A stretch of 64,000 nucleotides of DNA, taken from assembly GCF_004343305.1 (NCBI RefSeq), contig NZ_SMAF01000016.1:1-64000 (forward strand), written 5' to 3'. Numbering within the stretch: position 1 is the first letter of the stretch; each line of letters starts with the position of its first letter. This document shows positions 1 through 64,000 of the stretch, piece after piece. Position numbers and translations under genes: made by a program. The notes beneath the pieces are model-generated. The model had not been told where the DNA came from. It saw only the letters and a program-made list of their open reading frames with translations, and ran no database searches. The DNA comes from Pseudofulvimonas gallinarii. Its GTDB lineage: Bacteria > Pseudomonadota > Gammaproteobacteria > Xanthomonadales > UBA2363.

Positions 1-924
1 CTGGCCGCGTTTTTGCGCCCTGTGTGCCGCCATCAGGGCAGAGCGCGCGCCGTGGATCAGCAGGGTGCGCAGGTACACATCGCCGCGCTTGCTGATGCGC
101 CCGAGCTTTCGACTGCCGCCGCTGGAATACTCGCGCGGGGTCAGGCCCAGCGCGCTGGCGAAGTGGCGACCGGAAGGAAAGCGGGCGAAGTCGCCGATGC
201 CCGCGCTCATCGCCGTGGCGGTGATCAGGCCGACGCCGCTGGCGGTCATCAGCCGCTGGCTGCGGGTATCGCCTTGGACGATCTCGGCCAGTTGCTTCTC
301 AATGCCGGCCATGGCGTCCTGGCAGGCAGTGATGCGATCAAGCATGCCGGCCAGCGCGTGACGCAGGGCCATCGGAATATCGTTGTCGGCATCCTCCAGT
401 GCCGCCAGCACGGCCGGGCGTACCTTGTCCGCCCCGGCGGGAATGGCGAAGCCGAACTCGCGCAGCAGGCCACGCACGGTGTTGATCGCGGCGGTGCGCT
501 CGGCCTTGTGGTGTTCGCGGACACGATGCAGCCCTTGCGTGCCCTGCTGCTCGGGCGTCTTCACCGGCACCGGACGGATATCGCCGCAGCGCGCCGCTTC
601 CAGCAAGCCGGCGGCGTCGGCGCGATCGGTCTTGTTGCGACGCACATACGGGCGCACATGCTGCGCCGGCAGCAACCGGACATCATGGCCCTGGCGGGCA
701 AAGCGCCGCGCCCATGCATGGGCAGAGCCGCAGGCTTCCATCACGATGCGCAACGGTGTGCGGTTCTCCAGGCACTGCGCAAACGCCCCGCGCCTGAGCC
801 GCTTGCGCGCGACGATGCGACCGGACCCATCGGCAAAGGCCAGCTCGAACACGTCATTGGCCAGGTCGACCGCCAGCATGACGGCGGAAGATTCAACAGC
901 GGGGGATTTGCTGGTAGCGTGCAT
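1..924 (-). CDS. IS110-family transposase (partial, C-terminus beyond window edge)
   Basis: Catalyses transposition of its own element by the RuvC-like DEDD/serine recombinase mechanism of the IS110 family. The 308 visible codons start at ATG 924 and run off the left edge. The DEDD acidic residues are visible as D20 (LAVDLAND), E63 (VMEACG) and D100/D103 (KTDRADA). The C-terminal Tnp20 domain carries the conserved serine block LTPREYSSGGSRKLGRISKR. The frame is intact throughout, so the element may be active. Only about 75-90 bp separate the start codon from the presumed element end, which fits the IS1111 subgroup better than the IS110 subgroup, where a long 5' leader encodes the bridge RNA. 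Family assignment is certain; subgroup is inference. Confidence 0.95.
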   Translation of the reverse strand, partial: MHATSKSPAVESSAVMLAVDLANDVFELAFADGSGRIVARKRLRRGAFAQCLENRTPLRIVMEACGSAHAWARRFARQGHDVRLLPAQHVRPYVRRNKTDRADAAGLLEAARCGDIRPVPVKTPEQQGTQGLHRVREHHKAERTAAINTVRGLLREFGFAIPAGADKVRPAVLAALEDADNDIPMALRHALAGMLDRITACQDAMAGIEKQLAEIVQGDTRSQRLMTASGVGLITATAMSAGIGDFARFPSGRHFASALGLTPREYSSGGSRKLGRISKRGDVYLRTLLIHGARSALMAAHRAQKRGQ

Positions 925-1010
925 GGCGGACTCCTCTCGTGATCCTGTGTCCGGAGACTATGCTCCTGTCTGGCTCTTCGAAGCCGTGTGGCGACGCGGG
1001 GGGAGTCCAT
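1..1010 (-). mobile_element. IS110/IS1111-type insertion sequence, one end visible
   Basis: The element comprises the transposase gene plus its short upstream flank. On the minus strand the flank begins ATGGACTCCCCC (about 999-1010), after which the sequence turns into recognisable attC-like DNA. I take that junction as the element's 5' end. IS1111 elements have subterminal rather than terminal inverted repeats and make no clear target duplication, so the exact base of the junction is uncertain by several positions. The other end and any bridge RNA lie outside the window. Confidence 0.6.
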
Positions 1011-1012
1011 TC

Positions 1013-1119
1013 GATCATTCAAGCCGACGCCGCTTCGTTACGCAAAGCACATGGCAGGAAAAGCTTGCCATGTGCTTTGCTCCACTACGCGTCTCGGCTT
1101 AACTTAGGCGTTAGATGCC
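1013..1119 (+). other. Integron attC-like recombination site (R'' side missing, interrupted by the IS)
   Basis: The order is CATTCAAGCCGACGCC (L''-like, from 1016), a long imperfect palindrome, TCGGCTTAACT (L'-like, 1094-1104), then AGGCGTTAGATGCC with the R' core GTTAGAT (1110-1116) fitting GTTRRRY. AAGCCGA of the left arm pairs with TCGGCTT of the right arm. The centre holds a perfect 15-bp inverted repeat, 1042-1056 against 1066-1080, with a 9-base loop, as expected of the variable part of an attC hairpin. The R'' box (RYYYAAC) expected just left of L'' is absent; the IS end sits there instead. Confidence 0.65.
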
Positions 1120-1884
1120 GGAAGATTTTCTTTTCTTGGGTTGAAGAGCCTGTTCAGTATGCTATCGGCACTAAGGACTCATCTCACTTCTTGCCAGATG
1201 CTCAGCTTACGGACACCATGCCGGCCGGGCCTGCTCAGCCCCTCGCTCGACCTGTGAAGGCGTGCGGTGGAACGGCATGGGCGCCCGGCCAACGCGGGTG
1301 CGCCCTCCGATGATTTCCATCACCAGCACCGACTTCCCGTGCGCTGTCCAACGCTTGGTTTCGCCGTCCATACTTGGCTCACCGGTGTCTCCTTTGGCAA
1401 GTCACACCTGAGCAGGAAACCAGTGGGTGATTACAGACCACCCCATATGAACCGCGCGCCCATCGACGGTCCACCGCGGAAACTTCATGTCCATGGCTGT
1501 CAACGCCATCAGGTCCTGCGGTACCATCGGCAAAGGGCACCGTGAGATCGACTGGATCGACAGGCAGGGCGTCGCGGTGATGGGGAAGCGGGGTGAGTAC
1601 GTGACGCGGGCCATTGCGTTCAGGCAATCGGTTGACGATCTGCGCGCATCGGCGAGCGGGGTGCAGGGCATCGGCAAGGTTGCGGCAATGGCGAACGACC
1701 TGGTCGCCGGTCCGGCCGTCACCAGGCAGATCTTTCGCGCCATGGTCGCCGCCTTCATCGAGGCCACCCGCCGACCGGACTGTCGGCCCACCCTCCACCG
1801 GCCCTGGTGCCCTCGTCGGACCGGGCATCGGGGGACGGCGGCAATGAATCATTCTTCAGCATCGGATCCGGGAAGGTTGGCACA
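1120..1884. other. No supported gene; lower-GC start, then decayed or non-coding DNA
   Basis: About 765 bp without a gene I can defend. The first 100 bases (1115-1215) are visibly AT-richer than their surroundings, suggesting cassette-derived or otherwise foreign DNA next to the attC-like site. Open frames exist on both strands around 1400-1850 but none has a ribosome binding site, a recognisable domain or convincing codon use. A decayed gene on the minus strand is possible. Confidence 0.4.
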
Positions 1885-2328
1885 ATGAATTCCGCAACAG
1901 CGTCATCTCGATTGGAAAGACCGGCCCTCGCCGTGGTGTGGGCCGGGGCCGGCCTCGGCCTGGCCGCGTGGGTGGCGATGAGCGGCTGGCGGCTGCGTGC
2001 GCTGCTGGTTCTACAAGGGGTCGACTGGCTCGCGCTGGCCGCACTGGTAGGGACCCTGTCAGTCGGCGCGCTGGCGCTGTCGGCGGCGCTGGCCAGCCAA
2101 TGGCGGCATGTGTCTACGCTCGCGCAGATCGTGACCTGGCCCTTTACCGCATTTTCCGCGTGGGCACTGGTCTGGTTCGGCCTCGCATTCATGTCCACGC
2201 CCGGCGGTCCGTCGCTGGTGCCGGTGTCCATCGCTGTCGCGGGCCTCTACGTCGCCCACCGGACACGGCGGATATCCGGCGCGATATCGATGCGTGGTCG
2301 CTCCCGGACCGAAGCGGAAACAGGGTGA
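1885..2328 (+). CDS. Small integral membrane protein, unknown function
   Basis: 147 residues starting at ATG 1885, which has GGAAGG about 8 bases upstream; an in-frame ATG further upstream has no such site. Four hydrophobic segments are visible (about residues 14-35, 42-68, 80-100, 108-128), followed by a short basic cytoplasmic tail. No family motif is recognised. It lies between the attC-like site at 1.1 kb and a GTTAGAC motif at 2445, so it could be a cassette gene, but that is speculation. It is transcribed alone, with more than 200 bp to the next gene. Confidence 0.6.
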   Translation: MNSATASSRLERPALAVVWAGAGLGLAAWVAMSGWRLRALLVLQGVDWLALAALVGTLSVGALALSAALASQWRHVSTLAQIVTWPFTAFSAWALVWFGLAFMSTPGGPSLVPVSIAVAGLYVAHRTRRISGAISMRGRSRTEAETG

Positions 2329-2439
2329 CCGCCTCAGGTCATCGTTTTCCTGGCGCCAGTCCGGACGCGCCGGTTTCCGGGACTCTCCCGTCGACGATCA
2401 CGAAGCGATGGGGCTGACCTGGAGAATCAGGCCTCAATC

Positions 2440-2451
2440 CAGGCGTTAGAC
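2440..2451 (+). other. Possible degenerate attC R' motif
   Basis: The string CAGGCGTTAGAC resembles the right end of the attC-like site at 1.1 kb (TAGGCGTTAGAT), and the preceding bases AGGCCTCAAT loosely match its L' box. No matching L''/R'' arms are found upstream, so this may be chance. Confidence 0.2.
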
Positions 2452-2550
2452 GAATCACAAACCGGACCAGCGTCCCCTGATAGTCTGCAAATGCGTTACA
2501 TGAAAGGGTTTCATGTGGCGCATTCAAAACAAACATGGGGACATTCGAGT

Positions 2551-2793
2551 ATGGTCAAGTCACTGCTTGCTTCGACGCTGCTGACCCTGGCGGTCGCGAC
2601 AGTCGCTGTTTTTCCGGCCTCCACGCACGCTGCGCCACGCATCAACATCGTGACCGAATGCGTGCCATTCCAGCCGTATCCCGGTACAACGCACCAGATG
2701 TGTACGCAGTACATCTACGACGACAACGGTGTACTGGTGAACACGATGGTGTACTACATCGACGAATCGGGGATGTGGTACCTGCTGCCCTGA
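2551..2793 (+). CDS. Small secreted protein, unknown function
   Basis: 80 residues. A Sec signal peptide occupies about residues 1-28 (hydrophobic core LLASTLLTLAVATVAVF, cleavage near STHAA). The mature part, about 52 residues, holds two cysteines (ECVPF and QMCTQ) that could form one disulfide and is rich in Tyr (MVYYIDESGMWYLLP end). The longer frame from 2491 is less likely because it would place residues in front of the signal sequence. No family is recognised. It is isolated from its neighbours by non-coding DNA. Confidence 0.6.
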   Translation: MVKSLLASTLLTLAVATVAVFPASTHAAPRINIVTECVPFQPYPGTTHQMCTQYIYDDNGVLVNTMVYYIDESGMWYLLP

Positions 2794-3070
2794 CGGTCCG
2801 TCTGTCTTCCCGCTGTTGAACACAGGCCAGGCCGGTAGCCTTCCGGGGCACGGCCTGGCTCGCTGGTCGAGACACGATCCGGGGTACCCTGTCGACCACG
2901 CAGCCGGTGTCAGATTGCGCGCTTCCCACGCACCGTCGGGCGCACGGGTCCTACGCCCCGACGAGTGGACGGGGCACGACTGCAGGCAATCCACGGTCAG
3001 TCCCGATGCGCTGAGGGTGGCTTGTTCGGTTCAAAGTCGACTTCCCCGGCAGTCGTGCTGGAGGAAGCGC

Positions 3071-3465
3071 ATGAAGCAGTCACTTGGTCTGGTCTCGCTG
3101 GTCGTTCGCGACTATGACGAAGCCATCGACTTTTCGTCGGCACTCTCGGTTTCACACTCGCCGAGGACGCCGAAGTGCCGGAGCAATCCAAACGCTGGGT
3201 AGTCGTGGCGCCTCCGGGCTCGTCGGAAGCGCGGCTTTTGCTGGCGCGTTCCGACTCGCCGCAACAGTTGCCGCACATCGGCAATCAGGCCGGTGGCCCT
3301 GTGTTCCTGTTCCTTTACACCGACGATTTCTGGCGCGACTACGCGGCCTACCGTTCCAGGGGTGTGCGCTTCGCGCGGGCGCCGCGGGAAGAGCCCTACG
3401 GGACCGTCGCCGTGTTTGTCGATCTCTACGGCAACCTGTGGGACCTGCTGCAGCCGGTAAAGTGA
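3071..3465 (+). pseudogene. VOC (glyoxalase/bleomycin resistance) family protein, single-base frameshift
   Basis: The N-terminal part (KQSLGLVSLVVRDYDEAIDF) is in one frame, and the rest of a typical VOC fold continues in another (ending YGTVAVFVDLYGNLWDLLQP). Restoring one T in the T4 run at 3131-3134 gives FFVGTLGFTL, the expected VOC sequence, and a protein of about 131 residues, the normal family length. VOC proteins are metal-dependent enzymes or binding proteins acting on glyoxals, dioxygen substrates or antibiotics; the substrate cannot be told here. The shift in a homopolymer may be a true mutation or a sequencing error. No stop codons occur otherwise. Confidence 0.85.
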
Positions 3466-3657
3466 CCCATGCACGAGCAGGCCAGCCGTTTTCTGTTCCA
3501 ACCGGCGCTTTCAGGACCGTGCCCGTGCGACTGCCCGTTTCCTCCGGAATCCAGCGACTGACCCTGACAGCTTGGCCCCACCGACATCGGGCGTGCGACG
3601 CCTCGCGGCGTCCCTATCCGGCCAGCCATCCGCAATCCGAACCGGAGGTATCCGTCA

Positions 3658-4041
3658 ATGCGAAAGCAGTACCACTTCCGCCGGGGCGAAGCCGGCCTGA
3701 TGGCCTGGGATGTACATCGGCTCATCGAACTTTGCAGAGGCCTGCCGAAGGAAGACGTGCCCCTGTCCGCCATCCGGGAGCTGGACGAGCCTTATTGGTT
3801 CGGCATGGGACAGGCCGGGCCGACTTGCCGGGAGCTGGTGGAACACATGCGCCTGGTCGAAGCAGCAGACCTGGCCTATCCGGTCATTCTTTCACCCGAT
3901 GGCCAGGTCATGGACGGAATGCATCGAATCGCCAGGGCGCTGCTGCTCGGACACAGCCATGTCCGCGCCTTCCGTCTCAAGGCGATGCCGGAGCCGGACC
4001 ACGTTGGGATCGATCCGGACGAGCTGCCGTATGACCGCTGA
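3658..4041 (+). CDS. ParB/sulfiredoxin-like small protein (conserved hypothetical)
   Basis: 127 residues. GGAGG lies about 10 bases before ATG 3658. The middle contains YPVILSPDGQVMDGMHRIAR, matching the ParB/Srx-fold core in which 'G..DG.HR' forms the nucleotide-binding turn. These stand-alone proteins appear scattered in bacterial genomes without assigned function. It is too short for a chromosome partition protein and has no helix-turn-helix domain, so parB would be a wrong name. No operon partner is seen. Confidence 0.65.
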   Translation: MRKQYHFRRGEAGLMAWDVHRLIELCRGLPKEDVPLSAIRELDEPYWFGMGQAGPTCRELVEHMRLVEAADLAYPVILSPDGQVMDGMHRIARALLLGHSHVRAFRLKAMPEPDHVGIDPDELPYDR

Positions 4042-4249
4042 GGCGGCGACCGCCCGTCCTTGCCGTGGGCGTCGTTGATGCCGGGCTGGTTCCCGGTACA
4101 ACGCGGACAGGCCCTGCCGTCCGGCTCTGGCTGGCCGTGGCCTCACGGCGACACACGGCAAGGGCAGGCGCCGATCGCTGTCCCCAGTTTGACTGGCCAT
4201 TCCGGTCGCTTCCGTGGCAAGGTGAAGGCGGTCGGAAAAGGAGTTCACC

Positions 4250-4630
4250 GTGAACATGTGGGTTGCGCTGCTGGCCGCGGTCTCGAGCTTCGTCATCGGT
4301 GGGCTGTGGTACTCGCCGATGCTGTTCGGCAAGGCGTGGAATGCCGAAAACGGAAGTCCGGCCGCACCGGGTCACCCGGGAAAGGTTTTCGGCGTCAGTT
4401 TCGTATTCTCGCTGGCCGCCGCCGCTTGCTTCGGATACCTCGCCGGTCCTGCACCTGGCCTGGCGCGGGCTATGGAGCTGGGGGTGATCGCCGGCCTCGG
4501 TCTGGTCGCCACCAGTTTCGGAATCAATTACCAGTTTGCCCAGCGTACCTTCAGGCTCTGGATGATCGATGGCGGCTACCACGTCGCGCAGTTCCTGCTG
4601 TTCGGACTGATCTTCGGCCTCTGGGGCTGA
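4250..4630 (+). CDS. DUF1761 family membrane protein
   Basis: 126 residues from GTG 4250, preceded by AAGGAG six bases upstream; the ATG two codons later is the alternative. The N-terminus (VALLAAVSSFVIGGLWYSP, then FGKAW) is the hallmark of DUF1761, small four-helix membrane proteins of unknown role. Hydrophobic segments lie at about residues 1-20, 48-66, 76-95 and 106-125. Transcribed alone. Confidence 0.8.
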   Translation: MNMWVALLAAVSSFVIGGLWYSPMLFGKAWNAENGSPAAPGHPGKVFGVSFVFSLAAAACFGYLAGPAPGLARAMELGVIAGLGLVATSFGINYQFAQRTFRLWMIDGGYHVAQFLLFGLIFGLWG

Positions 4631-4708
4631 CCGTGCGATGCGGGTGCCGACGGCATTGGCGGGCGGCTGCATGGCGGCCTTTGGCTTGCCACGACGCTGA
4701 CGCCCCCT

Positions 4709-5338
4709 GTGGGTGATCCTGGCGAATTGCAGCGCGTCGTCGTGGTCGGTACGAGTTGCGCGGGCAAGAGCACCTTTTCCAGCAAGCTGGCGATTCTCCT
4801 GGAATGCCCACGTATCGAACTGGACGCGCTGTACTGGGGGCCCGACTGGCGGGCGAAGCCCGCCGCCGAGTTCCGCGGGCTGGCTCTCGAGGCGACGTCC
4901 GGCGGGCGTTGGATTGCCGACGGCAACTACGGATCCATCCGCGATCTGCTGTGGCCGCGTGCGACCGCGGTGATCTGGCTCGACTATTCGTTCCCACGCG
5001 TCTTCTGGCGCGCGCTCAAGAGGACGATAACCCGCTGCCTGTCCGGCCAGCCGCTATGGCACGGCAACCGCGAGAGCTTCCGTAAAGCCTTCCTGTCCCG
5101 CGATTCCATACTGCTCTGGGTGATCTCCACCCATCGCCGGCGGCGGCGCGAGCTTGCGGCACTGCGCCAGAATGGCGCCTATCCGCAGCTGCGCTGGATC
5201 GAGTTCCGGCATCCGCGCGAGGCCGAGCGATGGCTTGGGGACGTCCACACCGGTGGTCCAGCGGCAGGACCGGTAAGCGGCGCAAGCGCCCGACGACAGG
5301 GGCGTCGAGGTGGGTGCGCTGGTCAGGCCGGCCCGTGA
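4709..5338 (+). CDS. P-loop kinase, adenylate-kinase/FlaR-like
   Basis: 209 residues from GTG 4709. Walker A is VVVGTSCAGKSTFS near residue 10. The pattern IELDALYWGPDW, GGRWIADGNYGSIRDLLW, then AVIWLDYSF and RRRRELAALR is typical of the putative nucleotide kinases annotated as DNA topology modulation protein (FlaR) or adenylate-kinase-like. The true substrate of this group is not established. The C-terminal 25 residues are low-complexity Gly/Arg and may be read-through beyond an ancestral stop. The gene starts 78 bp after the DUF1761 gene and could be co-transcribed with it. Confidence 0.75.
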   Translation: MGDPGELQRVVVVGTSCAGKSTFSSKLAILLECPRIELDALYWGPDWRAKPAAEFRGLALEATSGGRWIADGNYGSIRDLLWPRATAVIWLDYSFPRVFWRALKRTITRCLSGQPLWHGNRESFRKAFLSRDSILLWVISTHRRRRRELAALRQNGAYPQLRWIEFRHPREAERWLGDVHTGGPAAGPVSGASARRQGRRGGCAGQAGP

Positions 5339-5744
5339 CGGCGAACATGCGCCCGGGCCCGGCAAGTCCTTTCCGGAAAGGGTGCAACGGGCGCCTTGCA
5401 TCGCACAGGCGGATGGAACTCGAGCCGAAGCGCGGACATTCCCCCCCGCGAGTTCATGCGCAATTCGGGCCCGGCAATTCCCGCGGGCCGGACGACACCG
5501 TGCTCAACCCGTCATGCGCAAGCAGGTGTGTCATGTCTGCCCGGTGCTGTCACCGGGCCTGGATGCGGGCGCCGGACTGCGGGAGGCGCGCGGACTTCAC
5601 GCCCCCACCGCCGCCCGCGGGCTACGGTCGGCAAGCGGGTGATGGAGGCGACACAGGAGTGGTATGGGCGGCCGTGCATCGGCGAACAAACCGTTTAGCT
5701 GCCGGTGCGACAATGAAGTCCACGAAACCTGCGTGGAGCTGGCC
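5339..5744. other. Intergenic region, no gene seen
   Basis: About 400 bp of GC-rich DNA without a credible gene, RNA or repeat on either strand. Frames that stay open are high in Arg/Pro/Ala and lack ribosome binding sites. Confidence 0.4.
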
Positions 5745-6086
5745 ATGGCGAAATACCTGATTTCCTTCCCGTCGGCGGCAATGAGGATCGATGCCGAGGA
5801 CATGGACGCAGTCGTCGCCGACTCCCATGCAGTAATCCGTGAAGCCAAATGGGCGGGCGTCTATGTCTTCGCCGGCGGCCTTGACGACGCCGTGGCGCCT
5901 GTGACCATCCATCCCGATGGCCACCACAGCCCGGACACGCATCCGCACTCCCGTCATCTGAACGGCGGCTTCTGCATCCTCGAGCTGCCGACGCGGGACG
6001 CGGCCCTCGAGTGGGCGGCGAAGCTTGCCAAAGCCTGCCGTTGCCCGCAGGAACTTCGGGTCTTCATGTACGACGAGGAAAGCTGA
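5745..6086 (+). CDS. YCII-related (DGPF-domain-like) protein
   Basis: 113 residues from ATG 5745 (GGAG about 8 bases upstream). The sequence begins AKYLISFPSAAM and has the ferredoxin-like alpha/beta pattern of the YCII family. The segment GGLDDAVAPVTIHPDG precedes LNGGFCILELPTRDAALEWA, where the family's conserved 'G.. ilea.s.eeA..wa' strand-helix is seen. YciI-like proteins are small dimeric proteins, a few with hydrolase or dehydrochlorinase-like activity, and often sit near ECF sigma factors; none is adjacent here. Function unknown. Confidence 0.75.
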   Translation: MAKYLISFPSAAMRIDAEDMDAVVADSHAVIREAKWAGVYVFAGGLDDAVAPVTIHPDGHHSPDTHPHSRHLNGGFCILELPTRDAALEWAAKLAKACRCPQELRVFMYDEES

Positions 6087-6442
6087 CGGCGGTCTCTGAC
6101 CCGCATCGGCCGCCGGCATACGCGCCAGGGCCGGCGATCGCGTCGAATCCATTGCCGCGACGAGAGCCGCAGGAGGTCAGGGCGGAACTGGCCGCCGACC
6201 GCGTGCCGTATCCGCTTAGGCCAGTGGGTGCCGATGCACCACGGTTGCGGCCCTGCCGCGCGCGGCCGCGTACGCGCATGCCGCGCCTTTGTTGTGGTCC
6301 TCCGCGGGCCGCGGCCAGCATCTCCCTTGCAGCGGGGCGTGCGTCGGGCGCATGCTGCCGGCAATACGACCCGGCATGGCACCGCGCTGACGGGCGAGCG
6401 GCAGCACACGCCAGCAGCCCGTCTGGATTTTCGGAGACCGTC
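6087..6442. other. Intergenic region, no gene seen
   Basis: About 355 bp of GC-rich sequence upstream of the DNA alkylation repair gene. It presumably holds that gene's promoter, but I see no convincing -35/-10 pair, repeat or RNA structure. Confidence 0.4.
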
Positions 6443-7171
6443 ATGACGCCAGCGAAATCGCCGACCCTGGAGGAAGTGCTCTCTCGCCTTGAGGCCGAGC
6501 GTGATGAACGCGGCATGGCCAGGTGGGGCGACGGCGGGATCCGGACTGGCGGGCTGCGCAGCTTCGGCATCGGCCTGACGCGGCTGCGCGCCATCGGCAA
6601 ATCGATCGGCCGCGACCGCGCGCTGGCCCAGGCGCTCTGGCACACGGACCTGCACGAAGCACGCGTGCTGTCGTTGCTGATCGACGATCCGGCGCAGATC
6701 ACGCGCGAACAGGCGGAGCAGCAGGTCGAACAGGTCGATGCCGGCCAGCTGGCGCACGTCTTCGTCTCCTGCGACGCCACGCTGGCGCGTACGCCCTTCG
6801 TCGTCGAGCTGGCCGATGCCTGGACACGCAGCAACGATCCGGTGCGGCGCGACTGTGGCTATGGCCTGCTTTACGAGGTATCCAAGTCCAGCGGTCGCAA
6901 GGCCCCGGCCGACGACTGGTTCCTTGGTCACATCGATCGGATTGCCGCCAGCATCGACGACGAGCCGGAACGTGTCCGGCTGGCGATGGCCACCGCACTG
7001 ATGGGTATCGGCAAGCGCAACGCGGCGCTGAACCGACGCGCGTTGGCGGTCGCGCGCGCAGCCGGACCCATCGAGTTCACCTCGGCCAGCGGCAAGTGCG
7101 AGCCTTTCGATGTCAGCAAGCACCTGGACAACGAGCGCCTGCGCGCCAAACTGGGCATTGTCGACCGCTGA
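6443..7171 (+). CDS. DNA alkylation repair family protein (AlkD-like HEAT repeats)
   Basis: 242 residues from ATG 6443, with GGAG about 7 bases before. The all-helical repeat pattern (FGIGLTRLRAIGKSIGRD, LAQALWHTDLHEARVLSLLI, DDEPERVRLAMATALMGIGK) matches the ALK/HEAT-like fold of the DNA alkylation repair enzyme family. Characterised members AlkC and AlkD are DNA glycosylases removing bulky or cationic N3/N7-alkyl purines. Whether this member keeps glycosylase activity cannot be judged, because the aromatic/Asp catalytic set of AlkD is not obvious. The next gene starts 12 bases after the stop, so the two probably form an operon. Confidence 0.8.
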   Translation: MTPAKSPTLEEVLSRLEAERDERGMARWGDGGIRTGGLRSFGIGLTRLRAIGKSIGRDRALAQALWHTDLHEARVLSLLIDDPAQITREQAEQQVEQVDAGQLAHVFVSCDATLARTPFVVELADAWTRSNDPVRRDCGYGLLYEVSKSSGRKAPADDWFLGHIDRIAASIDDEPERVRLAMATALMGIGKRNAALNRRALAVARAAGPIEFTSASGKCEPFDVSKHLDNERLRAKLGIVDR

Positions 7172-7182
7172 CGCAACCGGCC

Positions 7183-7752
7183 ATGGCAGATCAGGAACAG
7201 ATCCGGTTCGAGGCATTGCTGTGCCGTGCCTTGGCGGCGGAGAAAGGCGCCGCCTTCGCTTTCGCGGTCCTTCCCATGGAAGCCAGTGCGCTTCTTCCGC
7301 GCCGTGGACGAATGACTGTCGATGTCACGCTGGCGGCACATGCATTCCGCGTGACCCTAGAACCGGATGGCCGTGGCAGCCACTGGTTGCGCCTTCCCGA
7401 ATCCGTGCTGGAGGCATCGGGCAACCAGGCGGGAGAGACCGCCAGCTTCCGGCTGCAGCCGGTTGATCCCGAACCCGATCCCGAGTTGCCTGCCGATTTC
7501 GCGGCGGCGCTTGTCGAGATTCCGGAGGCGCGTGCGACATGGGCGGCGGCGACCCCGATTGCGCGTGTCGACTGGATCCACTGGATCACGACCGCGAAGC
7601 TGGAAAAAACGCGGGCGAAGCGTATCCGGGACGCCTGCGGAATGCTGGCCAGCGGCAAGAAGCGCGTCTGCTGCTTCGACGCCTCCGGCATCTACAGCAA
7701 GGCCTTTTCGGCGCCCGTCCCTGGGCCGCTGCCGCCGAAAAAGCGGGCGTGA
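7183..7752 (+). CDS. DUF1905 / YdeI-like (OmpD-associated) protein
   Basis: 189 residues. The N-terminal half (about 1-95) fits DUF1905, a small beta-barrel (RFEALLCRALAAEKGAAFAF, then MTVDVTLAAHAFRVTLEPD). The C-terminal half (about 108-175) is the bacteriocin-protection YdeI/OmpD-associated helical module (ALVEIPEARATWAAATPIAR, WITTAKLEKTRAKRIRDACG). Both modules are of unknown biochemical function. ATG 7183 lies 12 bases past the stop of the alkylation repair gene. Confidence 0.75.
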   Translation: MADQEQIRFEALLCRALAAEKGAAFAFAVLPMEASALLPRRGRMTVDVTLAAHAFRVTLEPDGRGSHWLRLPESVLEASGNQAGETASFRLQPVDPEPDPELPADFAAALVEIPEARATWAAATPIARVDWIHWITTAKLEKTRAKRIRDACGMLASGKKRVCCFDASGIYSKAFSAPVPGPLPPKKRA

Positions 7753-7947
7753 CACGCCCGGCGCGGGCCGCACCCGCGTGGCGTGGCGCACACGGGCCCG
7801 GGGCAAGCCATGGATTCCCTCGCAGGCCTTGCCGCACCGGTGCATACTCGGCGCCGCGCTGCCGGTGCCACGACATGCCTGGGTCGGCGGTCGGCCGGGA
7901 ATTTCGCGAGCCGGTTTCGAGCGGTTCGCCTGTTGAAGGGGTGACCC

Positions 7948-8328
7948 ATGCACGCTGTCCTGCTTGTCGGATCCGGAGGCTTTCTCGGCGCTGTCGCGCG
8001 CTATGCCCTTGCCGCCTGGATCGTCCAGGTGGCGGGCACTGACCGCTTTCCCTGGGGCACGCTTGTCGTCAATGTTGCGGGCTGCCTGGCCGTCAGTGTG
8101 CTGGCCGGTGCCGCCGAGCGTTTCAACGCCCTCGGCCCGGACGCGCGACTGTTCCTGGTCACCGGCGTGCTGGGCGGCTTCACGACCTTCTCCGCCTTTG
8201 GCCTGGAGACGGTGCAGATGCTTCGACGAGGCGACGCGGTCAATGCGGCGCTCTACGCCGGGGCCAGTATGGGGCTCGGCGTGTTCGCCGTATGGCTGGG
8301 TCTGCGCCTGCTCACGGTGCATCGCTGA
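7948..8328 (+). CDS. crcB: Fluoride-specific channel CrcB/Fluc
   Basis: 126 residues, the usual length, with four transmembrane helices. Family signatures are GGFLGAVARY near the N-terminus, WGTLVVNVAGC (the conserved Asn facing the pore), and GVLGGFTTFSAFGLE (the phenylalanine/Thr-rich fluoride track). Fluc channels act as dual-topology dimers in the inner membrane and export fluoride passively. A fluoride riboswitch was looked for in the 195-bp leader and not found. GGGGTGACCC immediately precedes the ATG. Confidence 0.92.
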   Translation: MHAVLLVGSGGFLGAVARYALAAWIVQVAGTDRFPWGTLVVNVAGCLAVSVLAGAAERFNALGPDARLFLVTGVLGGFTTFSAFGLETVQMLRRGDAVNAALYAGASMGLGVFAVWLGLRLLTVHR

Positions 8329-8524
8329 CGGGACGCGGACGCCACTCGGCTGCACAGTTCAGCTTCCGGTGGCGGAGCGGAACGTAACGTGTCGGCGACG
8401 ACCGGACCAGGCCGTTGCACGGGTCCGTGGCATGTCGACCTTCCCGAAGGCGCGATGTCTGGTACGGACGGCGGGCGACATCCATCCAGGCACGACCGCG
8501 ATCGTGCATGACGAGGAGCGAGCG

Positions 8525-9016
8525 ATGACGATGCCAGGCAGGAAACAGATGCTCGGGCTGGCCGGCTGGCTGGCGCTGTGCTTCGCGGCAGCGGCGATAG
8601 GAAGCGTCGCTTCGATCCGCGCCAGCACCTTCTACACAACGCTGGCGCGGCCGGACTGGGCGCCGCCGGGCGACGTCTTCGGTCCGGTCTGGACGGTGCT
8701 GTATGCATTGATGGCGATCGCCGCCTGGCTGGTCTGGCGCGAACGCGGCTGGCGCGACGCATCGACGGCGCTGACGCTGTTCCTGGTCCAGCTGGCCGTG
8801 AACGCACTGTGGAGCTGGCTGTTCTTCGCCTGGCGGTTGGGTGGCGCCGCCTTTGCGGACATCGTCGTCCTCATCGTGCTGGTGGTGCTCACGATCATCG
8901 CGTTCTGGCGGCTCCGGCCGCTGGCGGCGGCGCTGCTGCTGCCCTACCTGGCATGGATCAGCTTTGCCTCCGCCCTGAACTGGACGGTGTGGCGGATGAA
9001 CCCGCAGCTGCTGTAA
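8525..9016 (+). CDS. tspO: TspO/MBR family tryptophan-rich sensory protein
   Basis: 163 residues, five transmembrane helices. Typical signatures are TLARPDWAPPGDVFGPVWT, the family's porphyrin/cholesterol-binding region, then NALWSWLFFAWR and PYLAWISFASALNWTVWRMN. TspO binds and in some cases degrades porphyrins and modulates light, oxygen or stress responses. ATG 8525 has a GAGGAGCGAG site just upstream. In this gene's usual setting a photolyase or MerR regulator is nearby; none is seen here. Confidence 0.9.
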   Translation: MTMPGRKQMLGLAGWLALCFAAAAIGSVASIRASTFYTTLARPDWAPPGDVFGPVWTVLYALMAIAAWLVWRERGWRDASTALTLFLVQLAVNALWSWLFFAWRLGGAAFADIVVLIVLVVLTIIAFWRLRPLAAALLLPYLAWISFASALNWTVWRMNPQLL

Positions 9017-9031
9017 CAGGCACCATCCGGC

Positions 9032-9061
9032 AGCGCCGACGCCTTGCCTGTCGTTGGCGCT
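9032..9061. terminator. Weak hairpin between convergent genes
   Basis: AGCGCCGACG pairs with CGTTGGCGCT (one G-T wobble) around a 10-base loop. It lies between the tspO stop and the stop of the convergent gene at 9075. The following T tract is short (TTTC on the plus strand), so termination strength is doubtful. Confidence 0.35.
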
Positions 9062-9074
9062 TTCACGATCCAGC

Positions 9075-10364
9075 TCATTGCACCGGCGGTTGCTCGAAGC
9101 CATCGGCGAAGAGCACGTCGTTGATCGCGGCATAGGCGACGATCACGCCGCTGCCCCATTCCACCTGGTTGTCGCCCTCCGGATGCAGGCCGGCAACCGC
9201 GACAACATCGCCGTGGTCGTTGATGGCCGGCGCGCCGCCAAACACCGGTGAGGCGTCATGCTGCCCGACCTGGGCGCTGCCCAGGTCCGTCGGTACGACG
9301 TCGCCCTTTCCGATCGCGCGCACGAGCCCGCTGCCGTCGCCGACATAGACGGCCTGGCCGACTGCATCGGTGGCGCGGAAGGCCACCAGACCGGCATTGT
9401 TGATGGCTGGCGCGAACGATTCGATGCTGACGATGCCATCGGCGCCAACGCGGGCGATCTCCGTGGCGCCGTTTTCGTCGAAGCGGTACACGGCGCGGAC
9501 ATTGCCGGCCGCGAGACGTGCTGTGACAGCCACCGCGCCGGCGTCGTTGACCGCGAGGCTGTTGTCGAAGCCGCTGAACGGCGACGAAGGGTCCAGGCCC
9601 ACGTCGGCGACGACACGCTCGCTGCTGCCGTCCGGCGCAAACAGGCGGATTTCCGCTTTCGTGAAGTCCGAGCCGGTGCCGACATTCACCTTACCCGCGA
9701 TCAGGCGATGGTTGTTCATCGACGGCGAATAAAGGTAGTTGTACGGGCTGGTGGGATCGACGGTGCTGTCGTAGACGTGGGCAACCGAGTCGCCCGGCAC
9801 CGCCTGTGCGCGTGTCGAGGCGAAGCCGCGGCCACCGCCGAACATGCCCTGGTAACCGAACACGTCGTCGTCGCCGAGCGAGACATTGCTCAGCGTGGAG
9901 GGCGTCAGCGGCAGCAGCCCGACCTGTGTCGAGATCCCGGAGGCCGGGTCGTACAGCCACATGCCGTAGCCGGTGCCGCCCTGGTGGATGACATAGCCGA
10001 CCTTGCCCGCCTCGTTGAGGCCGATGCGATCACTGATCCAGTCGTTCGGCGGATCGTGGCGACGGACGATGCCGCCGGCGCCATCCCGGCCCAGCCAGAT
10101 GCCGGCGCCGATGTCGGCGGGATTGCCGGGCGCGGTGACCACCTGGACCGGAAACGCCACCCAGCCGTCGTTGTTGATCGAAGCGGTAATGCTGTTGAAC
10201 GACGAGCCCGGAGGCAGGTTGAAACCGTTGTCGTTCACCAGCAGGTTCGTGCGCGCCTGCAACTGGAACGCCTTGTAAGCCGGCAGTTCCGCCAATGCAG
10301 GCATCGAGGCCGCCAGCGCCAGGCCAACGGCCAGTGATGTGCATCTGACCCTGATCCTGTTCAT
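9075..10364 (-). CDS. Secreted protein with repeated beta-propeller-like motifs and a C-terminal 'DGFE' tail
   Basis: 429 residues from ATG 10364, chosen because it starts a clear signal peptide (core SLAVGLALAASMPALA); the open frame upstream adds unrelated residues. The mature protein carries at least six recurring units of the form 'x-(I/V)N(N/D)xGxVAxxxxx', for example INNDGWVAFPVQV, VNDAGAVAVTARL, INNAGLVAFRATD and INDHGDVVAVAGL. This pattern belongs to propeller-like surface proteins (choice-of-anchor/DUF7453 type). It ends VLFADGFEQPPVQ, a tail common in secreted Lysobacterales proteins. Function unknown; probably exported or surface-attached. A second 'DGFE' protein is at 18351. Confidence 0.75.
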   Translation of the reverse strand: MNRIRVRCTSLAVGLALAASMPALAELPAYKAFQLQARTNLLVNDNGFNLPPGSSFNSITASINNDGWVAFPVQVVTAPGNPADIGAGIWLGRDGAGGIVRRHDPPNDWISDRIGLNEAGKVGYVIHQGGTGYGMWLYDPASGISTQVGLLPLTPSTLSNVSLGDDDVFGYQGMFGGGRGFASTRAQAVPGDSVAHVYDSTVDPTSPYNYLYSPSMNNHRLIAGKVNVGTGSDFTKAEIRLFAPDGSSERVVADVGLDPSSPFSGFDNSLAVNDAGAVAVTARLAAGNVRAVYRFDENGATEIARVGADGIVSIESFAPAINNAGLVAFRATDAVGQAVYVGDGSGLVRAIGKGDVVPTDLGSAQVGQHDASPVFGGAPAINDHGDVVAVAGLHPEGDNQVEWGSGVIVAYAAINDVLFADGFEQPPVQ

Positions 10365-10539
10365 CAATGTTTCCCCGCTGTGCTGAGACTGCCCGAGTGT
10401 AGCGACCGGCATGTTGTCATTTCGTTCACGCGATGATGCGCCGCAACGGCGGGTGTGCTCCAAGTGTGAGCCGCAGCACGTTGCCGTGTCTTGGGTGTCC
10501 GAACTGGTGCAGGTTGCCTATACTGGCGTTGGATACAAA

Positions 10540-11260
10540 ATGAGTCTGCCCATGCGCGGCTGGATCCTCACCCTCGCGCTGCTCGCGGTTTTTCCGGCCA
10601 GCGCGGATGTCTATCGCGTGGCGAAGCTCGCGACGGTCGATGTCGATGCAGCCGGCAGCGTTACTTGGGTGGAGCTGCTGGACGAGCTGCCACCCCACAT
10701 CGCCGCGGCGATGCGGAAGGAAATCGCGGGCTGGCAATTCGAGCCCGCGCGCAGGGCAGGTGAAGCCGTGACCAGCCGCACCCATGTCGGTGACAGGTTG
10801 AATGCGCGGGAAGCCGAAGATGGCAGCTTCGTGCTCGAACTCGCCAATGTCAGCAACGGCCCCCGCCTTGTTACGTGGAAGGCCCTGCATTCCGCGGCAT
10901 GCCGTGTCGCGTGGCATTGAAGGCGTGGTCCACATGTGCCTGTGGATCGCTCCGGATGGCAGCGTGTCCCGCGCGGAACCGGCCGAATCGAGCCAGGCGC
11001 ACAGGTCGCTGGTGAACGCCGCCACCAGATCGGTGCTCGAATGGAAGTTCGAGCCCGAGCAGGTGGACGGACAGCCGGTGGAAGGCAGTACCCTGACGTC
11101 GGTGGGCTTCTGCATCCTGCCGCGTTCCAGTGCCTGTTTTCCGACGGAAACAGCCGCCAGCGATGTCCTGGCCGCGGATGGCGATTCCATCGTCATGCAG
11201 ACCGCCATGGTCGTCCGGCTGCTGACCGAGGTCAACGGTCGCGTACTTCGCGGCGACTGA
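10540..11260 (+). pseudogene. Secreted TonB C-terminal-like protein, frameshifted
   Basis: The first half begins with a signal peptide (GWILTLALLAVFPASA) and contains AAMRKEIAGWQFEPARRAGE. The second half, in another frame, contains ATRSVLEWKFEPEQVDGQPV. Both match the TonB_C core (variable residue, then W-x-F-x-P and G-x-P/A-V), so the intact protein had two such domains. The frame is lost between about 10860 and 10905: the upper frame stops at 10918-10920, and one base extra or two missing would reconnect LVTWKAL to CIPRHAVSRGIEGVVH. No periplasmic Pro-rich linker is present, so it is not a classical TonB. A sequencing error is possible. Confidence 0.65.
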
Positions 11261-11266
11261 ACCCGG

Positions 11267-12517
11267 TCAGGACGGTGGCCTGGCCTCGTGCAGGGCCGCC
11301 GCCGCTTCGCGGACGTCGTAGCCGGCGGGCGCCTGGAACGGACGCAGTCCGAACTCCGGCAGGATCGCGATCAGGTGGTCGAAGATGTCGGCCTGGACAT
11401 TTTCATAAGCGGCCCAGGCCGTGCTCGCGGTGAAACAGTAGAGTTCCAGCGGTAGGCCTTCCGGCCCCGGGTCGAGTTGGCGCACGATCAGCGTCAGGTC
11501 GTGGTTGATGCCCGGGTGTGCCTTCAGGTAGGCGAACACGTAGGCCCGCAGCGTTCCCAGGTTGGTCAGCCGCCTGGCATTGACCGGCAATCCGCTGTCA
11601 TCGCCGAGCCTGCGGTTGTGCTCGGCCAGTTCGGCGGCCTTTTCATCCAGGTAAGGCCGCAGCAGCCGGAATCGGCGAAGGGACTCGACTTCGCCCGATT
11701 CCAGGAAGCGCACCGACTGCATGTCGATGCGCAGCGCGCGCTTGATGCGACGCCCGCCGGACTCCTGCATGCCGCGCCAGTTCTTGAACGGTTCGGAGAT
11801 CAGCTTGCGCGTCGGCAGCGTGGTGATGGTCTTGTCCCAGTTGCGCACCTTGACGGTGTGCAGCGCGATGTCGATGACGTCGCCGTCGGCGTTGAGCTGC
11901 GGCATTTCGATCCAGTCGCCGAGGCGGACGATGTCCTGCGACGAAATCTGCACGCTGGCGACCATCGACAGCAGCGTGTCCTGGAAGACCAGCATCAGCA
12001 CCGCCGCCATGGCGCCCATGCCCGACAGCAGGATCAGCGGCGAGCGGTCGATCAGTACGGCGAGAATCGCGACCGACCCCAGTACGTACAGTGCCAGCTT
12101 GAGCAGCTGCACGAAGCCCTTGATGGTGCCCTTGCGCTGCGCGTGCCGGCGCTCATAGGTGGCGTTGACCGCGTTCAGCACGCCGCCACCGGCCAGCATG
12201 GCCATCAGCAGCGTAAAGGCGAACGCCACATTGCGGACGACCACCACGACCGCTTCGGGCAGGTCGGGAATCAGCACCACGCCGAACTGGATGATCGCCG
12301 AAGGGATGATCTGCGCCAGCCGCTTCGGCACCTGGTATTCGATCAGCGCATCGTCGAACTGCCCGCTCGTGCGTTCGGCGACACGCCTGAAGGCCCGCAG
12401 GATGACGCCGCGGCCAAGCTGGCTGGCCAGCCAGGCGACCAGCACCAGTCCAAGCAGGGCCACCGCCGCAGCGGTGGAAGGGTGGTTCTGTACGAGTCCG
12501 TTCCAGTAGTCGGTCAT
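11267..12517 (-). CDS. MscS-family mechanosensitive ion channel (YbdG-like)
   Basis: 416 residues from ATG 12517. Several transmembrane helices fill residues 15-175, then comes the MscS pore/beta domain (SGMGAMAAVLMLVFQDTLLS, SVQISSQDIVRLGDWIEM, then VRNWDKTITTLPTRKLIS). The long insertion after the beta domain and the length match the YbdG/MscM type, which opens under mild hypo-osmotic stress. The C-terminal alpha/beta domain ends near FDHLIAILPEFGLRPFQ. The gene is followed at 12.53 kb by folK on the same strand upstream, with only 13 bp between them. Confidence 0.9.
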   Translation of the reverse strand: MTDYWNGLVQNHPSTAAAVALLGLVLVAWLASQLGRGVILRAFRRVAERTSGQFDDALIEYQVPKRLAQIIPSAIIQFGVVLIPDLPEAVVVVVRNVAFAFTLLMAMLAGGGVLNAVNATYERRHAQRKGTIKGFVQLLKLALYVLGSVAILAVLIDRSPLILLSGMGAMAAVLMLVFQDTLLSMVASVQISSQDIVRLGDWIEMPQLNADGDVIDIALHTVKVRNWDKTITTLPTRKLISEPFKNWRGMQESGGRRIKRALRIDMQSVRFLESGEVESLRRFRLLRPYLDEKAAELAEHNRRLGDDSGLPVNARRLTNLGTLRAYVFAYLKAHPGINHDLTLIVRQLDPGPEGLPLELYCFTASTAWAAYENVQADIFDHLIAILPEFGLRPFQAPAGYDVREAAAALHEARPPS

Positions 12518-12530
12518 GGTCCCAGTCGAT

Positions 12531-13070
12531 TCAAGGCGAAGCGGGCGGGCCGCTGTCTGGCGTTTCGGGCAGGTCGGGCGCAACCTCGAGGTCGCGCGGG
12601 CCGGTGTACCCGGCCCACAGTTGCGCCAGCCCCACGCCCTGCAGGGGATGGCGGACATCCGGTGCGATGTCGGCCATCGGTTTCAGCACGAAGGCATGCT
12701 GGACGAGATCGGGTCGCGGCAGGCGCAGATGGCCCGGTCCTTCGCGGACTTCGTCGCCGAACAGCACCAGGTCCACGTCCAGCGTGCGCGAGGAAAAGCG
12801 CGGTCCGTCGCGGCGACGGCCGTGGCGGTCCTCAAGCGCGTGCAGCCAGCGGTCCAGCTCGACGGCGTCGAGATCACTGTCGAGGCCGACCGCGAGGTTG
12901 AGGAAGTCCGGGCCGTCGAAGCCGACGGCGCGCGTGCGGTACACCGGTGAAACCACCAGTTCGCCGAAGCGTTCGCGCAGTTCGCGCAGGGCCGCCGCGA
13001 GATGGCATTGCGGCGACTGGTTGCTGCCCAGGCTGAGCCAGGCGCGCGTGGTCGCCTTCGTCTCAGTCAT
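12531..13070 (-). CDS. folK: 2-amino-4-hydroxy-6-hydroxymethyldihydropteridine pyrophosphokinase
   Basis: 179 residues. Transfers pyrophosphate from ATP to 6-hydroxymethyl-7,8-dihydropterin in folate synthesis. The N-terminus AWLSLGSNQSPQCHLAAAL and the pterin/Mg-binding block FSSRTLDVDLVLFGDEV (two Asp) are diagnostic, and LPRPDLVQHAFVLKPMADI is the conserved 'PHP...R.FVL.Pl' region with HP replaced by PD. The start ATG 13070 overlaps the end of folB by 8 bases, indicating translational coupling of the two folate genes. Confidence 0.93.
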   Translation of the reverse strand: MTETKATTRAWLSLGSNQSPQCHLAAALRELRERFGELVVSPVYRTRAVGFDGPDFLNLAVGLDSDLDAVELDRWLHALEDRHGRRRDGPRFSSRTLDVDLVLFGDEVREGPGHLRLPRPDLVQHAFVLKPMADIAPDVRHPLQGVGLAQLWAGYTGPRDLEVAPDLPETPDSGPPASP

Positions 13071-13428
13071 GCGTGGCACGACGCCCGCGCTCGATGCACA
13101 CGCCGACCGCATCGGCGCCGCGGACGGCGCCGGGTTTGCGCAGGCGCAGGCGCAGCCAGGCGACGCCGAATTCCCTGCGGATGATTTCCGCGCAGCGTTC
13201 GGCCAGCGTTTCCACCAGTCCGAAGTCGGAGGCACCGACGAATTCGATCAGCCGCTTCGACACCGCCTTGTAGTCCAGCGTGTCGGCAATGTCGTCGCTG
13301 CCGGCCGGCACGGTGTTGTCGAAGGCCATTTCGATGTCGAAACGCAGCGGCTGGCGGATGCGCCGCTCCCAGTCATAGATGCCGATCGTCGTTTCGATCT
13401 GCAGGCCTTCGATGAATACCGTGTCCAT
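13063..13428 (-). CDS. folB: Dihydroneopterin aldolase
   Basis: 121 residues, the family norm. It converts 7,8-dihydroneopterin to 6-hydroxymethyl-dihydropterin and glycolaldehyde, the step before FolK. Signatures are IEGLQIETTIGIYDWERRI (catalytic region with the conserved G-x-x-x-W-E), DTLDYKAVSKRLIEFV and LVETLAERCAEII. It overlaps folK, so the two are probably one operon in pathway order. Confidence 0.95.
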   Translation of the reverse strand: MDTVFIEGLQIETTIGIYDWERRIRQPLRFDIEMAFDNTVPAGSDDIADTLDYKAVSKRLIEFVGASDFGLVETLAERCAEIIRREFGVAWLRLRLRKPGAVRGADAVGVCIERGRRATHD

Positions 13429-13494
13429 GCCTCATCCATGTTGCCGATGCCGGCATTGTCCCGCGCCGTCGCCGGCAAGGGAAACCCCGGGGAC

Positions 13495-14556
13495 TCAGGC
13501 CGCCGCCGCGGGCGGGCGAAGTTCCGACAGCGGCCAGCGCGGCCGCACCCCAATGTCGACGCCGGCGAGGTCACCGGCCTGGAAGCGACGCAGGCCGGCC
13601 AGCGCGATCATGGCGCCGTTGTCGGTGCAGAACGCCGGCCGCGGGAAATAGACGCGCGCGCCGCACGACGCAGCCAGCTCGGCCAGCTGCGCGCGCAGGC
13701 GCCGATTGGCGCCGACGCCGCCCGCCACGACCAGTGCCTTGCTGCCGGTGGCATCCAGCGCCCGGCCGCATTTGATCGCCAGCGTCTCGACCACGGCGTC
13801 CTCGAAGCCGCGGGCGATGTCGGCGCGCACCTGCCCGTCCTGCTGATCCTGTTTCTGCCAGGCGAGCAGGACCTGTGTCTTCAGGCCGGAGAAGCTGAAA
13901 TCCAGTCCGGGCCGATCGGTCATCGGCCGCGAGAAGCGGAAGCGTCCGGGCCGGCCGGTTTCGGCCAGCTTCGCCAGGTGCGGGCCGCCCGGGTAGGGCA
14001 GGCCGAGCAGCTTGGCGGTCTTGTCGAAGGCTTCGCCGGCTGCATCGTCCAGCGTTTCGCCCAGCAGGTGGTAGTCGCCCAGGGCGCGCACCTCGATCAG
14101 CATGCTGTGTCCACCCGACACCAGCAGCGCCACGTACGGCGGTTCCGGATGCTCGGCTTCCAGCGCCGGCGCCAGCAGGTGGCCTTCCATGTGGTGGACA
14201 CCGATGGCCGGAATGCCCAGGCCGAAGGCGAAGGCACGGGCAGTGGCCGCACCCACCAGCAGCGCCCCGACCAGCCCCGGGCCGGCGGTGTAGGCGACGG
14301 CGCTGAGCTGGCCGGCATCGACGCCGGCCTCGTCCAGGACGGCGTGGACCAGTGGCAGCAGCTTGCGAACATGGTCGCGGCTGGCCAGTTCGGGCACCAC
14401 CCCGCCGTAGTCGGCATGCAGGGCGATCTGGCTGTGCAGGGCGTGCGCCAGCAGGCCGTTGCGGCCATCGATCAGGGCCACGCCGGTCTCGTCGCAGGAC
14501 GTCTCGATACCCAGCACCAGGGGATTGCCCGGGTCGGGGGTTTTGCGTTCGCTCAT
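13495..14556 (-). CDS. tsaD: tRNA N6-adenosine threonylcarbamoyltransferase TsaD
   Basis: 353 residues. Transfers threonylcarbamoyl from TC-AMP to A37 of ANN-decoding tRNAs, working with TsaB and TsaE. Signatures are [17 protein letters not shown] at the N-terminus, the metal-binding [19 protein letters not shown], and the late [10 protein letters not shown] and [11 protein letters not shown]. It lies divergently from rpsU, the classic macromolecular-synthesis arrangement in gammaproteobacteria. Confidence 0.97.
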
Positions 14557-14685
14557 CGGTGCCTGTACAATTCTGCGCCCCCGGTCCCGGCCGGGGTTTC
14601 GTTGTGGTCACTGTAGCCGATTCCGCCGCCGAAAGGCCGTGGCGCCGCAGTGGGAAACCCGCACTGCCCATTTTCTGGAGTTTTC

Positions 14686-14901
14686 ATGCCTTCCGTAAAA
14701 GTTCGCGAGAACGAGCCGTTCGAGTACGCGCTGCGCCGCTTCAAGCGCACCTGTGAAAAGGCCGGCGTCCTGGCCGAAACCCGCAAGCGCGAGTTCTACG
14801 AGAAGCCGACTGCCGAGCGCAAGCGCAAGATGGCTGCTGCCGTCAAGCGCAACCTGCGCCGCATGTCGCGCGACGTCACCAAGCGCCAGCGGATGTACTG
14901 A
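14686..14901 (+). CDS. rpsU: 30S ribosomal protein S21
   Basis: 71 residues, standard length. [18 protein letters not shown] and [15 protein letters not shown] are diagnostic; the basic tail ends TKRQRMY. S21 binds the 30S platform near the anti-Shine-Dalgarno region and helps mRNA selection. CTGGAG lies about 5 bases before ATG 14686. In many relatives rpsU is followed by dnaG and rpoD; here a YqeY-like gene follows. Confidence 0.98.
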
Positions 14902-15067
14902 GCGCGCCGACGCGCCCGTACCGGCCGGCAGCTTTGCGCCGCCGGTTCACCAGCCCGAGGGCTGGTTGATTCGAGGACGTTGACGACAGACCGCCGCCCG
15001 ATGCATCGGAGCCGGCGGTTTCGTCGTGTCCGTCGTTTGCTGTTCCTGTCCTGAACTGGAGTTCGCC

Positions 15068-15514
15068 ATGAGCCTGAAATCCCGGATCACAGAAGACATG
15101 AAGGCGGCCATGAAGGGCGGCGACAAGTCGCGCCTGGCCACCATCCGCCTCATCCAGGCGGCGATCAAGCAGCGCGAGGTCGATGAGCGCATCGAACTGG
15201 ACGACAGCCAGGTGCTGGTCGTGCTCGAGCGCATGCTCAAGCAGCGCCGCGATTCGCTGGGCCAGTTCGAAAGCGCCGGCCGCGAGGACCTGGCCGCGCA
15301 GGAACGCAGCGAGATCCTGGTGCTGCAGGACTACATGCCGGCGCAGCTCGGCGATGCCGAGATCGATGCGGCCATCGCCGAAGCCATCGCCGAGTCCGGC
15401 GCCACCAGCGCCCGCGACATGGGCAAGGTCATGGCGGCACTGAAGGCCAAGGTCGCCGGTCGCGCCGACATGCAGGTGCTGTCGGGCAAGGTCAAGGCGG
15501 CGCTCCGCGCCTGA
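15068..15514 (+). CDS. GatB/YqeY domain protein
   Basis: 148 residues from ATG 15068 (CTGGAGTTCGCC upstream). Signatures are LKSRITEDMKAAMKGGDKSR, LATIRLIQAAIKQREVD, and the late DMGKVMAALKAKVAGRADM, which equals the tRNA-binding helical tail of GatB. YqeY-like proteins carry this tail alone and are thought to bind tRNA, but the cellular role is unclear. It lies 166 bp after rpsU on the same strand, the common rpsU-yqeY pairing. Confidence 0.92.
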   Translation: MSLKSRITEDMKAAMKGGDKSRLATIRLIQAAIKQREVDERIELDDSQVLVVLERMLKQRRDSLGQFESAGREDLAAQERSEILVLQDYMPAQLGDAEIDAAIAEAIAESGATSARDMGKVMAALKAKVAGRADMQVLSGKVKAALRA

Positions 15515-15658
15515 ACGCGGCATCGCAGACGGGGCGGGCGCAGGCCTGCCTGTCCTGCCTGCGCCACTCCGCGCCTGCGTGTCACATGACCGTGCGCTGT
15601 CCAGCCATGCCGCCGCCGGGGGCGCGGGCATGTGTAGCCGGCTGCTAAGCTTGCCGCC

Positions 15659-16414
15659 ATGAGCGAATACGACAAGGCCAGTACCCACTTCGGCTATCGC
15701 GAAGTGCCGGTGGCCGAAAAGCAGCGTCTGGTCGGCAAGGTCTTCTCCTCGGTGGCCGCCGAGTACGACCGCATGAACGACTTGATGTCGGCCGGCCTGC
15801 ACCGCTGGTGGAAGCGGCATTTCGTCGCCACGAGTGGCGCGCGTCCCGGCCAGCGCGTCCTCGACCTGGCCGGTGGCACGGGCGACATCAGTGCGCTGCT
15901 CGGCGAGCGGGTCGGCGATGCCGGCCTGGTCGTGCTCGGCGACATCAATGCTCAGATGATCGGCGTCGGTCGTGACCGGCTGCTCGACCGCGGCGTGTTC
16001 GCCAACATCCGTTTCGCGCAGTTGAACGCCGAGGCGCTGCCTTTCCCGGATGGCAGCTTCGACCTGGTGACCATGGCCTTCGGCCTGCGCAACGTCACTG
16101 ACAAGCCGGCGGCGCTGCGCGAAATGCAGCGCGTGCTCCGGCCCGGCGGCAAGGCGCTGGTGCTGGAGTTCTCGAAGCTGCGCGCCGAGCCGCTGAAGCC
16201 GCTCTACGACCTATACTCCTTCAAGGTGCTGCCCTGGCTGGGCCAGCGCGTCGCCGGCGATGCCGACAGCTACCGTTACCTCGCCGAGTCCATCCGCAAG
16301 CATCCCGACCAGGAGACGCTGGCGCAGATGATGCGTGACGCCGGCCTGCACCAGGTCGCCTACCGCAACCTGAGCGCGGGCATCGTCGCCATCCACAGCG
16401 GCCTGCGCCTGTAA
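15659..16414 (+). CDS. ubiE: Ubiquinone/menaquinone biosynthesis C-methyltransferase UbiE
   Basis: 251 residues. SAM-dependent C-methylation of the demethyl-quinone ring precursor. Signatures are [20 protein letters not shown], the SAM-binding [35 protein letters not shown], and the C-terminal [17 protein letters not shown]. The N-terminal extension with [13 protein letters not shown] is typical of UbiE. The gene 14 bp downstream (SDR-DoxX) is on the same strand, and the next overlaps it, so a three-gene transcript is likely. Confidence 0.97.
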
Positions 16415-16428
16415 CAGGCGACGCTTCC

Positions 16429-17718
16429 ATGCGCGTTCTCGTCACCGGAGCGTATGGATTCATCGGATCGCAGGTGGTCGCGGCCCTGCTCGCCGCGGAA
16501 CACCGGCCCGTCTGCGCCGTGCGCGGTGGGCGCAGCGACAGTCGCTTCCAGGGCGTCGAAAGCATCGCCTGCGATTTCGCACGCGATGACGATCCTGCGC
16601 TGTGGCGCGACCGGCTGGCGGGCATCGATGCCGTCGTGAACTGCGCCGGCATCCTGCGCGAACGGGGGCGCGACACCCACGCGCAGGTCAACGAGCGCAC
16701 GCCGGTGGCGCTGTTCCGGGCCTGCGAAAGCGCCGGCGTAGGCCGCGTCGTACAGGTTTCCGCACTGGGGGATCCGGCCGACGGCGAGTTCATCGCCGCC
16801 AAGCACCGAGCCGATGCCGCGTTGATGGGCATGGACCTCGACTGGGTGGTGTTGCGACCCAGCCTGGTCTATTCCGTCGATGGGTCGTATGGCGGCAGCA
16901 GCCTGCTGCGGGCCCTCGCCGCCGCACCGGTCATTCCCCTGCCTGCAGGCGGCGACGCGAAGATCCAGCCGCTGGCCTTGCCGGACCTGGCGGCGGCTGT
17001 CGTGGCGGCGGTCGAACGCGACACCGCGGCACGGCAGTGCATCGAGATCGTCGGACCGGAAACGCTTGCGCTGAAAGACTATCTGGCCGCATGGCGGACA
17101 TGGCTGGATGCCGGTTCCTTCCGCAGCGTGCGCTTGCCGCGTGCGCTGTCGACCGTGGGCGCCCACCTCGGCGAATGGCTCGGCCGCGGCCCGGCCGGCC
17201 TGACGATGTGGCGCATGCTCGAGCGCGGCCGCCTCGCCACACCGGATTCGGCCGAGCGCTTGAGGCAGACGCTGGATCTCGCACCGCGAACGCTTGCTTC
17301 GGCATTGAACGCACGACCCGCCAGCAGTGCCGACCACTGGCACGCGCGCCTGTATCCGCTCGCACCGGTGCTGCGCTGGGTCCTGGCGCTGACCTGGATA
17401 GCATCGGGACTAGTGGGTTTCACACTGGATCGCGAAACCGTCGCGGCCCTGTTCGCGCCGGCCGGTCTGGCGCCTTCGGCGGCGCATGCGATCGGCCTGG
17501 CCGCCAGCGTGGTCGACATGGTCCTGGGCCTGCTGCTCGTCCTTGACCGCTGGCGCGGCCCCGTCCTCGCCGCCATGGCGCTGTCGGTGCTGGCCTACAC
17601 GATCTATATCGGCCTCTGGTTGCCGCAGTGGTGGCTCGATCCTTTCGGCGGGCTGCTGAAGAACTTCGTCATCCTGGCCGCCATTGCGATGGCGGCCGCG
17701 ACAGGCAGGCGCAGCTGA
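16429..17718 (+). CDS. SDR-type NAD(P)-binding protein fused to a DoxX-like membrane domain
   Basis: 429 residues. Residues 1-290 form an atypical/extended SDR Rossmann domain (VTGAYGFIGSQVVAALL nucleotide-binding motif; VVQVSALGD and LRPSLVYS follow). Residues 300-425 contain four hydrophobic helices with a DoxX_3-like pattern (LRWVLALTWIASGLVGF, LAYTIYIGLWLPQWWLDPFG, FVILAAIAMAAA). Such SDR-DoxX fusions occur in proteobacteria; no substrate is established. Its stop overlaps the next gene's start (TGATG), implying a functional link with the DUF2269 protein. Confidence 0.85.
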   Translation: MRVLVTGAYGFIGSQVVAALLAAEHRPVCAVRGGRSDSRFQGVESIACDFARDDDPALWRDRLAGIDAVVNCAGILRERGRDTHAQVNERTPVALFRACESAGVGRVVQVSALGDPADGEFIAAKHRADAALMGMDLDWVVLRPSLVYSVDGSYGGSSLLRALAAAPVIPLPAGGDAKIQPLALPDLAAAVVAAVERDTAARQCIEIVGPETLALKDYLAAWRTWLDAGSFRSVRLPRALSTVGAHLGEWLGRGPAGLTMWRMLERGRLATPDSAERLRQTLDLAPRTLASALNARPASSADHWHARLYPLAPVLRWVLALTWIASGLVGFTLDRETVAALFAPAGLAPSAAHAIGLAASVVDMVLGLLLVLDRWRGPVLAAMALSVLAYTIYIGLWLPQWWLDPFGGLLKNFVILAAIAMAAATGRRS

Positions 17719-18197
17719 TGGAGCCTTACCACCTCCTCAAACTCGTCCACATCCTCTCGGCCACGCTGCTGTTCGGGACCGGGCTGGGCACCGCCTTCTT
17801 CATGTGGATGGCGCATCGGCGTGGCGAGGTGGCCGCCATCGCGGTCACCGCGCGCCATGTGGTGCTCGCGGACTGGCTGTTTACTTCCCCTGCCGTGGTC
17901 GCGCAGTTCGTCAGTGGTGCGTTGCTGGTCCGGCTGGTCGGCTGGCCCTGGACGCAGCCATGGCTGCAACTCGCCATCGCCCTGTTCGTCATGGTCGGGC
18001 TGTGCTGGCTGCCGGTCGTGGCGATCCAGCTGCGCGTTCGCGCGCTGGCGGAGGCGGCCTGGCGGCGTGGCGAGCCGCTGCCACCGCAGTACCACCGCCT
18101 GATGCGCTGGTGGTTCGCGCTCGGCTGGCCCGCGTTCATCGGCGTGGTCGTGATCTTCGTATTGATGGTGTCGCGCCCGCCCTTGTGGGGATCTTGA
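17718..18197 (+). CDS. DUF2269 family integral membrane protein
   Basis: 159 residues, four transmembrane helices (YHLLKLVHILSATLLFGTGL is the N-terminal signature with the conserved His). The conserved 'LVHI..a....G..lg..f' pattern matches DUF2269. ATG 17718 shares one base with the upstream stop, so translation is coupled to the SDR-DoxX gene. SDR-DoxX and DUF2269 next to each other suggests a shared redox role at the membrane; that is inference. Confidence 0.85.
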   Translation: MEPYHLLKLVHILSATLLFGTGLGTAFFMWMAHRRGEVAAIAVTARHVVLADWLFTSPAVVAQFVSGALLVRLVGWPWTQPWLQLAIALFVMVGLCWLPVVAIQLRVRALAEAAWRRGEPLPPQYHRLMRWWFALGWPAFIGVVVIFVLMVSRPPLWGS

Positions 18198-18350
18198 GAC
18201 CGCTGTCTGGAGCCGGTAGCGCTGCGCACGCGGGACCGCCCGTCGTGGTTGTGTCCGGGTCAGCGGGCGTGGCGACCCCGCATTCGGGGGATGGTCGGCG
18301 AGAACGTGCCTGCCTACCTTGGCGGTATTGCCATATCAAGGAAGAAGGCC

Positions 18351-19454
18351 ATGTTCCGCCGACTGCTGTCCGGCCTGCCGATCCTGCTGCCCGTTGCGGT
18401 TGCACAGGCCGAGCCGACGCCGTTCCTCAACGCGCAACTGCGGCCGACGACCAGCGGCACGAATCTGGCCGGACCGTTCCTGCGCGGCACGCAGGCCGTC
18501 ATCGACAGCGCCATCATAAAGTGCACTGAAAGCGTGCCCGGCTGTCCCATCGCGACCGATCGCAGCAGCCTGTATTACCGCCTCCCGCCGGGAATGACCT
18601 ATGTCTCGCACTGGGCCGCCACTCCGCTGGCGCCGGCAACCTGCACGACAGCGGCGGCGCCGGATGGCGGCCAGCATGTCGCCTGTACTGGCGGCGGGCT
18701 CACCGGCTGGAGCTGGGCGATCAACCACCAGGCGCAGCTGCGCCTGACCGTGGCCGTGGCGGCCGATGCGCCGCTCGGACCGGTGCGCATCGTCATGGCC
18801 GTCGATGACAACCTGCCGGCGCAGTCGATCACGCTCGACGAATGCCTCGACGATGCCTTCCCGAACTACTGCGATGTGCTGGACCGGGACATCGAGGTCG
18901 CGCCTGCTCCCGGGCTGCGCATCGACCAGATGACGGCGTCACCGGCCGTCTTCGAACCCGATGACGAGAGCGCGCGCATCAACATCGTGTTCCGCAATAC
19001 CGGCACGGCGCCAACGACCGGCACCCATCTCCAGGTCAGCCTGCCGCCGGGCTTCCAGTGGCAGCTCGCCACGACTGGCTTCACCGGACTGACGATGGGC
19101 TGCAGTGCCGCCGGCAACTGGCAGACAGGCCAGGTCGTGACCTGCAGCGGCGGCGCGCTGCCGTTCCCGACCGCCGCCAATCCGAACGTCGTCACGGCGC
19201 GCCTGGGCATCCGGCCGCGCGGCTCGATGGAGTTCCCGGGTCCGCTGCCGGTCGTCGCTTCACTCAACGACGGCGCCGCTGCAGATTCCGGCGTGCTGCT
19301 GGCCTGCACGCAGGATCCGTCGCCAGCGCATTGCGCGTGGCTGGATGTGCCGACCTGGATTCCGTGTGCCTACGCCCATGCCGACGGCATCTACTGCGAC
19401 GGATTCGAACTGCCCGAGGCGACCGGCTGGGGTCACCTTCGAAGGCGAGGGTAG
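18351..19454 (+). CDS. Secreted DUF11-like protein with C-terminal 'DGFE' motif
   Basis: 367 residues from ATG 18351 (AAGGAAGAAGG just upstream). A signal peptide ends near VAQAEP. Two Ig-like/DUF11-type beta domains are suggested by the repeated '...LPPGMTYVS..', '...VSLPPGFQWQL..' pattern and by 'RINIVFRNTGTAPTTGTHLQ'. Eleven or more cysteines in the mature part would allow disulfides. Near the C-terminus is GIYCDGFELPE, the Lysobacterales secreted-protein tail, followed by about 14 extra residues. Function unknown; extracellular or cell surface. Transcribed alone. Confidence 0.75.
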   Translation: MFRRLLSGLPILLPVAVAQAEPTPFLNAQLRPTTSGTNLAGPFLRGTQAVIDSAIIKCTESVPGCPIATDRSSLYYRLPPGMTYVSHWAATPLAPATCTTAAAPDGGQHVACTGGGLTGWSWAINHQAQLRLTVAVAADAPLGPVRIVMAVDDNLPAQSITLDECLDDAFPNYCDVLDRDIEVAPAPGLRIDQMTASPAVFEPDDESARINIVFRNTGTAPTTGTHLQVSLPPGFQWQLATTGFTGLTMGCSAAGNWQTGQVVTCSGGALPFPTAANPNVVTARLGIRPRGSMEFPGPLPVVASLNDGAAADSGVLLACTQDPSPAHCAWLDVPTWIPCAYAHADGIYCDGFELPEATGWGHLRRRG

Positions 19455-19599
19455 GCGGGCCCAGGCCGCATTGCGCTGATCCACTGCGCAGGGCGAAGTC
19501 GAGGCGAGCGATGAAGAGGTCCGAATGGCCATCGCTGTGAACAGCGGTGGCCACTTTGCGGCATCGCCGCCGACCACGACGTAGAGGGTGGGCACGCGC

Positions 19600-19830
19600 G
19601 CCTGGTCGTACAGGACTGCGGGCGGGCCACACTGGCATACCGCTTCGACGGTGACGGTGATGCGGTGGCACCGGAAGGATCGATCGCCCAGCGCCGTTTG
19701 TTGCCCGCGACCGGAGGCAGCGCAGCCGCAGGCAGCGGTGCGGTGATGGAAGCGGCGCTCACCGGCAACGGGTACGACCCGGCTACGGCCGGACAAGGCG
19801 TGGACCCGCACCGCATCTTGGTTGCCGGAC
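19600..19830 (+). pseudogene. Decayed fragment of a secreted repeat protein
   Basis: The 19455-20161 interval has no intact gene. In it, one plus-strand frame reads CGRATLAYRFDG, then GSIAQRRLLPA, then NGYDPATAGQGV. These resemble the 'C..A.L.Y....GS..L.RL' and 'YDPA.SGQG' elements of surface proteins common in this order. No start, signal peptide or complete domain remains. The rest of the interval shows nothing recognisable. Confidence 0.3.
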
Positions 19831-20161
19831 ATCCGCAGCCGTCCGGCGCCCGGAACACCTTCGACCGCGGACGGACCCAGCGGAGCGCGGCGGACCATTA
19901 CGTATCCGCACGGAAGCGCGGCCGGTGTCCGCGTACAGCGAGGAGACTTGGCCGCCAATGCGTCCAAGCGCCTCGTCGGCCTGCACTCGAATCAATCGCA
20001 GCGGAGGGCTCGCCCGCACAGTGTCGGAGAGCTTGACCACGGTAAACAACGACCCGGGTGACGTCCGTCCCAGGCGTCGCAGGCCCCCGCCATACCGGAG
20101 CGCCGTCCCGCAAACCGAAGAAGACAAAGCGAGTGCGGGCGCGGGAGAAAAGCGACAGCGG

Positions 20162-20665
20162 CTAGAAGCGCAGTCCGACCAGCAGCATGGTTTCGCCGAG
20201 GTTGGGGCCCGGGAACACCTTGCCGTTGGAAATGTGGCGCAGCGTATAGACGACGCGGTCGCCTTCCCAGCCGATGCTGCTGAGGAACTGGCCGTGGCTG
20301 CTCAGCGCGTCATTGGTGTCGTGGCTGATGCCGAACTGGAAGCTGACGAACGCGCGTCGCCACCAGTCCACGAGGCGCGTGCCTGCGGCAACCACGAAGG
20401 CATCGTTTTCCAGGCGCGGACGGTCACGACCGTCTATCCATCCGGCGGACAGCATCGGCTGCCAGGTGAACCGGCCCGCCCGCCGGCGTGCACCATGGCC
20501 GTCAACGAACAGCGTGCCCGTCACGTAGTCGTGCGTGCTGGTCGTGCTGGCGCCGGCACTGGCCACGATGTCACGGGCATCGGCAGGTAGCGGCGCGAAG
20601 CCTGCGGCCAGGGCGAGCGTGGGAAACAGGAGGAACCTGGAAAGCATCGGCGAGGCGGTTCGCAT
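20162..20665 (-). CDS. Lipid A 3-O-deacylase-like (PagL family) outer membrane protein
   Basis: 167 residues with a signal peptide (LLFPTLALAAGFAPLPADA). The C-terminal part YTLRHISNGKVFPGPNLGET matches the PagL active-site segment, in which a His-Ser pair (H-x-S-N) removes the 3-O-acyl chain of lipid A, and the protein ends in a beta-strand with terminal Phe, as outer membrane barrels do. The upstream stretch FVSFQFGISHDTND gives another barrel strand. ATG 20665 was chosen; ATG 20647 is possible and neither has a strong ribosome site. Confidence 0.75.
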   Translation of the reverse strand: MRTASPMLSRFLLFPTLALAAGFAPLPADARDIVASAGASTTSTHDYVTGTLFVDGHGARRRAGRFTWQPMLSAGWIDGRDRPRLENDAFVVAAGTRLVDWWRRAFVSFQFGISHDTNDALSSHGQFLSSIGWEGDRVVYTLRHISNGKVFPGPNLGETMLLVGLRF

Positions 20666-21013
20666 CGGGCGTCGTCGGGCGGTGCGCCGGCCATCCGCCA
20701 GCGAGACGGACAAACATATCCAGCCTTGCCATAACGGCGCTTGTACGGCGCTGGACCGGTCAGCGGCCGGCGTCCAGCACGCTGCCCGGAGCGCGGCCTC
20801 TGCAGGCTGTGGTGCCGTCGAGTCGGCAACGCCGTGCACGCCGGTCTCGGTCGCCGCATGCCGGCCGTAGGGGCACGGCGTTACATTGCCTGCGATGCGA
20901 GGGCGATGCCCGCTGTCGGCGGCAGCAGTCCATCGCAACAGGCGACGGCCGTAGCCCTCGTCTGACGACGCAGCGCGGGTGCAGGTCGCGCGGCCATGGC
21001 CAGCATGCGGCGA
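20666..21013. other. Intergenic region, no gene seen
   Basis: About 350 bp between the PagL-like gene and the SDR gene, both on the minus strand. No credible frame, repeat or hairpin was noticed. Confidence 0.4.
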
Positions 21014-21742
21014 CTACCAGGGCAGCGTTGCGCCGTCATGCGTGAAGGTGCCGCTCGGCCCCTCGTCATCGAGCAGCGCCATGCGCACGCTGCTGCGTGC
21101 ACCTTCCGCAATGGACAGCTGGCCTTCACCCCCATTCATGTCAGTGCGCACATAGCCGGGGTGGACGGCATTGACCTTGATCGGCGTATCGCGAAGCAGC
21201 CACGCCAGCTGCAGGGTCCAGGCGTTCACCGCCGATTTCGAGCTGTTGTAGGCCGGCACCTTGAAGTCGTAGATCGGCGACGCGGGATCGCTGTGGAGTG
21301 CCAGCGAACCGAGGATGCTCGACACGTTGACGATGCGGCCGGCCCGCGAACGTCGCAGCAGCGGCAGGAAGGCCTGCGTCACCGCGACCAGACCGAACAC
21401 GTTGGTCTCGAACGTGCGTCGCCAGACCTGCAGTGAGGAACCGATCCCGGCTTCTTCGGGGCGGTCGAGCAGGACGCCGGCGTTGTTGACCAGGATGTCG
21501 AGGCGGCCGTGGCGTTGTTCCACTTCGCGCGCGGCGGCGGCGATGCCGTCCGCGTCTTCGACATCCAGCGCGATGGCACTGACGTCGAGGCCGTCGGCGG
21601 CGAGGGTGCCTGCGACCGCCTCCGCCCGGGCCCGGTCGCGACCGGCCAGCAGCGCCTGCACGCCCGCCTGCGCCAGTTGCCGGACCGTTTCAAGACCGAT
21701 GCCCCGGGTGGCACCAGTGACCAGGGCGATTTTCGTGCTCAT
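21014..21742 (-). CDS. Classical short-chain dehydrogenase/reductase
   Basis: 242 residues from ATG 21742. TGxxxGxG motif is VTGATRGIGLETVRQ, NNAG is LDILVNNAGVLL, the catalytic Ser is in IVNVSSILGSL, and Tyr/Lys is in YNSSKSAVN. The overall pattern (carbonyl-reductase-like, with HPGYVRTDM) resembles NADPH-dependent carbonyl reductases of unknown physiological substrate. A single gene, divergent from the S41 peptidase. Confidence 0.88.
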   Translation of the reverse strand: MSTKIALVTGATRGIGLETVRQLAQAGVQALLAGRDRARAEAVAGTLAADGLDVSAIALDVEDADGIAAAAREVEQRHGRLDILVNNAGVLLDRPEEAGIGSSLQVWRRTFETNVFGLVAVTQAFLPLLRRSRAGRIVNVSSILGSLALHSDPASPIYDFKVPAYNSSKSAVNAWTLQLAWLLRDTPIKVNAVHPGYVRTDMNGGEGQLSIAEGARSSVRMALLDDEGPSGTFTHDGATLPW

Positions 21743-22196
21743 GTCGGGATCCTTGGGGTGGGTACGGAGAGGCATGTTTCGCGCAATCCGGATGGTGGAA
21801 ATCCGCGGGAATGCCGGCTGCCAGCGCAGACGGCGAACCCGCCCGCGCCTCGTCGATCAACGCGGGCGGCAACAGTCCGGGGCCAGCGTGCGGCCAGCAT
21901 GCCCGAAAAACAGTACGGCGCTGGTTATCCCGTACAGACGGCGGCCCGGCCCGAACATCCGCGCAGCCCCGCCCAGTCGGATCCGATCGGACCTGGCCAC
22001 GGGGTCACCTGCGCCCTGCCGTCCCGCGCCCCGCAACGGCTGGGCGGGTGGCGCGACTGCAAGAGCCGGGCGCATCTGGCCGCAGCGGCCACGGCCCGCG
22101 CGAGCGGAAGAGGACGCCGACGCCCATGGCGATCGGCACATGGCGACGCCCGGGCGCGTGGCTAAGCTCGTCGCACCATTGATGGAGGAATGGACC
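21743..22196. other. Divergent intergenic region
   Basis: About 450 bp between the SDR gene (minus) and the S41 peptidase (plus). It should hold promoters for both. No gene or clear operator was seen; GGAGGA at about 22183 is the ribosome site of the peptidase gene. Confidence 0.4.
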
Positions 22197-25457
<3,261 letters not shown>

Positions 25458-25467
25458 GCATTCCCCG

Positions 25468-25499
25468 ACCGCGGGCGCCTGTCGCCCGCGGTTCTTTTT
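25468..25499 (+). terminator. Rho-independent terminator of the S41 peptidase gene
   Basis: A perfect 10-bp stem, ACCGCGGGCG against CGCCCGCGGT, loop CCTGT, then TTCTTTTT. It separates the peptidase from the ABC exporter operon. Confidence 0.9.
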
Positions 25500-25571
25500 G
25501 CGGCTCAGCAGGCATGCGGTCGCGCTCGTGCATACTCGCCAACCTTGTGACGTGATGCCGGTGTGACCCCG

Positions 25572-27464
25572 ATGCGCCTGTTCTCCTTCTTCGAGCGGCT
25601 GGTCGATCCGTATCCGCCGGCCCCGCCGGTGGTGCCGCCGCGCGGTTTCCTGCCGTTCGTGATGCATTACTCGCGGCCGATGCTGCCGCTTCTGGTCGTG
25701 ATCGCGGTGCTGACCGCGATGGTCTCGGTGGTCGAAATCGCCTTCTTCGATTTCATGGGCAGCCTCGTCGACTGGCTTGGCGCCACGGATCGCGAGTCGA
25801 TGTGGGACCAGCACGGCCATCGCTTGCTGCTGATGGCGGCGCTGGTGGTGCTCGGCCACCCGCTGCTGGTGTTCACGCATTCGCTGCTGCTGCACCAGGG
25901 CCTGTTCGGCAACTACCCGATGCGCATCCGCTGGCTGGCGCACCGGCACCTGCTCGGCCAGAGCCTGGGCTTTTTCCAGGACGAGTTCGCCGGACGCGTC
26001 GGTGCCAAGGTGATGCAGAGCGCGCTGGCGATCCGCGAAACCGTCATCAAGCTGCTTGATGTCTTCGTCTACGTCGCCGTCTATTTCATCGGCACCGCGG
26101 TGCTCGTCGGTCGCGCCGACGGCTGGATGGTCCTGCCGCTGCTGGGCTGGCTGGCCGGCTACATCACGATCCTGGCCGTGTTCGTGCCGCGCCTGCAGCG
26201 CATCGGTGCCGCGCAGGCCGATGCGCGCGCCGAAATGACCGGCCGCATCGTCGACAGTTACACCAACATCCAGACCGTCAAGCTGTTCGCCCACAGCCGC
26301 CGCGAGGAAGCCTACGCGCGTGACGCGATGCAGGGATTCATGGACACCGTGCACCGGCAGATGCGCATGGTCACCTGGTTGAACCTGTGCCTGCATTCTC
26401 TCAACGGCCTGCTGCTGGGCGGCATCGGTGCACTGGCGATCTTCGCCTGGCAGGCCGGTTCGACGTCGCTGGGCGCCGTCGCGGTGGCGATTGCGCTGGT
26501 GCTGCGCATCCGCGGCATGTCGGAGTGGATCCTGTGGGAAGTGGCCGGCCTGTTCGAGAACATCGGCACCGTGCAGGACGGCATGAATACGCTGACCCAG
26601 CCGCCGGCCGTCGTCGACGTGCCCGGCGCACCCGCACTCGCCGTCAGCCGCGGCGGCATCCGCTTCGAGGCGGTGAAGTTCCATTACGGCGAGCGCGTGC
26701 AGGTTTTCGACGGACTGGACCTGCACATCCAGCCCGGCGAGAAGGTCGGCATCGTCGGCCGCTCCGGTGCCGGCAAGTCGACGCTGGTGAACCTGCTGTT
26801 GCGTTTCTACGACGTCAACGGCGGGCGCATCCTGATCGACGGCCAGGACATCGCCACGGTCAGCCAGGAATCGCTGCGGCAGGCGATCGGCATGGTCACG
26901 CAGGATACCTCGCTGCTGCACCGCTCGATCCGGGACAACATCGCCTACGGCCGACCCGATGCCGACCAGGCGGCGGTCGAGCGTGCCGCCCGCCAGGCCC
27001 ATGCCGATGCCTTCATCCCGGATCTGGTCGATGCCAAGGGCCGGCGTGGCCATGACGCCCATGTCGGCGAGCGCGGCGTCAAGCTCAGCGGCGGCCAGCG
27101 CCAGCGCATCGCGATTGCGCGCGTACTGCTGAAAGATGCGCCGATCCTCGTGCTCGACGAGGCGACCTCGGCGCTGGATTCGGAAGTGGAGGCGGCGATC
27201 CAGGAGCAGCTGTACACGCTGATGGAAGGCAAGACGGTCATCGCCATCGCGCATCGCCTGTCCACCATCGCGGTGCTGGACCGCCTGGTCGTGATGGACG
27301 GGGGCCGCATCGTCGAATCCGGCAGCCACGAGGAACTGCTGCGTGCCAATGGCCTGTATGCGGCGCTGTGGCGTCGCCAGTCCGGCGGCTTCCTCGGCGT
27401 CGATCCGGAAGCCCCTCCGGCGCAAGCGCAGGACAGCGTGCAGGCGGGACCGGCCGTGCCGTGA
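25572..27464 (+). CDS. ABC exporter, fused membrane and ATPase domains (MsbA-type)
   Basis: 630 residues; GTG 25563 is an alternative start three codons earlier. Six transmembrane helices span about residues 30-330. The ATPase has Walker A GRSGAGKSTL near 396, signature KLSGGQRQRIAIAR near 504, Walker B ILVLDEATSALD near 524, and switch His in IAIAHRLS. Type IV exporters act as homodimers moving lipids, drugs or peptides out. It has no C39 leader-peptidase domain. The stop overlaps the GNAT start by four bases (GTGA), and the borosin-like genes follow in the same direction; it could export their product, but close relatives may occur without those genes. Confidence 0.93.
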   Translation: MRLFSFFERLVDPYPPAPPVVPPRGFLPFVMHYSRPMLPLLVVIAVLTAMVSVVEIAFFDFMGSLVDWLGATDRESMWDQHGHRLLLMAALVVLGHPLLVFTHSLLLHQGLFGNYPMRIRWLAHRHLLGQSLGFFQDEFAGRVGAKVMQSALAIRETVIKLLDVFVYVAVYFIGTAVLVGRADGWMVLPLLGWLAGYITILAVFVPRLQRIGAAQADARAEMTGRIVDSYTNIQTVKLFAHSRREEAYARDAMQGFMDTVHRQMRMVTWLNLCLHSLNGLLLGGIGALAIFAWQAGSTSLGAVAVAIALVLRIRGMSEWILWEVAGLFENIGTVQDGMNTLTQPPAVVDVPGAPALAVSRGGIRFEAVKFHYGERVQVFDGLDLHIQPGEKVGIVGRSGAGKSTLVNLLLRFYDVNGGRILIDGQDIATVSQESLRQAIGMVTQDTSLLHRSIRDNIAYGRPDADQAAVERAARQAHADAFIPDLVDAKGRRGHDAHVGERGVKLSGGQRQRIAIARVLLKDAPILVLDEATSALDSEVEAAIQEQLYTLMEGKTVIAIAHRLSTIAVLDRLVVMDGGRIVESGSHEELLRANGLYAALWRRQSGGFLGVDPEAPPAQAQDSVQAGPAVP

Positions 27465-28000
27465 AGTCGCCGGTCCTGTCAACGGGTCCATTGCGCCTGC
27501 GGGCGCTGGGGAGACGTGACCGGCGCTTCTATGCGCGCATCTACGCCGACCTGGCCTTGATGTCCCGTGTCGGTCCGCCCCTCGACCGGCGTGCCGGCCT
27601 GCGCAGCGCCGACGCCCTGCTCGCGTCCATGCACGGGCCCGCGCCGCGCGCGCATTGCTGGACCATCCTGCTGGGTCCGGCGCGACGGCGTATCGGCCTC
27701 GTCGGCTGGCGCGTGCAGGCGGCGGACATCGAACTGGGCGCAATGCTGTTGCCCGCGTGGCAGGGACAGGGATGGGCGGTCGCCGCATTGCGTCGCGTCT
27801 GCGCCGAGCTCATCGAAAACCAGGGCGCCCCACGCCTTTTGATGCGTTATCGTCCGGGACATGAAGCCGCCGCATCGGTATGCCGGCGATTGCGATTCAC
27901 GGAGCGGCCGGAGTTGACGGACGAAGCAGGTCGCCGCGTCTGGACTTTGAGTGCGCAGGCATGGAGGGGCGCCACTTCGTCAGCCGATGAAGTATCGTAA
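27461..28000 (+). CDS. GNAT-family N-acetyltransferase
   Basis: 179 residues starting at GTG 27461, overlapping the exporter stop (GTGA), so translation is coupled. The order fits the RimJ/RimL-like branch: LRLRALGRRDRRFYARIYAD, then IGLVGWRVQAADIELGAMLL, then the acetyl-CoA loop LPAWQGQGWAVAALRRV, and ARPEL-like end strand LRFTERPELTDE. Substrate unknown. Its stop is 24 bp before the methyltransferase start, so it belongs to the same transcript and could N-acetylate the peptide product or its precursor, or act on something unrelated. Confidence 0.8.
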   Translation: MKSPVLSTGPLRLRALGRRDRRFYARIYADLALMSRVGPPLDRRAGLRSADALLASMHGPAPRAHCWTILLGPARRRIGLVGWRVQAADIELGAMLLPAWQGQGWAVAALRRVCAELIENQGAPRLLMRYRPGHEAAASVCRRLRFTERPELTDEAGRRVWTLSAQAWRGATSSADEVS

Positions 28001-28024
28001 CGGTCCGGTTGATTGGGAGAGATC

Positions 28025-28831
28025 ATGGCCGCCAACGGCAGACTGGCCTGCGTGGGACTCGGCATGTTGCTGGGTGGCCACCTGAGCCCGCGCGCCGAGG
28101 CCGAAATCCGGTCAGCCGACGTCGTGTTCGCCGCCGTGTCGGATCCGCTGGTCGAGCTGTGGGTCGAGGACATGCACGCCGACGTGCGCAGCCTTCAGTC
28201 CTGTTATGCCGAAGGCAAATCGCGCCACCGCACCTACGACGAGATGCTTGCCCTGATCATGGCCGAACTGCGTGCCGGCCGACGTGTGTGCGGCGTCTTC
28301 TATGGCCATCCCGGCGTGTTCGCACGCATGCCGCACCGCGCTGTCGCGCTGGCCCGCGCGGAAGGCTTCGCCGCCGTGATGGAGCCGGGAATTTCCGCCG
28401 AGGACTGCCTGTACGCGGACCTCGGCATCGATCCAGGCGAGGTCGGTTGCGCCCATTTCGAAGCCAGCCAGTTCCTGCTCTACCGCCGCAGGATCGACCC
28501 GTCCGCCTACCTGGTGCTGTGGCAGGTCTCGCTTGCGGGCGACCGCAGCCATCGGCGCTATGCCAGCGGCAGGGCGCACCGCGCGTTGCTGGTGGACCGG
28601 TTGTCGGAGGATTATCCGCTGGACCACGCGGTCACCCTCTACGAAGCGGCCACGCTGGCCATCCAGCGGCCGCGCGCCGACGTGCTGGCGCTACGTGACC
28701 TGCCCGACGCTGAATTGCGCTTGCAATCGACCCTGGTCTTGCCGCCCGTGCATGCACTGCGGCCCGATGCAGGCATGATGTCCCGCATTGCCAGGCTGGA
28801 TGAAGTCGATCCGGCGCCGGCGGCGGGTTGA
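28025..28831 (+). CDS. Borosin-type peptide backbone alpha-N-methyltransferase (split form)
   Basis: 268 residues, SAM-dependent methylase of the tetrapyrrole-methylase fold. N-terminal VGLGMLLGGHLSP replaces the GxGxG SAM motif. Blocks shared with the fungal borosin enzyme OphMA are VFAAVSDPLVELWVEDM, CYAEGKSRHRTYDEM (with Tyr61, Arg67 and Tyr71 as candidate active-site residues), GVFYGHPGVFARMPHRAVAL, MEPGISAEDCLYADLG and FEASQFLLYRRRIDPS. It ends near residue 268 with no fused leader or core, so it is the split type, as in Shewanella SonM. ATG 28025 has GGGAGA five bases upstream. The cognate precursor follows after 37 bp. Role: iterative methylation of backbone amides of the precursor core. 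Confidence 0.9.
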   Translation: MAANGRLACVGLGMLLGGHLSPRAEAEIRSADVVFAAVSDPLVELWVEDMHADVRSLQSCYAEGKSRHRTYDEMLALIMAELRAGRRVCGVFYGHPGVFARMPHRAVALARAEGFAAVMEPGISAEDCLYADLGIDPGEVGCAHFEASQFLLYRRRIDPSAYLVLWQVSLAGDRSHRRYASGRAHRALLVDRLSEDYPLDHAVTLYEAATLAIQRPRADVLALRDLPDAELRLQSTLVLPPVHALRPDAGMMSRIARLDEVDPAPAAG

Positions 28832-28868
28832 TGTGTCGTGTCACCCCTATCAAACGAAGGAGTACCAG

Positions 28869-29135
28869 ATGTCGAATGTCATCCGTTTACTTGAGTCGCT
28901 GGGTCGCGAAATCGGTGCCGGAGCGGTGGATTCCGCGGAATTCGCGAGCCGGATGGAAACCCTGGACCTGGCCCCCGCGTTGCGCGCGGCGTTGATGGGG
29001 GGCGACGTCGCCGCACTGTCGGCGGCCCTCGGCGGACGCACGACCATGATGATGGTGCTCGCTCCCGCCGAGCCCGATGGCGAGCAGCCGCAGGAGGACG
29101 AGAAGCCCGACAGCGAGGTGCGCGCTGCCGCCTGA
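28869..29135 (+). CDS. Split-borosin precursor peptide (leader/binding domain plus core)
   Basis: 88 residues; AAGGAG lies seven bases before ATG 28869. Residues 1-55 match the helical borosin-binding domain layout seen in SonA: IRLLESLGREIGAG, a middle helix with EFASRMETLDLAPALR, then ALMGGDVAALSAALG. Residues 57-88 are the likely core, RTTMMMVLAPAEPDG followed by an acidic Pro/Glu/Asp tail ending SEVRAAA. The hydrophobic MMMVLAP segment (60-66) is where backbone N-methylation is expected. No Cys, Ser or Trp is present in the core, so other RiPP chemistries are unlikely. No second copy was found nearby. Function of the product unknown. Confidence 0.85.
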   Translation: MSNVIRLLESLGREIGAGAVDSAEFASRMETLDLAPALRAALMGGDVAALSAALGGRTTMMMVLAPAEPDGEQPQEDEKPDSEVRAAA

Positions 29136-29183
29136 GGGTGGATGTGATACCTGCAATGCCAACGCAACAGCGATGACGGCGCG

Positions 29184-31100
29184 ATGAGGCATCGTGATCT
29201 TGCCGGTCGGCTCCTGCTGGAGCCGACGCGTCCTCCCGACGAGGCAGCCGGACCGGCCAGCACACAGGTTTGCCTGCGCTGGCCGGTTCCGCCGCGCGGC
29301 CCGTTGCTGACCCGGCTGCTGGCACTGCTGCTGGGTCTTTTCATTCCGGCCGCGCTGTCCGTTGCGGTCGTGCCGGATGAGTTCGATGCACTGCTGCGTC
29401 GTGCCGACGACGTCAAGTCGGCAGACCCCCGGGCGTTCCGTTCAATGCTTGAACGGATGGAACAGCTGACGTCCGCGGCTTCGCAGGTCCAGCTGGAGCA
29501 GCTGCGTTACCTGCAGATATACCGCATGTCGCTGGACGGACAGTTCCCGCAGGCGATTGCCGCGCTGCGGGAGCTGGCGACGGAAGCGACCGACGTATCG
29601 ACGCGTTTCCGCGCCACGGCATTCCTCGCCAACAACTACGCGGGGACCCGGGATTTCGCGGCCGGGCTGGATGCATTGAACCAGGCACTGGCGATGCTTC
29701 CCGCCATCGAGGACACCAACATCCGGCACCAGGGTTACCTCGCCGCTGCCATCCTCTACAACCAGGCCGGCCAGTACGACCTTGCGCTTCGCTACGTCGA
29801 TATCACCCTCGGCGAGCCGGCAAGCGGACGCAGCCGCTGCATTGCCGGCATCATGCGGCTGGAAGCCCTGTTCGCCCTGGGCCGGCTGCCCTCGGATGCC
29901 CGTGGCCTGGACGGCAGTGTCGAGGAGTGCGAGCGGCATGGCGAACAGCTGCTCTCGGAATTCGTCCGCGGCTTCCAGGCACGCGTCCTGTTCAACGGCG
30001 GCGATGCGGCCGCTGCGGCGCGGCTGCTCGAGAGCCGCCTAGACGCCGTCGCAAGCTCCGAATACCCGCGACTCATTGCCGAACACCACGCCTTGCTGGC
30101 GGAAGCCCGGCTGGCGCTCGGCGATGCCGCAGCCGCGCGGCGGCACGCCCAGCGCGCGATCGACGCCAGCGAGGGCGTGGAATTTTCGTTGCCGCTGGTG
30201 ACCGCCTTTCGCGTCCTCTCGCGTGAGGCGGAGATGCGCGGGGATGCCGCCAGTGCGCTGGCGCACCACCGGCGCTGGGCCGCCGTCGATCGCGCCTATA
30301 TCGACGATATCAAGGCGCGTGAACTGGCCTACCAGCTGGCCCAGCACGACAGCCTGCAGAAGACGCATACCATCGAGCTGCTCAACCAGCGCAACAAGCT
30401 GCTGGAGCTTGAAAGCGAGGTCAACAAGCAGGCCGCCAACAACAACCGGCTGGCGATCGCGATGCTGGTCGTGCTGCTGGCGTCCATCGCGCTGTGGGCC
30501 TACCTCACCAAGCGCGAGCAGTTGCGGTTCCGTCGCCTCGCGCAGACCGACGCGCTGACCGGCATCAGCAACCGCCTCTACTTCAGCGAGCGCGCACCGC
30601 AGATCCTCGAGGAATGCGCGCAACGCGGTCGCCCCGCGGCGCTGGTCATGTTCGACCTGGACGCTTTCAAGTCGATCAACGACCGCCACGGTCACGCCTG
30701 CGGCGACTGGGTGCTGGCCGAGGTGGCCCGCCGAGTGAGTGCGCTGTGCGGGGAGGGCGACCTGTTCGCCCGCCTGGGTGGCGAGGAATTCGCGATCCTC
30801 CGTGCCGGCGCCGACGTGGAAACCGCACTGGTGCTGGCCAACCGCTGCCGCGAGGCCATTTCATCGATCGATACGTCGCTCGCCGGCCCGCGCTTTTCCG
30901 TCAGTGCCAGCTTCGGCGTGGCGATGGCCGCGCCTTCGCCCGGCGGCAGCCTGGATGCGCTGCTGATCCACGCCGACATCGCGCTGTATTGCGCCAAGTC
31001 CGAAGGCCGCAACCGCGTCAGCGTGCATGGCGTGGCGGAGTGCCCGCGCTCGCCGGACGGGACGCCGGCGAACAGCCCGTCACCGCCGGCGAAGGCCTGA
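29184..31100 (+). CDS. Membrane TPR protein with C-terminal GGDEF (diguanylate cyclase)
   Basis: 638 residues. A signal/anchor region (LLTRLLALLLGLFIPAALS) near 38-56 is followed by periplasmic TPR-like helical repeats (about 65-400), a coiled-coil (SLQKTHTIELLNQRNKLLEL), one transmembrane helix (AIAMLVVLLASIALWAYLT, about 423-442) and a cytoplasmic GGDEF domain with active-site GGEEF near 531. The inhibitory I-site RxxD is replaced by GEGD, so product feedback is likely lost. It makes c-di-GMP from two GTP. The first ATG (29184) is 48 bp past the precursor stop and may be co-transcribed; a later start is possible. Confidence 0.88.
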   Translation: MRHRDLAGRLLLEPTRPPDEAAGPASTQVCLRWPVPPRGPLLTRLLALLLGLFIPAALSVAVVPDEFDALLRRADDVKSADPRAFRSMLERMEQLTSAASQVQLEQLRYLQIYRMSLDGQFPQAIAALRELATEATDVSTRFRATAFLANNYAGTRDFAAGLDALNQALAMLPAIEDTNIRHQGYLAAAILYNQAGQYDLALRYVDITLGEPASGRSRCIAGIMRLEALFALGRLPSDARGLDGSVEECERHGEQLLSEFVRGFQARVLFNGGDAAAAARLLESRLDAVASSEYPRLIAEHHALLAEARLALGDAAAARRHAQRAIDASEGVEFSLPLVTAFRVLSREAEMRGDAASALAHHRRWAAVDRAYIDDIKARELAYQLAQHDSLQKTHTIELLNQRNKLLELESEVNKQAANNNRLAIAMLVVLLASIALWAYLTKREQLRFRRLAQTDALTGISNRLYFSERAPQILEECAQRGRPAALVMFDLDAFKSINDRHGHACGDWVLAEVARRVSALCGEGDLFARLGGEEFAILRAGADVETALVLANRCREAISSIDTSLAGPRFSVSASFGVAMAAPSPGGSLDALLIHADIALYCAKSEGRNRVSVHGVAECPRSPDGTPANSPSPPAKA

Positions 31101-31124
31101 CGGACTGTTGCGACCGGGTGGCGC

Positions 31125-31754
31125 TCAGGCCAGCACCGGGACGCCGGTCTTGGCCTGGACTTCCTCGAAAGACACGTCCGGTGCCAGCTCGACCAGCTTG
31201 AGTCCGTCCGGGGTCACGTCGAGCACGCACAGGTCGGTGATGATGCGGTGGACGCAGCCGACCCCGGTCAGCGGCAACGAGCACTCGGCGACGATCTTGT
31301 GCGCATCGCCCTTGGCGACGTGTTCCATCAGCACGACGACGCGCTTCACGCCGGCGACGAGGTCCATCGCGCCGCCCATGCCCTTGACCATCTTGCCGGG
31401 GATCATCCAGTTGGCGAGGTCGCCCTTGCCCGACACCTGCATGGCGCCGAGGATGGACAGGTTGATGTGGCCGCCGCGGATCATCGCGAAGGAGTCGGCG
31501 CTGGAGAAGAACGCCGCGCCCTTGCGCGCGGTGATGGTCTGCTTGCCGGCATTGATCAGGTCGGCATCGATTTCGTCCTCGTAGGGAAAACGGTCGATGC
31601 CGAGCAGTCCGTTCTCGCTCTGCAGCCACACGTCCATGCCTTCCGGGATGTAGTTCGCCACCAGCGTCGGCAGGCCGATGCCCAGGTTGACGTAAAAGCC
31701 GTCCTGCAGTTCCTTGGCGGCGCGCTGCGCCATTTCGTCACGATTCCAGGCCAT
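31125..31754 (-). CDS. scoB: 3-oxoacid (succinyl-CoA) CoA-transferase subunit B
   Basis: 209 residues. Small catalytic subunit of the alpha2beta2 CoA-transferase that moves CoA between succinyl-CoA and acetoacetate. The catalytic Glu is in [35 protein letters not shown] is a further signature. It lies two bases after the stop of the A subunit, so the two are one operon. The gene ends convergent with the GGDEF gene. Confidence 0.95.
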
Positions 31755-31756
31755 GG

Positions 31757-32455
31757 TTACTTGCTCACCGTGCGTTGTTCGATGCGCTTCTCGGGCTGCG
31801 CGTTCAGGACGATGCGGTCGACGTAGATGCCGGGCAGGTGGACGTGGTCGGGATCGATGTCGCCGACCTCGACGATCTCCTCGACCTCGGCGACGCAGAC
31901 CCTGCCGGCAGTGGCGGCCATCGGGTTGAAGTTGCGCGCGGTCTTTCGGAACACCAGGTTGCCGGCCTTGTCGGCCTTCCAGGCTTTGACCAGAGCGACG
32001 TCGACGCGGATGCCGCGTTCCATGACGTACCACTCGCCGTCGAACTCGCGGGTTTCCTTGCCATCGGCGACGATGGTGCCGAAGCCGGTCTTGGTGAAGA
32101 AGGCCGGGATGCCGGCGCCACCGGCGCGCAGGCGCTCGGCCAGCGTGCCCTGCGGCGTGAACTCCAGCTCCAGTTCGCCGGCGAGGAACTGGCGCTCGAA
32201 CTCCTTGTTCTCGCCGACATAGGACGAAATCATCTTGCGGATCTGCCGCGTCTCCAGCAGCAGGCCGAGGCCGAAGCCGTCGACGCCGGCGTTGTTGGAG
32301 ACGACCGTCAGTCCCGTCCTGCCGGTGTCACGCAGGGCGGCGATCAGCGCTTCGGGAATGCCGCAGAGGCCGAAGCCGCCAACGGCCAGTGTATGGCCAT
32401 CCTGGATCAGGCCATCCAGGGCCGCCTGGGCGCTGGGATAGATTTTCTCGCTCAT
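31757..32455 (-). CDS. scoA: 3-oxoacid (succinyl-CoA) CoA-transferase subunit A
   Basis: 232 residues from ATG 32455. CoA-binding glycine loop is [49 protein letters not shown] and ELTPQG-like [19 protein letters not shown] are diagnostic for the alpha subunit. Forms the heterodimer with scoB immediately downstream. Likely used in ketone body, acetoacetate or branched-chain catabolism. Confidence 0.95.
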
Positions 32456-32604
32456 GGAACTCCTCATGCCATGCCGGGGGCGACGCGCGCGCCGGCGCAT
32501 CAATCCGCGGCATTCTGCCACGAGCGGCGATGGCCCGACCCCGGACCTTGGGGCAATCCCGGCGCTACCCGCGGCCCGCCGCGGCGGCTGTCGCGCCGCC
32601 CCGG

Positions 32605-33354
32605 CTAGACCAGGCGCAGGATCTGGATGCCGGCGATGGCCAGGATCAGGACGCCCACACCCAGCAGCAGCCCCCGCTGCGGGACATGCCGGACCACCCA
32701 GGCGGCCAGCGGCGCGGCCAGCCCGCCGCCGAGCAGCAGGCCGAGCGTCACCATGCCGAAGTTGAAACCCATCTCGCTGACGAAGGCGATGGTGATGGCG
32801 GTGGTCACGAAAAATTCGGCGGCATTGACGCTGCCGACGGTATGCCGGGGCGGCGTGCCCTGGGCGAGCAGGGTCGAGGTCGCCATCGGGCCCCAGCCGC
32901 CGCCACCGATGGCGTCGAGGAAGCCGGCACCCACACCGATGGCGGGGACGAAGCGTGCATCGCGCCGGGCCGCGCGCTGCCGCCAGCCCCGCCAGAGCAC
33001 GAACAGGCCCATCAGCACCAGATAGCCGAGCACCAGCGGCTTCAGCACGTCCGGCGACAGCCGCGACGCCAGCAGGGCGCCGGCGACGCCGCCGAGGCAG
33101 CCGGGCACCACCAGCCGCATGAACAGCTGCCGGTCGACATTGCCGAACCAGGCATGGGCGCCGCCGGAGATGCCGGTGGTGACCATTTCCGCCGCGTGCA
33201 CGCTGGCGCTGGCCTGTGCCGGCGGCACGCCCAGCGCCAGCAGGACCGAAGTCGAGATCAGGCCATAGGCCATGCCCAGCGCGCCATCGATGATCTGGGC
33301 GCCGAACCCCACCGCGACGAACAGCAGCAGCGTCCAGCCGGTTTCCAGTTCCAT
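32605..33354 (-). CDS. TSUP-family sulfite exporter (TauE/SafE) permease
   Basis: 249 residues, about eight hydrophobic helices in two repeats. The first half contains [20 protein letters not shown], and the second contains [20 protein letters not shown], the duplicated 'GxxxGxxxDxxxGxGxG' signature of TSUP permeases. They transport sulfite, sulfoacetate or related organosulfonates. It is upstream of scoA on the same strand with 150 bp between, so probably a separate unit. Confidence 0.9.
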
Positions 33355-33547
33355 TCCGATAGGGACTCCGGATAAGTGTCCGGTTCATTTTCCACGGCCG
33401 CGTCCCGCGCATGTGAAGCAGTCGTTACGGGACCGTCCCGAAGGTCGGCCCCCTTGTCAGCAGCAGGTTGGGGCGAGTGCTGGCTTGCCTTGCGTCCGGG
33501 TCCTGTCGATGCTCGTCCAGGCGACTTGCAATACGGAGTACACGGCC

Positions 33548-34057
33548 ATGCAGATGACCACAGGCACGGCGGCCCAGGTCTGGCAGAGCGAGCTGCAGCA
33601 GGCACAGCAACGCCTGCATGTGCGGCTCAGCGAAAGCCAGGAAAGCTATCTGGTCTTCACCCTGATCCGGCACGCACGGGATGCGACGCTGTCCGGACGC
33701 ATCATGGCCATCGAACTGTTCGATGCGCTCGGCGAACCCGGCCGTTGCGGCAGCGATCGCCTGCGCGATGTCGGCGACCGCTGCCTGCTGATCGCAGGAC
33801 TGTTCCCTGGGCTGCGCGCGCGTCGCCGGGTCGATGCCGGCTACTACCAGGAAGTGGGACGCACCGCCTACGGCCTGCTCGGCGAGCGCGCGGGCAGCGC
33901 CCTGGCCACGCTGTATGCGGAGCTGGCGCGCAGTTATGGCGATCTCGTCCGCGTGCTGCTCGGCCTGCGCGTCGGCAGCGTGGATGGCCGGGGCTGCACC
34001 AAGGAAGCTCGGGTGGCCGTGCCCCTGCAGGAGGTCGTGGTCGCCGGCAACGCTTGA
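33548..34057 (+). CDS. Conserved hypothetical protein, helical
   Basis: 169 residues from ATG 33548 (GGAG about 10 bases upstream); the earlier in-frame starts lack a site. The sequence is mostly amphipathic helix (LQQAQQRLHVRLSESQESYL, then DAGYYQEVGRTAYGLLGERA). No transmembrane segment and no known motif. Lysobacterales genomes seem to carry similar proteins of unknown function. It lies 33 bp before mutM and may be co-transcribed with it. Confidence 0.65.
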   Translation: MQMTTGTAAQVWQSELQQAQQRLHVRLSESQESYLVFTLIRHARDATLSGRIMAIELFDALGEPGRCGSDRLRDVGDRCLLIAGLFPGLRARRRVDAGYYQEVGRTAYGLLGERAGSALATLYAELARSYGDLVRVLLGLRVGSVDGRGCTKEARVAVPLQEVVVAGNA

Positions 34058-34090
34058 CCGTCCGGCCGGCAAGGCCGGAAGCTGCCGGAC

Positions 34091-34903
34091 ATGCCCGAGT
34101 TGCCGGAAGTCGAAACCACGCGTCGCGGAATCGAGTCGCATGTACGCGGCCGGGTAGTCACCGGCGTCCAGTTGCGCGTGCCAGCCCTGCGTTGGCCGAT
34201 TCCGCCGGAGATCTCCGGGGTACTCCCGGGCAATGCGATCGGCGCCGTGCACCGGCGCGCCAAGTACCTGCTGCTGGAAACCGCGCCCGGCGACGTGCTC
34301 GTCCACCTGGGCATGAGCGGCGTGCTGCGGGTCCTGCCGGCGGACACACCGGCGCTCAGGCACGACCATGCCGACCTGCTGCTCGACGACGGCCGCCTGC
34401 TGCGCCTGAGCGATCCGCGCCGCTTCGGCAGCCTGCTCTGGCAACCACGCGGCGAGATCCATCCGCTGCTGCAGGGCCTTGGGCCGGAACCGCTGTCCGA
34501 CGGTTTCGACGGCGACCACCTCTGGCGCCTGTCGCGCGGCCGGCGCGCACCGGTCAAGGTCTTCCTGATGGACCAGGCGGTCGTCGTCGGCGTTGGCAAC
34601 ATCTATGCCGCCGAGGCCCTTTTCCGGGCCGGCATCCACCCGCTGCGCGCGGCTGGCCGGATTTCCCGCGAGCGATTCCATGCCCTCGCCGGTGCGGTGC
34701 GCGCGGTCCTCGCCCATGCCATCCGGCGCGGCGGCACGACGCTGCGTGATTTCCTCGACCCGGACGGCGCACCCGGCTACTTCGAGCAGGAGCTGTCCGT
34801 CTACGGCCGCGAAGGCGAGCCCTGCCGCCATTGCGGCACGCCGCTGCGTTCGCTGCGGCTGGCCGGCCGGGCCAGTTGCTACTGCCCGCGTTGCCAGCAC
34901 TGA
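34091..34903 (+). CDS. mutM: Formamidopyrimidine-DNA glycosylase
   Basis: 270 residues. Removes 8-oxoguanine and formamidopyrimidines with beta/delta lyase action. The N-terminal catalytic Pro and Glu are in MPELPEVETTRRG; HLGMSGVLRV and DPRRFGSLLW bind DNA. NIYAAEALFRAGIHP is the H2TH motif, and the zinc finger is CRHC...CPRC at the C-terminus. Full length for the family. Confidence 0.97.
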   Translation: MPELPEVETTRRGIESHVRGRVVTGVQLRVPALRWPIPPEISGVLPGNAIGAVHRRAKYLLLETAPGDVLVHLGMSGVLRVLPADTPALRHDHADLLLDDGRLLRLSDPRRFGSLLWQPRGEIHPLLQGLGPEPLSDGFDGDHLWRLSRGRRAPVKVFLMDQAVVVGVGNIYAAEALFRAGIHPLRAAGRISRERFHALAGAVRAVLAHAIRRGGTTLRDFLDPDGAPGYFEQELSVYGREGEPCRHCGTPLRSLRLAGRASCYCPRCQH

Positions 34904-34959
34904 GAAGCGCGTCACGGCCTGCGGCGCTAACATAGGCCGCAAACGCTCAGGAACCCGAC

Positions 34960-35517
34960 GTGTCCCAGGCCGACGACATTACCGTGCTCCTCGTCCGCGC
35001 CCGAGAGGGCGACGGCGACGCACTGGAAAAGCTGCTGCCGCAGGTCTATGACGAGCTGCGGACGCTGGCGCATCGCTACCTGATGCGCGAGAACGCCGGC
35101 CATACGCTGTCGACGACGGCGCTGGTGCACGAGGCCTACCTGCGGCTGTCCGCCGGTGCCAGCAACGACTGGCGCGACCGTGCGCATTTCTTCGGCTACG
35201 CCGCGACCATCATGCGCAACATCCTGGTCGACTACGCGCGTCGCCGTGGCGCCGCCAAGCGCGGTGGCGACAAGATCCCCGTCGACTGGGACAACTGCGA
35301 GGCCAGCGTCGAAGCGGTGGCCGCCGACATGCTGGCGCTGGACGAAGCGCTGACGCGGCTGGAACAGGCCGACCCCGCGCTGGCTCGCGTGGTCGAACTG
35401 CGTTTCTTCGCCGGGCTCTCGCTCGAGGAAACCGCCGAGGTCATCGGCCGCTCCACGCGCAGCGTCGATCGCGACTGGAACAAGGCGCGCGCCTTCCTCC
35501 ACCACGCGATGAGCTGA
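34960..35517 (+). CDS. ECF-family RNA polymerase sigma factor (kinase-linked group)
   Basis: 185 residues from GTG 34960. Sigma2 (about 15-95) includes YDELRTLAHRYLMRENAGHT and HFFGYAATIMRNILVDYARR; sigma4 (about 125-180) has VVELRFFAGLSLEETAEVIG and TRSVDRDWNKARAFL. In region 2.2 the usual acidic core-binding motif is replaced by LSTTALVHEAYLRL, with Ser51, Thr52 and Thr53 where Asp/Glu would be. It belongs to the TIGR02999/ECF43-like group whose members are genetically paired with Hanks kinases and activated by phosphorylation. The kinase gene starts 4 bp after this stop. Confidence 0.9.
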   Translation: MSQADDITVLLVRAREGDGDALEKLLPQVYDELRTLAHRYLMRENAGHTLSTTALVHEAYLRLSAGASNDWRDRAHFFGYAATIMRNILVDYARRRGAAKRGGDKIPVDWDNCEASVEAVAADMLALDEALTRLEQADPALARVVELRFFAGLSLEETAEVIGRSTRSVDRDWNKARAFLHHAMS

Positions 35518-35521
35518 CGCG

Positions 35522-38350
35522 GTGCGCGACTTCATCCAGCAGCGCTGGGCGGAACTGTCGCCACTGCTCGACGACGCGCTCGACATGCCGGAAAAACTTC
35601 GCGATCCGTGGCTGCAGAGCCTCGACCTCGAGCCGGCCATGCGCGAGGCGCTGGCGCAGCTGATCGTCGACTCGACGCGTCCCGGCCTGCTGGACGCCGG
35701 CAGCACCCGCATCGCGCGCGTGCTGGTCGACAACGATGACGACGTGGCGGACGAGGACAGGGAGATGCTCGCCGACTGGTGCGGGCGCCTGTTGGGACCG
35801 TTCCGGCTGATCCGGATGATCGGCCAGGGTGGCATGGCCAGCGTGTTCCTGGCCGAGCGCGAAGGCGGCGATTTCGCACAGCAGGTCGCCGTGAAGGTCC
35901 TGCGCCACGGCATGCTCGACCGCTTCGAGCAGCAGCGCTTCCTGCGCGAACGGCAGATCCTCGCCCGCCTGGAGCATCCGCGCATCGCCCGGCTGATCGA
36001 CGGCGGTGTCACCCGCGAAGGCGTGCCCTGGTTCGCCATGGAGTACGTCGAAGGCGTGCCGATCACGGAGTACTGCGATCGCGGGCGTCTGCCCGTGGAA
36101 GCGCGCCTTGGCTTGTTCCAGCAGGTCTGCGACGCCGTCGCGCACGCGCACCGCGCGCTGGTCGTGCATCGCGACCTGAAGCCGTCGAACATCCTGGTGT
36201 CCAGCGACGGCAAGCTGAAGCTGCTGGACTTCGGCATCGCGCGCCTGATCGAACATCCGGACGGGCGCAGCGCGCACACCGTCACGGAGACGTCGCGGCG
36301 CAGGCTGACGCCGGCCTATGCCGCACCCGAGCAGTGGCGCGGCGAGGCGACGACGACCGCGACCGATGTCTATGCGCTCGGCGTGCTGCTGCACGAGATG
36401 CTGGTCGGCGTGAAACCGGAGCGCCGCGACGACGACACCTTGCGGCTGCCATCGGCGGTGCTGCGCAGTCGCGAACATGCCGAGGCGCTGGCCCAGCGGC
36501 GGCGGTTGTCGCTGCCACAGCTGCGCCGACGCCTCAGCGGCGACATCGACATGATCCTGCGCCAGGCGCTGCATGCGCAGCCGCAGCGGCGCTATTCCTC
36601 GGTGGCCGCATTCGCCGAGGACATCGACCGCCACCTCGACAACCGCCCGGTGCGTGCGCGACCGGATTCGTTCTGGTACCGCAGCGAGCGCTTCCTGCTG
36701 CGCCACCGCATCAGCGTGGTCGCCGCGGTTCTGGTCCTGGCCAGCCTGGCCGCCGGCATCTGGGCGACGTGGCGGCAATCGCAGCAGACCGGCGAGGCGG
36801 CGCGACAGGCGCAGACGCAGGCGCTGCGGGCGGAAAGCGTCAAGCTCTTCCTGCTGGACCTGCTGCGCGGCGCCGCGCCCAACCAGGCCCAGGGCCGTGA
36901 AGTCACCGCCGTGGAACTCCTGGATCGCGGCGAGCGCCAGCTGCTGGAGGGCCTGGCCGACGAACCGGCCCTGCGCGCCGAACTGCTGCTGACGCTGGCC
37001 GGCGTGCAGCGCGAGCTCGGCCGGTACGACCGCGCCACGGTGCTGCTCGAACAGGCCGCTGCGATCGAAGGCGTGGACCCGGTCGTCCATGCCCTGGAAA
37101 CCGGTCGCGTCGCCCACGCCGAAGGACGCTTCGACGATGCCGAGCAGGTCCTGCGTCCGGCGCTGGCCCGCATCGCCAATGACCGCGATGACGTCGCCGC
37201 CGACGTGCGCATCGTGCTCGCGCAGGTGCTGGCCGACCGCAACCGCAAGGACGAAGCCGGTGCACTGGTGCGCGAGGCCGTGGCGATCGCGCAGCAGGCC
37301 ACCGGCAGCGAGCTGCAGCAGGCCGAAGCACTGGCCGCGCTGGCGCGCATCGAATACGCACGCGGCGAACTGGACAGCGCGGAAACAGCGATGACACAGG
37401 CGCTTGCCATCCAGCGCGGACGCCTTGGCGAGCACCACACCGACGTCGCGCGCAATCGCAACGATCTCGGCGTGATCCAGCTGCAGCGCGGCAACCTCGA
37501 TGCCGCGGCGGAGAACCTCGCCGCCGCGCTCGATACACGGCGGCAGCTGCTTGGACCGCGCCATGTCGACATCGCCTCCAGCCTGACCAACCTGGGTGGC
37601 GTGCATCGCCGCCGCGGCCAGGTCGACATCGCGGAGCGCTACCTGGCGGAATCGCACGAGATGCTGTCGGCGCTGTTTCCCGACGGCCATCCAGAGCGCG
37701 CCACGGCCAGCAACACGCTCGCGGTCCTGGCGCTGGAACGGGGTGCCGCCGATCTGGCGCTGGCGCGCATGGAACAGGCGGTTGCGGAAGCACGCGCCGC
37801 CTACGGGCCGTCGCATCCGACCGTGGCGACGCTGCTGGGCAACTATGCCTCCATGCTGCGCCAGGGCGGCCAGCTGGAGCGTGCCGAAACCGTGCAGCGC
37901 GAAAGCCTGGTCCTGCTGCGCACGGCACTGGGCGAAAAGCACCACCTCTACGCGGTCGGCCTGAGCGGACTGGCCTTCATCGAACTGGAGCAGGGTCGTC
38001 TTGAGCCTGCACAGCGCGGCTTCGAGGAAGCGGCCGCGACGATCTCCGCGACACTGGGCGAGACCCATCCTGACCTGGCCGCGGTGGAGACCGGACTGGC
38101 GGAAGTGGAACTGGCGCGAGGTCGCTTCGCACAGGCCCTCGCGCATGCCCGCAAGGCCGACGGGATCGCCGCAGCCGCGTTCCCGGCCGGACATCCGCGC
38201 ATCCGGCGCGGCCGGCTGGTACTGGCCCAGGCCCTGGCGCGGTCCGGTGACTGCGCGCAGGCACGCGCGCTGCATGCCGGGCTCGCCGACCGGGCATCGC
38301 CGGCCGAGCAGCCGCGGCTTTCAGATGTGGCCACCCACTGTCCGCGCTAG
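35522..38350 (+). CDS. Hanks-type Ser/Thr protein kinase with C-terminal TPRs
   Basis: 942 residues from GTG 35522. Kinase domain about 90-370: GQGGMASVFLAER loop, AVKVL lysine, catalytic VHRDLKPSNIL, DFGIARLIE and APE in AYAAPEQW. One transmembrane helix near 393-416 (ISVVAAVLVLASLAAGIWAT) puts the tail in the periplasm. Residues 450-930 are repeated TPR-like helices (Kinesin-light-chain type, for example LGEHHTDVARNRNDLGVIQL). It overlaps nothing but is only four bases from the ECF sigma gene. Likely to phosphorylate that sigma in response to a periplasmic signal. Confidence 0.93.
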   Translation: MRDFIQQRWAELSPLLDDALDMPEKLRDPWLQSLDLEPAMREALAQLIVDSTRPGLLDAGSTRIARVLVDNDDDVADEDREMLADWCGRLLGPFRLIRMIGQGGMASVFLAEREGGDFAQQVAVKVLRHGMLDRFEQQRFLRERQILARLEHPRIARLIDGGVTREGVPWFAMEYVEGVPITEYCDRGRLPVEARLGLFQQVCDAVAHAHRALVVHRDLKPSNILVSSDGKLKLLDFGIARLIEHPDGRSAHTVTETSRRRLTPAYAAPEQWRGEATTTATDVYALGVLLHEMLVGVKPERRDDDTLRLPSAVLRSREHAEALAQRRRLSLPQLRRRLSGDIDMILRQALHAQPQRRYSSVAAFAEDIDRHLDNRPVRARPDSFWYRSERFLLRHRISVVAAVLVLASLAAGIWATWRQSQQTGEAARQAQTQALRAESVKLFLLDLLRGAAPNQAQGREVTAVELLDRGERQLLEGLADEPALRAELLLTLAGVQRELGRYDRATVLLEQAAAIEGVDPVVHALETGRVAHAEGRFDDAEQVLRPALARIANDRDDVAADVRIVLAQVLADRNRKDEAGALVREAVAIAQQATGSELQQAEALAALARIEYARGELDSAETAMTQALAIQRGRLGEHHTDVARNRNDLGVIQLQRGNLDAAAENLAAALDTRRQLLGPRHVDIASSLTNLGGVHRRRGQVDIAERYLAESHEMLSALFPDGHPERATASNTLAVLALERGAADLALARMEQAVAEARAAYGPSHPTVATLLGNYASMLRQGGQLERAETVQRESLVLLRTALGEKHHLYAVGLSGLAFIELEQGRLEPAQRGFEEAAATISATLGETHPDLAAVETGLAEVELARGRFAQALAHARKADGIAAAAFPAGHPRIRRGRLVLAQALARSGDCAQARALHAGLADRASPAEQPRLSDVATHCPR

Positions 38351-38421
38351 GGTCGGCGCCGGTCGAACGGGCCATCGCCGCCAGCGCGGCCACGGTCGCG
38401 GTCGCGCGGCTGCGAAGTGGA

Positions 38422-39063
38422 TCAGGGCTGCGACAGCGGCAGGTCGATCGGCAACTGTGGCTGGCTGGCCGGGACACGGCTTTCGCCACGGGTCAGGCGT
38501 TTGAATTCGGCGCGGCTCACGGACACGTAACGTTCGTTGCCACCGATCTCGACCTGCGCGCCCTCGGTCATCGCGCGGCCACTGTCGTCCACGCGCACCA
38601 CCATGGTCGCCTTGCTGCCGCTGTGGCAGATCGTCTTGATCTCACTGAGCTCGTCCGCCCATGCGAGCAGGTGGGCACTGCCTGGGAACAGGTCGCCGCG
38701 GAAATCGGTGCGCAGCCCGTAGGCGAGCACGGGAATGCGCAGGGCATCGACGACCTCGGTCAACTGCCAGACCTGGTCGCGGTTGAGGAACTGTGACTCG
38801 TCCACCAGCACGCAATGCAGCTCGCCGTGCTGCTCGATGTCTGCGCGCACCAGCGCCAGCAGGTCGTCGTCGGCACCGAAGGCCAGCGCCTGTGCCTTCA
38901 GGCCGATGCGTGAGCTGACCGTGCCGATACCGGCGCGGTCGTCCAGACGCGGCGTCAGGATCAGCGTGCGCATGCCGCGCTCGCGATAGTTGTAGGCGCT
39001 CTGCAGCAGCGTCGTGCTCTTGCCGGCGTTCATCGCCGAATAATAGAAATACAGCTTGGCCAT
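38422..39063 (-). CDS. tdk: Thymidine kinase (TK1-like, type II)
   Basis: 213 residues. Phosphorylates thymidine with ATP in nucleoside salvage. Walker A is [20 protein letters not shown], the catalytic Glu region is [12 protein letters not shown], and [17 protein letters not shown] binds thymidine. The zinc finger normally formed by four Cys is missing: this protein has [10 protein letters not shown] and YVSVSRAEF, with only one Cys left there. Ends with a Gln/Pro-rich tail ([14 protein letters not shown]). Convergent with the kinase gene. Confidence 0.95.
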
Positions 39064-39144
39064 GCCGCCAGTATACGGGGCCGCCTGTACCCTTCCGCAC
39101 GCGGCATGACTTGGGGATGGCCAGGGCCGCCACTGACTGCCCGG

Positions 39145-39175
39145 AAAAGAAAACCCCGGCACACGGCCGGGGTTT
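39145..39175 (-). terminator. Rho-independent terminator of hppA
   Basis: Read on the minus strand: AAACCCCGGC pairs with GCCGGGGTTT around a five-base loop, followed by TTTTCTTTTCC. It stands just after the hppA stop, on hppA's strand. Confidence 0.9.
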
Positions 39176-39198
39176 CCGGTGCGGCTGACGCGCGGCCG

Positions 39199-41253
<2,055 letters not shown>

Positions 41254-41427
41254 GTGGGTCTTTCCTCCCTGGGGTTCGACAACTTGGAATGCGAAGCCGC
41301 GCGCCAGTATAGCCATAGGGCGGAGCGGAGATGGTGACGTCTGCTGCAGCCGGAAATGCCGGGTTTTCCGGGCTTTTTCTTGCTGCATTGCAGTACGATG
41401 CTTTCACCTGCACACGGAGCCTCCGAC

Positions 41428-41889
41428 ATGAAGACCCTGCTCAACCTGCTGCTTGTCCTCTCTTCCGCAGTCAACTTCGCGCTGCCCGCGCGCGCGGCCG
41501 ACGACGTCACACTGCAGGCCGCCGAGGCACTGCTGGAGTCGGTCAACCTCGAGCAGCTGCTGGCCGAGTCCATCGACACCGTGCTGTCCGCGCAGGTCCA
41601 GCAGGAGCCCATGCTGCGCCAGCACGAGGAAGGCATGCGCCGCTTCCTGCGCAAGCACATGAGCTATGCCAGCCTGAAACCGGACCTCGTGCGCATCTAC
41701 GCCGAAGCCTTCACCGCTGATGAACTGCGTGAGCTGACCGCGTTCTACCGTACGCCGCTGGGCATCAAGACGGTGAGCCTGATGCCGCGACTGATGCAGC
41801 AGGGCGGTGAGCTGGGCATGCAGCGCGTGCAGGAGAACCTGCACGAGCTGGAGGCGATGATCGCCGAAAGCGCCAACGCCGCCGAGTGA
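41428..41889 (+). CDS. DUF2059 family periplasmic protein
   Basis: 153 residues with a signal peptide (LLNLLLVLSSAVNFALPARA). The DUF2059 core is YAEAFTADELRELTAFYRTP followed by LGIKTVSLMPRLMQQG. Proteins of this family are periplasmic, widespread and of unknown function. ATG 41428 has GGAGCC about 9 bases upstream. Transcribed alone, with the next gene 72 bp on. Confidence 0.85.
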   Translation: MKTLLNLLLVLSSAVNFALPARAADDVTLQAAEALLESVNLEQLLAESIDTVLSAQVQQEPMLRQHEEGMRRFLRKHMSYASLKPDLVRIYAEAFTADELRELTAFYRTPLGIKTVSLMPRLMQQGGELGMQRVQENLHELEAMIAESANAAE

Positions 41890-41961
41890 TCCGGCCGCGG
41901 CCACAGCGTCCGGCCCATGGCGTTACCCTGTGTGCAGTGAACTGCACGGGAGTGGAACGCC

Positions 41962-42909
41962 ATGGGTGTACTTGTCGACGGTCAATGGCACGACAGCTGG
42001 TACGACACCGCCGGTGACGGTCGCTTCAAGCGCGAAGATGCGGCGTTCCGCGACTGGCTGAGTGCCGATGGCGGTCCCGGCCCGGACGGTCAGCGTGGAC
42101 ACCGTGCCGAGGCCGGACGCTACCGCCTCTATGTCAGTCTCGCCTGTCCCTGGGCACACCGCACGCTGATCGTGCGCGCCCTGAAGGGCCTGGAAGACTT
42201 GCTGCCGGTGTCGGTGGTGCACTGGCGCATGCTGGAGAATGGCTGGACCTTCGAGGAAGGACCCGGTGTCACCCCGGACCCGGTCATGGGCGCGCGTTTT
42301 CTGCACCAGCTGTACACCCGCGCCCGCCCCGGCATGAACGGGCGCGTCACTGTGCCGATGCTCTGGGACCAGGCGACGGACAGCATTGTCAGCAACGAAT
42401 CCTCGGAGCTGATCCGCATGTTCAACAGCGCCTATGACGCGCTGGGCGCACGGCCGGGCGATTTCTGTCCCGAATCGCTGCGCGTGCAGATCGATGCCGT
42501 CAACGGGCGCGTCTACGACGCGGTCAACAACGGCGTCTATCGTGCCGGGTTCGCGACCACCCAGGATGCCTATGAAGAGGCGGTGCGGCCGTTGTTCTCT
42601 ACCCTGGACTGGCTGGACGGTGAGCTGGCGCAGCGGTCATGGCTGGTTGGCGACCGGCTCACCGAGGCCGACATCCGGCTGTTCACCACCCTGGTGCGCT
42701 TCGACGCGGTGTATCACGGCCATTTCAAGTGCAACCTGCGGCGCATTGCCGACTACCCCGGGCTGCGTGCCTTCGTCGCACGCATGATGGCCATTCCCGG
42801 CATCGCCGCCACAGTGAACTTCGACCACATCAAGCGCCACTATTACGAGAGCCACCGCGGCATCAATCCGACCGGCATCGTCCCGCTGGGCCCGCTGCAG
42901 CCGTACTGA
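41962..42909 (+). CDS. yqjG: Glutathionyl-hydroquinone reductase (GST xi class, YqjG-like)
   Basis: 315 residues. Reduces glutathionyl-hydroquinones, releasing hydroquinone and glutathione disulfide, in the cytosol. The catalytic Cys is in YVSLACPWAHRTLIVRAL, the N-terminal thioredoxin domain continues to VPMLWDQATDSIVSNESSEL (glutathione-binding), and the helical domain contains LFTTLVRFDAVYHGHFKCN. The C-terminal HRGINPTGIVPLGP is typical of the class. ATG 41962 follows GGAACGCC. Confidence 0.93.
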   Translation: MGVLVDGQWHDSWYDTAGDGRFKREDAAFRDWLSADGGPGPDGQRGHRAEAGRYRLYVSLACPWAHRTLIVRALKGLEDLLPVSVVHWRMLENGWTFEEGPGVTPDPVMGARFLHQLYTRARPGMNGRVTVPMLWDQATDSIVSNESSELIRMFNSAYDALGARPGDFCPESLRVQIDAVNGRVYDAVNNGVYRAGFATTQDAYEEAVRPLFSTLDWLDGELAQRSWLVGDRLTEADIRLFTTLVRFDAVYHGHFKCNLRRIADYPGLRAFVARMMAIPGIAATVNFDHIKRHYYESHRGINPTGIVPLGPLQPY

Positions 42910-42918
42910 CCCGCCTGT

Positions 42919-42970
42919 AGCGGCCTGGCGGCCGCAGCGGGCAGCAAGCTACCCGCCTACAGGAGCGCGG
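42919..42970 (+). repeat. REP-like intergenic repeat, copy 1
   Basis: A 52-base unit identical to the one at 43068-43119 except for one G/A difference near its end. It contains two small hairpins, CGGCC/GGCCG and GCGGG/CCCGC, and is preceded by GTAG-type ends (TGTAG... CTACA), as in the GTAG-family REPs of Xanthomonadales. Confidence 0.8.
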
Positions 42971-43067
42971 AGATGCCGACGATGCGACGGCGCTGGCCGC
43001 TCTTCGCTCTTGTAGGTGCATAGATTGCTGCGCACGCTCTCTGGTCGGGGGTTGCGGTGGATTTGGC

Positions 43068-43119
43068 AGCGGCCTGGCGGCCGCAGCGGGCAGCAAGCTA
43101 CCCGCCTACAAGAGCGCGG
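43068..43119 (+). repeat. REP-like intergenic repeat, copy 2
   Basis: Second copy of the 52-base unit, 97 bases after the first and in the same orientation. Both copies lie between the yqjG gene and the convergent catalase gene and have no coding function. Confidence 0.8.
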
Positions 43120-43189
43120 CGACGGTGTGGGCAGGCGTGGAGGGTTGCTCCACGCCTGCCGTGCATGCCGATTGTGCCCGTTGCGGGTT

Positions 43190-44698
43190 TCAGTCGGTGG
43201 CGGGCGAGGGGTCTTCCGCGGCGCCGGCCCGCAGGCGCTGCAGGGCGGCGGCGACGCCGGCGCCGTAGGCCGGATCGGCCCGCGTGCAATTGTCGATATG
43301 CCGCTGCTTGATGAAGTCCGGTGCGTCGCCCAGGTTGCGGGCAGTGTTGTCGCACAGCACCTGCTGCTGCGCCGGCGTCATCAGGCGGAACAGGTCGCCG
43401 GGCTGCTTGTAGTAGTTGTCGTCGTCATCGCGGTAGTTCCACCAGTCGGCGTCGCCATTGATCTTCAGTGGCGGCTCGCGGTACTGCGGTTGCTCCTGCC
43501 ACTGGTTGAAGCTGTTGGGCTCGTAGTGCGGCAGGCTGCCGTAGTTCCCATCCATGCGGCCGGCACCATCGCGATGGTTGCTGTTGACCGGGCAGCGCGC
43601 GGCGTTGACCGGGATCTGGTGGTAGTTCACGCCCAGCCGGTAGCGCTGCGCGTCGGCGTAGTTGAACAGGCGTGCCTGCAGCATCTTGTCCGGCGACACG
43701 CTGATGCCCGGCACCAGGTTTGAAGGCGCGAAGGCGCTCTGCTCGACGTCGGCGAAGAAGTTCTCCGGATTGCGGTTGAGCTCGAACTCGCCGACCTCGA
43801 TCAGCGGGTAGTCGCCCTTCGGCCACACCTTGGTCAGGTCGAAGGGGTGGTAGGGCACCTTTTCGGCATCGGTTTCCGGCATCACCTGGATGTACATCTT
43901 CCAGCGCGGGAAGTCGCCGCGCTCGATGGCGTCGTAGAGGTCGCGCTGGTGGCTCTCGCGGTCGTTGCCGATCAGCTCGGCCGCTTCGGCATCGGTCAGG
44001 TTCCTGATGCCCTGCTGGGTGCGGAAGTGGAATTTCACCCAGAAGCGCTCGCCCTGTTCATTCCAGAAGCTGTAGGTGTGCGAGCCAAAGCCGTGCATGT
44101 GCCGATAGCTGGCAGGAATGCCGCGGTCGCTCATGACGATGGTGATCTGGTGCAGCGCTTCCGGCAGCAGGCTCCACCAGTCCCAGTTGTTGGTGGCCGA
44201 GCGCAGGTTGGTGCGCGGGTCGCGCTTGACCGCCTTGTTGAGGTCGGGGAACTTGCGCGGGTCGCGGATGAAGAACACGGGGGTGTTGTTGCCCACCATG
44301 TCCCAGTTGCCTTCCTCGGTGTAGAACTTCAGCGCGAAGCCGCGGATGTCGCGCTCGGCATCGGCGGCGCCGCGTTCGCCGGCGACGGTGGTGAAGCGGG
44401 CGAACATCTCGGTCTTCTTGCCCACTTGCGAGAAGATCGCCGCGCGCGTGTACTTCGTGATGTCATGGGTGACGGTGAAGGTGCCGAAGGCGCCGGAGCC
44501 CTTGGCGTGCATGCGCCGCTCCGGGATCACCTCGCGCACGAAGTTGGCCAGCTTCTCGTGCAGCCACACGTCCTGAGAGAGCAGCGGGCCCCGCGGGCCG
44601 GCGGTGAGGCTGTTCTGATTGTCCGGCACCGGGGCGCCGAACTGGGTGGTCAGATGGGTGACCGGGCATTTCGGACCGTTGTCGGTGGGCTTGCTCAT
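43190..44698 (-). CDS. Monofunctional heme catalase (clade 3)
   Basis: 502 residues. Dismutates hydrogen peroxide. The catalytic His is in [17 protein letters not shown], Asn in [19 protein letters not shown], and the proximal heme Tyr in [14 protein letters not shown]. The small-subunit length and the sequence [20 protein letters not shown] fit clade 3 catalases such as KatA or KatB of Xanthomonadales. An OxyR-like box lies 84-98 bp upstream of the start. Convergent with yqjG through the repeat-rich 280-bp gap. Confidence 0.96.
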
Positions 44699-44755
44699 GG
44701 CTGGCTCCTCTGGCGAAGGGTGTAGCAGACAGACTAGTGGCTGGTGACAACGGCG

Positions 44756-45736
44756 TTAAATCGATTGTTCGACCTGATCCGATAGCTTTTTGCTATCGGT
44801 CGGGCTGGAACGTGTTTCCCCGGCCAGGCGCGCGCCGACATGGCGCTGGCCGCGGCTCGCCGCCAGTGCGACCTGGCGCTGGCGTTCGGCCAGGCTGGCG
44901 CGGCGACCGGGGTCCAGGGTGTGGTGACAGCGCGCGCAGGCGATGCCTTCCTCGTACAGCGGCGAGGCACGGTCGTCCGCTGCCAGCGGATGCCGGCAGG
45001 ACCGGCACAGCGTGTGCGGGCCCTGCGTCAGGCCATGACCGACCGAAACCCGCTCATCGAAGACGAAGCATTCGCCCTGCCAGCGGTTGTCCTGCGCCGG
45101 CACGGTTTCCAGGTATTTCAGGATGCCGCCGCGCAGGTGGTAGACCTCGTCGAAGCCGTGCAGGCGCAGCAACGCGGTGGACTTCTCGCAGCGGATGCCG
45201 CCGGTGCAGAACATGGCGATCTTCCTGCCGCGCAGTTCAGGATGTTGCTCGACCCAGGCGGGCAACTCGCTGAAGCTGCGTGTGCCCGGGTTCAGCGCAC
45301 CGGGAAAGCTGCCGATGGCCACTTCGTAATCATTGCGGGTGTCGACCAGCACGACTTCCGGATCGTCGATCAGCGCATTCCAGTCGCCGGGGTCGACGTA
45401 GGTGCCGGCGTTGCCGGCGACATCGACGGGCACGCCGAGACTGACGATCTCGCGCTTCAAGCGCACCTTCATGCGATGGAACGGCGTGCGGCCGGCGGGT
45501 GACTCCTTGTGTTCCATGGCCGCCAGACGCGGATCGGTACGCAGCCAGTCGAGCACCGCGCGCACCGCGTCCGGCGCCCCTGCGATGGTGCCGTTGACGC
45601 CCTCGGCGGCAAGCAGGATGGTGCCGGTGACGGCGCGTTGCGCGCACAGCGCCTGCAGCGGCGCCCGCTTGTCGGCGTAATCGGGCAGGGTGGCGAAGTG
45701 GTAAAAGGCGGCGGCGATGGCGGCGGTGCAGTTCAT
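44756..45736 (-). CDS. trhO: tRNA uridine(34) hydroxylase TrhO (rhodanese-like, YceA)
   Basis: 326 residues. Makes 5-hydroxyuridine at U34 of tRNA using O2. The N-terminal domain has AAEGVNGTIAG and the rhodanese domain MFCTGGIRCEKSTALLR with active Cys; C-terminal cysteines (LCRSCRHP, CARCHHTL) form a zinc-like cluster. The last residues (PTDSKKLSDQVEQSI) are encoded by DNA that also contains the OxyR-like palindrome of the catalase promoter. Confidence 0.93.
   Translation of the reverse strand: MNCTAAIAAAFYHFATLPDYADKRAPLQALCAQRAVTGTILLAAEGVNGTIAGAPDAVRAVLDWLRTDPRLAAMEHKESPAGRTPFHRMKVRLKREIVSLGVPVDVAGNAGTYVDPGDWNALIDDPEVVLVDTRNDYEVAIGSFPGALNPGTRSFSELPAWVEQHPELRGRKIAMFCTGGIRCEKSTALLRLHGFDEVYHLRGGILKYLETVPAQDNRWQGECFVFDERVSVGHGLTQGPHTLCRSCRHPLAADDRASPLYEEGIACARCHHTLDPGRRASLAERQRQVALAASRGQRHVGARLAGETRSSPTDSKKLSDQVEQSI
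44782..44796. promoter_or_regulatory. OxyR-like palindromic site upstream of catalase
   Basis: ATAGCTTTTTGCTAT, inside the larger stem CCGATAGC/GCTATCGG. It fits the OxyR half-site form ATAG-N7-CTAT and stands 84 bp from the catalase start, inside the last codons of trhO. No second half-site at the expected spacing was seen, and no T run follows, so it is not a good terminator. Confidence 0.45.
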
Positions 45737-45956
45737 GGTGCTGATACTACCGCGACGCCGTGCCGGCAGACTCGTGGCGGCGGGCATCGCCGGGAGCCGG
45801 CACGGTGCCTGAACGTCCATGCCACCGACTGGCGTGACGGGTCTATGATCGACAGCAATCGACGCGCGCCGTGCACCGCGGGGCACTGTGCCGTCCATGC
45901 ACGCCGGGGGTCCGATACCGCGGACGATGCCTTCCCACCAAGCCTGGAGAACCACC

Positions 45957-46529
45957 ATGAAAACCTACAACGTCGGTTACCTGATCGGCAGCCTGGCCAC
46001 GGAGTCGATCAACCGCAAGCTCGCACACGCCCTGTTCAAGCTGGCACCGGAGCAGCTCCGGTTCAAGGAAATCTCCTACGCCGAACTGCCGCCCTACAGC
46101 TATGACTTCGACGCCGATTACCCGGAGGTCGGGCGCAACTTCAAGAAGGCGATCGAATCCTCCGATGCGCTGCTGATCGTCACCCCGGAATACAACCGCT
46201 CCATTCCAGGAGCGCTGAAGAACGCCATCGACTGGGCCAGCCGTCCCTGGGGCACCAACTCCTTCAAGCACATTCCCTCGGGCGTGATCGGCACCTCGCC
46301 GGGCGCCATCGGCACCGCGGTCGGGCAGCAGCACCTGCGCAGCATCCTGGGTTTCCTCAACTCACCGCAGATGAACTCGCCGGAGGCCTATATCCAGTTC
46401 AAGGACGGTTTCCTCAACGAGGCCGGCGAGATCGCCGACGCCGGCACCGCCAAGTTCCTCAAGGGTTACCTGGAGGAGTTCCATCAGTTCATTGCCCGCG
46501 TTCTGACGGTGCTGCCGCGCGGCGCCTGA
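45957..46529 (+). CDS. NADPH-dependent FMN reductase family protein
   Basis: 190 residues, flavodoxin-like. N-terminal GSLATESINRKLAHALFKLA is the phosphate-binding start and LLIVTPEYNRSIPGALKNAI is the family signature. This group includes azo- and quinone-reductases using NAD(P)H. ATG 45957 was chosen (GGAGAACCACC upstream). Transcribed alone between two minus-strand genes, divergent from trhO. Confidence 0.92.
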   Translation: MKTYNVGYLIGSLATESINRKLAHALFKLAPEQLRFKEISYAELPPYSYDFDADYPEVGRNFKKAIESSDALLIVTPEYNRSIPGALKNAIDWASRPWGTNSFKHIPSGVIGTSPGAIGTAVGQQHLRSILGFLNSPQMNSPEAYIQFKDGFLNEAGEIADAGTAKFLKGYLEEFHQFIARVLTVLPRGA

Positions 46530-46600
46530 GGTAGCGGGCGGGGCGCTGGCGCGGCGACGATCACCGCGCCCGGTCGCGCCTGGCCACATCCCGCGGTGGC

Positions 46601-47593
46601 TCAGGTGCGCACGACCAGCAGGTAGGCCATGTAGGACAGGTAACCGATCAGCAACGCCAGGCCTTCGAGGCGGCCGACGCGGCGGCCGCTGACGAATACC
46701 GGGATGCACACCAGCGCGGCGAGCACCATTACCGGGATGTCTACGCGCAACAGCTGCGAATCGATCGACAGGCCGGACGGCACCGAGAACACGGTGATGC
46801 CCAGGATGACCAGGATGTTGAGCACGCAGCTGCCGAGCAGGTTGCCGATGGCGATGTCGCGTTCCTGGCGCAGTGTCGACACCACGGTGGTGGCCAGTTC
46901 CGGCGACGAGGTCCCCAGCGCGACAATGGTCAGGCCGATCACCGCTTCGGGTACGCCGAACTGGCGGGCGATGGCGCTGGCGCCTTCGACCAGCCATTCG
47001 GCACCGATGACGACAATGGCGATGCCGCCGAGCAGCCACATCAGGTCGTTGAGCAGGGCGTAGCGTCCGCGCGCCTCGGGCAGGGTGCCGGCCAGCGCCT
47101 CGGCGCCGTATTCGGCCTCGAACTCGGCCTGCACGGCGCGGCTTTCATGGCGCGAGGTCTGCACCAGGACCGTCAGGTAGGTCGCACCCATCACCAGCAT
47201 CACCAGTCCTTCGCTGCGGCTGAGCTGCAGGTCCCAGGCCATCACCAGCAGGACCAGTGCGGCGCAGGTCATCATCGGCAGGTCGAAGCGCAGGCTCTGC
47301 ATCTGGATCGCCAGCGGCAGCAGCAGCGCGCTCAGGCCCAGTGTCAGCAGCAAGTTCATGATGTTGGCGCCGACGATGTTGCCGACCGCCAGCGAGCCGT
47401 CGCCGTCGGCCGCCGACCACAGGCCGACAGCCAGCTCGGGCATGCTGGTGCCCAGCGCCACCACGGTCAGGCCGATCAGCACCGGGCGAATGCCAAGGCG
47501 CGCCGCCAGGCGGGTGCCGCCGCGGGTCAGCAATTCGGCGCCGGCGATCAGCGCCGCCAGCCCGGTCAGCAACCAGAACAGGTGCGTGAGCAA
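46601..47593 (-). CDS. Calcium/sodium (CaCA-family) antiporter
   Basis: 330 residues, about ten transmembrane helices in two inverted repeats. The alpha-1 repeat has ALGTSMPELAVG with GANIMNLLLTLG, and alpha-2 has ALGTSSPELATTV with GSCVLNILVILG, the Ca2+-binding Glu motifs of YrbG-like exchangers. Start is TTG 47593, one base after the ATPase stop (47595); upstream frames give no better site. It is downstream of a Ca2+-type P-ATPase in the same operon, so both probably handle Ca2+ or another divalent cation. Confidence 0.92.
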   Translation of the reverse strand: MLTHLFWLLTGLAALIAGAELLTRGGTRLAARLGIRPVLIGLTVVALGTSMPELAVGLWSAADGDGSLAVGNIVGANIMNLLLTLGLSALLLPLAIQMQSLRFDLPMMTCAALVLLVMAWDLQLSRSEGLVMLVMGATYLTVLVQTSRHESRAVQAEFEAEYGAEALAGTLPEARGRYALLNDLMWLLGGIAIVVIGAEWLVEGASAIARQFGVPEAVIGLTIVALGTSSPELATTVVSTLRQERDIAIGNLLGSCVLNILVILGITVFSVPSGLSIDSQLLRVDIPVMVLAALVCIPVFVSGRRVGRLEGLALLIGYLSYMAYLLVVRT

Positions 47594-47594
47594 C

Positions 47595-50408
47595 TCAGCT
47601 GGCCCTGCGGCGCCGGCGCAGCAGGTGCCGCAGCAGCTTGCGCAGTTCGCCGTACCAGAGCACCAGGCTGGCCATGGCGAAGCAGGTCAGCCATTGCCCG
47701 GCATCCAGCGGCACGGTGCCGAAGGCGGCATTGAGTACGCCGATGTGCACCACTGCCACCTGCAACAACGCCGACAAGGCCACCGCCATCCACAGCCAGG
47801 CGTTGCTGAACGGCGCATGGAAGGCGCTGGCATGGTCGGAACGGGTGTTGAAGCAATTGAACAGCTGCGCGAACACCAGCGTGGTGAAGGCGGCGGTGCG
47901 CGCGTTGTCCAGGCTGCGCCCGCCCTCGATCAGGCCGCCGGGCAGGTACAGGTCCAGGGTCAGCAGCGTCACCAGCGCCATCACCAGACCGATCTGCAGC
48001 ACCGCCCATAGCATGCGGCCGTCGATGACGCGCTGGTCCGGCCGCCGCGGCCGCCGCGCCATGACATCGTCCGGCGTGGGATCCAGGCCCATCGCCAGCG
48101 CCGGCCCGGAATCGGTGACCAGGTTGATCCACAGGATCTGCGTCGCCAGCAGCGGCAGCACCAGCGCACCGTCGCCGCCGCCCAGGCCGATCACCCCGGC
48201 CAGTACGACGCCCAGGAACACCGTCAGCACCTCGCCCATGTTCGATGACAGCAGGTAACGCAGGAACTTGCGGATGTTGTCGAAGATGCCGCGGCCTTCG
48301 CGCACGGCATCGACGATGGTGGCGAAGTTGTCGTCGGCGAGGATCATGTCCGCCGCCTCCTTGCTCACCTCGGTGCCGTTGATGCCCATGGCGACGCCGA
48401 TGTCGGCGGACTTCAGCGCCGGCGCGTCGTTGACGCCATCGCCGGTCATCGCCACCACGTTGCCCTGCGCCCGCAAGGTGTCGACGATGCGCAGCTTGTG
48501 CGCCGGCGCTACCCGCGCGAACACCGGCGTGCGACGCACGGCGGCAGCGAAGGCATCGTCATCCAGTGCGTCCAGATCGCGCCCGGACAACGCGCCGGCT
48601 TCGTCGACGCCACGGATGCCCAGCTCCTGCGCGATGCGCGCGGCGGTGTCGGGATGGTCGCCGGTGATCATCACCACGCGGATACCGGCGCGCTGCGCCT
48701 GCGCGATCGCCACCGCCACCTCTTCCCGCGGCGGGTCGATGATGCCGACGCTGCCGACGTAGGCCAGGCCGCGCTCCAGCACGTCGTCGTCGGCATCCTC
48801 CTCGCCGTCGGCCAGGGTCCGGTAGGCCACGCCAAGGGTGCGCAGCGCATCGCCGGCCATCGCCGCGACATCGCCGAGGATGCGTTCACGCATCGGCGCG
48901 TCCAGCGGCACCACATTCATGCCGACACGGGCATGCGTGCAACGCTCCAGCAGCACGTCCGGCGCGCCCTTGGCGATCAGCACCCGTTCGTCATCGTGCT
49001 CGCGGTCGATGTTGACCGTCGACATCATCTTGCGCTCGGACGAAAAGGGAATCTCGCGCAGCTGCTCGAAACGCTGCCGGCGACGTTGATGCAGGCCGAG
49101 CTTGCGTTCGGCGACCAGGAACGCCGCCTCGGTCGGGTCGCCGAGGATTTCCCACTCGCCGGCAGCGTTGCGGCGCAGCTGCGCGTTGTTGGCCAGGCTG
49201 CCGCCGCTGAGCACGACGATGTCCTCGGCACGCTGCGCCGGTGCGGGCGGGACATCGCCGTTGGCCAGGATTTCGCCTTCCGGCACATAGCCGACGCCGG
49301 TGATGCGGGCGACGCCGGATGCCGTCGCCACGCGCTGGATGGTCATCTCCGAACGGGTCAGCGTGCCGGTCTTGTCGGTGCAGATCACCGATGCCGAACC
49401 CAGCGTCTCCACCGATGAAAGGTGCTTGACGATGGCGCGGCGCTTCGCCATGCGTTGCACGCCCAGAGCCAGCACCACCGACAGGATCGCCGGCAGGCCT
49501 TCCGGTACCGCCGCCACCGCCAGCGACACGCCCAGCAGCAGGATGGTGACCACATCGCCCATGCCGTCGATGTCGGCGACCAGCAGCAAGGTTGCCATCA
49601 CCACCAGCGCCACCAGCACCACGGCGATGCCGAGCATGCGACCGACGCGGCCGACCTCGCGTTGCAGCGGTGTTGGCGCCTTCGCCGCGGCTTCAAGCAT
49701 GCCGGCGATGTCGCCCATCTGCGTCGCCATGCCGGTGGCGACCACCAGCGCGCGGCCGCTGCCCTGGCCGACAGCGGTGCCCTTGAACACCATCGACGTG
49801 CGTTCGGCGAGGGCGCAGTCCGGCGGTACCGCCGCGCTGTCCTTTTCCACCGGCGCGCTCTCGCCGGTGAGCGAGGCTTCCTGCACATTCAGCGCTGCCG
49901 CCTGGAACAGCCGCGCGTCGGCGCCGACGGCATCGCCTTCGGCCAGCAGCAGCACGTCGCCGGGAACCAGCTCGCGACTGGGGATGCGCTGCACCTGGCC
50001 GTCGCGTAGCACCGACGACATCACCTGCGTCATCGTTGCCAGCGCCGCCACCGCACTGGAAGCCTTCGCCTCCTGCGCAAAGCCCAGCACCGCGTTAAGC
50101 AGCACGATCACCGCGATCACCAGCGCGTCGACCGGCCAGCCGTGCGCGCCTTCCACCGCCCAGGCGATCACCGAGATGGCGATGGCGACAATAAGCAGGT
50201 AGATCAACGGGTCACGGAACTGCGCCGCAAAGCGCTTCCACGCCGGCACCGGCGGTTCCACCGCCAGCTCGTTGGCGCCGTGTTGCTGCAGGCGCCGCGC
50301 CGCTTCGGCGGCGGACAGTCCGGTTTCGCGGTTGCTGGCCAGGGCGCGCGCCAGCTCGGCCGGCTCGGCAGCCCACGGCGCGGCGGGCAGGTGTTCGTGT
50401 GTGTGCAT
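47595..50408 (-). CDS. P2-type (Ca2+-like) cation-transporting ATPase
   Basis: 937 residues from ATG 50408. Phosphorylation site CTDKTGTLTRSEM near 340, TGES in LTGESAPVEKDS, hinge MTGDGVNDAPALKSADIGVA, and SLAVAAVPEGLPAILSVVLA in helix M4 (P2 type). The N-terminal cation-ATPase domain begins with a His-rich start (HTHEH). Pumps Ca2+ or a similar divalent cation out of the cytosol. The downstream antiporter starts immediately after the stop, giving a two-gene cation-export operon. Confidence 0.94.
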   Translation of the reverse strand: MHTHEHLPAAPWAAEPAELARALASNRETGLSAAEAARRLQQHGANELAVEPPVPAWKRFAAQFRDPLIYLLIVAIAISVIAWAVEGAHGWPVDALVIAVIVLLNAVLGFAQEAKASSAVAALATMTQVMSSVLRDGQVQRIPSRELVPGDVLLLAEGDAVGADARLFQAAALNVQEASLTGESAPVEKDSAAVPPDCALAERTSMVFKGTAVGQGSGRALVVATGMATQMGDIAGMLEAAAKAPTPLQREVGRVGRMLGIAVVLVALVVMATLLLVADIDGMGDVVTILLLGVSLAVAAVPEGLPAILSVVLALGVQRMAKRRAIVKHLSSVETLGSASVICTDKTGTLTRSEMTIQRVATASGVARITGVGYVPEGEILANGDVPPAPAQRAEDIVVLSGGSLANNAQLRRNAAGEWEILGDPTEAAFLVAERKLGLHQRRRQRFEQLREIPFSSERKMMSTVNIDREHDDERVLIAKGAPDVLLERCTHARVGMNVVPLDAPMRERILGDVAAMAGDALRTLGVAYRTLADGEEDADDDVLERGLAYVGSVGIIDPPREEVAVAIAQAQRAGIRVVMITGDHPDTAARIAQELGIRGVDEAGALSGRDLDALDDDAFAAAVRRTPVFARVAPAHKLRIVDTLRAQGNVVAMTGDGVNDAPALKSADIGVAMGINGTEVSKEAADMILADDNFATIVDAVREGRGIFDNIRKFLRYLLSSNMGEVLTVFLGVVLAGVIGLGGGDGALVLPLLATQILWINLVTDSGPALAMGLDPTPDDVMARRPRRPDQRVIDGRMLWAVLQIGLVMALVTLLTLDLYLPGGLIEGGRSLDNARTAAFTTLVFAQLFNCFNTRSDHASAFHAPFSNAWLWMAVALSALLQVAVVHIGVLNAAFGTVPLDAGQWLTCFAMASLVLWYGELRKLLRHLLRRRRRAS

Positions 50409-50461
50409 GCGCCGATGGTAACCGCGGACTGTGCCAGCAGTACGACGACGCACGTGGGGGC

Positions 50462-50676
50462 TCAGGTTGTCAGCACCAGCTTGCCATGGTGGCGCCCGCT
50501 TTCCAGCCAGGCGTGTGCATGCGCCGCCTGTTGCAGAGGAAAGCTGCGGTCGACGATGACGCGCAGGCGTCCGTCCTCGATCCACGGCCAGACCATGCGC
50601 TCCACCGCTTGCGCCAGTGCCGCCTTTTCGTCGCCGCTGCGCGGTCAATGCCGATGGCGGGCATCGTCGCGGTCAT
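50462..50676 (-). pseudogene. Internally deleted zinc-type quinone oxidoreductase remnant
   Basis: Begins ATG 50676 with TATMPAIGIDR, as NAD(P)H:quinone oxidoreductases start, then jumps in another frame to the family's C-terminus (EKAALAQAVERMVWPWIEDG, RSFPLQQAAHAHAWLESG, KLVLTT). Only about 12 codons of the N-terminus and 60 of the C-terminus remain; some 250 codons have been lost and the frame is broken. The start codon overlaps the DUF6165 stop (TGATG), so the intact gene was once coupled to it. Confidence 0.8.
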
Positions 50677-51068
50677 CAGGCGCCGCCCTTGTATTGCTTC
50701 TCTTCGACCAACGCCGAGCCGGACAGGCGGTTGATGCCGTTCTTGATCGCCACCCGTTCGCCGTTGCGCTGTGCCACCGCGCGTGCCAGCCGCACAAACG
50801 CGTCGTCGAAGGTCTGCCGGGCTTCGCGTTCGCGCAGGCCGTCCTGCACGTCCCACATCAGTTCGTTGACGGCTTTCAGGCGCAGGTATTCGCCGGCCAG
50901 TTCCGGGTTGCCGGCGACGACGCGGTCCCAGATCGGCCGCAGGACATCCATTTCAACCTGGATGTGCGCGCGTTTGCCGGCGTCGTCGATGCGCTCGGAC
51001 TTGATGTGCAGGATCGACAGCTTGTCGGCCAGCTCGCCGACGGAGACCGGTACGAGGATGCTTTTCAT
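50676..51068 (-). CDS. DUF6165 family protein
   Basis: 130 residues from ATG 51068 (AGGACACC just upstream). The sequence SILVPVSVGELADKLSILHI followed by LRLKAVNELMWDVQDGLRER fits the small DUF6165 proteins of proteobacteria, function unknown. It lies 23 bp downstream of the PPi-PFK stop and may be co-transcribed with it. Its stop overlaps the start of the deleted quinone oxidoreductase. Confidence 0.8.
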   Translation of the reverse strand: MKSILVPVSVGELADKLSILHIKSERIDDAGKRAHIQVEMDVLRPIWDRVVAGNPELAGEYLRLKAVNELMWDVQDGLREREARQTFDDAFVRLARAVAQRNGERVAIKNGINRLSGSALVEEKQYKGGA

Positions 51069-51091
51069 GGTGTCCTCCGTATATGGCCGGC

Positions 51092-52354
51092 TCAGCCCTT
51101 CCACGCCGGCAGTTTGCGTCGTGCCCGCTTCAGCTTCAGCTGTGCCACCAGCGGCAGGCCGTCGCGCCATTTGCTCGCCGCCTCGCCCTCGATCAGCGGC
51201 GCCAGGTAACGCCGCGCCGCGGCGGTGATGCCGAAGCCGTCCTTGCTGATGAAGCTGGCCGGCATCATCTTTTCCCGATTGGCGATCTGCTCCAGCGGCG
51301 CCGGCACGATCTCCCAGCGGTACGGCGATGCCGACACGCGCTTGATCGCCGGCATCACCGCGTTGCGGCCGGCCAGCGCGTAGTCCACGGCGGCGCGGCC
51401 GACCGCCTGTGCCTGCGCCAGGTCGGTGGCCGAGGCGACGTGCCGGGCCGAGCGTTGCAGGTAGTCGGACACCGCCCAGTGGTGCTTGTAGCCGAGCCGA
51501 TCGGTAATCAGCGCGGCCAGCTTCGGCGCCGCGCCGCCCAACTGGGCGTGGCCGAAGGCGTCGCGGGTGCTGGATTCGGCGAGGAAGCGCCCTTCGCCGT
51601 CGCGCACGCCTTCGGACACCACCACCGTGCACCAGCCGATCTTCTCGACAGTGGCCTCGACCCTGGCCAAAAAGCGCGTCTCGTCGAAGGCGACTTCCGG
51701 CATCAGGATGACGTGCGGCGCGTCGCCGGGCTTGCGCGCGGCCAACCCGGCCGAGGCGGCCAGCCAGCCGGCATGCCGGCCCATGGCCTCATAGACGAAC
51801 ACCTTGGTCGACGTTTCCGCCATGGAGGCGACATCCAGGCTGGCTTCGAGCACGGACACGGCGGTGTACTTGGCAGCCGAGCCGAAACCGGGCGAACAGT
51901 CGGTGACCGGCAGGTCGTTGTCGATGGTCTTGGGCACCGCCACGCAGGTCAGCGGGTAGCCCAGCTCGGCACCGATCTGCGACAGCTTGAGCGCCGTGTC
52001 GGCGCTGTCGCCGCCGCCGTTGTAGAGGAACCAGCGGATGTCGTGGGCGCGGAATACCTCGATCAGGCGTTCGTAGGGCGCGCGGTCGGCCTCCAGTGCC
52101 GGCAGCTTCCAGCGGCAGGAGCCGAAGACGCCGCCGGGGGTGTGCGCCAGGGCGCGGATCTGCGCCAGGTCCTCGCCGCCGAGGTCGTACAGTTCCTCGC
52201 GCAGTGCACCGAGGATGCCGTTGCGGGCGGCGAAGACGGTGCCGATGCGGCGCCGTTGCCGGCGCGCGGCTTCGATCACCGCGCCGGCACTGGCGTTGAT
52301 GACGGCGGTGACGCCGCCGGACTGGGCGTACAGGAGGTTGCCGCGAGTGCTCAT
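51092..52354 (-). CDS. PPi-type 6-phosphofructokinase
   Basis: 420 residues. Phosphorylates fructose 6-phosphate, probably with pyrophosphate, reversibly. YNGGGDSADTALKLSQIGAE carries the GGD motif with Asp instead of the ATP-type Gly, and VAVPKTIDNDLPVTDCSPGF carries the Lys that selects PPi. YEAMGRHAGWLAASAGLA and EGVRDGEGRFLAESSTRDAF are further signatures. It could use the PPi pool managed by the H+-pyrophosphatase at 39.2 kb. Divergent from adk. Confidence 0.93.
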   Translation of the reverse strand: MSTRGNLLYAQSGGVTAVINASAGAVIEAARRQRRRIGTVFAARNGILGALREELYDLGGEDLAQIRALAHTPGGVFGSCRWKLPALEADRAPYERLIEVFRAHDIRWFLYNGGGDSADTALKLSQIGAELGYPLTCVAVPKTIDNDLPVTDCSPGFGSAAKYTAVSVLEASLDVASMAETSTKVFVYEAMGRHAGWLAASAGLAARKPGDAPHVILMPEVAFDETRFLARVEATVEKIGWCTVVVSEGVRDGEGRFLAESSTRDAFGHAQLGGAAPKLAALITDRLGYKHHWAVSDYLQRSARHVASATDLAQAQAVGRAAVDYALAGRNAVMPAIKRVSASPYRWEIVPAPLEQIANREKMMPASFISKDGFGITAAARRYLAPLIEGEAASKWRDGLPLVAQLKLKRARRKLPAWKG

Positions 52355-52474
52355 GTCGACAGGGTTTTCCGGGAGGTTCGATTTGACTTGATCGTGCCCG
52401 CGGCGCTAGCGTGCGGGGGCCTTTCAACCATTCTACGCGTGCCCCCGGTGCGCCGGCAGGACTTTGGAACACAC

Positions 52475-53059
52475 ATGCGAATCGTATTGTTCGGACCGCC
52501 GGGTTCCGGCAAGGGAACCCAGGCCGCCACGCTGAAGGATCGGCTGGCCGTTCCGCACATTTCCACCGGCGACCTGCTGCGCGCCGCCGTCAAGGCCGGC
52601 ACGCCCCTGGGGCAGAAGGTGAAGTCGGTGATGGAAGCCGGGCAGCTGGTGTCCGACGACCTGGTCCTGGATCTGCTTGAAGACCGCGTCGCCCAGGACG
52701 ATGCGCGTGCCGGATTCATCCTCGATGGCTACCCGCGCAACCTGGCCCAGGCCAATGCCCTGGATGCGATGCTCGAGCGCATCGGCCAGCCGCTGGACAT
52801 GGCGCTGCTGCTGGAAGTGCCGCATGAACTGATCGTCGAGCGCCTGGCCGGTCGTGCCGCGGCGGAAGGCCGCAAGGACGACGACCCGGAAACGGTGCGC
52901 GCACGCCTGAAGGTGTATGCCGAACAGACCGCCCCGGTGGCGGACTTCTACCGCCAGCGCCGCCAGCTGTCGGAAGTGGATGGCACCGGTACGGTCGATG
53001 AGGTGCAGGCGCGCCTGATGGGCGCGATCGGTGCCGGCGACAGCGTTACCGCGGCCTGA
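52475..53059 (+). CDS. adk: Adenylate kinase
   Basis: 194 residues. Interconverts ATP + AMP and 2 ADP. P-loop LFGPPGSGKGTQAATL, HISTGDLLRAAVKAGT (AMP site), GFILDGYPRNLAQANALD and RLAGRAAAEGRKDDDPETVR are diagnostic. The lid domain is short and lacks the zinc-binding Cys set, the short-lid class of Lysobacterales. It precedes mpl with a hypothetical membrane gene between them. Confidence 0.97.
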   Translation: MRIVLFGPPGSGKGTQAATLKDRLAVPHISTGDLLRAAVKAGTPLGQKVKSVMEAGQLVSDDLVLDLLEDRVAQDDARAGFILDGYPRNLAQANALDAMLERIGQPLDMALLLEVPHELIVERLAGRAAAEGRKDDDPETVRARLKVYAEQTAPVADFYRQRRQLSEVDGTGTVDEVQARLMGAIGAGDSVTAA

Positions 53060-53138
53060 CGGCCGGCGGACCCGCCCGTGCGCCGCGCCCGCGCGGCGTT
53101 GACGGCGCGCAGACCCCTCCCTACCGCAGAGGCGAGCC

Positions 53139-53696
53139 GTGCCCCCGCGTGTCACTGTCAGCCTGATCGAACTGTGCCTTTTCCGGCGCGGCCCGCAGGA
53201 TCTTCCCTACCGCCCGCCGCTGGCGCTGGCCTGCCTGCTGGCGACGGTGCTGGTCGAGCTGTACACCAACCTGCGCATCGGCGAGCCAATGGGGCTGGTC
53301 ATCCCGACGGTGCTCGCCTCGGCCTTGTTCGCGCTGGTCGCGACGCGCCTGGTGCTGCGGCTGGCTGGCCACGAACCCCGGTACTGGCAGACGCTGCTGG
53401 CGCTGGCCGGATCCGGCCTGCTGTTCGCGGCGGTCGCCGCGCCGGTGCGCATCGCCATCGGGCCGATCGACCCGGCAATCCTGCAGGGCAGCGCGTCGCC
53501 ACCCACCGCCTACATGATCGTCGCGCTGATGGGGCTGTGGCGGCTGGCCGTCATCGGCCACATCTGGCGCCATGCACTGCAGATCCGGCTGCCGGTGGGC
53601 ATCCTCGTCGGCCTCGGCCTGTTCCTCCTCGAAATGGCACTGATCGTCGTCCTGTTCGCGCCGGTGGTGTCGCCTTCGCCGGCTTCCGGCGCCTGA
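53139..53696 (+). CDS. Hypothetical integral membrane protein
   Basis: 185 residues from GTG 53139, five hydrophobic helices (about 25-43, 50-75, 82-105, 125-142, 152-175) with no known signature. The stop is 13 bp before mpl, so the two are probably one operon, but this adds no clue to its role. Confidence 0.7.
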   Translation: MPPRVTVSLIELCLFRRGPQDLPYRPPLALACLLATVLVELYTNLRIGEPMGLVIPTVLASALFALVATRLVLRLAGHEPRYWQTLLALAGSGLLFAAVAAPVRIAIGPIDPAILQGSASPPTAYMIVALMGLWRLAVIGHIWRHALQIRLPVGILVGLGLFLLEMALIVVLFAPVVSPSPASGA

Positions 53697-53709
53697 CAGC
53701 CACGCGGTC

Positions 53710-55077
53710 ATGACCCTGCATATCCTCGGTATCTGCGGCACCTTCATGGCCGGCGTCGCGGCGCTGGCGCGCGAGCTCGGCATGGACGTCGAAGGCAGCG
53801 ATGCCGGCGTCTATCCGCCGATGAGCGACCAGCTGCGCGCGCTGGGCATCCGCCTGCATGAAGGCTATGTGCCTGGGCACATCGCCGCCGGCACGCGGCA
53901 GGTGCTGATCGGCAACGCCCTCAGTCGCGGCAATCCGGCGGTCGAACATGTGCTCGATGCCGGCTTGCCCTACGACTCCGGGGCGCACTGGCTGGGCGAT
54001 CGGGTGCTGACCGGGCGGCCTGTGCTGGCGGTGGCCGGCACGCATGGCAAGACCACCACGTCCAGCCTGCTGGCCTGGATCCTCGACCAGGCCGGCCTGC
54101 AGCCCGGCTTCCTTATCGGCGGCGTGCCGGAAAACTTCGGTGTCTCGGCGCGCCTGGGTGCGCCGGGGGCGCCGTTTGTCGTCGAGGCCGACGAGTACGA
54201 CACCGCCTTCTTCGACAAGCGGGCGAAGTTCGTGCATTACCGGCCGCTGGTGGCGGTGCTCAACAATCTGGAGTTCGACCACGCGGACATCTACCCCGAC
54301 CTCGCGGCGATCGAGCGGCAGTTCCACCATCTCGTGCGCACCGTGCCCGGGCGTGGACGGCTGGTCGTGAATGCGGCCGAGCCGGCGCTGGATCGCGTGC
54401 TGGCGCAGGGCTGCTGGACGCCTGTGGCACGCTTCGGCATCGACCGCGGCGACTGGCAGGTGCAGATGACGTCGGATGATGGCGCCGCGTTCCGCGTCCG
54501 CCACGAGGACCGCGAATTCGACGAGGTGCGCTGGTCGCTGCTGGGTCGACACAACGTGCTCAACGCGCTGGCCGCGGTCGCGGCGGCCGCGGCCATCGGC
54601 GTCGATCCGGCGCTGTCGTTGCGGGCGCTACCGGATTTCAGGGCGCCCAAGCGGCGCATGGAGCACCTGGGCACGGTCGACGGCGTCACCGTGTTCGACG
54701 ATTTCGCGCACCATCCCACCGCCATTGCGACCACGCTGGCAGGGTTGCGCGCCAGTGTCGGCAACACACGGGTCATCGTCGCACTGGAGCCGCGCAGCAA
54801 CTCCATGCGCCTGGGCGTGCATGCGGCACAGATCGCGCCGTCGCTGGCCGATGCCGACCGCGTCGTGTTCCTGGCCCGGCCGGGCCTGCCGTGGGATACG
54901 GCGCCCGTGCTGGCCGGCTTGTCCGGTCGTGGCCGCGTGGTATCCAGCGCCGACGCGTTGCTGTCCTCGTTGCTGGCCGAGGCGCGCCCGGGAGACACGG
55001 TGGTGTTCATGTCCAATGGTGGCTTCGACGCTGTGCAGCGCCGTTTCGTGCAGGCGCTTCGCGAACGTGACGGCTGA
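53710..55077 (+). CDS. mpl: UDP-N-acetylmuramate:L-alanyl-gamma-D-glutamyl-meso-diaminopimelate ligase
   Basis: 455 residues. Recycles peptidoglycan tripeptide by joining it to UDP-MurNAc. The Mur ligase ATP site is AVAGTHGKTTTSSLLAWILD; FDKRAKFVHYRPLVAVLNNL and EFDHADIYPDLAAIERQFH follow, and DDFAHHPTAIATTLAGLR starts the C-terminal domain. The N-terminal MTLHILGICGTFMAG distinguishes Mpl from MurC. Full length. Confidence 0.96.
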   Translation: MTLHILGICGTFMAGVAALARELGMDVEGSDAGVYPPMSDQLRALGIRLHEGYVPGHIAAGTRQVLIGNALSRGNPAVEHVLDAGLPYDSGAHWLGDRVLTGRPVLAVAGTHGKTTTSSLLAWILDQAGLQPGFLIGGVPENFGVSARLGAPGAPFVVEADEYDTAFFDKRAKFVHYRPLVAVLNNLEFDHADIYPDLAAIERQFHHLVRTVPGRGRLVVNAAEPALDRVLAQGCWTPVARFGIDRGDWQVQMTSDDGAAFRVRHEDREFDEVRWSLLGRHNVLNALAAVAAAAAIGVDPALSLRALPDFRAPKRRMEHLGTVDGVTVFDDFAHHPTAIATTLAGLRASVGNTRVIVALEPRSNSMRLGVHAAQIAPSLADADRVVFLARPGLPWDTAPVLAGLSGRGRVVSSADALLSSLLAEARPGDTVVFMSNGGFDAVQRRFVQALRERDG

Positions 55078-55130
55078 CACACGCTGCGCCGCGCGCTGAT
55101 CCTGGTTCGCGGCGGGGCTATGCTGCCGGC

Positions 55131-55724
55131 ATGACGACGCCGGAAACCCTACTGCCGCTGTTTCCCCTGCGCACCGTGCTGTTCCCCGGTGGGCGCCTGC
55201 AGTTGCGCATCTTCGAGCGGCGCTACCTGGACCTGGTCCGCGACTGCGCTCGCGGGGGCAGCGTTTTCGGCGTCTGCCTGATCGTCGACGGCGACGAGGC
55301 GGGCGGCGTGGCGACGCCGGCGGCGATTGGAACAAGCGCCCGCATCGTCGATTTCGACCACCTGCCCGAAGGCCTGCTCGGCATCACCATCGAAGGCGAA
55401 ACGCGCTTCCACACCGGCGTGGCCCGTGTCCGTGACAACGGGTTGATCACCGCGTCCGTGCGATGGCTGCACGACGGGGCGCAGGCCGTGTCCGCCGAAC
55501 ACGGCCTGCTCGTGCGGCTGCTGGAAACCCTGCTGGAAAACGGCGGCGAGGGCTTGCCGGACGCCCTGCAACTGGATGATGCCGACTGGGTGTCGTACCG
55601 GCTGGCGGAGCGCCTGCCGATGCAGAACGCAGAACGGCAGGCGCTGTTGCAGCTGGATGATGCCGGTGACCGTCTGGACCGGCTGCTGGCCTGGCTGTCG
55701 CGCGATCCAGCGCAGGCTGGCTGA
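55131..55724 (+). CDS. LON peptidase substrate-binding domain protein
   Basis: 197 residues with no protease domain. LPLFPLRTVLFPGGRLQLRI and FERRYLDLVRDCARGGSVFG are the N-terminal LON domain signature. Stand-alone LON domain proteins are common; their partners are unknown. The gene is 53 bp after mpl and may belong to its operon. Confidence 0.9.
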   Translation: MTTPETLLPLFPLRTVLFPGGRLQLRIFERRYLDLVRDCARGGSVFGVCLIVDGDEAGGVATPAAIGTSARIVDFDHLPEGLLGITIEGETRFHTGVARVRDNGLITASVRWLHDGAQAVSAEHGLLVRLLETLLENGGEGLPDALQLDDADWVSYRLAERLPMQNAERQALLQLDDAGDRLDRLLAWLSRDPAQAG

Positions 55725-55801
55725 CGCCCGCACGGGCTTGCGCCGCGCGCGTCCAGACCTTAGCTTTGCCGGGCCGGGGGGCATTCGCTGGATTCATTGG
55801 C

Positions 55802-57061
55802 ATGCGTTTCTATCTGAAACTCGGCGTGTTGCTGCTGCTGGTCGCGGCAGTGCTCCAGGGCCTTTTCTGGTACGCCGCGAATCGCTGGTTCGCGCAGGCA
55901 CGCCTGGCGCTGGCGCCGGTTGCCGAACTCGACTACCGCGGTGCGTTCGGCTGGCCCAATGGTCATATCGGCATCAACGACCTGCGACTGCGCCTCCGCG
56001 GAAAGCCGGCGGAGGAAATCGCCGCCGAGCGCCTGACCCTGGATCTGGGGGGTCCGATGCAGGTGCTGGGCCTGCTGTTCGCCGGCGCCGGTGACGTGCC
56101 GGCCGCCCAGCTGGATGCGCAGGTCCAGCGCCTGCGTTTCACCCTTGGCCTGGAACAGTCGATGCGCGACTCGCTGAACCGCCTGGGGTACCTGGCGCCC
56201 TTCGAGGCGACCGGCTGCAACAGCGCCGCGCGATTCAGTGGCGCCGACTACGCCGAGCTGGGCTGGCTGCAGAACAGCGCCGCCGTCGAGGCCGAACTGC
56301 GCTTTACCCCTGTGCGCCAGGGCGTGGAGGCGAAGATCGCCTACGACCTGGCGCCGCTGGGGCGGTTTGACGTCGAACTGGTCGCCAGCGGGATCGAAGC
56401 ACAGGTGCTGGCACGCACCGGTGCCATGCCACGCATCGAACGCCTCAATGTCGCTTTCAGTGACCGCGGCATGCTGGTCCGTCGCAATGAATATTGCGCG
56501 CGCCGGCTCGGCCTGCCCGTGGATTCTTTCATCGCCCGGCATATCGACGCCGTCCGGGAGGAACTGGAAGCGCGTGGCGTGTTCCTGGATGCGCCGGTCC
56601 TCGCCACCTACCAGGCGTTTGCCGCCCGCGGCGGCATGCTGGAGTTCCTCGCGACGCCGGAGGCCGGCTTCGCGCTCAGCGAATACCGCAGTGCGCGCTG
56701 GAACGACCAGCTGAAGATGCTCAATGCGACGCTTCGTCACGACCGCGGATCGCAGGTGCCCATCACCGCCAGCTTCCACGCGGCCGGCACCGGCAGCGAC
56801 ACCGCCGTCCCGGTGGCAGGTGAAAGCGTGCGCGTGCGCGTGTCCGCGAATGCGCCTGCCGCGTTCGATCCGGCGGAGCTCGACGAGATGGTGGGCCAGC
56901 GCATCCGCATCCGCACGGTGCATGGCGCCATCTATGTCGGCACGCTTCTGGAGATGCTGGGTGGCCTCGTGCGCATGGAAGTGGAGCAGCACGGGGCCCC
57001 GCAGCCGCGCCGGATCGCCATCAACGTCCGTGATGTCGCTGACGCCGGACCCGCCGAGTAA
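55802..57061 (+). CDS. Membrane-anchored protein, paralogue A (unknown)
   Basis: 419 residues from ATG 55802. One N-terminal transmembrane helix (LKLGVLLLLVAAVLQGLFWY) anchors a large periplasmic domain. Shared with its neighbour at 57214 are a central motif LAPFEATGCNSAARFSGADY followed by AELGW, a Cys-containing NEYCARRLG segment, and a C-terminal Sm-like strand pattern (GQRIRIRTVHGAIYVGTLLE). Function unknown. The pair probably arose by tandem duplication. Confidence 0.7.
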   Translation: MRFYLKLGVLLLLVAAVLQGLFWYAANRWFAQARLALAPVAELDYRGAFGWPNGHIGINDLRLRLRGKPAEEIAAERLTLDLGGPMQVLGLLFAGAGDVPAAQLDAQVQRLRFTLGLEQSMRDSLNRLGYLAPFEATGCNSAARFSGADYAELGWLQNSAAVEAELRFTPVRQGVEAKIAYDLAPLGRFDVELVASGIEAQVLARTGAMPRIERLNVAFSDRGMLVRRNEYCARRLGLPVDSFIARHIDAVREELEARGVFLDAPVLATYQAFAARGGMLEFLATPEAGFALSEYRSARWNDQLKMLNATLRHDRGSQVPITASFHAAGTGSDTAVPVAGESVRVRVSANAPAAFDPAELDEMVGQRIRIRTVHGAIYVGTLLEMLGGLVRMEVEQHGAPQPRRIAINVRDVADAGPAE

Positions 57062-57213
57062 AGCGCAGCGGCGTCGGTTTCACCCGCCACCCTGACAGCC
57101 TGCGATCGCGATCACGTTTTTCCGCGCGCAGTCGCCACCGTGCGGGCATCGCTTGCGATGAACCGGGAATGCGCATAGCGTGTGCCCCGGGGAATGGCTT
57201 GGATTGCCCATAG

Positions 57214-58563
57214 GTGCTGAAGACTCTTGTCAGGACGATCATCGGCGTCGCGTTGCTTCTTGCATCGCTGCAACTGGTGTATTGGTCCGCAGTCCGCAGG
57301 CAGGTCAGGCTTGTCGTCGAAGCCGTGGCGCCGGTGGCGATTCTCGACTTCGAGGCCGTCGAGGCGTTCCCGCCCGGCAGGCTCGCGCTGCGCGGCGTGC
57401 GCCTGGCCGTGAAAGGCCGCGAGACGCTCAGCCTGCATGCCGACCGCGTGGCCCTGGACCGGCTGGATCCCGTCTGGATGCTGCGCTGGCTGGCTGGCTG
57501 GGACCGTACGCCGCTGCGCCACCTGGGCCTGCGCATCGACGGCCTCCGCCCCGGCCCGGAGCTGCTTTCTTCTCTACGCCGTCGCGCCGGTTCACTGGGA
57601 CTGGTGCTGCCTTTCGAGGCCGCAGGCTGTGAGGCCGACCCGGTGTTTTCCGACCAGGACTACGCCGCACTCGGCTGGCAGGATCCGCGCCTGGACATCG
57701 CGCTGCAATGGCGCAGGCAGCCGGAACTGCGTCGCGTCGAGGTCGGCCTGCGCGTCGACCGGTATCCCTCCGGCGTGCTGCAGGCGGCGCTGGATTTCGT
57801 CGATGTATCCGAGCGTACGACGATCCTGTCACGCGGCCTGGGTGGTGCGCGCCTCGACAAGGGCACGGTGCGCTACGAGAACGTCGAGGCGCTGATGCAG
57901 CGCAACGCGCACTGTGGAAGCCGGCTGGAGGGCGGTGACTTCATCGCCGCACACCTTCGCCGCGTGCATGAACTGCTGCGCGGAATGGGCATCGTGCCCG
58001 ACGAGCCGATCTGGGCCGCCTACCGCGGCTGGCTGGATGAAGGCGGCACCCTGACCTTCTCGGCCGAGCCCGCGCCGGGGGTGCCGTTCAGCGAGTACGC
58101 CGACTTCGCGCCGGAGGACCGCCTGCGCCTCCTCGGCCTGTCGTTGCAGGTAGCCGGCAGTACCCCGGTGCCGGTCGAAGCGATCGGCGCACAGGCCAGT
58201 CGCGTCGAGTTCCGGCCGTTGCCGGAATTGCCCGAAACGCCGCCGGTGGAGCCGGAACGCGAGTTCGCCAGCAGCAGCGGCACGGCGCCGTCCGGCCCGG
58301 GCGTTGCCGGTGACGGCGGTCCGCCGCGCCGGGCCGTGCTGGTCAGCCGGCGCATCGAGTTCGACGATGTCGGCCTTCACCATGGCGAGCAGGTGCGCAT
58401 CGCCACGGTGGCCGGCGGCCGCCATGTCGGCATCGTGCTTGGGAGCACGGCCGATGCCATCGAGCTTCAGATCAGCCGCTACGGCGGCGCGGCGCGGCTG
58501 CCGATCGCACGCGACCAGATCAGCCGCATCGAAGTGCTCAGCTTGGAAGTGCCGGCGTCATGA
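57214..58563 (+). CDS. Membrane-anchored protein, paralogue B (unknown)
   Basis: 449 residues from GTG 57214. Same layout as the gene before it: N-terminal helix (VRTIIGVALLLASLQLVYWS), motif LVLPFEAAGCEADPVFSDQD then YAALGW, NAHCGSRLEGGDFIAAHL, and an end with EQVRIATVAGGRHVGIVLGS. It has a longer Pro/Glu-rich linker (PETPPVEPEREFASSSG) before the last domain. Each has two Cys in equivalent places (about residues 145 and 235), which may form a disulfide. Confidence 0.7.
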   Translation: MLKTLVRTIIGVALLLASLQLVYWSAVRRQVRLVVEAVAPVAILDFEAVEAFPPGRLALRGVRLAVKGRETLSLHADRVALDRLDPVWMLRWLAGWDRTPLRHLGLRIDGLRPGPELLSSLRRRAGSLGLVLPFEAAGCEADPVFSDQDYAALGWQDPRLDIALQWRRQPELRRVEVGLRVDRYPSGVLQAALDFVDVSERTTILSRGLGGARLDKGTVRYENVEALMQRNAHCGSRLEGGDFIAAHLRRVHELLRGMGIVPDEPIWAAYRGWLDEGGTLTFSAEPAPGVPFSEYADFAPEDRLRLLGLSLQVAGSTPVPVEAIGAQASRVEFRPLPELPETPPVEPEREFASSSGTAPSGPGVAGDGGPPRRAVLVSRRIEFDDVGLHHGEQVRIATVAGGRHVGIVLGSTADAIELQISRYGGAARLPIARDQISRIEVLSLEVPAS

Positions 58564-58627
58564 ACCCGCAATGCGCATCGGCGGCGCTGGCATAATCGTC
58601 CGTCTCCAAAGTTCGAGGCGGTAGGAC

Positions 58628-59443
58628 ATGACCAATCTGGCCGGCAGGACCCTGTTTATCACCGGGGCCAGTCGTGGCATCGGCCGCGCGATCGCGCTGC
58701 GCGCCGCCCGCGATGGCGCCAACATCGTCGTCGCCGCCAAGTCGTCCGTCGCCAATCCGAAACTCCCGGGCACGATCCATGACGCCGCGGCGGAAATCGA
58801 AGCGGCAGGCGGCCGCGCGCTGGCCCTCAAGGTCGATGTGCGCGACGAGGAAAACGTGAAGGAGGCCATGGCGCAGGCGGCGGACCGGTTCGGCGGCATC
58901 GACATCCTGGTCAACAACGCCAGCGCCATCTACCTGGCATCGCTGGCCGACACGCCGATGAAGCGCTTCGACCTGATGCACCAGGTCAACGTGCGCGGCA
59001 CCTTCCTGTGTACGCAGGCGGCATTGCCTTACCTGAAGAAGTCCGACAACGGCCACGTCCTGGTGCTGTCGCCACCGCCGAGCCTGGATCCGAAGTGGTT
59101 CGCCCCGCACCTGGCCTACACGCTGGCGAAGATGGGCATGAGCTTCGCGGTACTCGGCATGGCGCCGGAACTGGCACGCGATGGTGTCGCGGTCAATGCC
59201 CTGTGGCCACGCACCGTGATCTACACCGCCGCCCTGGCGATGATTCCCGGCGTCAATCCCGAAAACTGCCGCGTACCGGACATCATGGCGGACGCCGCAT
59301 GGCATGTGCTGACGCGACCGGCCAGCGCCGGCACCGGCCAGTTCCTGATCGACGATGAAGTGCTGGCGCAGGCCGGCATCACCGATCTGGAGGCTTATGC
59401 CGTCAAGGCGGGCCAGCCGCTGCTGCCCGATCTCTTCCTGTAA
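58628..59443 (+). CDS. SDR family oxidoreductase, HSDL2-like
   Basis: 271 residues. TGxxxGIG motif ITGASRGIGRAIALRAARDG; NNASAIYLASLADTPMKRFD; catalytic segment HVLVLSPPPSLDPKWFAPHL then AYTLAKMGMS, as in the hydroxysteroid-dehydrogenase-like 2 group, often annotated as a NAD(P)-dependent fatty-acid or steroid-linked enzyme. Substrate unknown. Transcribed alone. Confidence 0.9.
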   Translation: MTNLAGRTLFITGASRGIGRAIALRAARDGANIVVAAKSSVANPKLPGTIHDAAAEIEAAGGRALALKVDVRDEENVKEAMAQAADRFGGIDILVNNASAIYLASLADTPMKRFDLMHQVNVRGTFLCTQAALPYLKKSDNGHVLVLSPPPSLDPKWFAPHLAYTLAKMGMSFAVLGMAPELARDGVAVNALWPRTVIYTAALAMIPGVNPENCRVPDIMADAAWHVLTRPASAGTGQFLIDDEVLAQAGITDLEAYAVKAGQPLLPDLFL

Positions 59444-59502
59444 CCGGAAAAAACGGCACGCCGGTCACAGTGCAGGACGCGCACTGTGAAAATGCCGCAC
59501 AG

Positions 59503-59530
59503 TTGGCAAAACCATGCGCTGGCGTATGCT
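59503..59530 (+). promoter_or_regulatory. Putative sigma70 promoter for the gene at 59615
   Basis: TTGGCA (59503-59508), a 16-base spacer and TATGCT (59525-59530), one base shorter than the optimum. It gives an mRNA leader of roughly 75 bases. Confidence 0.5.
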
Positions 59531-59614
59531 AGCGTCGGTTCCGGCCTGATCGGAGCCAGTCTGTCTGCCGCAGGGGGCGTCAGCAACCGTCCGATCGCAC
59601 AGGCAGATCCATCC

Positions 59615-61069
59615 ATGAAGATCGGAACGAAACTGGCAGGTTGCACTGCGCTGGCCTTGGGTCTGGCGCACGCGGTGATGGTCGTGGCTGCGCCGCGGGT
59701 CGGCGGCAGTCCTGGACAGGCGCCCGAGCCCGCGGACACGCCGGATCACATCAAGCTTTTCCTGGCCGATCCTGAACTCGGTATCGCGGGCCGGATCACG
59801 GCCACCGACGGCGCGGTGATCTATTTCCAGACACGCCCCACGATCGATCCGGAAACCGGCGCGCCCTCGGCTGTCGGCGTGCGGATCGTCGATGCCGAGG
59901 CGCGCACGCTGGTCACCACCGGCGGATCCTCGGCGGGCGATGTCGCCATTCCCGTCAAGGAGGCGATGGCCAGCGCCACGCTGCTGGGCGAGCTCTCCGC
60001 GGGTCTTGCCGAGTTCGACCTGCATCCTGCGCTGAGCGTGCAGAAGGCCGCGCTGGCCGATGCCGTCGGGCGCTCGGCGGCGCGCTCGCCGTTCGACTAT
60101 CCGCTGGTGCTCGAGCCTTCGCAGGTGAAGGCGGCTGCGGGGGACACCGGCGCACTGGTCGACTTCTACCTGGCTGCATCGGCCGGCATCGAGCTGGCGC
60201 GCGGCGAGGCCGGCATGCTGAAGGCCCGGTTCGGTGATGGCCTGGGTTACGAGTCGGCCCAGTTCTTCCGCGCCGACGAGGAAAACGAGGACGGGGAACC
60301 GGGTCGCATCGACGTCTATTCACGCGTGCTGGATCGTGCCGGGCGCAACCTTGGCGCCGAATTCGGCGGCGACTGGGTGCCGGAGGGCTGGGATGACGTC
60401 CTGGCCGCCCAAGCCGTCGACAACCGCATCCACGACGGCATCGCTTCGGACATGGGCGCCGCCGCCATGGCGCTGAACGCGCTGGCGCTGGGCGCCAAGT
60501 CGTCCTACGGCGTCGCATTCAGCAGCGAGCTCGAACTGGCCTCCATGCAGCGGCTGGCGCGTGCCCTGGCCGAGAACCTGCTGCCACAGCGTGACGAAGG
60601 TGTCGTTGCCGCCGGCGAAGTCGTCGCCAAGGCCACCGGCCGCTATCGCACGGCGATCCAGGTGCACAAGAAGTGGCTGGTGTGGCCCACCGAGCACTCG
60701 GCCACGCGCGTTTACCAGCACCTGTTCACGACCGCGACGTCGAGCACCTACAGCGTCACGGCGACGATCAACTTCTGCAACCACGGCACCTGCGCGGGCG
60801 GATCGGGCATGAGCCAGAAGTGCTCGTACACAGGGCCGCGCATGGGCTCCTACCGGCTGCCGCAGAGCCGCTTCGTGCCCGCGGGGCAGACCGGCGCCGG
60901 AACGAGGCATACCTGTTCCAGCAACTACGGCGTCGCCGGCGTCAACAACCACAACTGCCACGATGATTCCTACGTGCAGGTGCGGGCGATACGCGGCCTC
61001 TCGTACACGCATGACGGAGGTCGCTGCAAGGACTGGGATTTCTGGGCGACCGCGCCCGGCTGCTCCTGA
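59615..61069 (+). CDS. Secreted protein, Cys-rich C-terminus, unknown
   Basis: 484 residues from ATG 59615. A signal peptide (LAGCTALALGLAHAVMVVAA) precedes an acidic, Ala-rich middle (residues 60-340) without a clear motif. The C-terminal 120 residues have nine-odd Cys, in TINFCNHGTCAGGSGMSQKC, HTCSSNYG, NHNCHDD and RCKDWDFWATAPGCS, with several Trp and His. No family recognised. It has its own promoter and terminator. Confidence 0.7.
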   Translation: MKIGTKLAGCTALALGLAHAVMVVAAPRVGGSPGQAPEPADTPDHIKLFLADPELGIAGRITATDGAVIYFQTRPTIDPETGAPSAVGVRIVDAEARTLVTTGGSSAGDVAIPVKEAMASATLLGELSAGLAEFDLHPALSVQKAALADAVGRSAARSPFDYPLVLEPSQVKAAAGDTGALVDFYLAASAGIELARGEAGMLKARFGDGLGYESAQFFRADEENEDGEPGRIDVYSRVLDRAGRNLGAEFGGDWVPEGWDDVLAAQAVDNRIHDGIASDMGAAAMALNALALGAKSSYGVAFSSELELASMQRLARALAENLLPQRDEGVVAAGEVVAKATGRYRTAIQVHKKWLVWPTEHSATRVYQHLFTTATSSTYSVTATINFCNHGTCAGGSGMSQKCSYTGPRMGSYRLPQSRFVPAGQTGAGTRHTCSSNYGVAGVNNHNCHDDSYVQVRAIRGLSYTHDGGRCKDWDFWATAPGCS

Positions 61070-61088
61070 TACCTCGCGGTCGAGAACG

Positions 61089-61119
61089 ACGATGCCGGCG
61101 CAAGCCGGCATCGTTTTTT
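61089..61119 (+). terminator. Rho-independent terminator
   Basis: An 11-bp stem, ACGATGCCGGC against GCCGGCATCGT, tetraloop GCAA, then TTTTTT. Ends the secreted Cys-rich gene. Confidence 0.92.
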
Positions 61120-61148
61120 CCTGTCGCAGTTGCAGTTGCAGAGGTGTC

Positions 61149-62429
61149 TCAGCCGATCTCCCGCATCGTCTCGCGCGCCGCATCGATGGTGGCGGAGATG
61201 TCGGCGTCGGCGTGCGCGATGGACATGAAGCCGGCTTCGAAAGCCGACGGCGCCAGGTAGACGCCACGCGCCAGCATGCCGTGGAAGAACCGCTTGAACA
61301 TCGCGGCATCGCTGGCCATGGCCTTCGCATAGCTGTCCACGTGATCGCGATTGAAATACAGGCCGAACATGCCGCCGATGCGGGTGGTGCTGAAGGGCAG
61401 GCCGGCCTCATCGGCCGCTGCCTGCAATCCGTCGGTGAGCGCGATGGTCTTTGCTTCCAGGCGAGCGTGGAAACCCGGCTCCTGTACGAGTGCCAGCGAC
61501 GCCAGTCCCGCCGCCATCGCCACCGGATTGCCGGAGAGGGTGCCGGCCTGGTAGATCGGGCCCGCTGGCGCCACCTGTTCCATGAGGTCACGTCTCCCGC
61601 CGTAGGCGCCAACCGGCATGCCGCCGCCGATCACCTTGCCAAACGTGGTGAGGTCGGGACGAATGCCGAAGCGCTCCTGGGCGCCGCCGAGCGCGACGCG
61701 GAAGCCGGTCATCACCTCGTCGAAGATCAGGATGGTGCCGTAACGCGTGCACAACTCCCGCAGATGTTGCAGGTAGCCGTCGCGCGGGAGGATGCAGTTG
61801 GCGTTGCCGACGACCGGCTCGACGATCAGGCCGGCGATCTCGTCGCCGTGGCGCTCGAACAACGTGGTGGCCGCTTCGAAATCGTTGAATGGCAGGGTCA
61901 GGGTCAGGTCCGCCAGCGGCTTCGGCACGCCGGGCGAATCCGGCAGGCCGAAGGTCAGCGCACCGGAACCGGCCTTGACCAGGAATGCGTCGCCGTGTCC
62001 GTGGTAGCAGCCTTCGAATTTGACGATGCGGCTGCGTCCGGTGGCGCCGCGGGCGACGCGGATCGCCGACATCGTCGCCTCGGTGCCGGAGTTGACCATG
62101 CGCACGACTTCCACCGAAGGCACCAGGCGGCAGATCGTTTCCGCCATGGTGACTTCCGCTTCGCATGGCGTGCCGAAGCTGAGGCCGTTGCCTATGGCGC
62201 GCGCAACGGCTTCGCGGATGGCCGGGTGGTTGTGCCCGGCGATCATCGGGCCCCACGAGCCCACGTAGTCGATGTATCGCTGGCCGTCCACGTCCCACAG
62301 GTAGGGACCCTCGGCCCGGGCGGTGAAGAATGGCTCGCCACCGACGGAACGGAAGGCGCGCACGGGCGAGTTCACGCCGCCGGGCAGGCGATGGCGGGCG
62401 CGGGCAAACAGGTCGGCATTGCGGGTCAT
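61149..62429 (-). CDS. hemL: Glutamate-1-semialdehyde 2,1-aminomutase
   Basis: 426 residues. PLP enzyme making 5-aminolevulinate for heme. [20 protein letters not shown] at the N-terminus, [39 protein letters not shown], and PLP Lys in [18 protein letters not shown] are diagnostic. thiE lies 10 bp upstream on the same strand, so the two form an operon with thiE first. Confidence 0.97.
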
Positions 62430-62439
62430 GGTGATCGGG

Positions 62440-63090
62440 TCAGGAAGACGGGACAGAAGGCAGGGCTTCGAACAGCGCCGCGTAGCGTCGGGCCGCGAGG
62501 AGCGCCTGGTCCGGCGTCCCTGCAAGCCCGCCGATGACCGCCAGGAGGTCGGCACCGGCCGCGACGAGTGCGCCCCCATTGTCCGGGGTGATGCCGCCAA
62601 TTGCCACCAGCGGTCGGCCCAGCGTACGGGCCGCGGACAGCATTGCAGTGTCGGCGCGGCGTGCGCCCGGCTTGCTGGACGACGGGAAGAAGGCGCCGAA
62701 AGCGAGATAGTCGGCGCCCGCCCGGGCCATGTCCTGCGCACGATCGGCCCGGTTGTAGCAGGAGACCCCGACGAGGGCGCTTTCGCCCAATCGTCGGCGC
62801 GCATCGGCGATGTCGCCGTCGTCTTCGCCGAGGTGGACACCGTCGGCGCCGCAGTGTCGCGCCAGATCGACGTCGTCATTGATCAAGAGTGTCACCTGTC
62901 GGGTGCGACACACGGCGGCCAGCGCGGCCGCCTGGCGTGCGCGGCGGTCGGCGTCGGCGCTCTTGTCCCGGTACTGCAGGCACACAGCGCCGCCCTCGAT
63001 CACCGCACCGGCCCAATCGACCAGTTCTCTGTCGTCGGCTGTCTCGCGGCTGATCGCATACAGGCCGCGGCGCAGCTTTGGGCCCTTCAT
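62440..63090 (-). CDS. thiE: Thiamine-phosphate synthase
   Basis: 216 residues. Joins HMP-PP and THZ-P to thiamine phosphate. [57 protein letters not shown] and [20 protein letters not shown] are family blocks. No thi-box riboswitch was found in the 66-bp gap to rubredoxin. Its start lies divergent from the rubredoxin gene. Confidence 0.95.
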
Positions 63091-63156
63091 GCGCTGTCGC
63101 TCCCGCACGGAAGCTGCGAAAATGACTGCTTTCCTGACACGCCCCGCCCTCCTGAA

Positions 63157-63363
63157 ATGACCGGTTCCACGCCTGACAACGCCAACGCCGACGCACCCTA
63201 CCGCACCTGGATGTGCGTGGTCTGCGGATTCCTCTACAACGAGGCCGACGGGCTGCCGGAAGAAGGCATAGCGCCGGGAACGCGCTGGGCGGATGTCCCC
63301 GATACCTGGACCTGTCCGGATTGTGGCGTCGGCAAGGAAGATTTCGAGATGATCGAGGTCTGA
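63157..63363 (+). CDS. Rubredoxin
   Basis: 68 residues. Iron is bound by CVVCG and CPDCG. The core YNEADGLPEEGIAPGTRWAD followed by VPDTWTCPDCG is the typical rubredoxin fold; the first 15 residues are a short N-terminal extension. Electron carrier, often for alkane hydroxylase or oxidative stress enzymes. The thiE-hemL/rubredoxin arrangement is common in gammaproteobacteria. Confidence 0.95.
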   Translation: MTGSTPDNANADAPYRTWMCVVCGFLYNEADGLPEEGIAPGTRWADVPDTWTCPDCGVGKEDFEMIEV

Positions 63364-63409
63364 CCGCCCGCCGGTCAGATCACGCTGCGCGCCCGGCGCG
63401 CCCCCGACG

Positions 63410-64000
63410 CTAGTTGATGCGCGTCTGAACCAGGCCGCGTTGTGCATCCACCAGCATCTGGTGCACGGTCGCGCTGTCGTCCGCATCCGGTGCCAGGCTC
63501 AGGTATTGCGAGAGGTCGGCAACGACGCCCTTGCTGTAGCCGAGCGACTGGTAGAGCCTTGCCCGCTCGCGGTATTCCGCCGCCAGCGTCGGATCCACGG
63601 TAAGGAGCCGGTCGGCGCAACGCAGCGCCCGCTCCAGGTCGTTGCGCTCCATATACACCGAACGGAGGTTGCGCAGCATGCGCGTCAGGATGGCGCGATG
63701 GCTGGCCGGATCGAGCAGGCGCAGCAGCTGCTGGTCACCCAGGTCCTCGCTGCCCACGTGCGGCTGGGCGCGCTGGCGCAGTTCGTCCACGTCCAGTGAC
63801 CGGCCGCGCTGGTAAGGATCCAGCACCATGACGCCGCCCTGCACCGGCAGGCGCACCAGGAAATGCCCCGGGAACGCCACGCCTTCCAGCTGCATGCCCA
63901 GCCGGCGGGCGACCTCCATCTGCATCACCGCAAGGGAAATGGGAATGCCCAGCCGCCGCTCGAAGACATCATTGATGTAGCTGTTGCGTGGATCGTAGTA
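63410..64000 (-). CDS. SirB1-family transglutaminase-like protein with TPRs (partial, N-terminus beyond window edge)
   Basis: At least 197 residues of the C-terminal part. DPRNSYINDVFERRLGIPIS begins the visible part; MEVARRLGMQLEGVAFPGHF then LVRLP carries the catalytic His of the transglutaminase core. Further on are TPR-like repeats (LRSVYMERNDLERALRCADR). SirB1-type proteins are often near prfA/hemK and of uncertain role. Start not visible. Confidence 0.85.
   Translation of the reverse strand, partial: YYDPRNSYINDVFERRLGIPISLAVMQMEVARRLGMQLEGVAFPGHFLVRLPVQGGVMVLDPYQRGRSLDVDELRQRAQPHVGSEDLGDQQLLRLLDPASHRAILTRMLRNLRSVYMERNDLERALRCADRLLTVDPTLAAEYRERARLYQSLGYSKGVVADLSQYLSLAPDADDSATVHQMLVDAQRGLVQTRIN

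What the first reader, a model, noticed from the sequence alone, without database searches (positions are those of the whole stretch)
1..1119. IS110/IS1111 element inserted in an integron attC site
On the right of the transposase the DNA changes at about 1010 into an attC-like hairpin that has L'', L' and R' (GTTAGAT) but no R''. An IS1111-attC group that targets attC sites is known from integrons of pseudomonads and xanthomonads. The missing R'' box fits insertion between R'' and L''. It implies a chromosomal integron or its remains just left of the window.
Basis: partly seen in the sequence, partly recalled or inferred. Interest (0 to 1): 0.75.

Follow-up and report, generated by a model that had tools for sequence, protein, structure and literature searches.

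The report
Jumping element splitting an integron cassette site
A mobile DNA element of a known kind sits exactly inside a gene-cassette recombination site, and tracing its other copies showed that this bacterium, like some of its relatives, carries several separate integron entry sites but only one detectable enzyme gene to serve them.

Summary
Window 1-1017 is one end of an IS1111-type element (transposase on the - strand, cut by the contig start); 1018-1116 is the L''-hairpin-L'-R' part of an attC (47 bits, E 5.5e-11, covariance model not trained on it). R'' is missing here but lies next to the opposite IS end on three other contigs of the genome (C6, C7, C19); a second left-end/attC junction lies on C22, so there are at least three copies. 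Tips (7 and 3 bp), 12-bp subterminal repeats, orientation and insertion point match the published IS1111-attC group; nearest named relative ISPa25 (63.7%). The IS is a new member of a known kind.

The unexpected part lies outside the coordinates. The genome has one intI but five dispersed homologous attI heads; four have cassettes and three of these arrays are cut by this IS. A profile of the five gave 109 candidate sites in 65 of 398 genomes of the order. Of 41 sites read closely, 31 lack an intact intI, and 25 of those 31 still head cassette arrays. That one IntI serves them all in trans is inferred, not shown.

The parts
1..924 (-). IS1111-type transposase gene, first 308 codons; C-terminal part cut off by the contig start
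   Evidence: PF01548 and PF02371; 85% identical to L031, 63.7% to ISPa25
925..1017 (-). IS left end: 12-bp subterminal repeat at 999-1010 (GGGGGAGTCCAT on + strand) and 7-bp tip TCGATCA at 1011-1017
   Evidence: same left end on C22:1-105; tips as in PMC11187229
1018..1116 (+). attC remnant without R'': L'' 1021-1026, long hairpin, L' 1095-1100, R' GTTAGAT 1110-1116
   Evidence: covariance hit 47 bits; fold z -6.2
2440..2451 (+). possible relic of a further R' box (CAGGCGTTAGAC) without recognisable partner boxes
   Evidence: pattern match with 0 mismatches; 5 matches with up to 1 mismatch against 2.8 expected, so possibly chance; no attC model hit

Best explanation
Shown: window 1-1116 is one end of an IS1111-family insertion sequence sitting in an integron attC between R'' and L'', with the transposase reading from the L'' side towards the R'' side. 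The same IS occupies the corresponding place in at least three cassette arrays of this genome; those arrays start at three different attI-like sites, only one of which has an integrase gene beside it. Inferred from published work on IS1111 elements: the IS excises as a circle, and the transposase carries a seekRNA copied from the region behind tnp, one stretch of which pairs with the R''-spacer and another with the L'' side of the target; this puts the IS at one place and in one orientation in each attC. Inferred: the insertion moves R'' about 1.5 kb away from R', so that attC can no longer fold as one ordinary site and the array is cut into a part attached to attI and a part behind the IS.
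For: Transposase domains. attC hit not in training set. Three right-end junctions with R'' and two left-end junctions with L''-R'. 12-bp subterminal repeats with 7/3-bp tips as published for IS1111. Nearest named relatives ISPa25 and ISKpn4 are attC-targeting in PMC11187229. Among 80 related loci, 27 of 33 elements with this repeat type and enough flank have GTTA(G/A) within 15 bases of the right end, against 1 of 22 with the other repeat type. Complete relatives L031, L032 and L035 show both halves of the attC on either side of one IS. intI and attI.
Against: The middle of this IS (end of tnp, most of the noncoding region) is not assembled, so its seekRNA guides could not be read. The left and right ends are on different contigs and their pairing is not known. 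Only two left ends were found for three right ends. The right-end spacers differ by one or two bases from the canonical attC spacer on C7 and C19. 6 of 33 relatives of the same repeat type do not have the box at the right end.
Confidence: 0.93

Rival explanations
1. The IS targets some other palindrome (for instance a REP) that happens to resemble an attC; there is no integron context.
For: IS1111 relatives with other targets exist (ISPa11 and REP, PMC11187229).
Against: 47-bit attC hit; R'' complementary to the cassette's own start at all three right-end junctions; an intact attC one cassette away on C6 (73.1 bits); intI on C7.
Confidence: 0.01
2. The five attI sites are an assembly or binning artefact: one integron repeated or foreign contigs mixed in.
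For: The genome is in 57 contigs and all IS copies end contigs; origin of the assembly is not known.
Against: The attI copies differ by about 18-25%, have different first cassettes and different neighbours, e.g. a HemN-like gene before C31's and a 2-hydroxyacid dehydrogenase gene before C2's. Contamination is given as 0.25. The same pattern appears in genomes of 1 to 9 contigs: G372 (1 contig), G267 and G213 (4), G328 (9).
Confidence: 0.03
3. The extra attI-headed arrays are dead relics: platforms were copied or acquired, their intI genes decayed, and the remaining IntI no longer acts on them.
For: 11 of 31 attI without intact intI keep a 5' remnant of intI; C31's core is mutated and an IS-like frame follows; loss of intI is a known proposal for CALINs (PMC8618304).
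Against: 25 of 31 still head arrays with attC, 26 of 31 keep GTTA at the core, and sites of one genome resemble each other more than those of other genomes, though recent copying alone could give that.
Confidence: 0.45

Closest known systems
IS1111-attC group (ISPa25, ISKpn4, ISPst6; Tetu & Holmes 2008 and Post & Hall 2009, both known to me from reference lists and recall only; PMC11187229 read in part)
   Same: DEDD transposase with Transposase_20 domain, 12-bp subterminal repeats, 7-bp and 3-bp tips, insertion between R'' and L'' of an attC in one orientation
   Different: new element, 63.7% identical to ISPa25 over 295 residues; three or more copies in chromosomal arrays of one genome
Chromosomal integron with a single intI-attI platform (e.g. 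Xanthomonas, PMC12444791, passages seen)
   Same: intI divergent from attI and a cassette array with attC of similar sequence
   Different: five attI heads on five contigs, only one with intI
CALIN (cluster of attC lacking an integron integrase)
   Same: cassette arrays without nearby intI in a genome that keeps one intI elsewhere
   Different: here these arrays begin at a recognisable attI head, often with a 5' remnant of intI; in the 12 of 15 passages of PMC12444791 that I saw, attI at CALINs is not described

Membership tests
IS1111 family, attC-targeting group | transposase with DEDD_Tnp_IS110 and Transposase_20 domains | tested here: met
IS1111 family, attC-targeting group | subterminal inverted repeats of 11-13 bp with 7-bp left and 3-bp right tips | tested here: met
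   left end in the window and C22, right ends on C6, C7, C19; definition from PMC11187229 introduction
IS1111 family, attC-targeting group | insertion between R'' and L'' of attC, one orientation | tested here: met
   the two left-end and three right-end junctions all agree
IS1111 family, attC-targeting group | noncoding region behind tnp with seekRNA matches to both target strands | tested here: inconclusive
   unassembled in this genome; matching stretches seen in relatives L031, L035
IS1111 family, attC-targeting group | circular intermediate and transposition | not testable with these tools
   needs experiment
attC site | R'', L'', L', R' boxes and bottom-strand hairpin | tested here: met
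   L'', L', R' and hairpin in the window; R'' is parted from them by the IS and is seen on other contigs, pairing not known
integron | integron integrase gene with attI and cassettes | tested here: met
   C7: 468.5 bits over the TIGR02249 cut-off, attI head and one cassette; recombination not tested
CALIN | at least two attC without intI nearby (as used in PMC12444791) | tested here: met
   C2: two attC (44.9 and 24.9 bits), only intI of the genome is on C7
integron with several attI served by one IntI | recombination at orphan attI by IntI in trans | not testable with these tools
   needs an assay or strain comparison

The most novel reading that the evidence does not exclude
Chromosomal integrons of this bacterial order are often many-headed: a single IntI works in trans on several attI sites, each with its own promoter-like head and cassette array, spread over the chromosome as platform copies that have lost intI. 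Many so-called CALINs here would then be live, attI-headed daughter arrays rather than stranded cassettes, and IS1111-attC elements spread through all of them.
Probability: 0.5. Interest if true: 0.75.

Novelty: new variant of a known kind. Interest (0 to 1): 0.55.

Why it matters
The IS itself is a further case of a known, RNA-guided element that homes on attC; three occupied arrays in one genome show how far it can cut up an integron. The wider result matters more: arrays without intI in this order usually begin at an attI-like head, which gives a concrete, testable origin for CALINs and predicts that one integrase can insert new cassettes at several chromosomal places. The novelty grade refers to this arrangement; the IS alone is a new member of a known kind. 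As far as I recall, common annotation tools look for attI only in a few integron classes and would miss it.

Tried and rejected
Rfam gave no relevant match. The repeat ATGGACTCCCC also occurs on C5 and C38, in DNA that shows no attC next to it. DNA searches for the attI head in 'genus' and 'family' covered the same 3 genomes and found it only in G000. The two congeners G001 and G002 have an intI but no match to the attI profile: this counts against a genus-wide pattern, or shows that the profile misses sites. I looked for a partner R'' for the window's own downstream cassette and for the C22 one and found none. Literature searches for several attI with one intI listed no such paper; only listings were seen, except PMC11187229 (introduction and passages), PMC12444791 (passages) and PMC8618304 (passages). 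Preprints and most subscription papers are not held, so this is weak evidence of novelty.

Rows dropped: of 202 attC matches, I entered 130 in the count and left out 72 that I took by eye for weaker opposite-strand echoes of the same sites. The 40 loci were picked by me from the 109 sites, mostly where the intI side lies inside the contig (L193 has only 767 bases there), so they are not a random sample. The one search count of sites without intI (62 of 109) does not check contig ends and includes weak matches. In one search the script's strict pattern left 22 of 80 loci unclassed, among them L034, L035 and L095, which do show the junction by eye.

Full report
What is in the window. The window is contig C16 of the genome from its first base. 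A transposase frame starts at 924 on the - strand and runs off the contig at 1; it matches DEDD_Tnp_IS110 and Transposase_20. Upstream of it lie a 12-bp repeat GGGGGAGTCCAT (999-1010), a 7-bp tip TCGATCA (1011-1017) and then TTCAAGCCGACG..., the inner part of an attC. A covariance model built from seven attC sites of other places (C6 and C19 of this genome, L036, L038) finds window 1005-1116 at 47 bits, E 5.5e-11; the second of three matches in the window has 11.7 bits. The bottom strand of 1018-1116 folds far better than shuffles (z -6.2).

The missing half. Searching the genome for the repeat gave seven places: C16 (window) and C22 are left-end junctions; C6, C7 and C19 are right-end junctions; C5 and C38 are other DNA. 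At all three right ends the order, read in cassette direction, is R'' box, short spacer, 3-bp tip TGT, repeat ATGGACTCCCCC, then the same IS sequence. R'' reads GTCTAAC on C6 and GCCTAAC on C7 and C19, and extends into bases complementary to the 5' end of the same cassette (GTTAGACCTCA with TGAGGTCTAAC on C6; GTTAGGCTGCAC with GTGCAGCCTAAC on C7; GTTAGGCCGA with TCGGCCTAAC on C19), so these look like true cassette ends. An intact attC of the same type stands one cassette earlier on C6 (73.1 bits). So at least three copies of the IS exist. Which right end belongs to the window cannot be decided from this assembly.

The IS family. The 7/3-bp tips and subterminal repeats are those given for IS1111 in PMC11187229 (introduction). 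The best named relatives in plasmids are ISPa25 (63.7%) and ISKpn4 (47.8%); both target attC according to that paper (passages). Of 80 loci from named genome records, 35 have this repeat type; GTTAG or GTTAA follows within 15 bases of the right end in 27 of the 33 with enough flank, against 1 of 22 with enough flank among the 23 loci of the GCGTCCAT repeat type; 22 of 80 were not classed by the script. The noncoding region before the right end holds a GATAAC motif in 29 of the 35 (counted from the output). In L035, a Lysobacter MAG, the noncoding region has GATAACAATTCC and CGCTTGAACG, while the right flank is TGAATTGTTAG and the left flank ends in GGCTTGAA: two stretches that match the two sides of the target, as described for seekRNAs. 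For the window's own IS this part is unassembled, so its guide is inferred.

The integron. One integron integrase is present, C7:779-1720, 468.5 bits, over the curated cut-off; four weaker matches (68-27 bits) lie on C3 and C28. The C7 protein has Phage_integrase and SAM-like domains. Its attI side leads through one cassette into the IS. A 261-base stretch of this attI head used as DNA query gave five places in the genome: C7 itself and C6, C31, C19, C2 at 75-81% identity (aligned). C6, C19 and C2 are followed by cassettes with attC; C31's core is altered (GTAAG) and a frame that resembles an IS66-type accessory protein (by eye, not tested) follows at the contig end. None of these four has an intI; C6 keeps a 39-residue remnant and C31 shows intI-like DNA beyond chance (score 706 against at most 457 in 100 shuffles).

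How common it is. A sequence profile of the five attI heads was run on 398 genomes of the order: 65 had matches at E <= 0.01, 109 sites in all. The integrase profile was then run on those 65 genomes and the two congeners. 41 sites lie beside an intact intI, 6 beside a truncated one and 62 beside none by coordinates; 23 genomes have an intact platform plus at least one site without. The spacing at intact platforms is tight, 133-207 bp in 37 of 41, which shows that the profile finds attI. With the stricter limit E <= 0.001: 66 sites in 42 genomes, 28 intact, 5 truncated, 33 none, 10 genomes with both.

Close reading. Forty loci chosen from these were fetched; they hold 41 attI matches. Ten have an intact intI, 11 a 5' remnant, 20 none. 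Of the 31 without intact intI, 25 have attC sites on the same strand downstream; over all 41, 129 attC lie downstream and 1 upstream, the latter on a contig with two attI in tandem. The core GTTA is kept in 26 of the 31 and in 10 of 10 intact sites. Sites of one genome resemble each other more than sites of different genomes (core 0.858 in 30 pairs against 0.700; 0 of 5000 label shuffles). This fits either recent copying inside a genome or joint change with the resident integrase; the data do not separate these.

Interpretation. The finding itself is correct and belongs to a known group. The host integron is the unusual part. Published proposals for arrays without intI are off-target insertion, loss of intI, or rearrangement (PMC8618304, passage). 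Here the arrays usually start at a recognisable attI head with a TTGAC-type promoter-like sequence (my reading, untested), and in a third of the cases the first part of intI is still beside it. The simplest history is copying of integron platforms followed by loss of intI from all but one copy. That the remaining IntI still uses the other attI sites is plausible, because the core is kept and the arrays differ, but it is not shown.

Limits. The order is not named by the tools; relatives of the IS suggest Lysobacteraceae. The genome is in 57 contigs. The two congeners have intI but no detectable attI. The profile is trained on this genome and will miss distant attI; weak matches near E 0.01 may be chance.

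Noticed in passing
G000 C7:549-646, C6:190255-190352, C31:25181-25277, C19:55068-55165, C2:37467-37563: Five homologous attI heads in one genome with a single intI; the same arrangement in other genomes of the order.
   Followed up: yes
L031:2300-2920: In a Lysobacteraceae MAG two copies of a close relative of the IS sit in successive attC sites with one cassette between them (IS-cassette-IS).
   Followed up: partly
L004:589-683 (C22) and C4:209658-209752: A 95-bp stretch behind the C22 cassette is identical to the end of contig C4, probably the end of another repeated element.
   Followed up: no
window 2440-2451; C6:129473-129491: Isolated R'-like sequences (CAGGCGTTAGAC; GGCTTAACCCAGGCGTTAG) without recognisable partner boxes; the C6 one lies between two copies of a short direct repeat.
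   Followed up: no
L011:112-519 (-): The first cassette of the intI-bearing array encodes a secreted-looking protein built of repeats like GYTDSLGNSTYR.
   Followed up: no
aligned attI heads, columns 31-65: GTGATAAYRCATAACACTGCACSCWTGCCGGATAA, which spans the intI start on C7, is nearly invariant in all five heads although four have no intI; it may have a function of its own.
   Followed up: no
L177, L178 and C29:855-949 of G115: Three attI in one genome, each beside an intI match that covers only the first 110-145 profile positions, and no full-length intI found there.
   Followed up: partly

Follow-up and report, generated by a model that had tools for sequence, protein, structure and literature searches.

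A split borosin pair encoded beside a membrane diguanylate cyclase, and its peptide as a candidate ligand of that cyclase

Borosins of types IV to X have been reported in bacteria (PMC11285071 and PMC11395268), and none of type IV has yet been tied to a natural product (PMC8429565). The described system closest to the locus reported here is SonM–SonA of Shewanella oneidensis, a type IV borosin with a discrete enzyme and a discrete precursor, in which the SonM residues Y58, R67 and Y71 matter for catalysis (PMC8429565). In the fungal borosin OphMA, by contrast, the precursor is fused to the enzyme. The window (the whole stretch of 64,000 nucleotides that was analysed) resembles the SonM–SonA case, in that enzyme and precursor are encoded separately:

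28025..28831, + strand: SonM-type peptide backbone alpha-N-methyltransferase (268 aa; from PF00590, PDB match, catalytic residues and fold)
28869..29135, + strand: borosin precursor peptide (88 aa; family profile matches SonA)
28869..29036, + strand: borosin-binding domain or leader, residues 1-56 (from the profile; five helices in the model of a homologue)
29037..29078, + strand: putative core, residues 57-70, RTTMMMVLAPAEPD (from the sequence and by analogy with SonA)
29079..29132, + strand: acidic C-terminal tail (predicted to be disordered in a homologue)

The methyltransferase gene starts with an ATG behind a GGGAGA-like ribosome-binding site, and its product matched PF00590 (TP_methylase; Pfam, E 1.2e-21). 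When the protein was used as query against the PDB, 25 distinct sequences were retrieved, every one of them a borosin methyltransferase, with SonM as the best match (E 5e-66, 44% identity), followed by MroMA, dbOphMA and OphMA. SonM Y58, R67 and Y71 aligned with Y61, R67 and Y71 of the window enzyme, demonstrating that the catalytic Tyr/Arg/Tyr set is retained; the side-clamp loop is three residues shorter than that of SonM. The first-pass annotation had pointed to blocks shared with OphMA and to the lack of a fused core. Indeed, GVFYGHPGVFARMPHRAVAL and MEPGISAEDCLYADLG were both found in the methyltransferase as conserved blocks, and the frame ends 14 residues past the last SonM-aligned position, leaving no room for a core. 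The protein is a discrete enzyme of the SonM/OphMA family, uncoupled from its core, and it is the only one of borosin type among the two PF00590 genes of the source genome. A PHROGs search for a phage origin gave no match.

The precursor gene starts with an ATG after an AAGGAG ribosome-binding site, 37 bp 3' of the methyltransferase, which agrees with the stand-alone 88-residue peptide proposed earlier. The window precursor alone, used as query, found no match in the PDB (SonA included), Pfam, NCBIfam or PHROGs. A family profile built from 48 precursors retrieved SonA from the PDB (E 4.4e-5), the match covering its borosin-binding domain, residues 1-57, so that the SonA-type domain ascribed to the peptide was recovered by this search. 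Members of the family share MSNVI-FLE-LG and a helical leader, after which come a short hydrophobic stretch, in many cases containing Cys, Pro and small residues, and then an acidic tail. The window precursor is longer than SonA (88 versus about 71 aa) and differs from it in its core, MMMVLAP, with the acidic tail; the counterpart of its binding domain in OphMA is a part of the clasp. In analogy to SonA L63 and I65 (PMC8429565), M60-L64, ahead of P66, is predicted as the methylation window.

The pair was modelled with AlphaFold2 by way of L007, a close homologue whose enzyme and precursor lie in a single frame when its TGA is read as Trp. The model showed five leader helices at pLDDT of about 84-94, the same number as in the SonA binding domain, and thus corrected the three short helices assumed in the first-pass annotation. 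The tail was predicted to be disordered (pLDDT about 42-56; pTM 0.58) and took no confident position at the active site, in keeping with the earlier impression that it is not a folded protein. Comparison of the model with SonM and OphMA gave Z values of 32 and 29, respectively, and about 300 residues including the binding domain superposed on OphMA at 4.4-4.7 A. Since PF00590 is common to siroheme and cobalamin enzymes, we considered whether the gene might encode a tetrapyrrole-type methyltransferase of cofactor synthesis next to an unrelated small gene. The NCBIfam cobalamin and siroheme models scored far under their cut-offs, however, siroheme synthase followed as the next family at only Z 17.8 after the borosin enzymes (Z 28-32), and the small gene belongs to the family whose profile matches SonA. 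We therefore rejected a cobalamin or siroheme enzyme identity, and hold this reading of the two genes to be exceedingly improbable. Enzyme family, catalytic residues, a discrete precursor, a SonA-like domain and the SonM fold, features of a split borosin pair that can be tested computationally, were found together. The genes at 28025 and 28869 almost certainly form a working borosin pair, with the chemistry expected from homology, and we assign the pair, as a new member, to the split (type IV) borosins already known.

One genome per species was scanned for relatives, which yielded 80 independent loci encoding enzymes closely related to that of the window (57-69% identity), among them Arenimonas, Lysobacter, Luteimonas, Dyella, Rhodanobacter and Shewanella. 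With a search profile seeded by three precursors from the genus of the window, 77 of the 80 loci were found to have a same-family precursor adjoining the methyltransferase. The lineage is paralogous to that of SonM and separate from it, and Shewanella genomes carry both. Across the order, the enzyme was present in 204 of 398 genomes (E up to 1e-20), so that the pair is nothing unusual in this group. Some single loci (L066, L084, L060, L073, L081 and L058) had several different precursors for one methyltransferase, with five precursors and two cyclases at L066. Two contigs labelled Candidatus Eremiobacteraeota (L056 and L064) carried borosin clusters like those of Dyella and Rhodanobacter, and the L056 precursor was identical to that of L048; the label is probably a binning error.

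The gene that follows the precursor encodes a membrane-bound diguanylate cyclase:

29184..31100, + strand: membrane diguanylate cyclase with signal peptide/TM1, TPR sensor, TM2 and GGEEF domain (from Pfam and hydrophobicity)
29361..30530, + strand: TPR sensor including the second transmembrane helix (predicted fold, a superhelix like the Rap/NprR/AimR receptors)

Its GGDEF domain was identified by PF00990 (E 6.5e-41), along with traces of TPR in Pfam, and the GG(D/E)EF motif is intact, reading GGEEF. The start codon is uncertain; a TTG near 29304 would yield an ordinary signal peptide. There are two hydrophobic segments, one N-terminal and one between sensor and GGDEF domain. Because a single transmembrane helix separates them, the TPR and GGDEF parts should lie on opposite sides of the membrane, with the TPR part in the periplasm. 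Two Cys residues (modelled residues 160 and 190) were invariant in 61 of 61 sensors, which fits a disulfide and an oxidising periplasm. Most homologues retain the RxxD product-inhibition site, but the GGDEF domain of the window (30700-30830) has GEGD at this place, and the window cyclase may therefore lack feedback inhibition.

In 78 of the 80 loci, a co-oriented cyclase gene lay 3' of the precursor; at L032 and L056, the two exceptions, the contig ends too early, and tblastn gave a cyclase match in all 80 (E up to 1e-20); the gap between precursor and cyclase was mostly below 100 bp. The same order of enzyme, precursor and TPR-GGDEF gene was observed for SonM orthologues in three Shewanella genomes. 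At duplicated clusters (L033, L066 and L084), precursor and cyclase were repeated as a unit. We fetched 20 cyclase copies that had no methyltransferase nearby among the matches listed, of which five proved to have one. The other 15 had no methyltransferase in the fetched stretch, but the enzyme was encoded elsewhere in the genome. Directly 5' of these 15 cyclases we found an intact precursor in 12 cases (L086, L088-L093, L095, L098, L099, L101 and L104), a frame-shifted one in L096, and a truncated remnant, read by eye, in L097 and L100. In eight genomes from three genera, cyclase and methyltransferase were fused in one frame of 829-893 aa (TPR, transmembrane helix, GGDEF, methyltransferase), and a SonA-like precursor, about 70 aa long, was located directly 5' in all six fusion loci checked with longer flanks, with a gap of 4 bp where measured. 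Loci of the fusion type were L132, L140-L146 and L148-L153. The genes thus occur in three arrangements, namely enzyme-precursor-cyclase, precursor-cyclase, and precursor followed by the cyclase fused to the enzyme, and precursor plus cyclase is the element common to all three.

In the order-wide count (sensor threshold 1e-15), enzyme and sensor occurred together in 195 of the 398 genomes, the enzyme alone in 9, the sensor alone in 20 and neither in 174, figures that ignore shared descent and whose Fisher value is therefore not to be taken for a probability. Among eight of the nine genomes with enzyme but no sensor match, G310 was of the fusion type, one had an exporter instead of the cyclase, one had a related precursor with no cyclase within the short flank, and the rest had more distant enzymes. 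In six genomes the sensor was detected and the methyltransferase was not, and a search of the short flank for a precursor was negative in five of them.

These arrangements bear on the view that an ordinary N-methylated natural product is made by the pair and secreted to act on other organisms, and that the cyclase only tunes c-di-GMP or biofilm formation and does not bind the peptide. Borosins of known function, the fungal omphalotins, are bioactive products, in line with such a role. A mere regulator, however, would not need the precursor to stay beside cyclase copies that have no adjacent methyltransferase, nor would it need to be fused to the methyltransferase in three genera.

We modelled the sensor with AlphaFold2 (pLDDT 93.6) and compared its fold by Foldseek and VIA-align. 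The top matches were the TPR proteins APPBP2, a reader of peptide degrons, and APC5, neither of them a pheromone receptor. RapF with its peptide came next (Z 24.5 over 313 residues), followed by phage Rap with its pheromone, RapJ with CSF, NprR and AimR, and also by MalT and LGN; the values for RapF, RapJ, phage Rap, NprR and AimR ranged from 19 to 24.5. TPR superhelices look alike regardless of ligand, and the predicted fold accordingly speaks for a peptide-binding superhelix without singling out a pheromone receptor. The RRNPP(A) receptors Rap, NprR and AimR share the overall shape of the sensor model over about 300 residues, and in their systems a small peptide gene adjoins the receptor gene, as in the window. 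They are, however, cytoplasmic receptors of unmodified peptides from Firmicutes (PMC9765709), to which the window sensor is likened by fold alone, whereas the window cyclase is a membrane protein with a periplasmic TPR part, a GGDEF output, a Gram-negative host and a peptide predicted to be backbone-methylated. Due to the signal peptide and the transmembrane helix between TPR and GGDEF, we did not assign the cyclase to RRNPP(A) and propose only a possible likeness in the way it works.

Co-variation was examined by partial Mantel tests on 104 precursor-cyclase pairs. Core distance tracked sensor distance once the distances of GGDEF and leader had been removed (partial r 0.30, p 0.001, a significance that such tests overstate on related sequences), while the value for core against GGDEF, with sensor and leader removed, was -0.06. 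The core-sensor value was 0.22 when ranks and a core of 12 residues were used and fast GGDEF columns served as a further control; it was 0.13 when the Dyella/Rhodanobacter class was excluded and 0.36 inside this class, so that the effects are modest throughout (0.13-0.36). The co-variation backs a pairing of ligand and receptor, as support and not as proof, and it argues against a secreted natural product that the cyclase does not bind.

The leader behaved differently from the core, since its distance tracked GGDEF (partial r 0.32) as well as the sensor (0.27). This would suit a precursor that acts intracellularly, where either the folded leader or the modified protein as a whole would bind the cytoplasmic side of the cyclase with no peptide being released. 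The precursor has no signal peptide, and no protease or exporter is conserved with it, as such a mode of action would lead one to expect. We nevertheless consider it a doubtful explanation, since the cores co-vary with the periplasmic sensor, the most divergent part of the cyclase, and since the one transmembrane helix between sensor and GGDEF domain implies that the core must cross the membrane. The two invariant Cys residues, which suit an oxidising periplasm, point in the same direction. A released peptide that is sensed in the periplasm remains the reading that we prefer.

How the peptide would get there led us to the genes 5' of the methyltransferase:

25563..27464, + strand: MsbA-like ABC transporter (same apparent operon as the enzyme)
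27461..28000, + strand: GNAT acetyltransferase, PF13302 (its GTG start overlaps the stop of the MsbA-like ABC gene)

A terminator-like site lies 5' of the ABC gene and none was seen in the gaps among the ABC, GNAT and enzyme genes, which thus appear to form one operon. The presence of an ABC transporter in this operon is a point in favour of a secreted natural product; it is also a possible exporter for a signal peptide. Further upstream is a tricorn-like protease with a signal peptide (22197-25457), whose gene is closed by a strong terminator-like hairpin (25467-25493). Neither the ABC transporter nor this protease was conserved at related loci, and no dedicated exporter or leader protease conserved with the cluster was found there. 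Because no exporter is conserved, the exit of the peptide from the cytoplasm is the weakest point of the signalling proposal.

Genes similar to the GNAT gene were found near about half of the related loci. A pepsin-family protease (PF00026), as in shewasin-type bacterial pepsins (PMC4814920), was located directly 5' of the cluster at 15 of about 85 related loci, and a GNAT gene was present at 14 of the 15. From these frequencies, neither gene is essential. The pepsin loci (L006, L008, L009, L014, L035, L044, L045, L046, L060, L070, L071, L073, L075, L077 and L083) include eight from Shewanella, and in most cases the pepsin gene is followed by a GNAT gene and then by the borosin genes. A PF00026 search of the window and its source genome gave no match, and control genomes likewise gave none. 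A part of the pepsin in leader removal is a guess; its place beside borosin genes offers a possible context for these bacterial pepsins.

One locus, L130, combines a precursor that holds four core repeats similar to one another (of the kind YFCxVxTPEE; 934-1416), 5' of the methyltransferase, with a frame resembling a C39-peptidase ABC exporter (2614-3792) on its 3' side, and has no cyclase. The cyclase is therefore not obligatory, and at least this member of the group looks, from its genes, as if made for export, which again favours a natural product. Taking this together with the enzyme-free pairs, the fusion and the co-variation, we regard a natural product that the cyclase does not sense as an unlikely explanation for the window pair.

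What we propose instead is a ligand-receptor relation between precursor and cyclase, with the methyltransferase as the maturase of the ligand, because this is the simplest account of the gene order, the enzyme-free pairs, the fusion, the topology, the sensor fold and the co-variation. The helical leader of the precursor would dock onto the methyltransferase dimer, which would work along the hydrophobic core (about M60-L64) from the N to the C terminus and N-methylate backbone amides there. The leader would then be cleaved off, and the N-methylated peptide would enter the periplasm and bind the downstream cyclase at its TPR sensor, whereupon the ligand-bound sensor would alter the cytoplasmic synthesis of c-di-GMP. 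The steps that we infer are methylation, cleavage of the leader, export, binding and the effect on c-di-GMP together with its sign. For the N-methylated peptide as signal or ligand of the downstream cyclase, we see about even chances. The combined explanation, a borosin pair together with a peptide-sensing cyclase, appears to us rather probable.

Part of the association between GGDEF proteins and borosins is probably known already: a 2024 figure of the borosin type scheme has a GGDEF domain in its legend (PMC11395268), where a neighbour or a fusion may be meant, and we do not claim the association as new. A search of the literature in full text brought up no paper that connects modified peptides with cyclase receptors. 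Possibly new are the tests of the precursor-cyclase relation, i.e., the enzyme-free pairs, the co-variation and the sensor fold, and the ligand-receptor proposal itself.

The linkage to the cyclase suggests a use for bacterial peptides that have so far been without a function, and if precursor and cyclase are ligand and receptor, the function of type IV borosins becomes directly testable in a laboratory strain. A wider claim, to which we give slightly less than even chances, is that a backbone-methylated ribosomal peptide serves as a cell-cell or self signal in Gram-negatives, with matched precursor-receptor pairs, and that the split borosins of this large group are c-di-GMP pheromone systems and not antibiotics. 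If the ligand-receptor relation holds, a chemically unusual, protease-resistant peptide would join the known signals, one of the many orphan membrane cyclases would gain a class of ligands, and the spread of the pair over half of the genomes of the order would be accounted for.

Follow-up and report, generated by a model that had tools for sequence, protein, structure and literature searches.

A split-borosin precursor with a Met-rich patch and an acidic tail is encoded beside a predicted periplasmic TPR-GGDEF diguanylate cyclase

Introduction

What becomes of a small protein that carries three Met in a row and then runs into an acidic tail? In the 64,000-nucleotide stretch of the Pseudofulvimonas gallinarii genome analyzed here (the window), such a protein is encoded between a predicted peptide methyltransferase and a diguanylate cyclase. 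The original prediction described it as a borosin precursor with its core behind the binding domain and took the Met triplet and the acidic end as signs of either a different product or a follower segment. The locus thus raises two questions: which part of the precursor would become the product, and what that product would be for. In the open-access split-borosin papers that we found, a role of the product was not stated.

Results

The locus comprises the following features, all on the forward strand (+):

27461..28000, +, GNAT acetyltransferase, possible accessory (PF13302, Acetyltransf_3), directly 5' of the methyltransferase gene
28025..28831, +, predicted alpha-N-methyltransferase, SonM homologue (TP_methylase PF00590; phmmer SonM 7ltc E 5e-66)
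28857..28862, +, Shine-Dalgarno-like AAGGAG in the sequence, ~7 nt before the precursor ATG
28869-29132 (stop 29133-29135), +, split-borosin precursor ORF, 88 aa
28869..29036, +, predicted borosin binding domain (leader), residues 1-56 (AlphaFold helices; realignment to SonA, OphA/dbOphMA)
29037..29045, +, R-T-T linker between leader and patch, residues 57-59; relatives often have GGR or similar
29046..29066, +, predicted core MMMVLAP, residues 60-66 (conserved pattern; position as SonA core)
29067..29132, +, acidic tail, predicted follower, residues 67-88, ending EVRAAA (composition kept in relatives; disordered in the model)
29184..31100, +, partner: predicted periplasmic TPR sensor, TM and GGDEF diguanylate cyclase with GGEEF (PF00990; TPR model)

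The precursor gene starts ~38 nt past the stop of the methyltransferase gene and ends ~49 nt before the cyclase gene. With adjacent, separate genes for methyltransferase and precursor, the window locus is a split borosin locus of type IV-like organization, and at the search thresholds used, the genome contains one SonM-type methyltransferase and one such precursor. The best solved-structure relative of the methyltransferase is SonM, while OphMA/dbOphMA match at E ~1e-46 to 1e-48. Its residues Y61, R67, Y71, and Y93 correspond by alignment to SonM Y58, R67, Y71, and Y93 and are invariant in 103 of 103 loci; mutation of these SonM residues is described as lowering activity (PMC8429565). As judged by homology, the enzyme thus appears to be of the SonM kind with its active-site residues in place, as in type IV. 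In the 398 genomes of the order Lysobacterales that made up our genome set (named match: Lysobacter niastensis), a homologue was found in 204 (E up to 1e-30).

The genes further upstream are less constant. A GNAT match precedes the methyltransferase in 17 of 82 related and 4 of 20 divergent stretches, and the enzyme encoded at 27461-28000 could acetylate the N terminus of a released peptide. An ABC transporter of the MsbA/TIGR02204 type lies at 25563-27464, apparently in the same operon; it was ruled out as a dedicated exporter because it was matched in only 1 of the 82 related stretches. De novo clustering of neighbors, which was crude (it took the longest ORFs greedily, left the methyltransferase unpicked in L045 and L100, and had antisense ORFs among its clusters), revealed no further conserved gene, including no exporter, protease, transporter, or immunity-like gene. 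Shewasin A reportedly cuts a borosin precursor; a search for the pepsin-like protease family PF00026 gave no match in the window's own genome, but 14 control genomes were equally silent, so that this negative carries no information.

The precursor itself matched no family in Pfam or NCBIfam, and phmmer against the PDB gave no convincing relative (best E 0.99). Thus, we turned to structure prediction and structure search. The AlphaFold model, built from three sequences (mean pLDDT 67.7, ~80 over residues 11-50), contains five helices (3-16, 22-31, 36-44, 47-53, and 56-59) followed by disorder. Foldseek returned 29 weak matches (E at least 2.8), 19 of which are borosin proteins by description. 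Upon realignment, all 16 entries listed were borosins, with SonA at the top (7ltc_D: Z 4.8, rmsd 9.6, 66 residues aligned; 9ch1_D: Z 4.6, rmsd 2.5, 51 aligned) and OphA/dbOphMA among the best. The model therefore predicts a five-helix borosin binding domain at the start of the precursor, with modest scores (Z 4.6-4.8). SonA is described as having a leader at 1-53, a linker at 54-61, and a core at 62-71 that is N-methylated at L63 and I65. The patch M60-P66 of the window lies at about the position of this core, and the core of the window precursor is accordingly predicted directly after the binding domain. We consider it very probable that the protein is a borosin precursor with its core at ~60-66, and the leader fold and the conserved patch described below both agree with the original prediction in this respect. 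No signal peptide was found in the precursor.

Residues 57-88 (29037-29132) start with RTTMMMVLAPAEPDG and continue into the acidic Pro/Glu/Gln/Asp tail (R57-TT-MMM(60-62)-VLA-P66-AEPDGEQPQEDEKPDSEVRAAA88), just as anticipated. The tail is indeed acidic (eight D+E in residues 67-88, counted by eye), but not up to its very end as had been claimed, since it closes with S-E-V-R-A-A-A. The final 30 residues contain 27% D/E as compared to a median of 7% in the neighboring ORFs of relatives (n=149), 1.3% of which reach at least 27%. The acidic tail is not a matter of chance composition.

To see which of these parts is conserved, we compared 108 distinct precursors. An iterated profile had identified binding-domain ORFs in 117 of 145 loci; ten further precursors were added, and five SonA-like ones (L134, L141, L143, L144, and L145) were excluded. 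The set includes fragments (for example, L078 8033-8210), and the profile may miss divergent precursors, as several of family f8 were found by eye only. By regex, 43 of the 108 carry a polar P-Q-x-x-Q patch (class B), leaving 65 class A candidates. The pattern phi-phi-(C/M)-phi-phi-phi-P followed by acidic residues was present in 56 of the 65, as compared to at most 14 in 300 shuffles. The third position in these 56 matches is C in 35, M in 8, F in 7, L in 4, and A in 2, with the register off by one in some. The nine candidates that do not carry the pattern include short or partial ORFs and others with different patches. An earlier, looser regex for the class A core was dropped because of false matches, such as those in L024 and L076. 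Examples of the patch are MICMLFPADD (L013), MMCVLVPAEDDE (L117), LVCVLFPDDDDED (L149), and MMMVLAPAEPDG in the window, and Met/Cys-rich patches such as MMCLIAP, MMMMLFP, and MICMLFP are typical of the set. The idea that the Met triplet marks a different product thus found no support, as such patches are usual in the clade.

Past the core, the median D/E fraction is 0.46, as compared to 0.16 ahead of it (n=55), and in 91 of the 108 precursors, at least 25% of the final 30 residues are D/E. Together with the pattern matches, these values indicate that a residue pattern is conserved in the core, whereas conservation of the tail is limited to its composition and does not extend to its sequence. 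Both parts are therefore conserved, each in its own manner; conservation of the acidic stretch alone, which would have spoken against the original prediction, was not what we found. In L149, L151, and L154, just five to eight residues follow the core, and the SonA-like precursors of other families in the order (L134, L141, and L143-L145) have no acidic tail at their end. Repeated patches were found as CCLLVPAQVRCLLVPG in L072 and FVALMPPFSAALMPAFSVALMAPISASLVAP in L190, as well as in L077 and L078; the repeat unit is the patch, with P as its last residue. Because the unit ends in P and SonA is tail-less, a follower segment outside the core is the best reading of the acidic stretch and was one of the two options originally raised. 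It may solubilize the greasy core, hold it in the channel of the methyltransferase, or mark the precursor for a protease. The Met patch and the acidic tail are thus features of the clade; modification is to be looked for at residues 60-66, and removal of the tail is expected.

Several precursors show further peculiarities. The L190 precursor (reverse strand, ORF 6216-5656, 186 aa) lacks an acidic tail and has about five patches such as FSAALMP in tandem; two further precursors and a methyltransferase are encoded next to it. Three or four tandem precursors with differing patches occur near one methyltransferase in L018, L077, L078, and L190. In the tail of L103 (5363-5789), DEEEIR recurs with short, variable hydrophobic stretches and GGDK behind it, as if a constant spacer separated several small units. 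The motif [DE]x[VI]R is found near the C terminus of the tail in 10 of 108 precursors, as compared to at most 5 in 500 shuffles; its carriers are the window (29115-29132), L013, L015, L019, L022, L027, L094, L102, L103, and L125.

The most informative part of the locus, which was absent from the original prediction, is the TPR-GGDEF partner. In each of the 82 related stretches of the order (81 if L002 and L039, which appear to be the same place, are counted once), the methyltransferase gene is followed on its own strand by a gene for a homologue of the 29184-31100 product. Among 20 stretches of more divergent families, L146-L155 and L159 have the cyclase downstream, and L156, L157, L158, L160, L161, and L162 have it upstream; L163 gave a match to the GGDEF domain only, and L164 and L165 gave none. 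A SonA-like precursor precedes the cyclase in L156, L157, L158, L161, and L162. In L157 (reverse strand), cyclase and methyltransferase form a single 821-aa ORF (cyclase match 38-569, methyltransferase match 579-818), and similar fusions are present in L129 (same genome as L157), L131, L133, and L140. The fusion ORFs read signal peptide, TPR, TM, GGDEF, and methyltransferase, with the SonA-like precursor of L157 just upstream. A different arrangement occurs in L143, L144, and L165, where a 540-aa ORF consists of two tandem borosin-type methyltransferase domains with a SonA-like precursor upstream; no TPR-GGDEF gene was found at the tandem locus of L165.

As the window's own genome contains 24 GGDEF places, linkage of a cyclase to the locus is not expected by chance. 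Using the TPR part as a query, we obtained a match in 187 of 398 genomes (E up to 1e-10). In raw counts that ignore kinship, methyltransferase and TPR part co-occur in 176 genomes, the methyltransferase is alone in 28, the TPR part is alone in 11, and neither is found in 183. Some of the 28 (G125, G351, G363, G010, and G047) have a more distant TPR-GGDEF protein, fused or upstream.

Analysis of 148 partner ORFs revealed a TM segment before the GGDEF domain in 146 and a hydrophobic N-terminal segment as well in 117; in the examples inspected, the latter resembles a signal peptide. Because of these two segments, the TPR part is predicted to be periplasmic. The GG[ED]EF motif is kept in 100 of 100 partners identified (102 stretches). 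The TPR model (pLDDT 90.9) matches the Rap/NprR/AimR fold, and its best VIA-align matches include two Bacillus Rap-peptide complexes and NprR (Rap/NprR Z 21-23). A phage Rap with pheromone (Z 23.2) is, however, tied with LGN (Z 22.6), as TPR superhelices resemble one another. Thus, the TPR fold permits peptide binding but proves none. Mean p-distance is highest for the TPR part (0.63), followed by the GGDEF domain (0.48) and the methyltransferase (0.32). In Mantel tests, which show joint descent only, the methyltransferase correlates with the TPR part at r 0.87 and with the GGDEF domain at 0.85, and so the TPR part does not stand out.

Last, we looked at cyclases located away from the methyltransferase. 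For the pair without METHYLTRANSFERASE, 31 cyclase loci (L166-L196) were chosen as not near a listed methyltransferase; a methyltransferase was nevertheless present in six of these stretches, which were treated separately, leaving 25. A binding-domain precursor lies directly 5' of the cyclase in 20 of these 25, and 19 of the 20 precursors have at least 25% D/E in the last 40 residues. The five loci with no precursor are L166-L169 and L175, of which L166, L168, and L169 come from genomes with no methyltransferase match. In 24 chosen whole genomes, our searches located 38 sites that encode a binding domain and 40 that encode the TPR part. A cyclase gene follows within 1.2 kb at all 38 precursor sites, and a precursor precedes 35 of the 40 cyclases. 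Two of the five remaining cyclases (G281:C14 and G325:C7) belong to genomes with a methyltransferase, and that of G325:C7 begins 181 bp past a methyltransferase match. In whole-genome searches, a precursor was found in none of three genomes with a cyclase but no methyltransferase and in none of five genomes with neither. The precursor/TPR-GGDEF gene pair is therefore near-obligate, also away from the methyltransferase. With pairing in 38 of 38 cases, even where the methyltransferase is elsewhere, the question of what the product does becomes the question of whether the peptide controls the cyclase.

Discussion

The reading that we favor, to which we give an even chance as a whole, is that the paired receptor-cyclase binds the methylated core as its ligand and that the tail is a follower. 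Through its five-helix binding domain, the precursor would dock on the product of the adjacent upstream gene, the methyltransferase, which would methylate backbone amides within the Met/Cys-rich hydrophobic patch M60-P66, with P66 and the acidic tail bounding the core. Both the binding domain and the follower would then be removed by proteolysis, and the released peptide would serve as the cognate ligand of the neighboring periplasmic-TPR/GGDEF sensor and thereby control c-di-GMP. From what is known of the borosin family, we infer methylation of the patch; its sites, cleavage, export, ligand binding, and the effect on c-di-GMP are likewise inferences. The link between peptide and TPR-GGDEF as ligand and receptor is plausible, though we hold it at slightly below even. 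Export may be passive and aided by N-methylation, which can help peptides to cross membranes (PMC8429565). N-methylation might thus replace an exporter for the hydrophobic class, less obviously for class B, whose polar patches (43 of 108) fit passive crossing poorly. Also counting against the ligand are the lack of a signal peptide in the precursor, of a conserved exporter or protease gene nearby, and of a recognized precursor at 5 of 40 cyclases.

A different view, which we regard as unlikely but worth weighing, is that this is an ordinary split borosin with a product that acts outside, as an antimicrobial or in metal binding, and that the cyclase is a linked regulator of production rather than a receptor. 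Known fungal borosins are cytotoxic or nematicidal, Met/Cys-rich cores could bind metals, and operon linkage alone does not show binding; yet the cyclase tracks the precursor and not the methyltransferase (20 of 25 methyltransferase-less loci; 38 of 38 precursors), and neither a transporter nor an immunity-like gene is conserved. The data rather suggest that the peptide is a signal than an antibiotic.

It is less probable still that the precursor, by itself or with the methyltransferase, is an intracellular protein partner of the cyclase, with tail or leader as the active part and no export. The predicted position of the sensing TPR part across the membrane argues against it, as does the repetition of the core patch in some precursors, which is expected of released products. 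The fusions, which place the methyltransferase at the cytoplasmic face, and the absence of a signal peptide and of a linked exporter or protease gene would fit such a partner. That the acidic tail, or the E-E-I-R repeat at its end, is the product and the hydrophobic patch only steers the enzyme is very improbable: the DEEEIR-phi repeats of L103 with their variable stretch and the excess of [DE]x[VI]R over shuffles speak for it, but tail sequences are unconserved and down to five to eight residues in L149, L151, and L154, the 186-aa precursor of L190 carries several copies of the patch and lacks an acidic tail, and SonA methylation falls at the patch position.

Extending the ligand reading to the order, we tentatively propose that its split borosins are backbone-N-methylated signals, that every precursor has a dedicated c-di-GMP-producing TPR receptor in the periplasm, and that a single methyltransferase can mature several such pairs scattered around the chromosome; this is somewhat less likely than not to hold in full. 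If true, it would be a Gram-negative counterpart of Rap-Phr signaling, built on a modified peptide and a second messenger. Control of the adjoining cyclase by the peptide would tie modified-peptide chemistry to the c-di-GMP control of lifestyle and offer many natural ligand/receptor pairs to compare. In the open-access literature, we found no paper that links borosins with TPR proteins or peptide signaling, and a search for borosin and GGDEF gave Xu et al. 2024 only, which is a weak sign of novelty. Neither a receptor-like pair that occurs independently of the methyltransferase nor the signaling proposal turned up in these open-access searches, and both may be new. Xu et al. list borosin types 0-XI, and because "GGDEF" is explained in the legend of their Fig. 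1 as a domain of some borosin architecture, a borosin-GGDEF link is at least hinted at in print (PMC11395268).

Among known systems, the locus shares with SonM/SonA of Shewanella oneidensis (PMC8429565) a separate homologous methyltransferase with the same active-site residues, a five-helix leader, and a core right behind it. It differs from this type IV split borosin in that SonA ends with its core (62-71), whereas the window precursor has a 22-residue acidic tail and a Met/Cys-rich patch. With OphMA/dbOphMA, it shares the homologous methyltransferase and the leader/clasp fold; there, the core is fused to the methyltransferase, in contrast to the split arrangement with an acidic follower in the window.

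The partner resembles the RRNPP systems (Rap-Phr, NprR-NprX, and AimR) in its TPR superhelix (Z 18-23) and in that the precursor gene adjoins the receptor gene, as found for 38 of 38 precursors and 35 of 40 receptors in the 24 genomes. RRNPP receptors are cytosolic and have other outputs. In the window, by contrast, a periplasmic location is predicted for the TPR part and N-methylation for the peptide, c-di-GMP is the output, and the precursor lies upstream of the receptor. Because of the predicted periplasmic location of its TPR part, the partner would work like an RRNPP receptor rather than be a member of that family.
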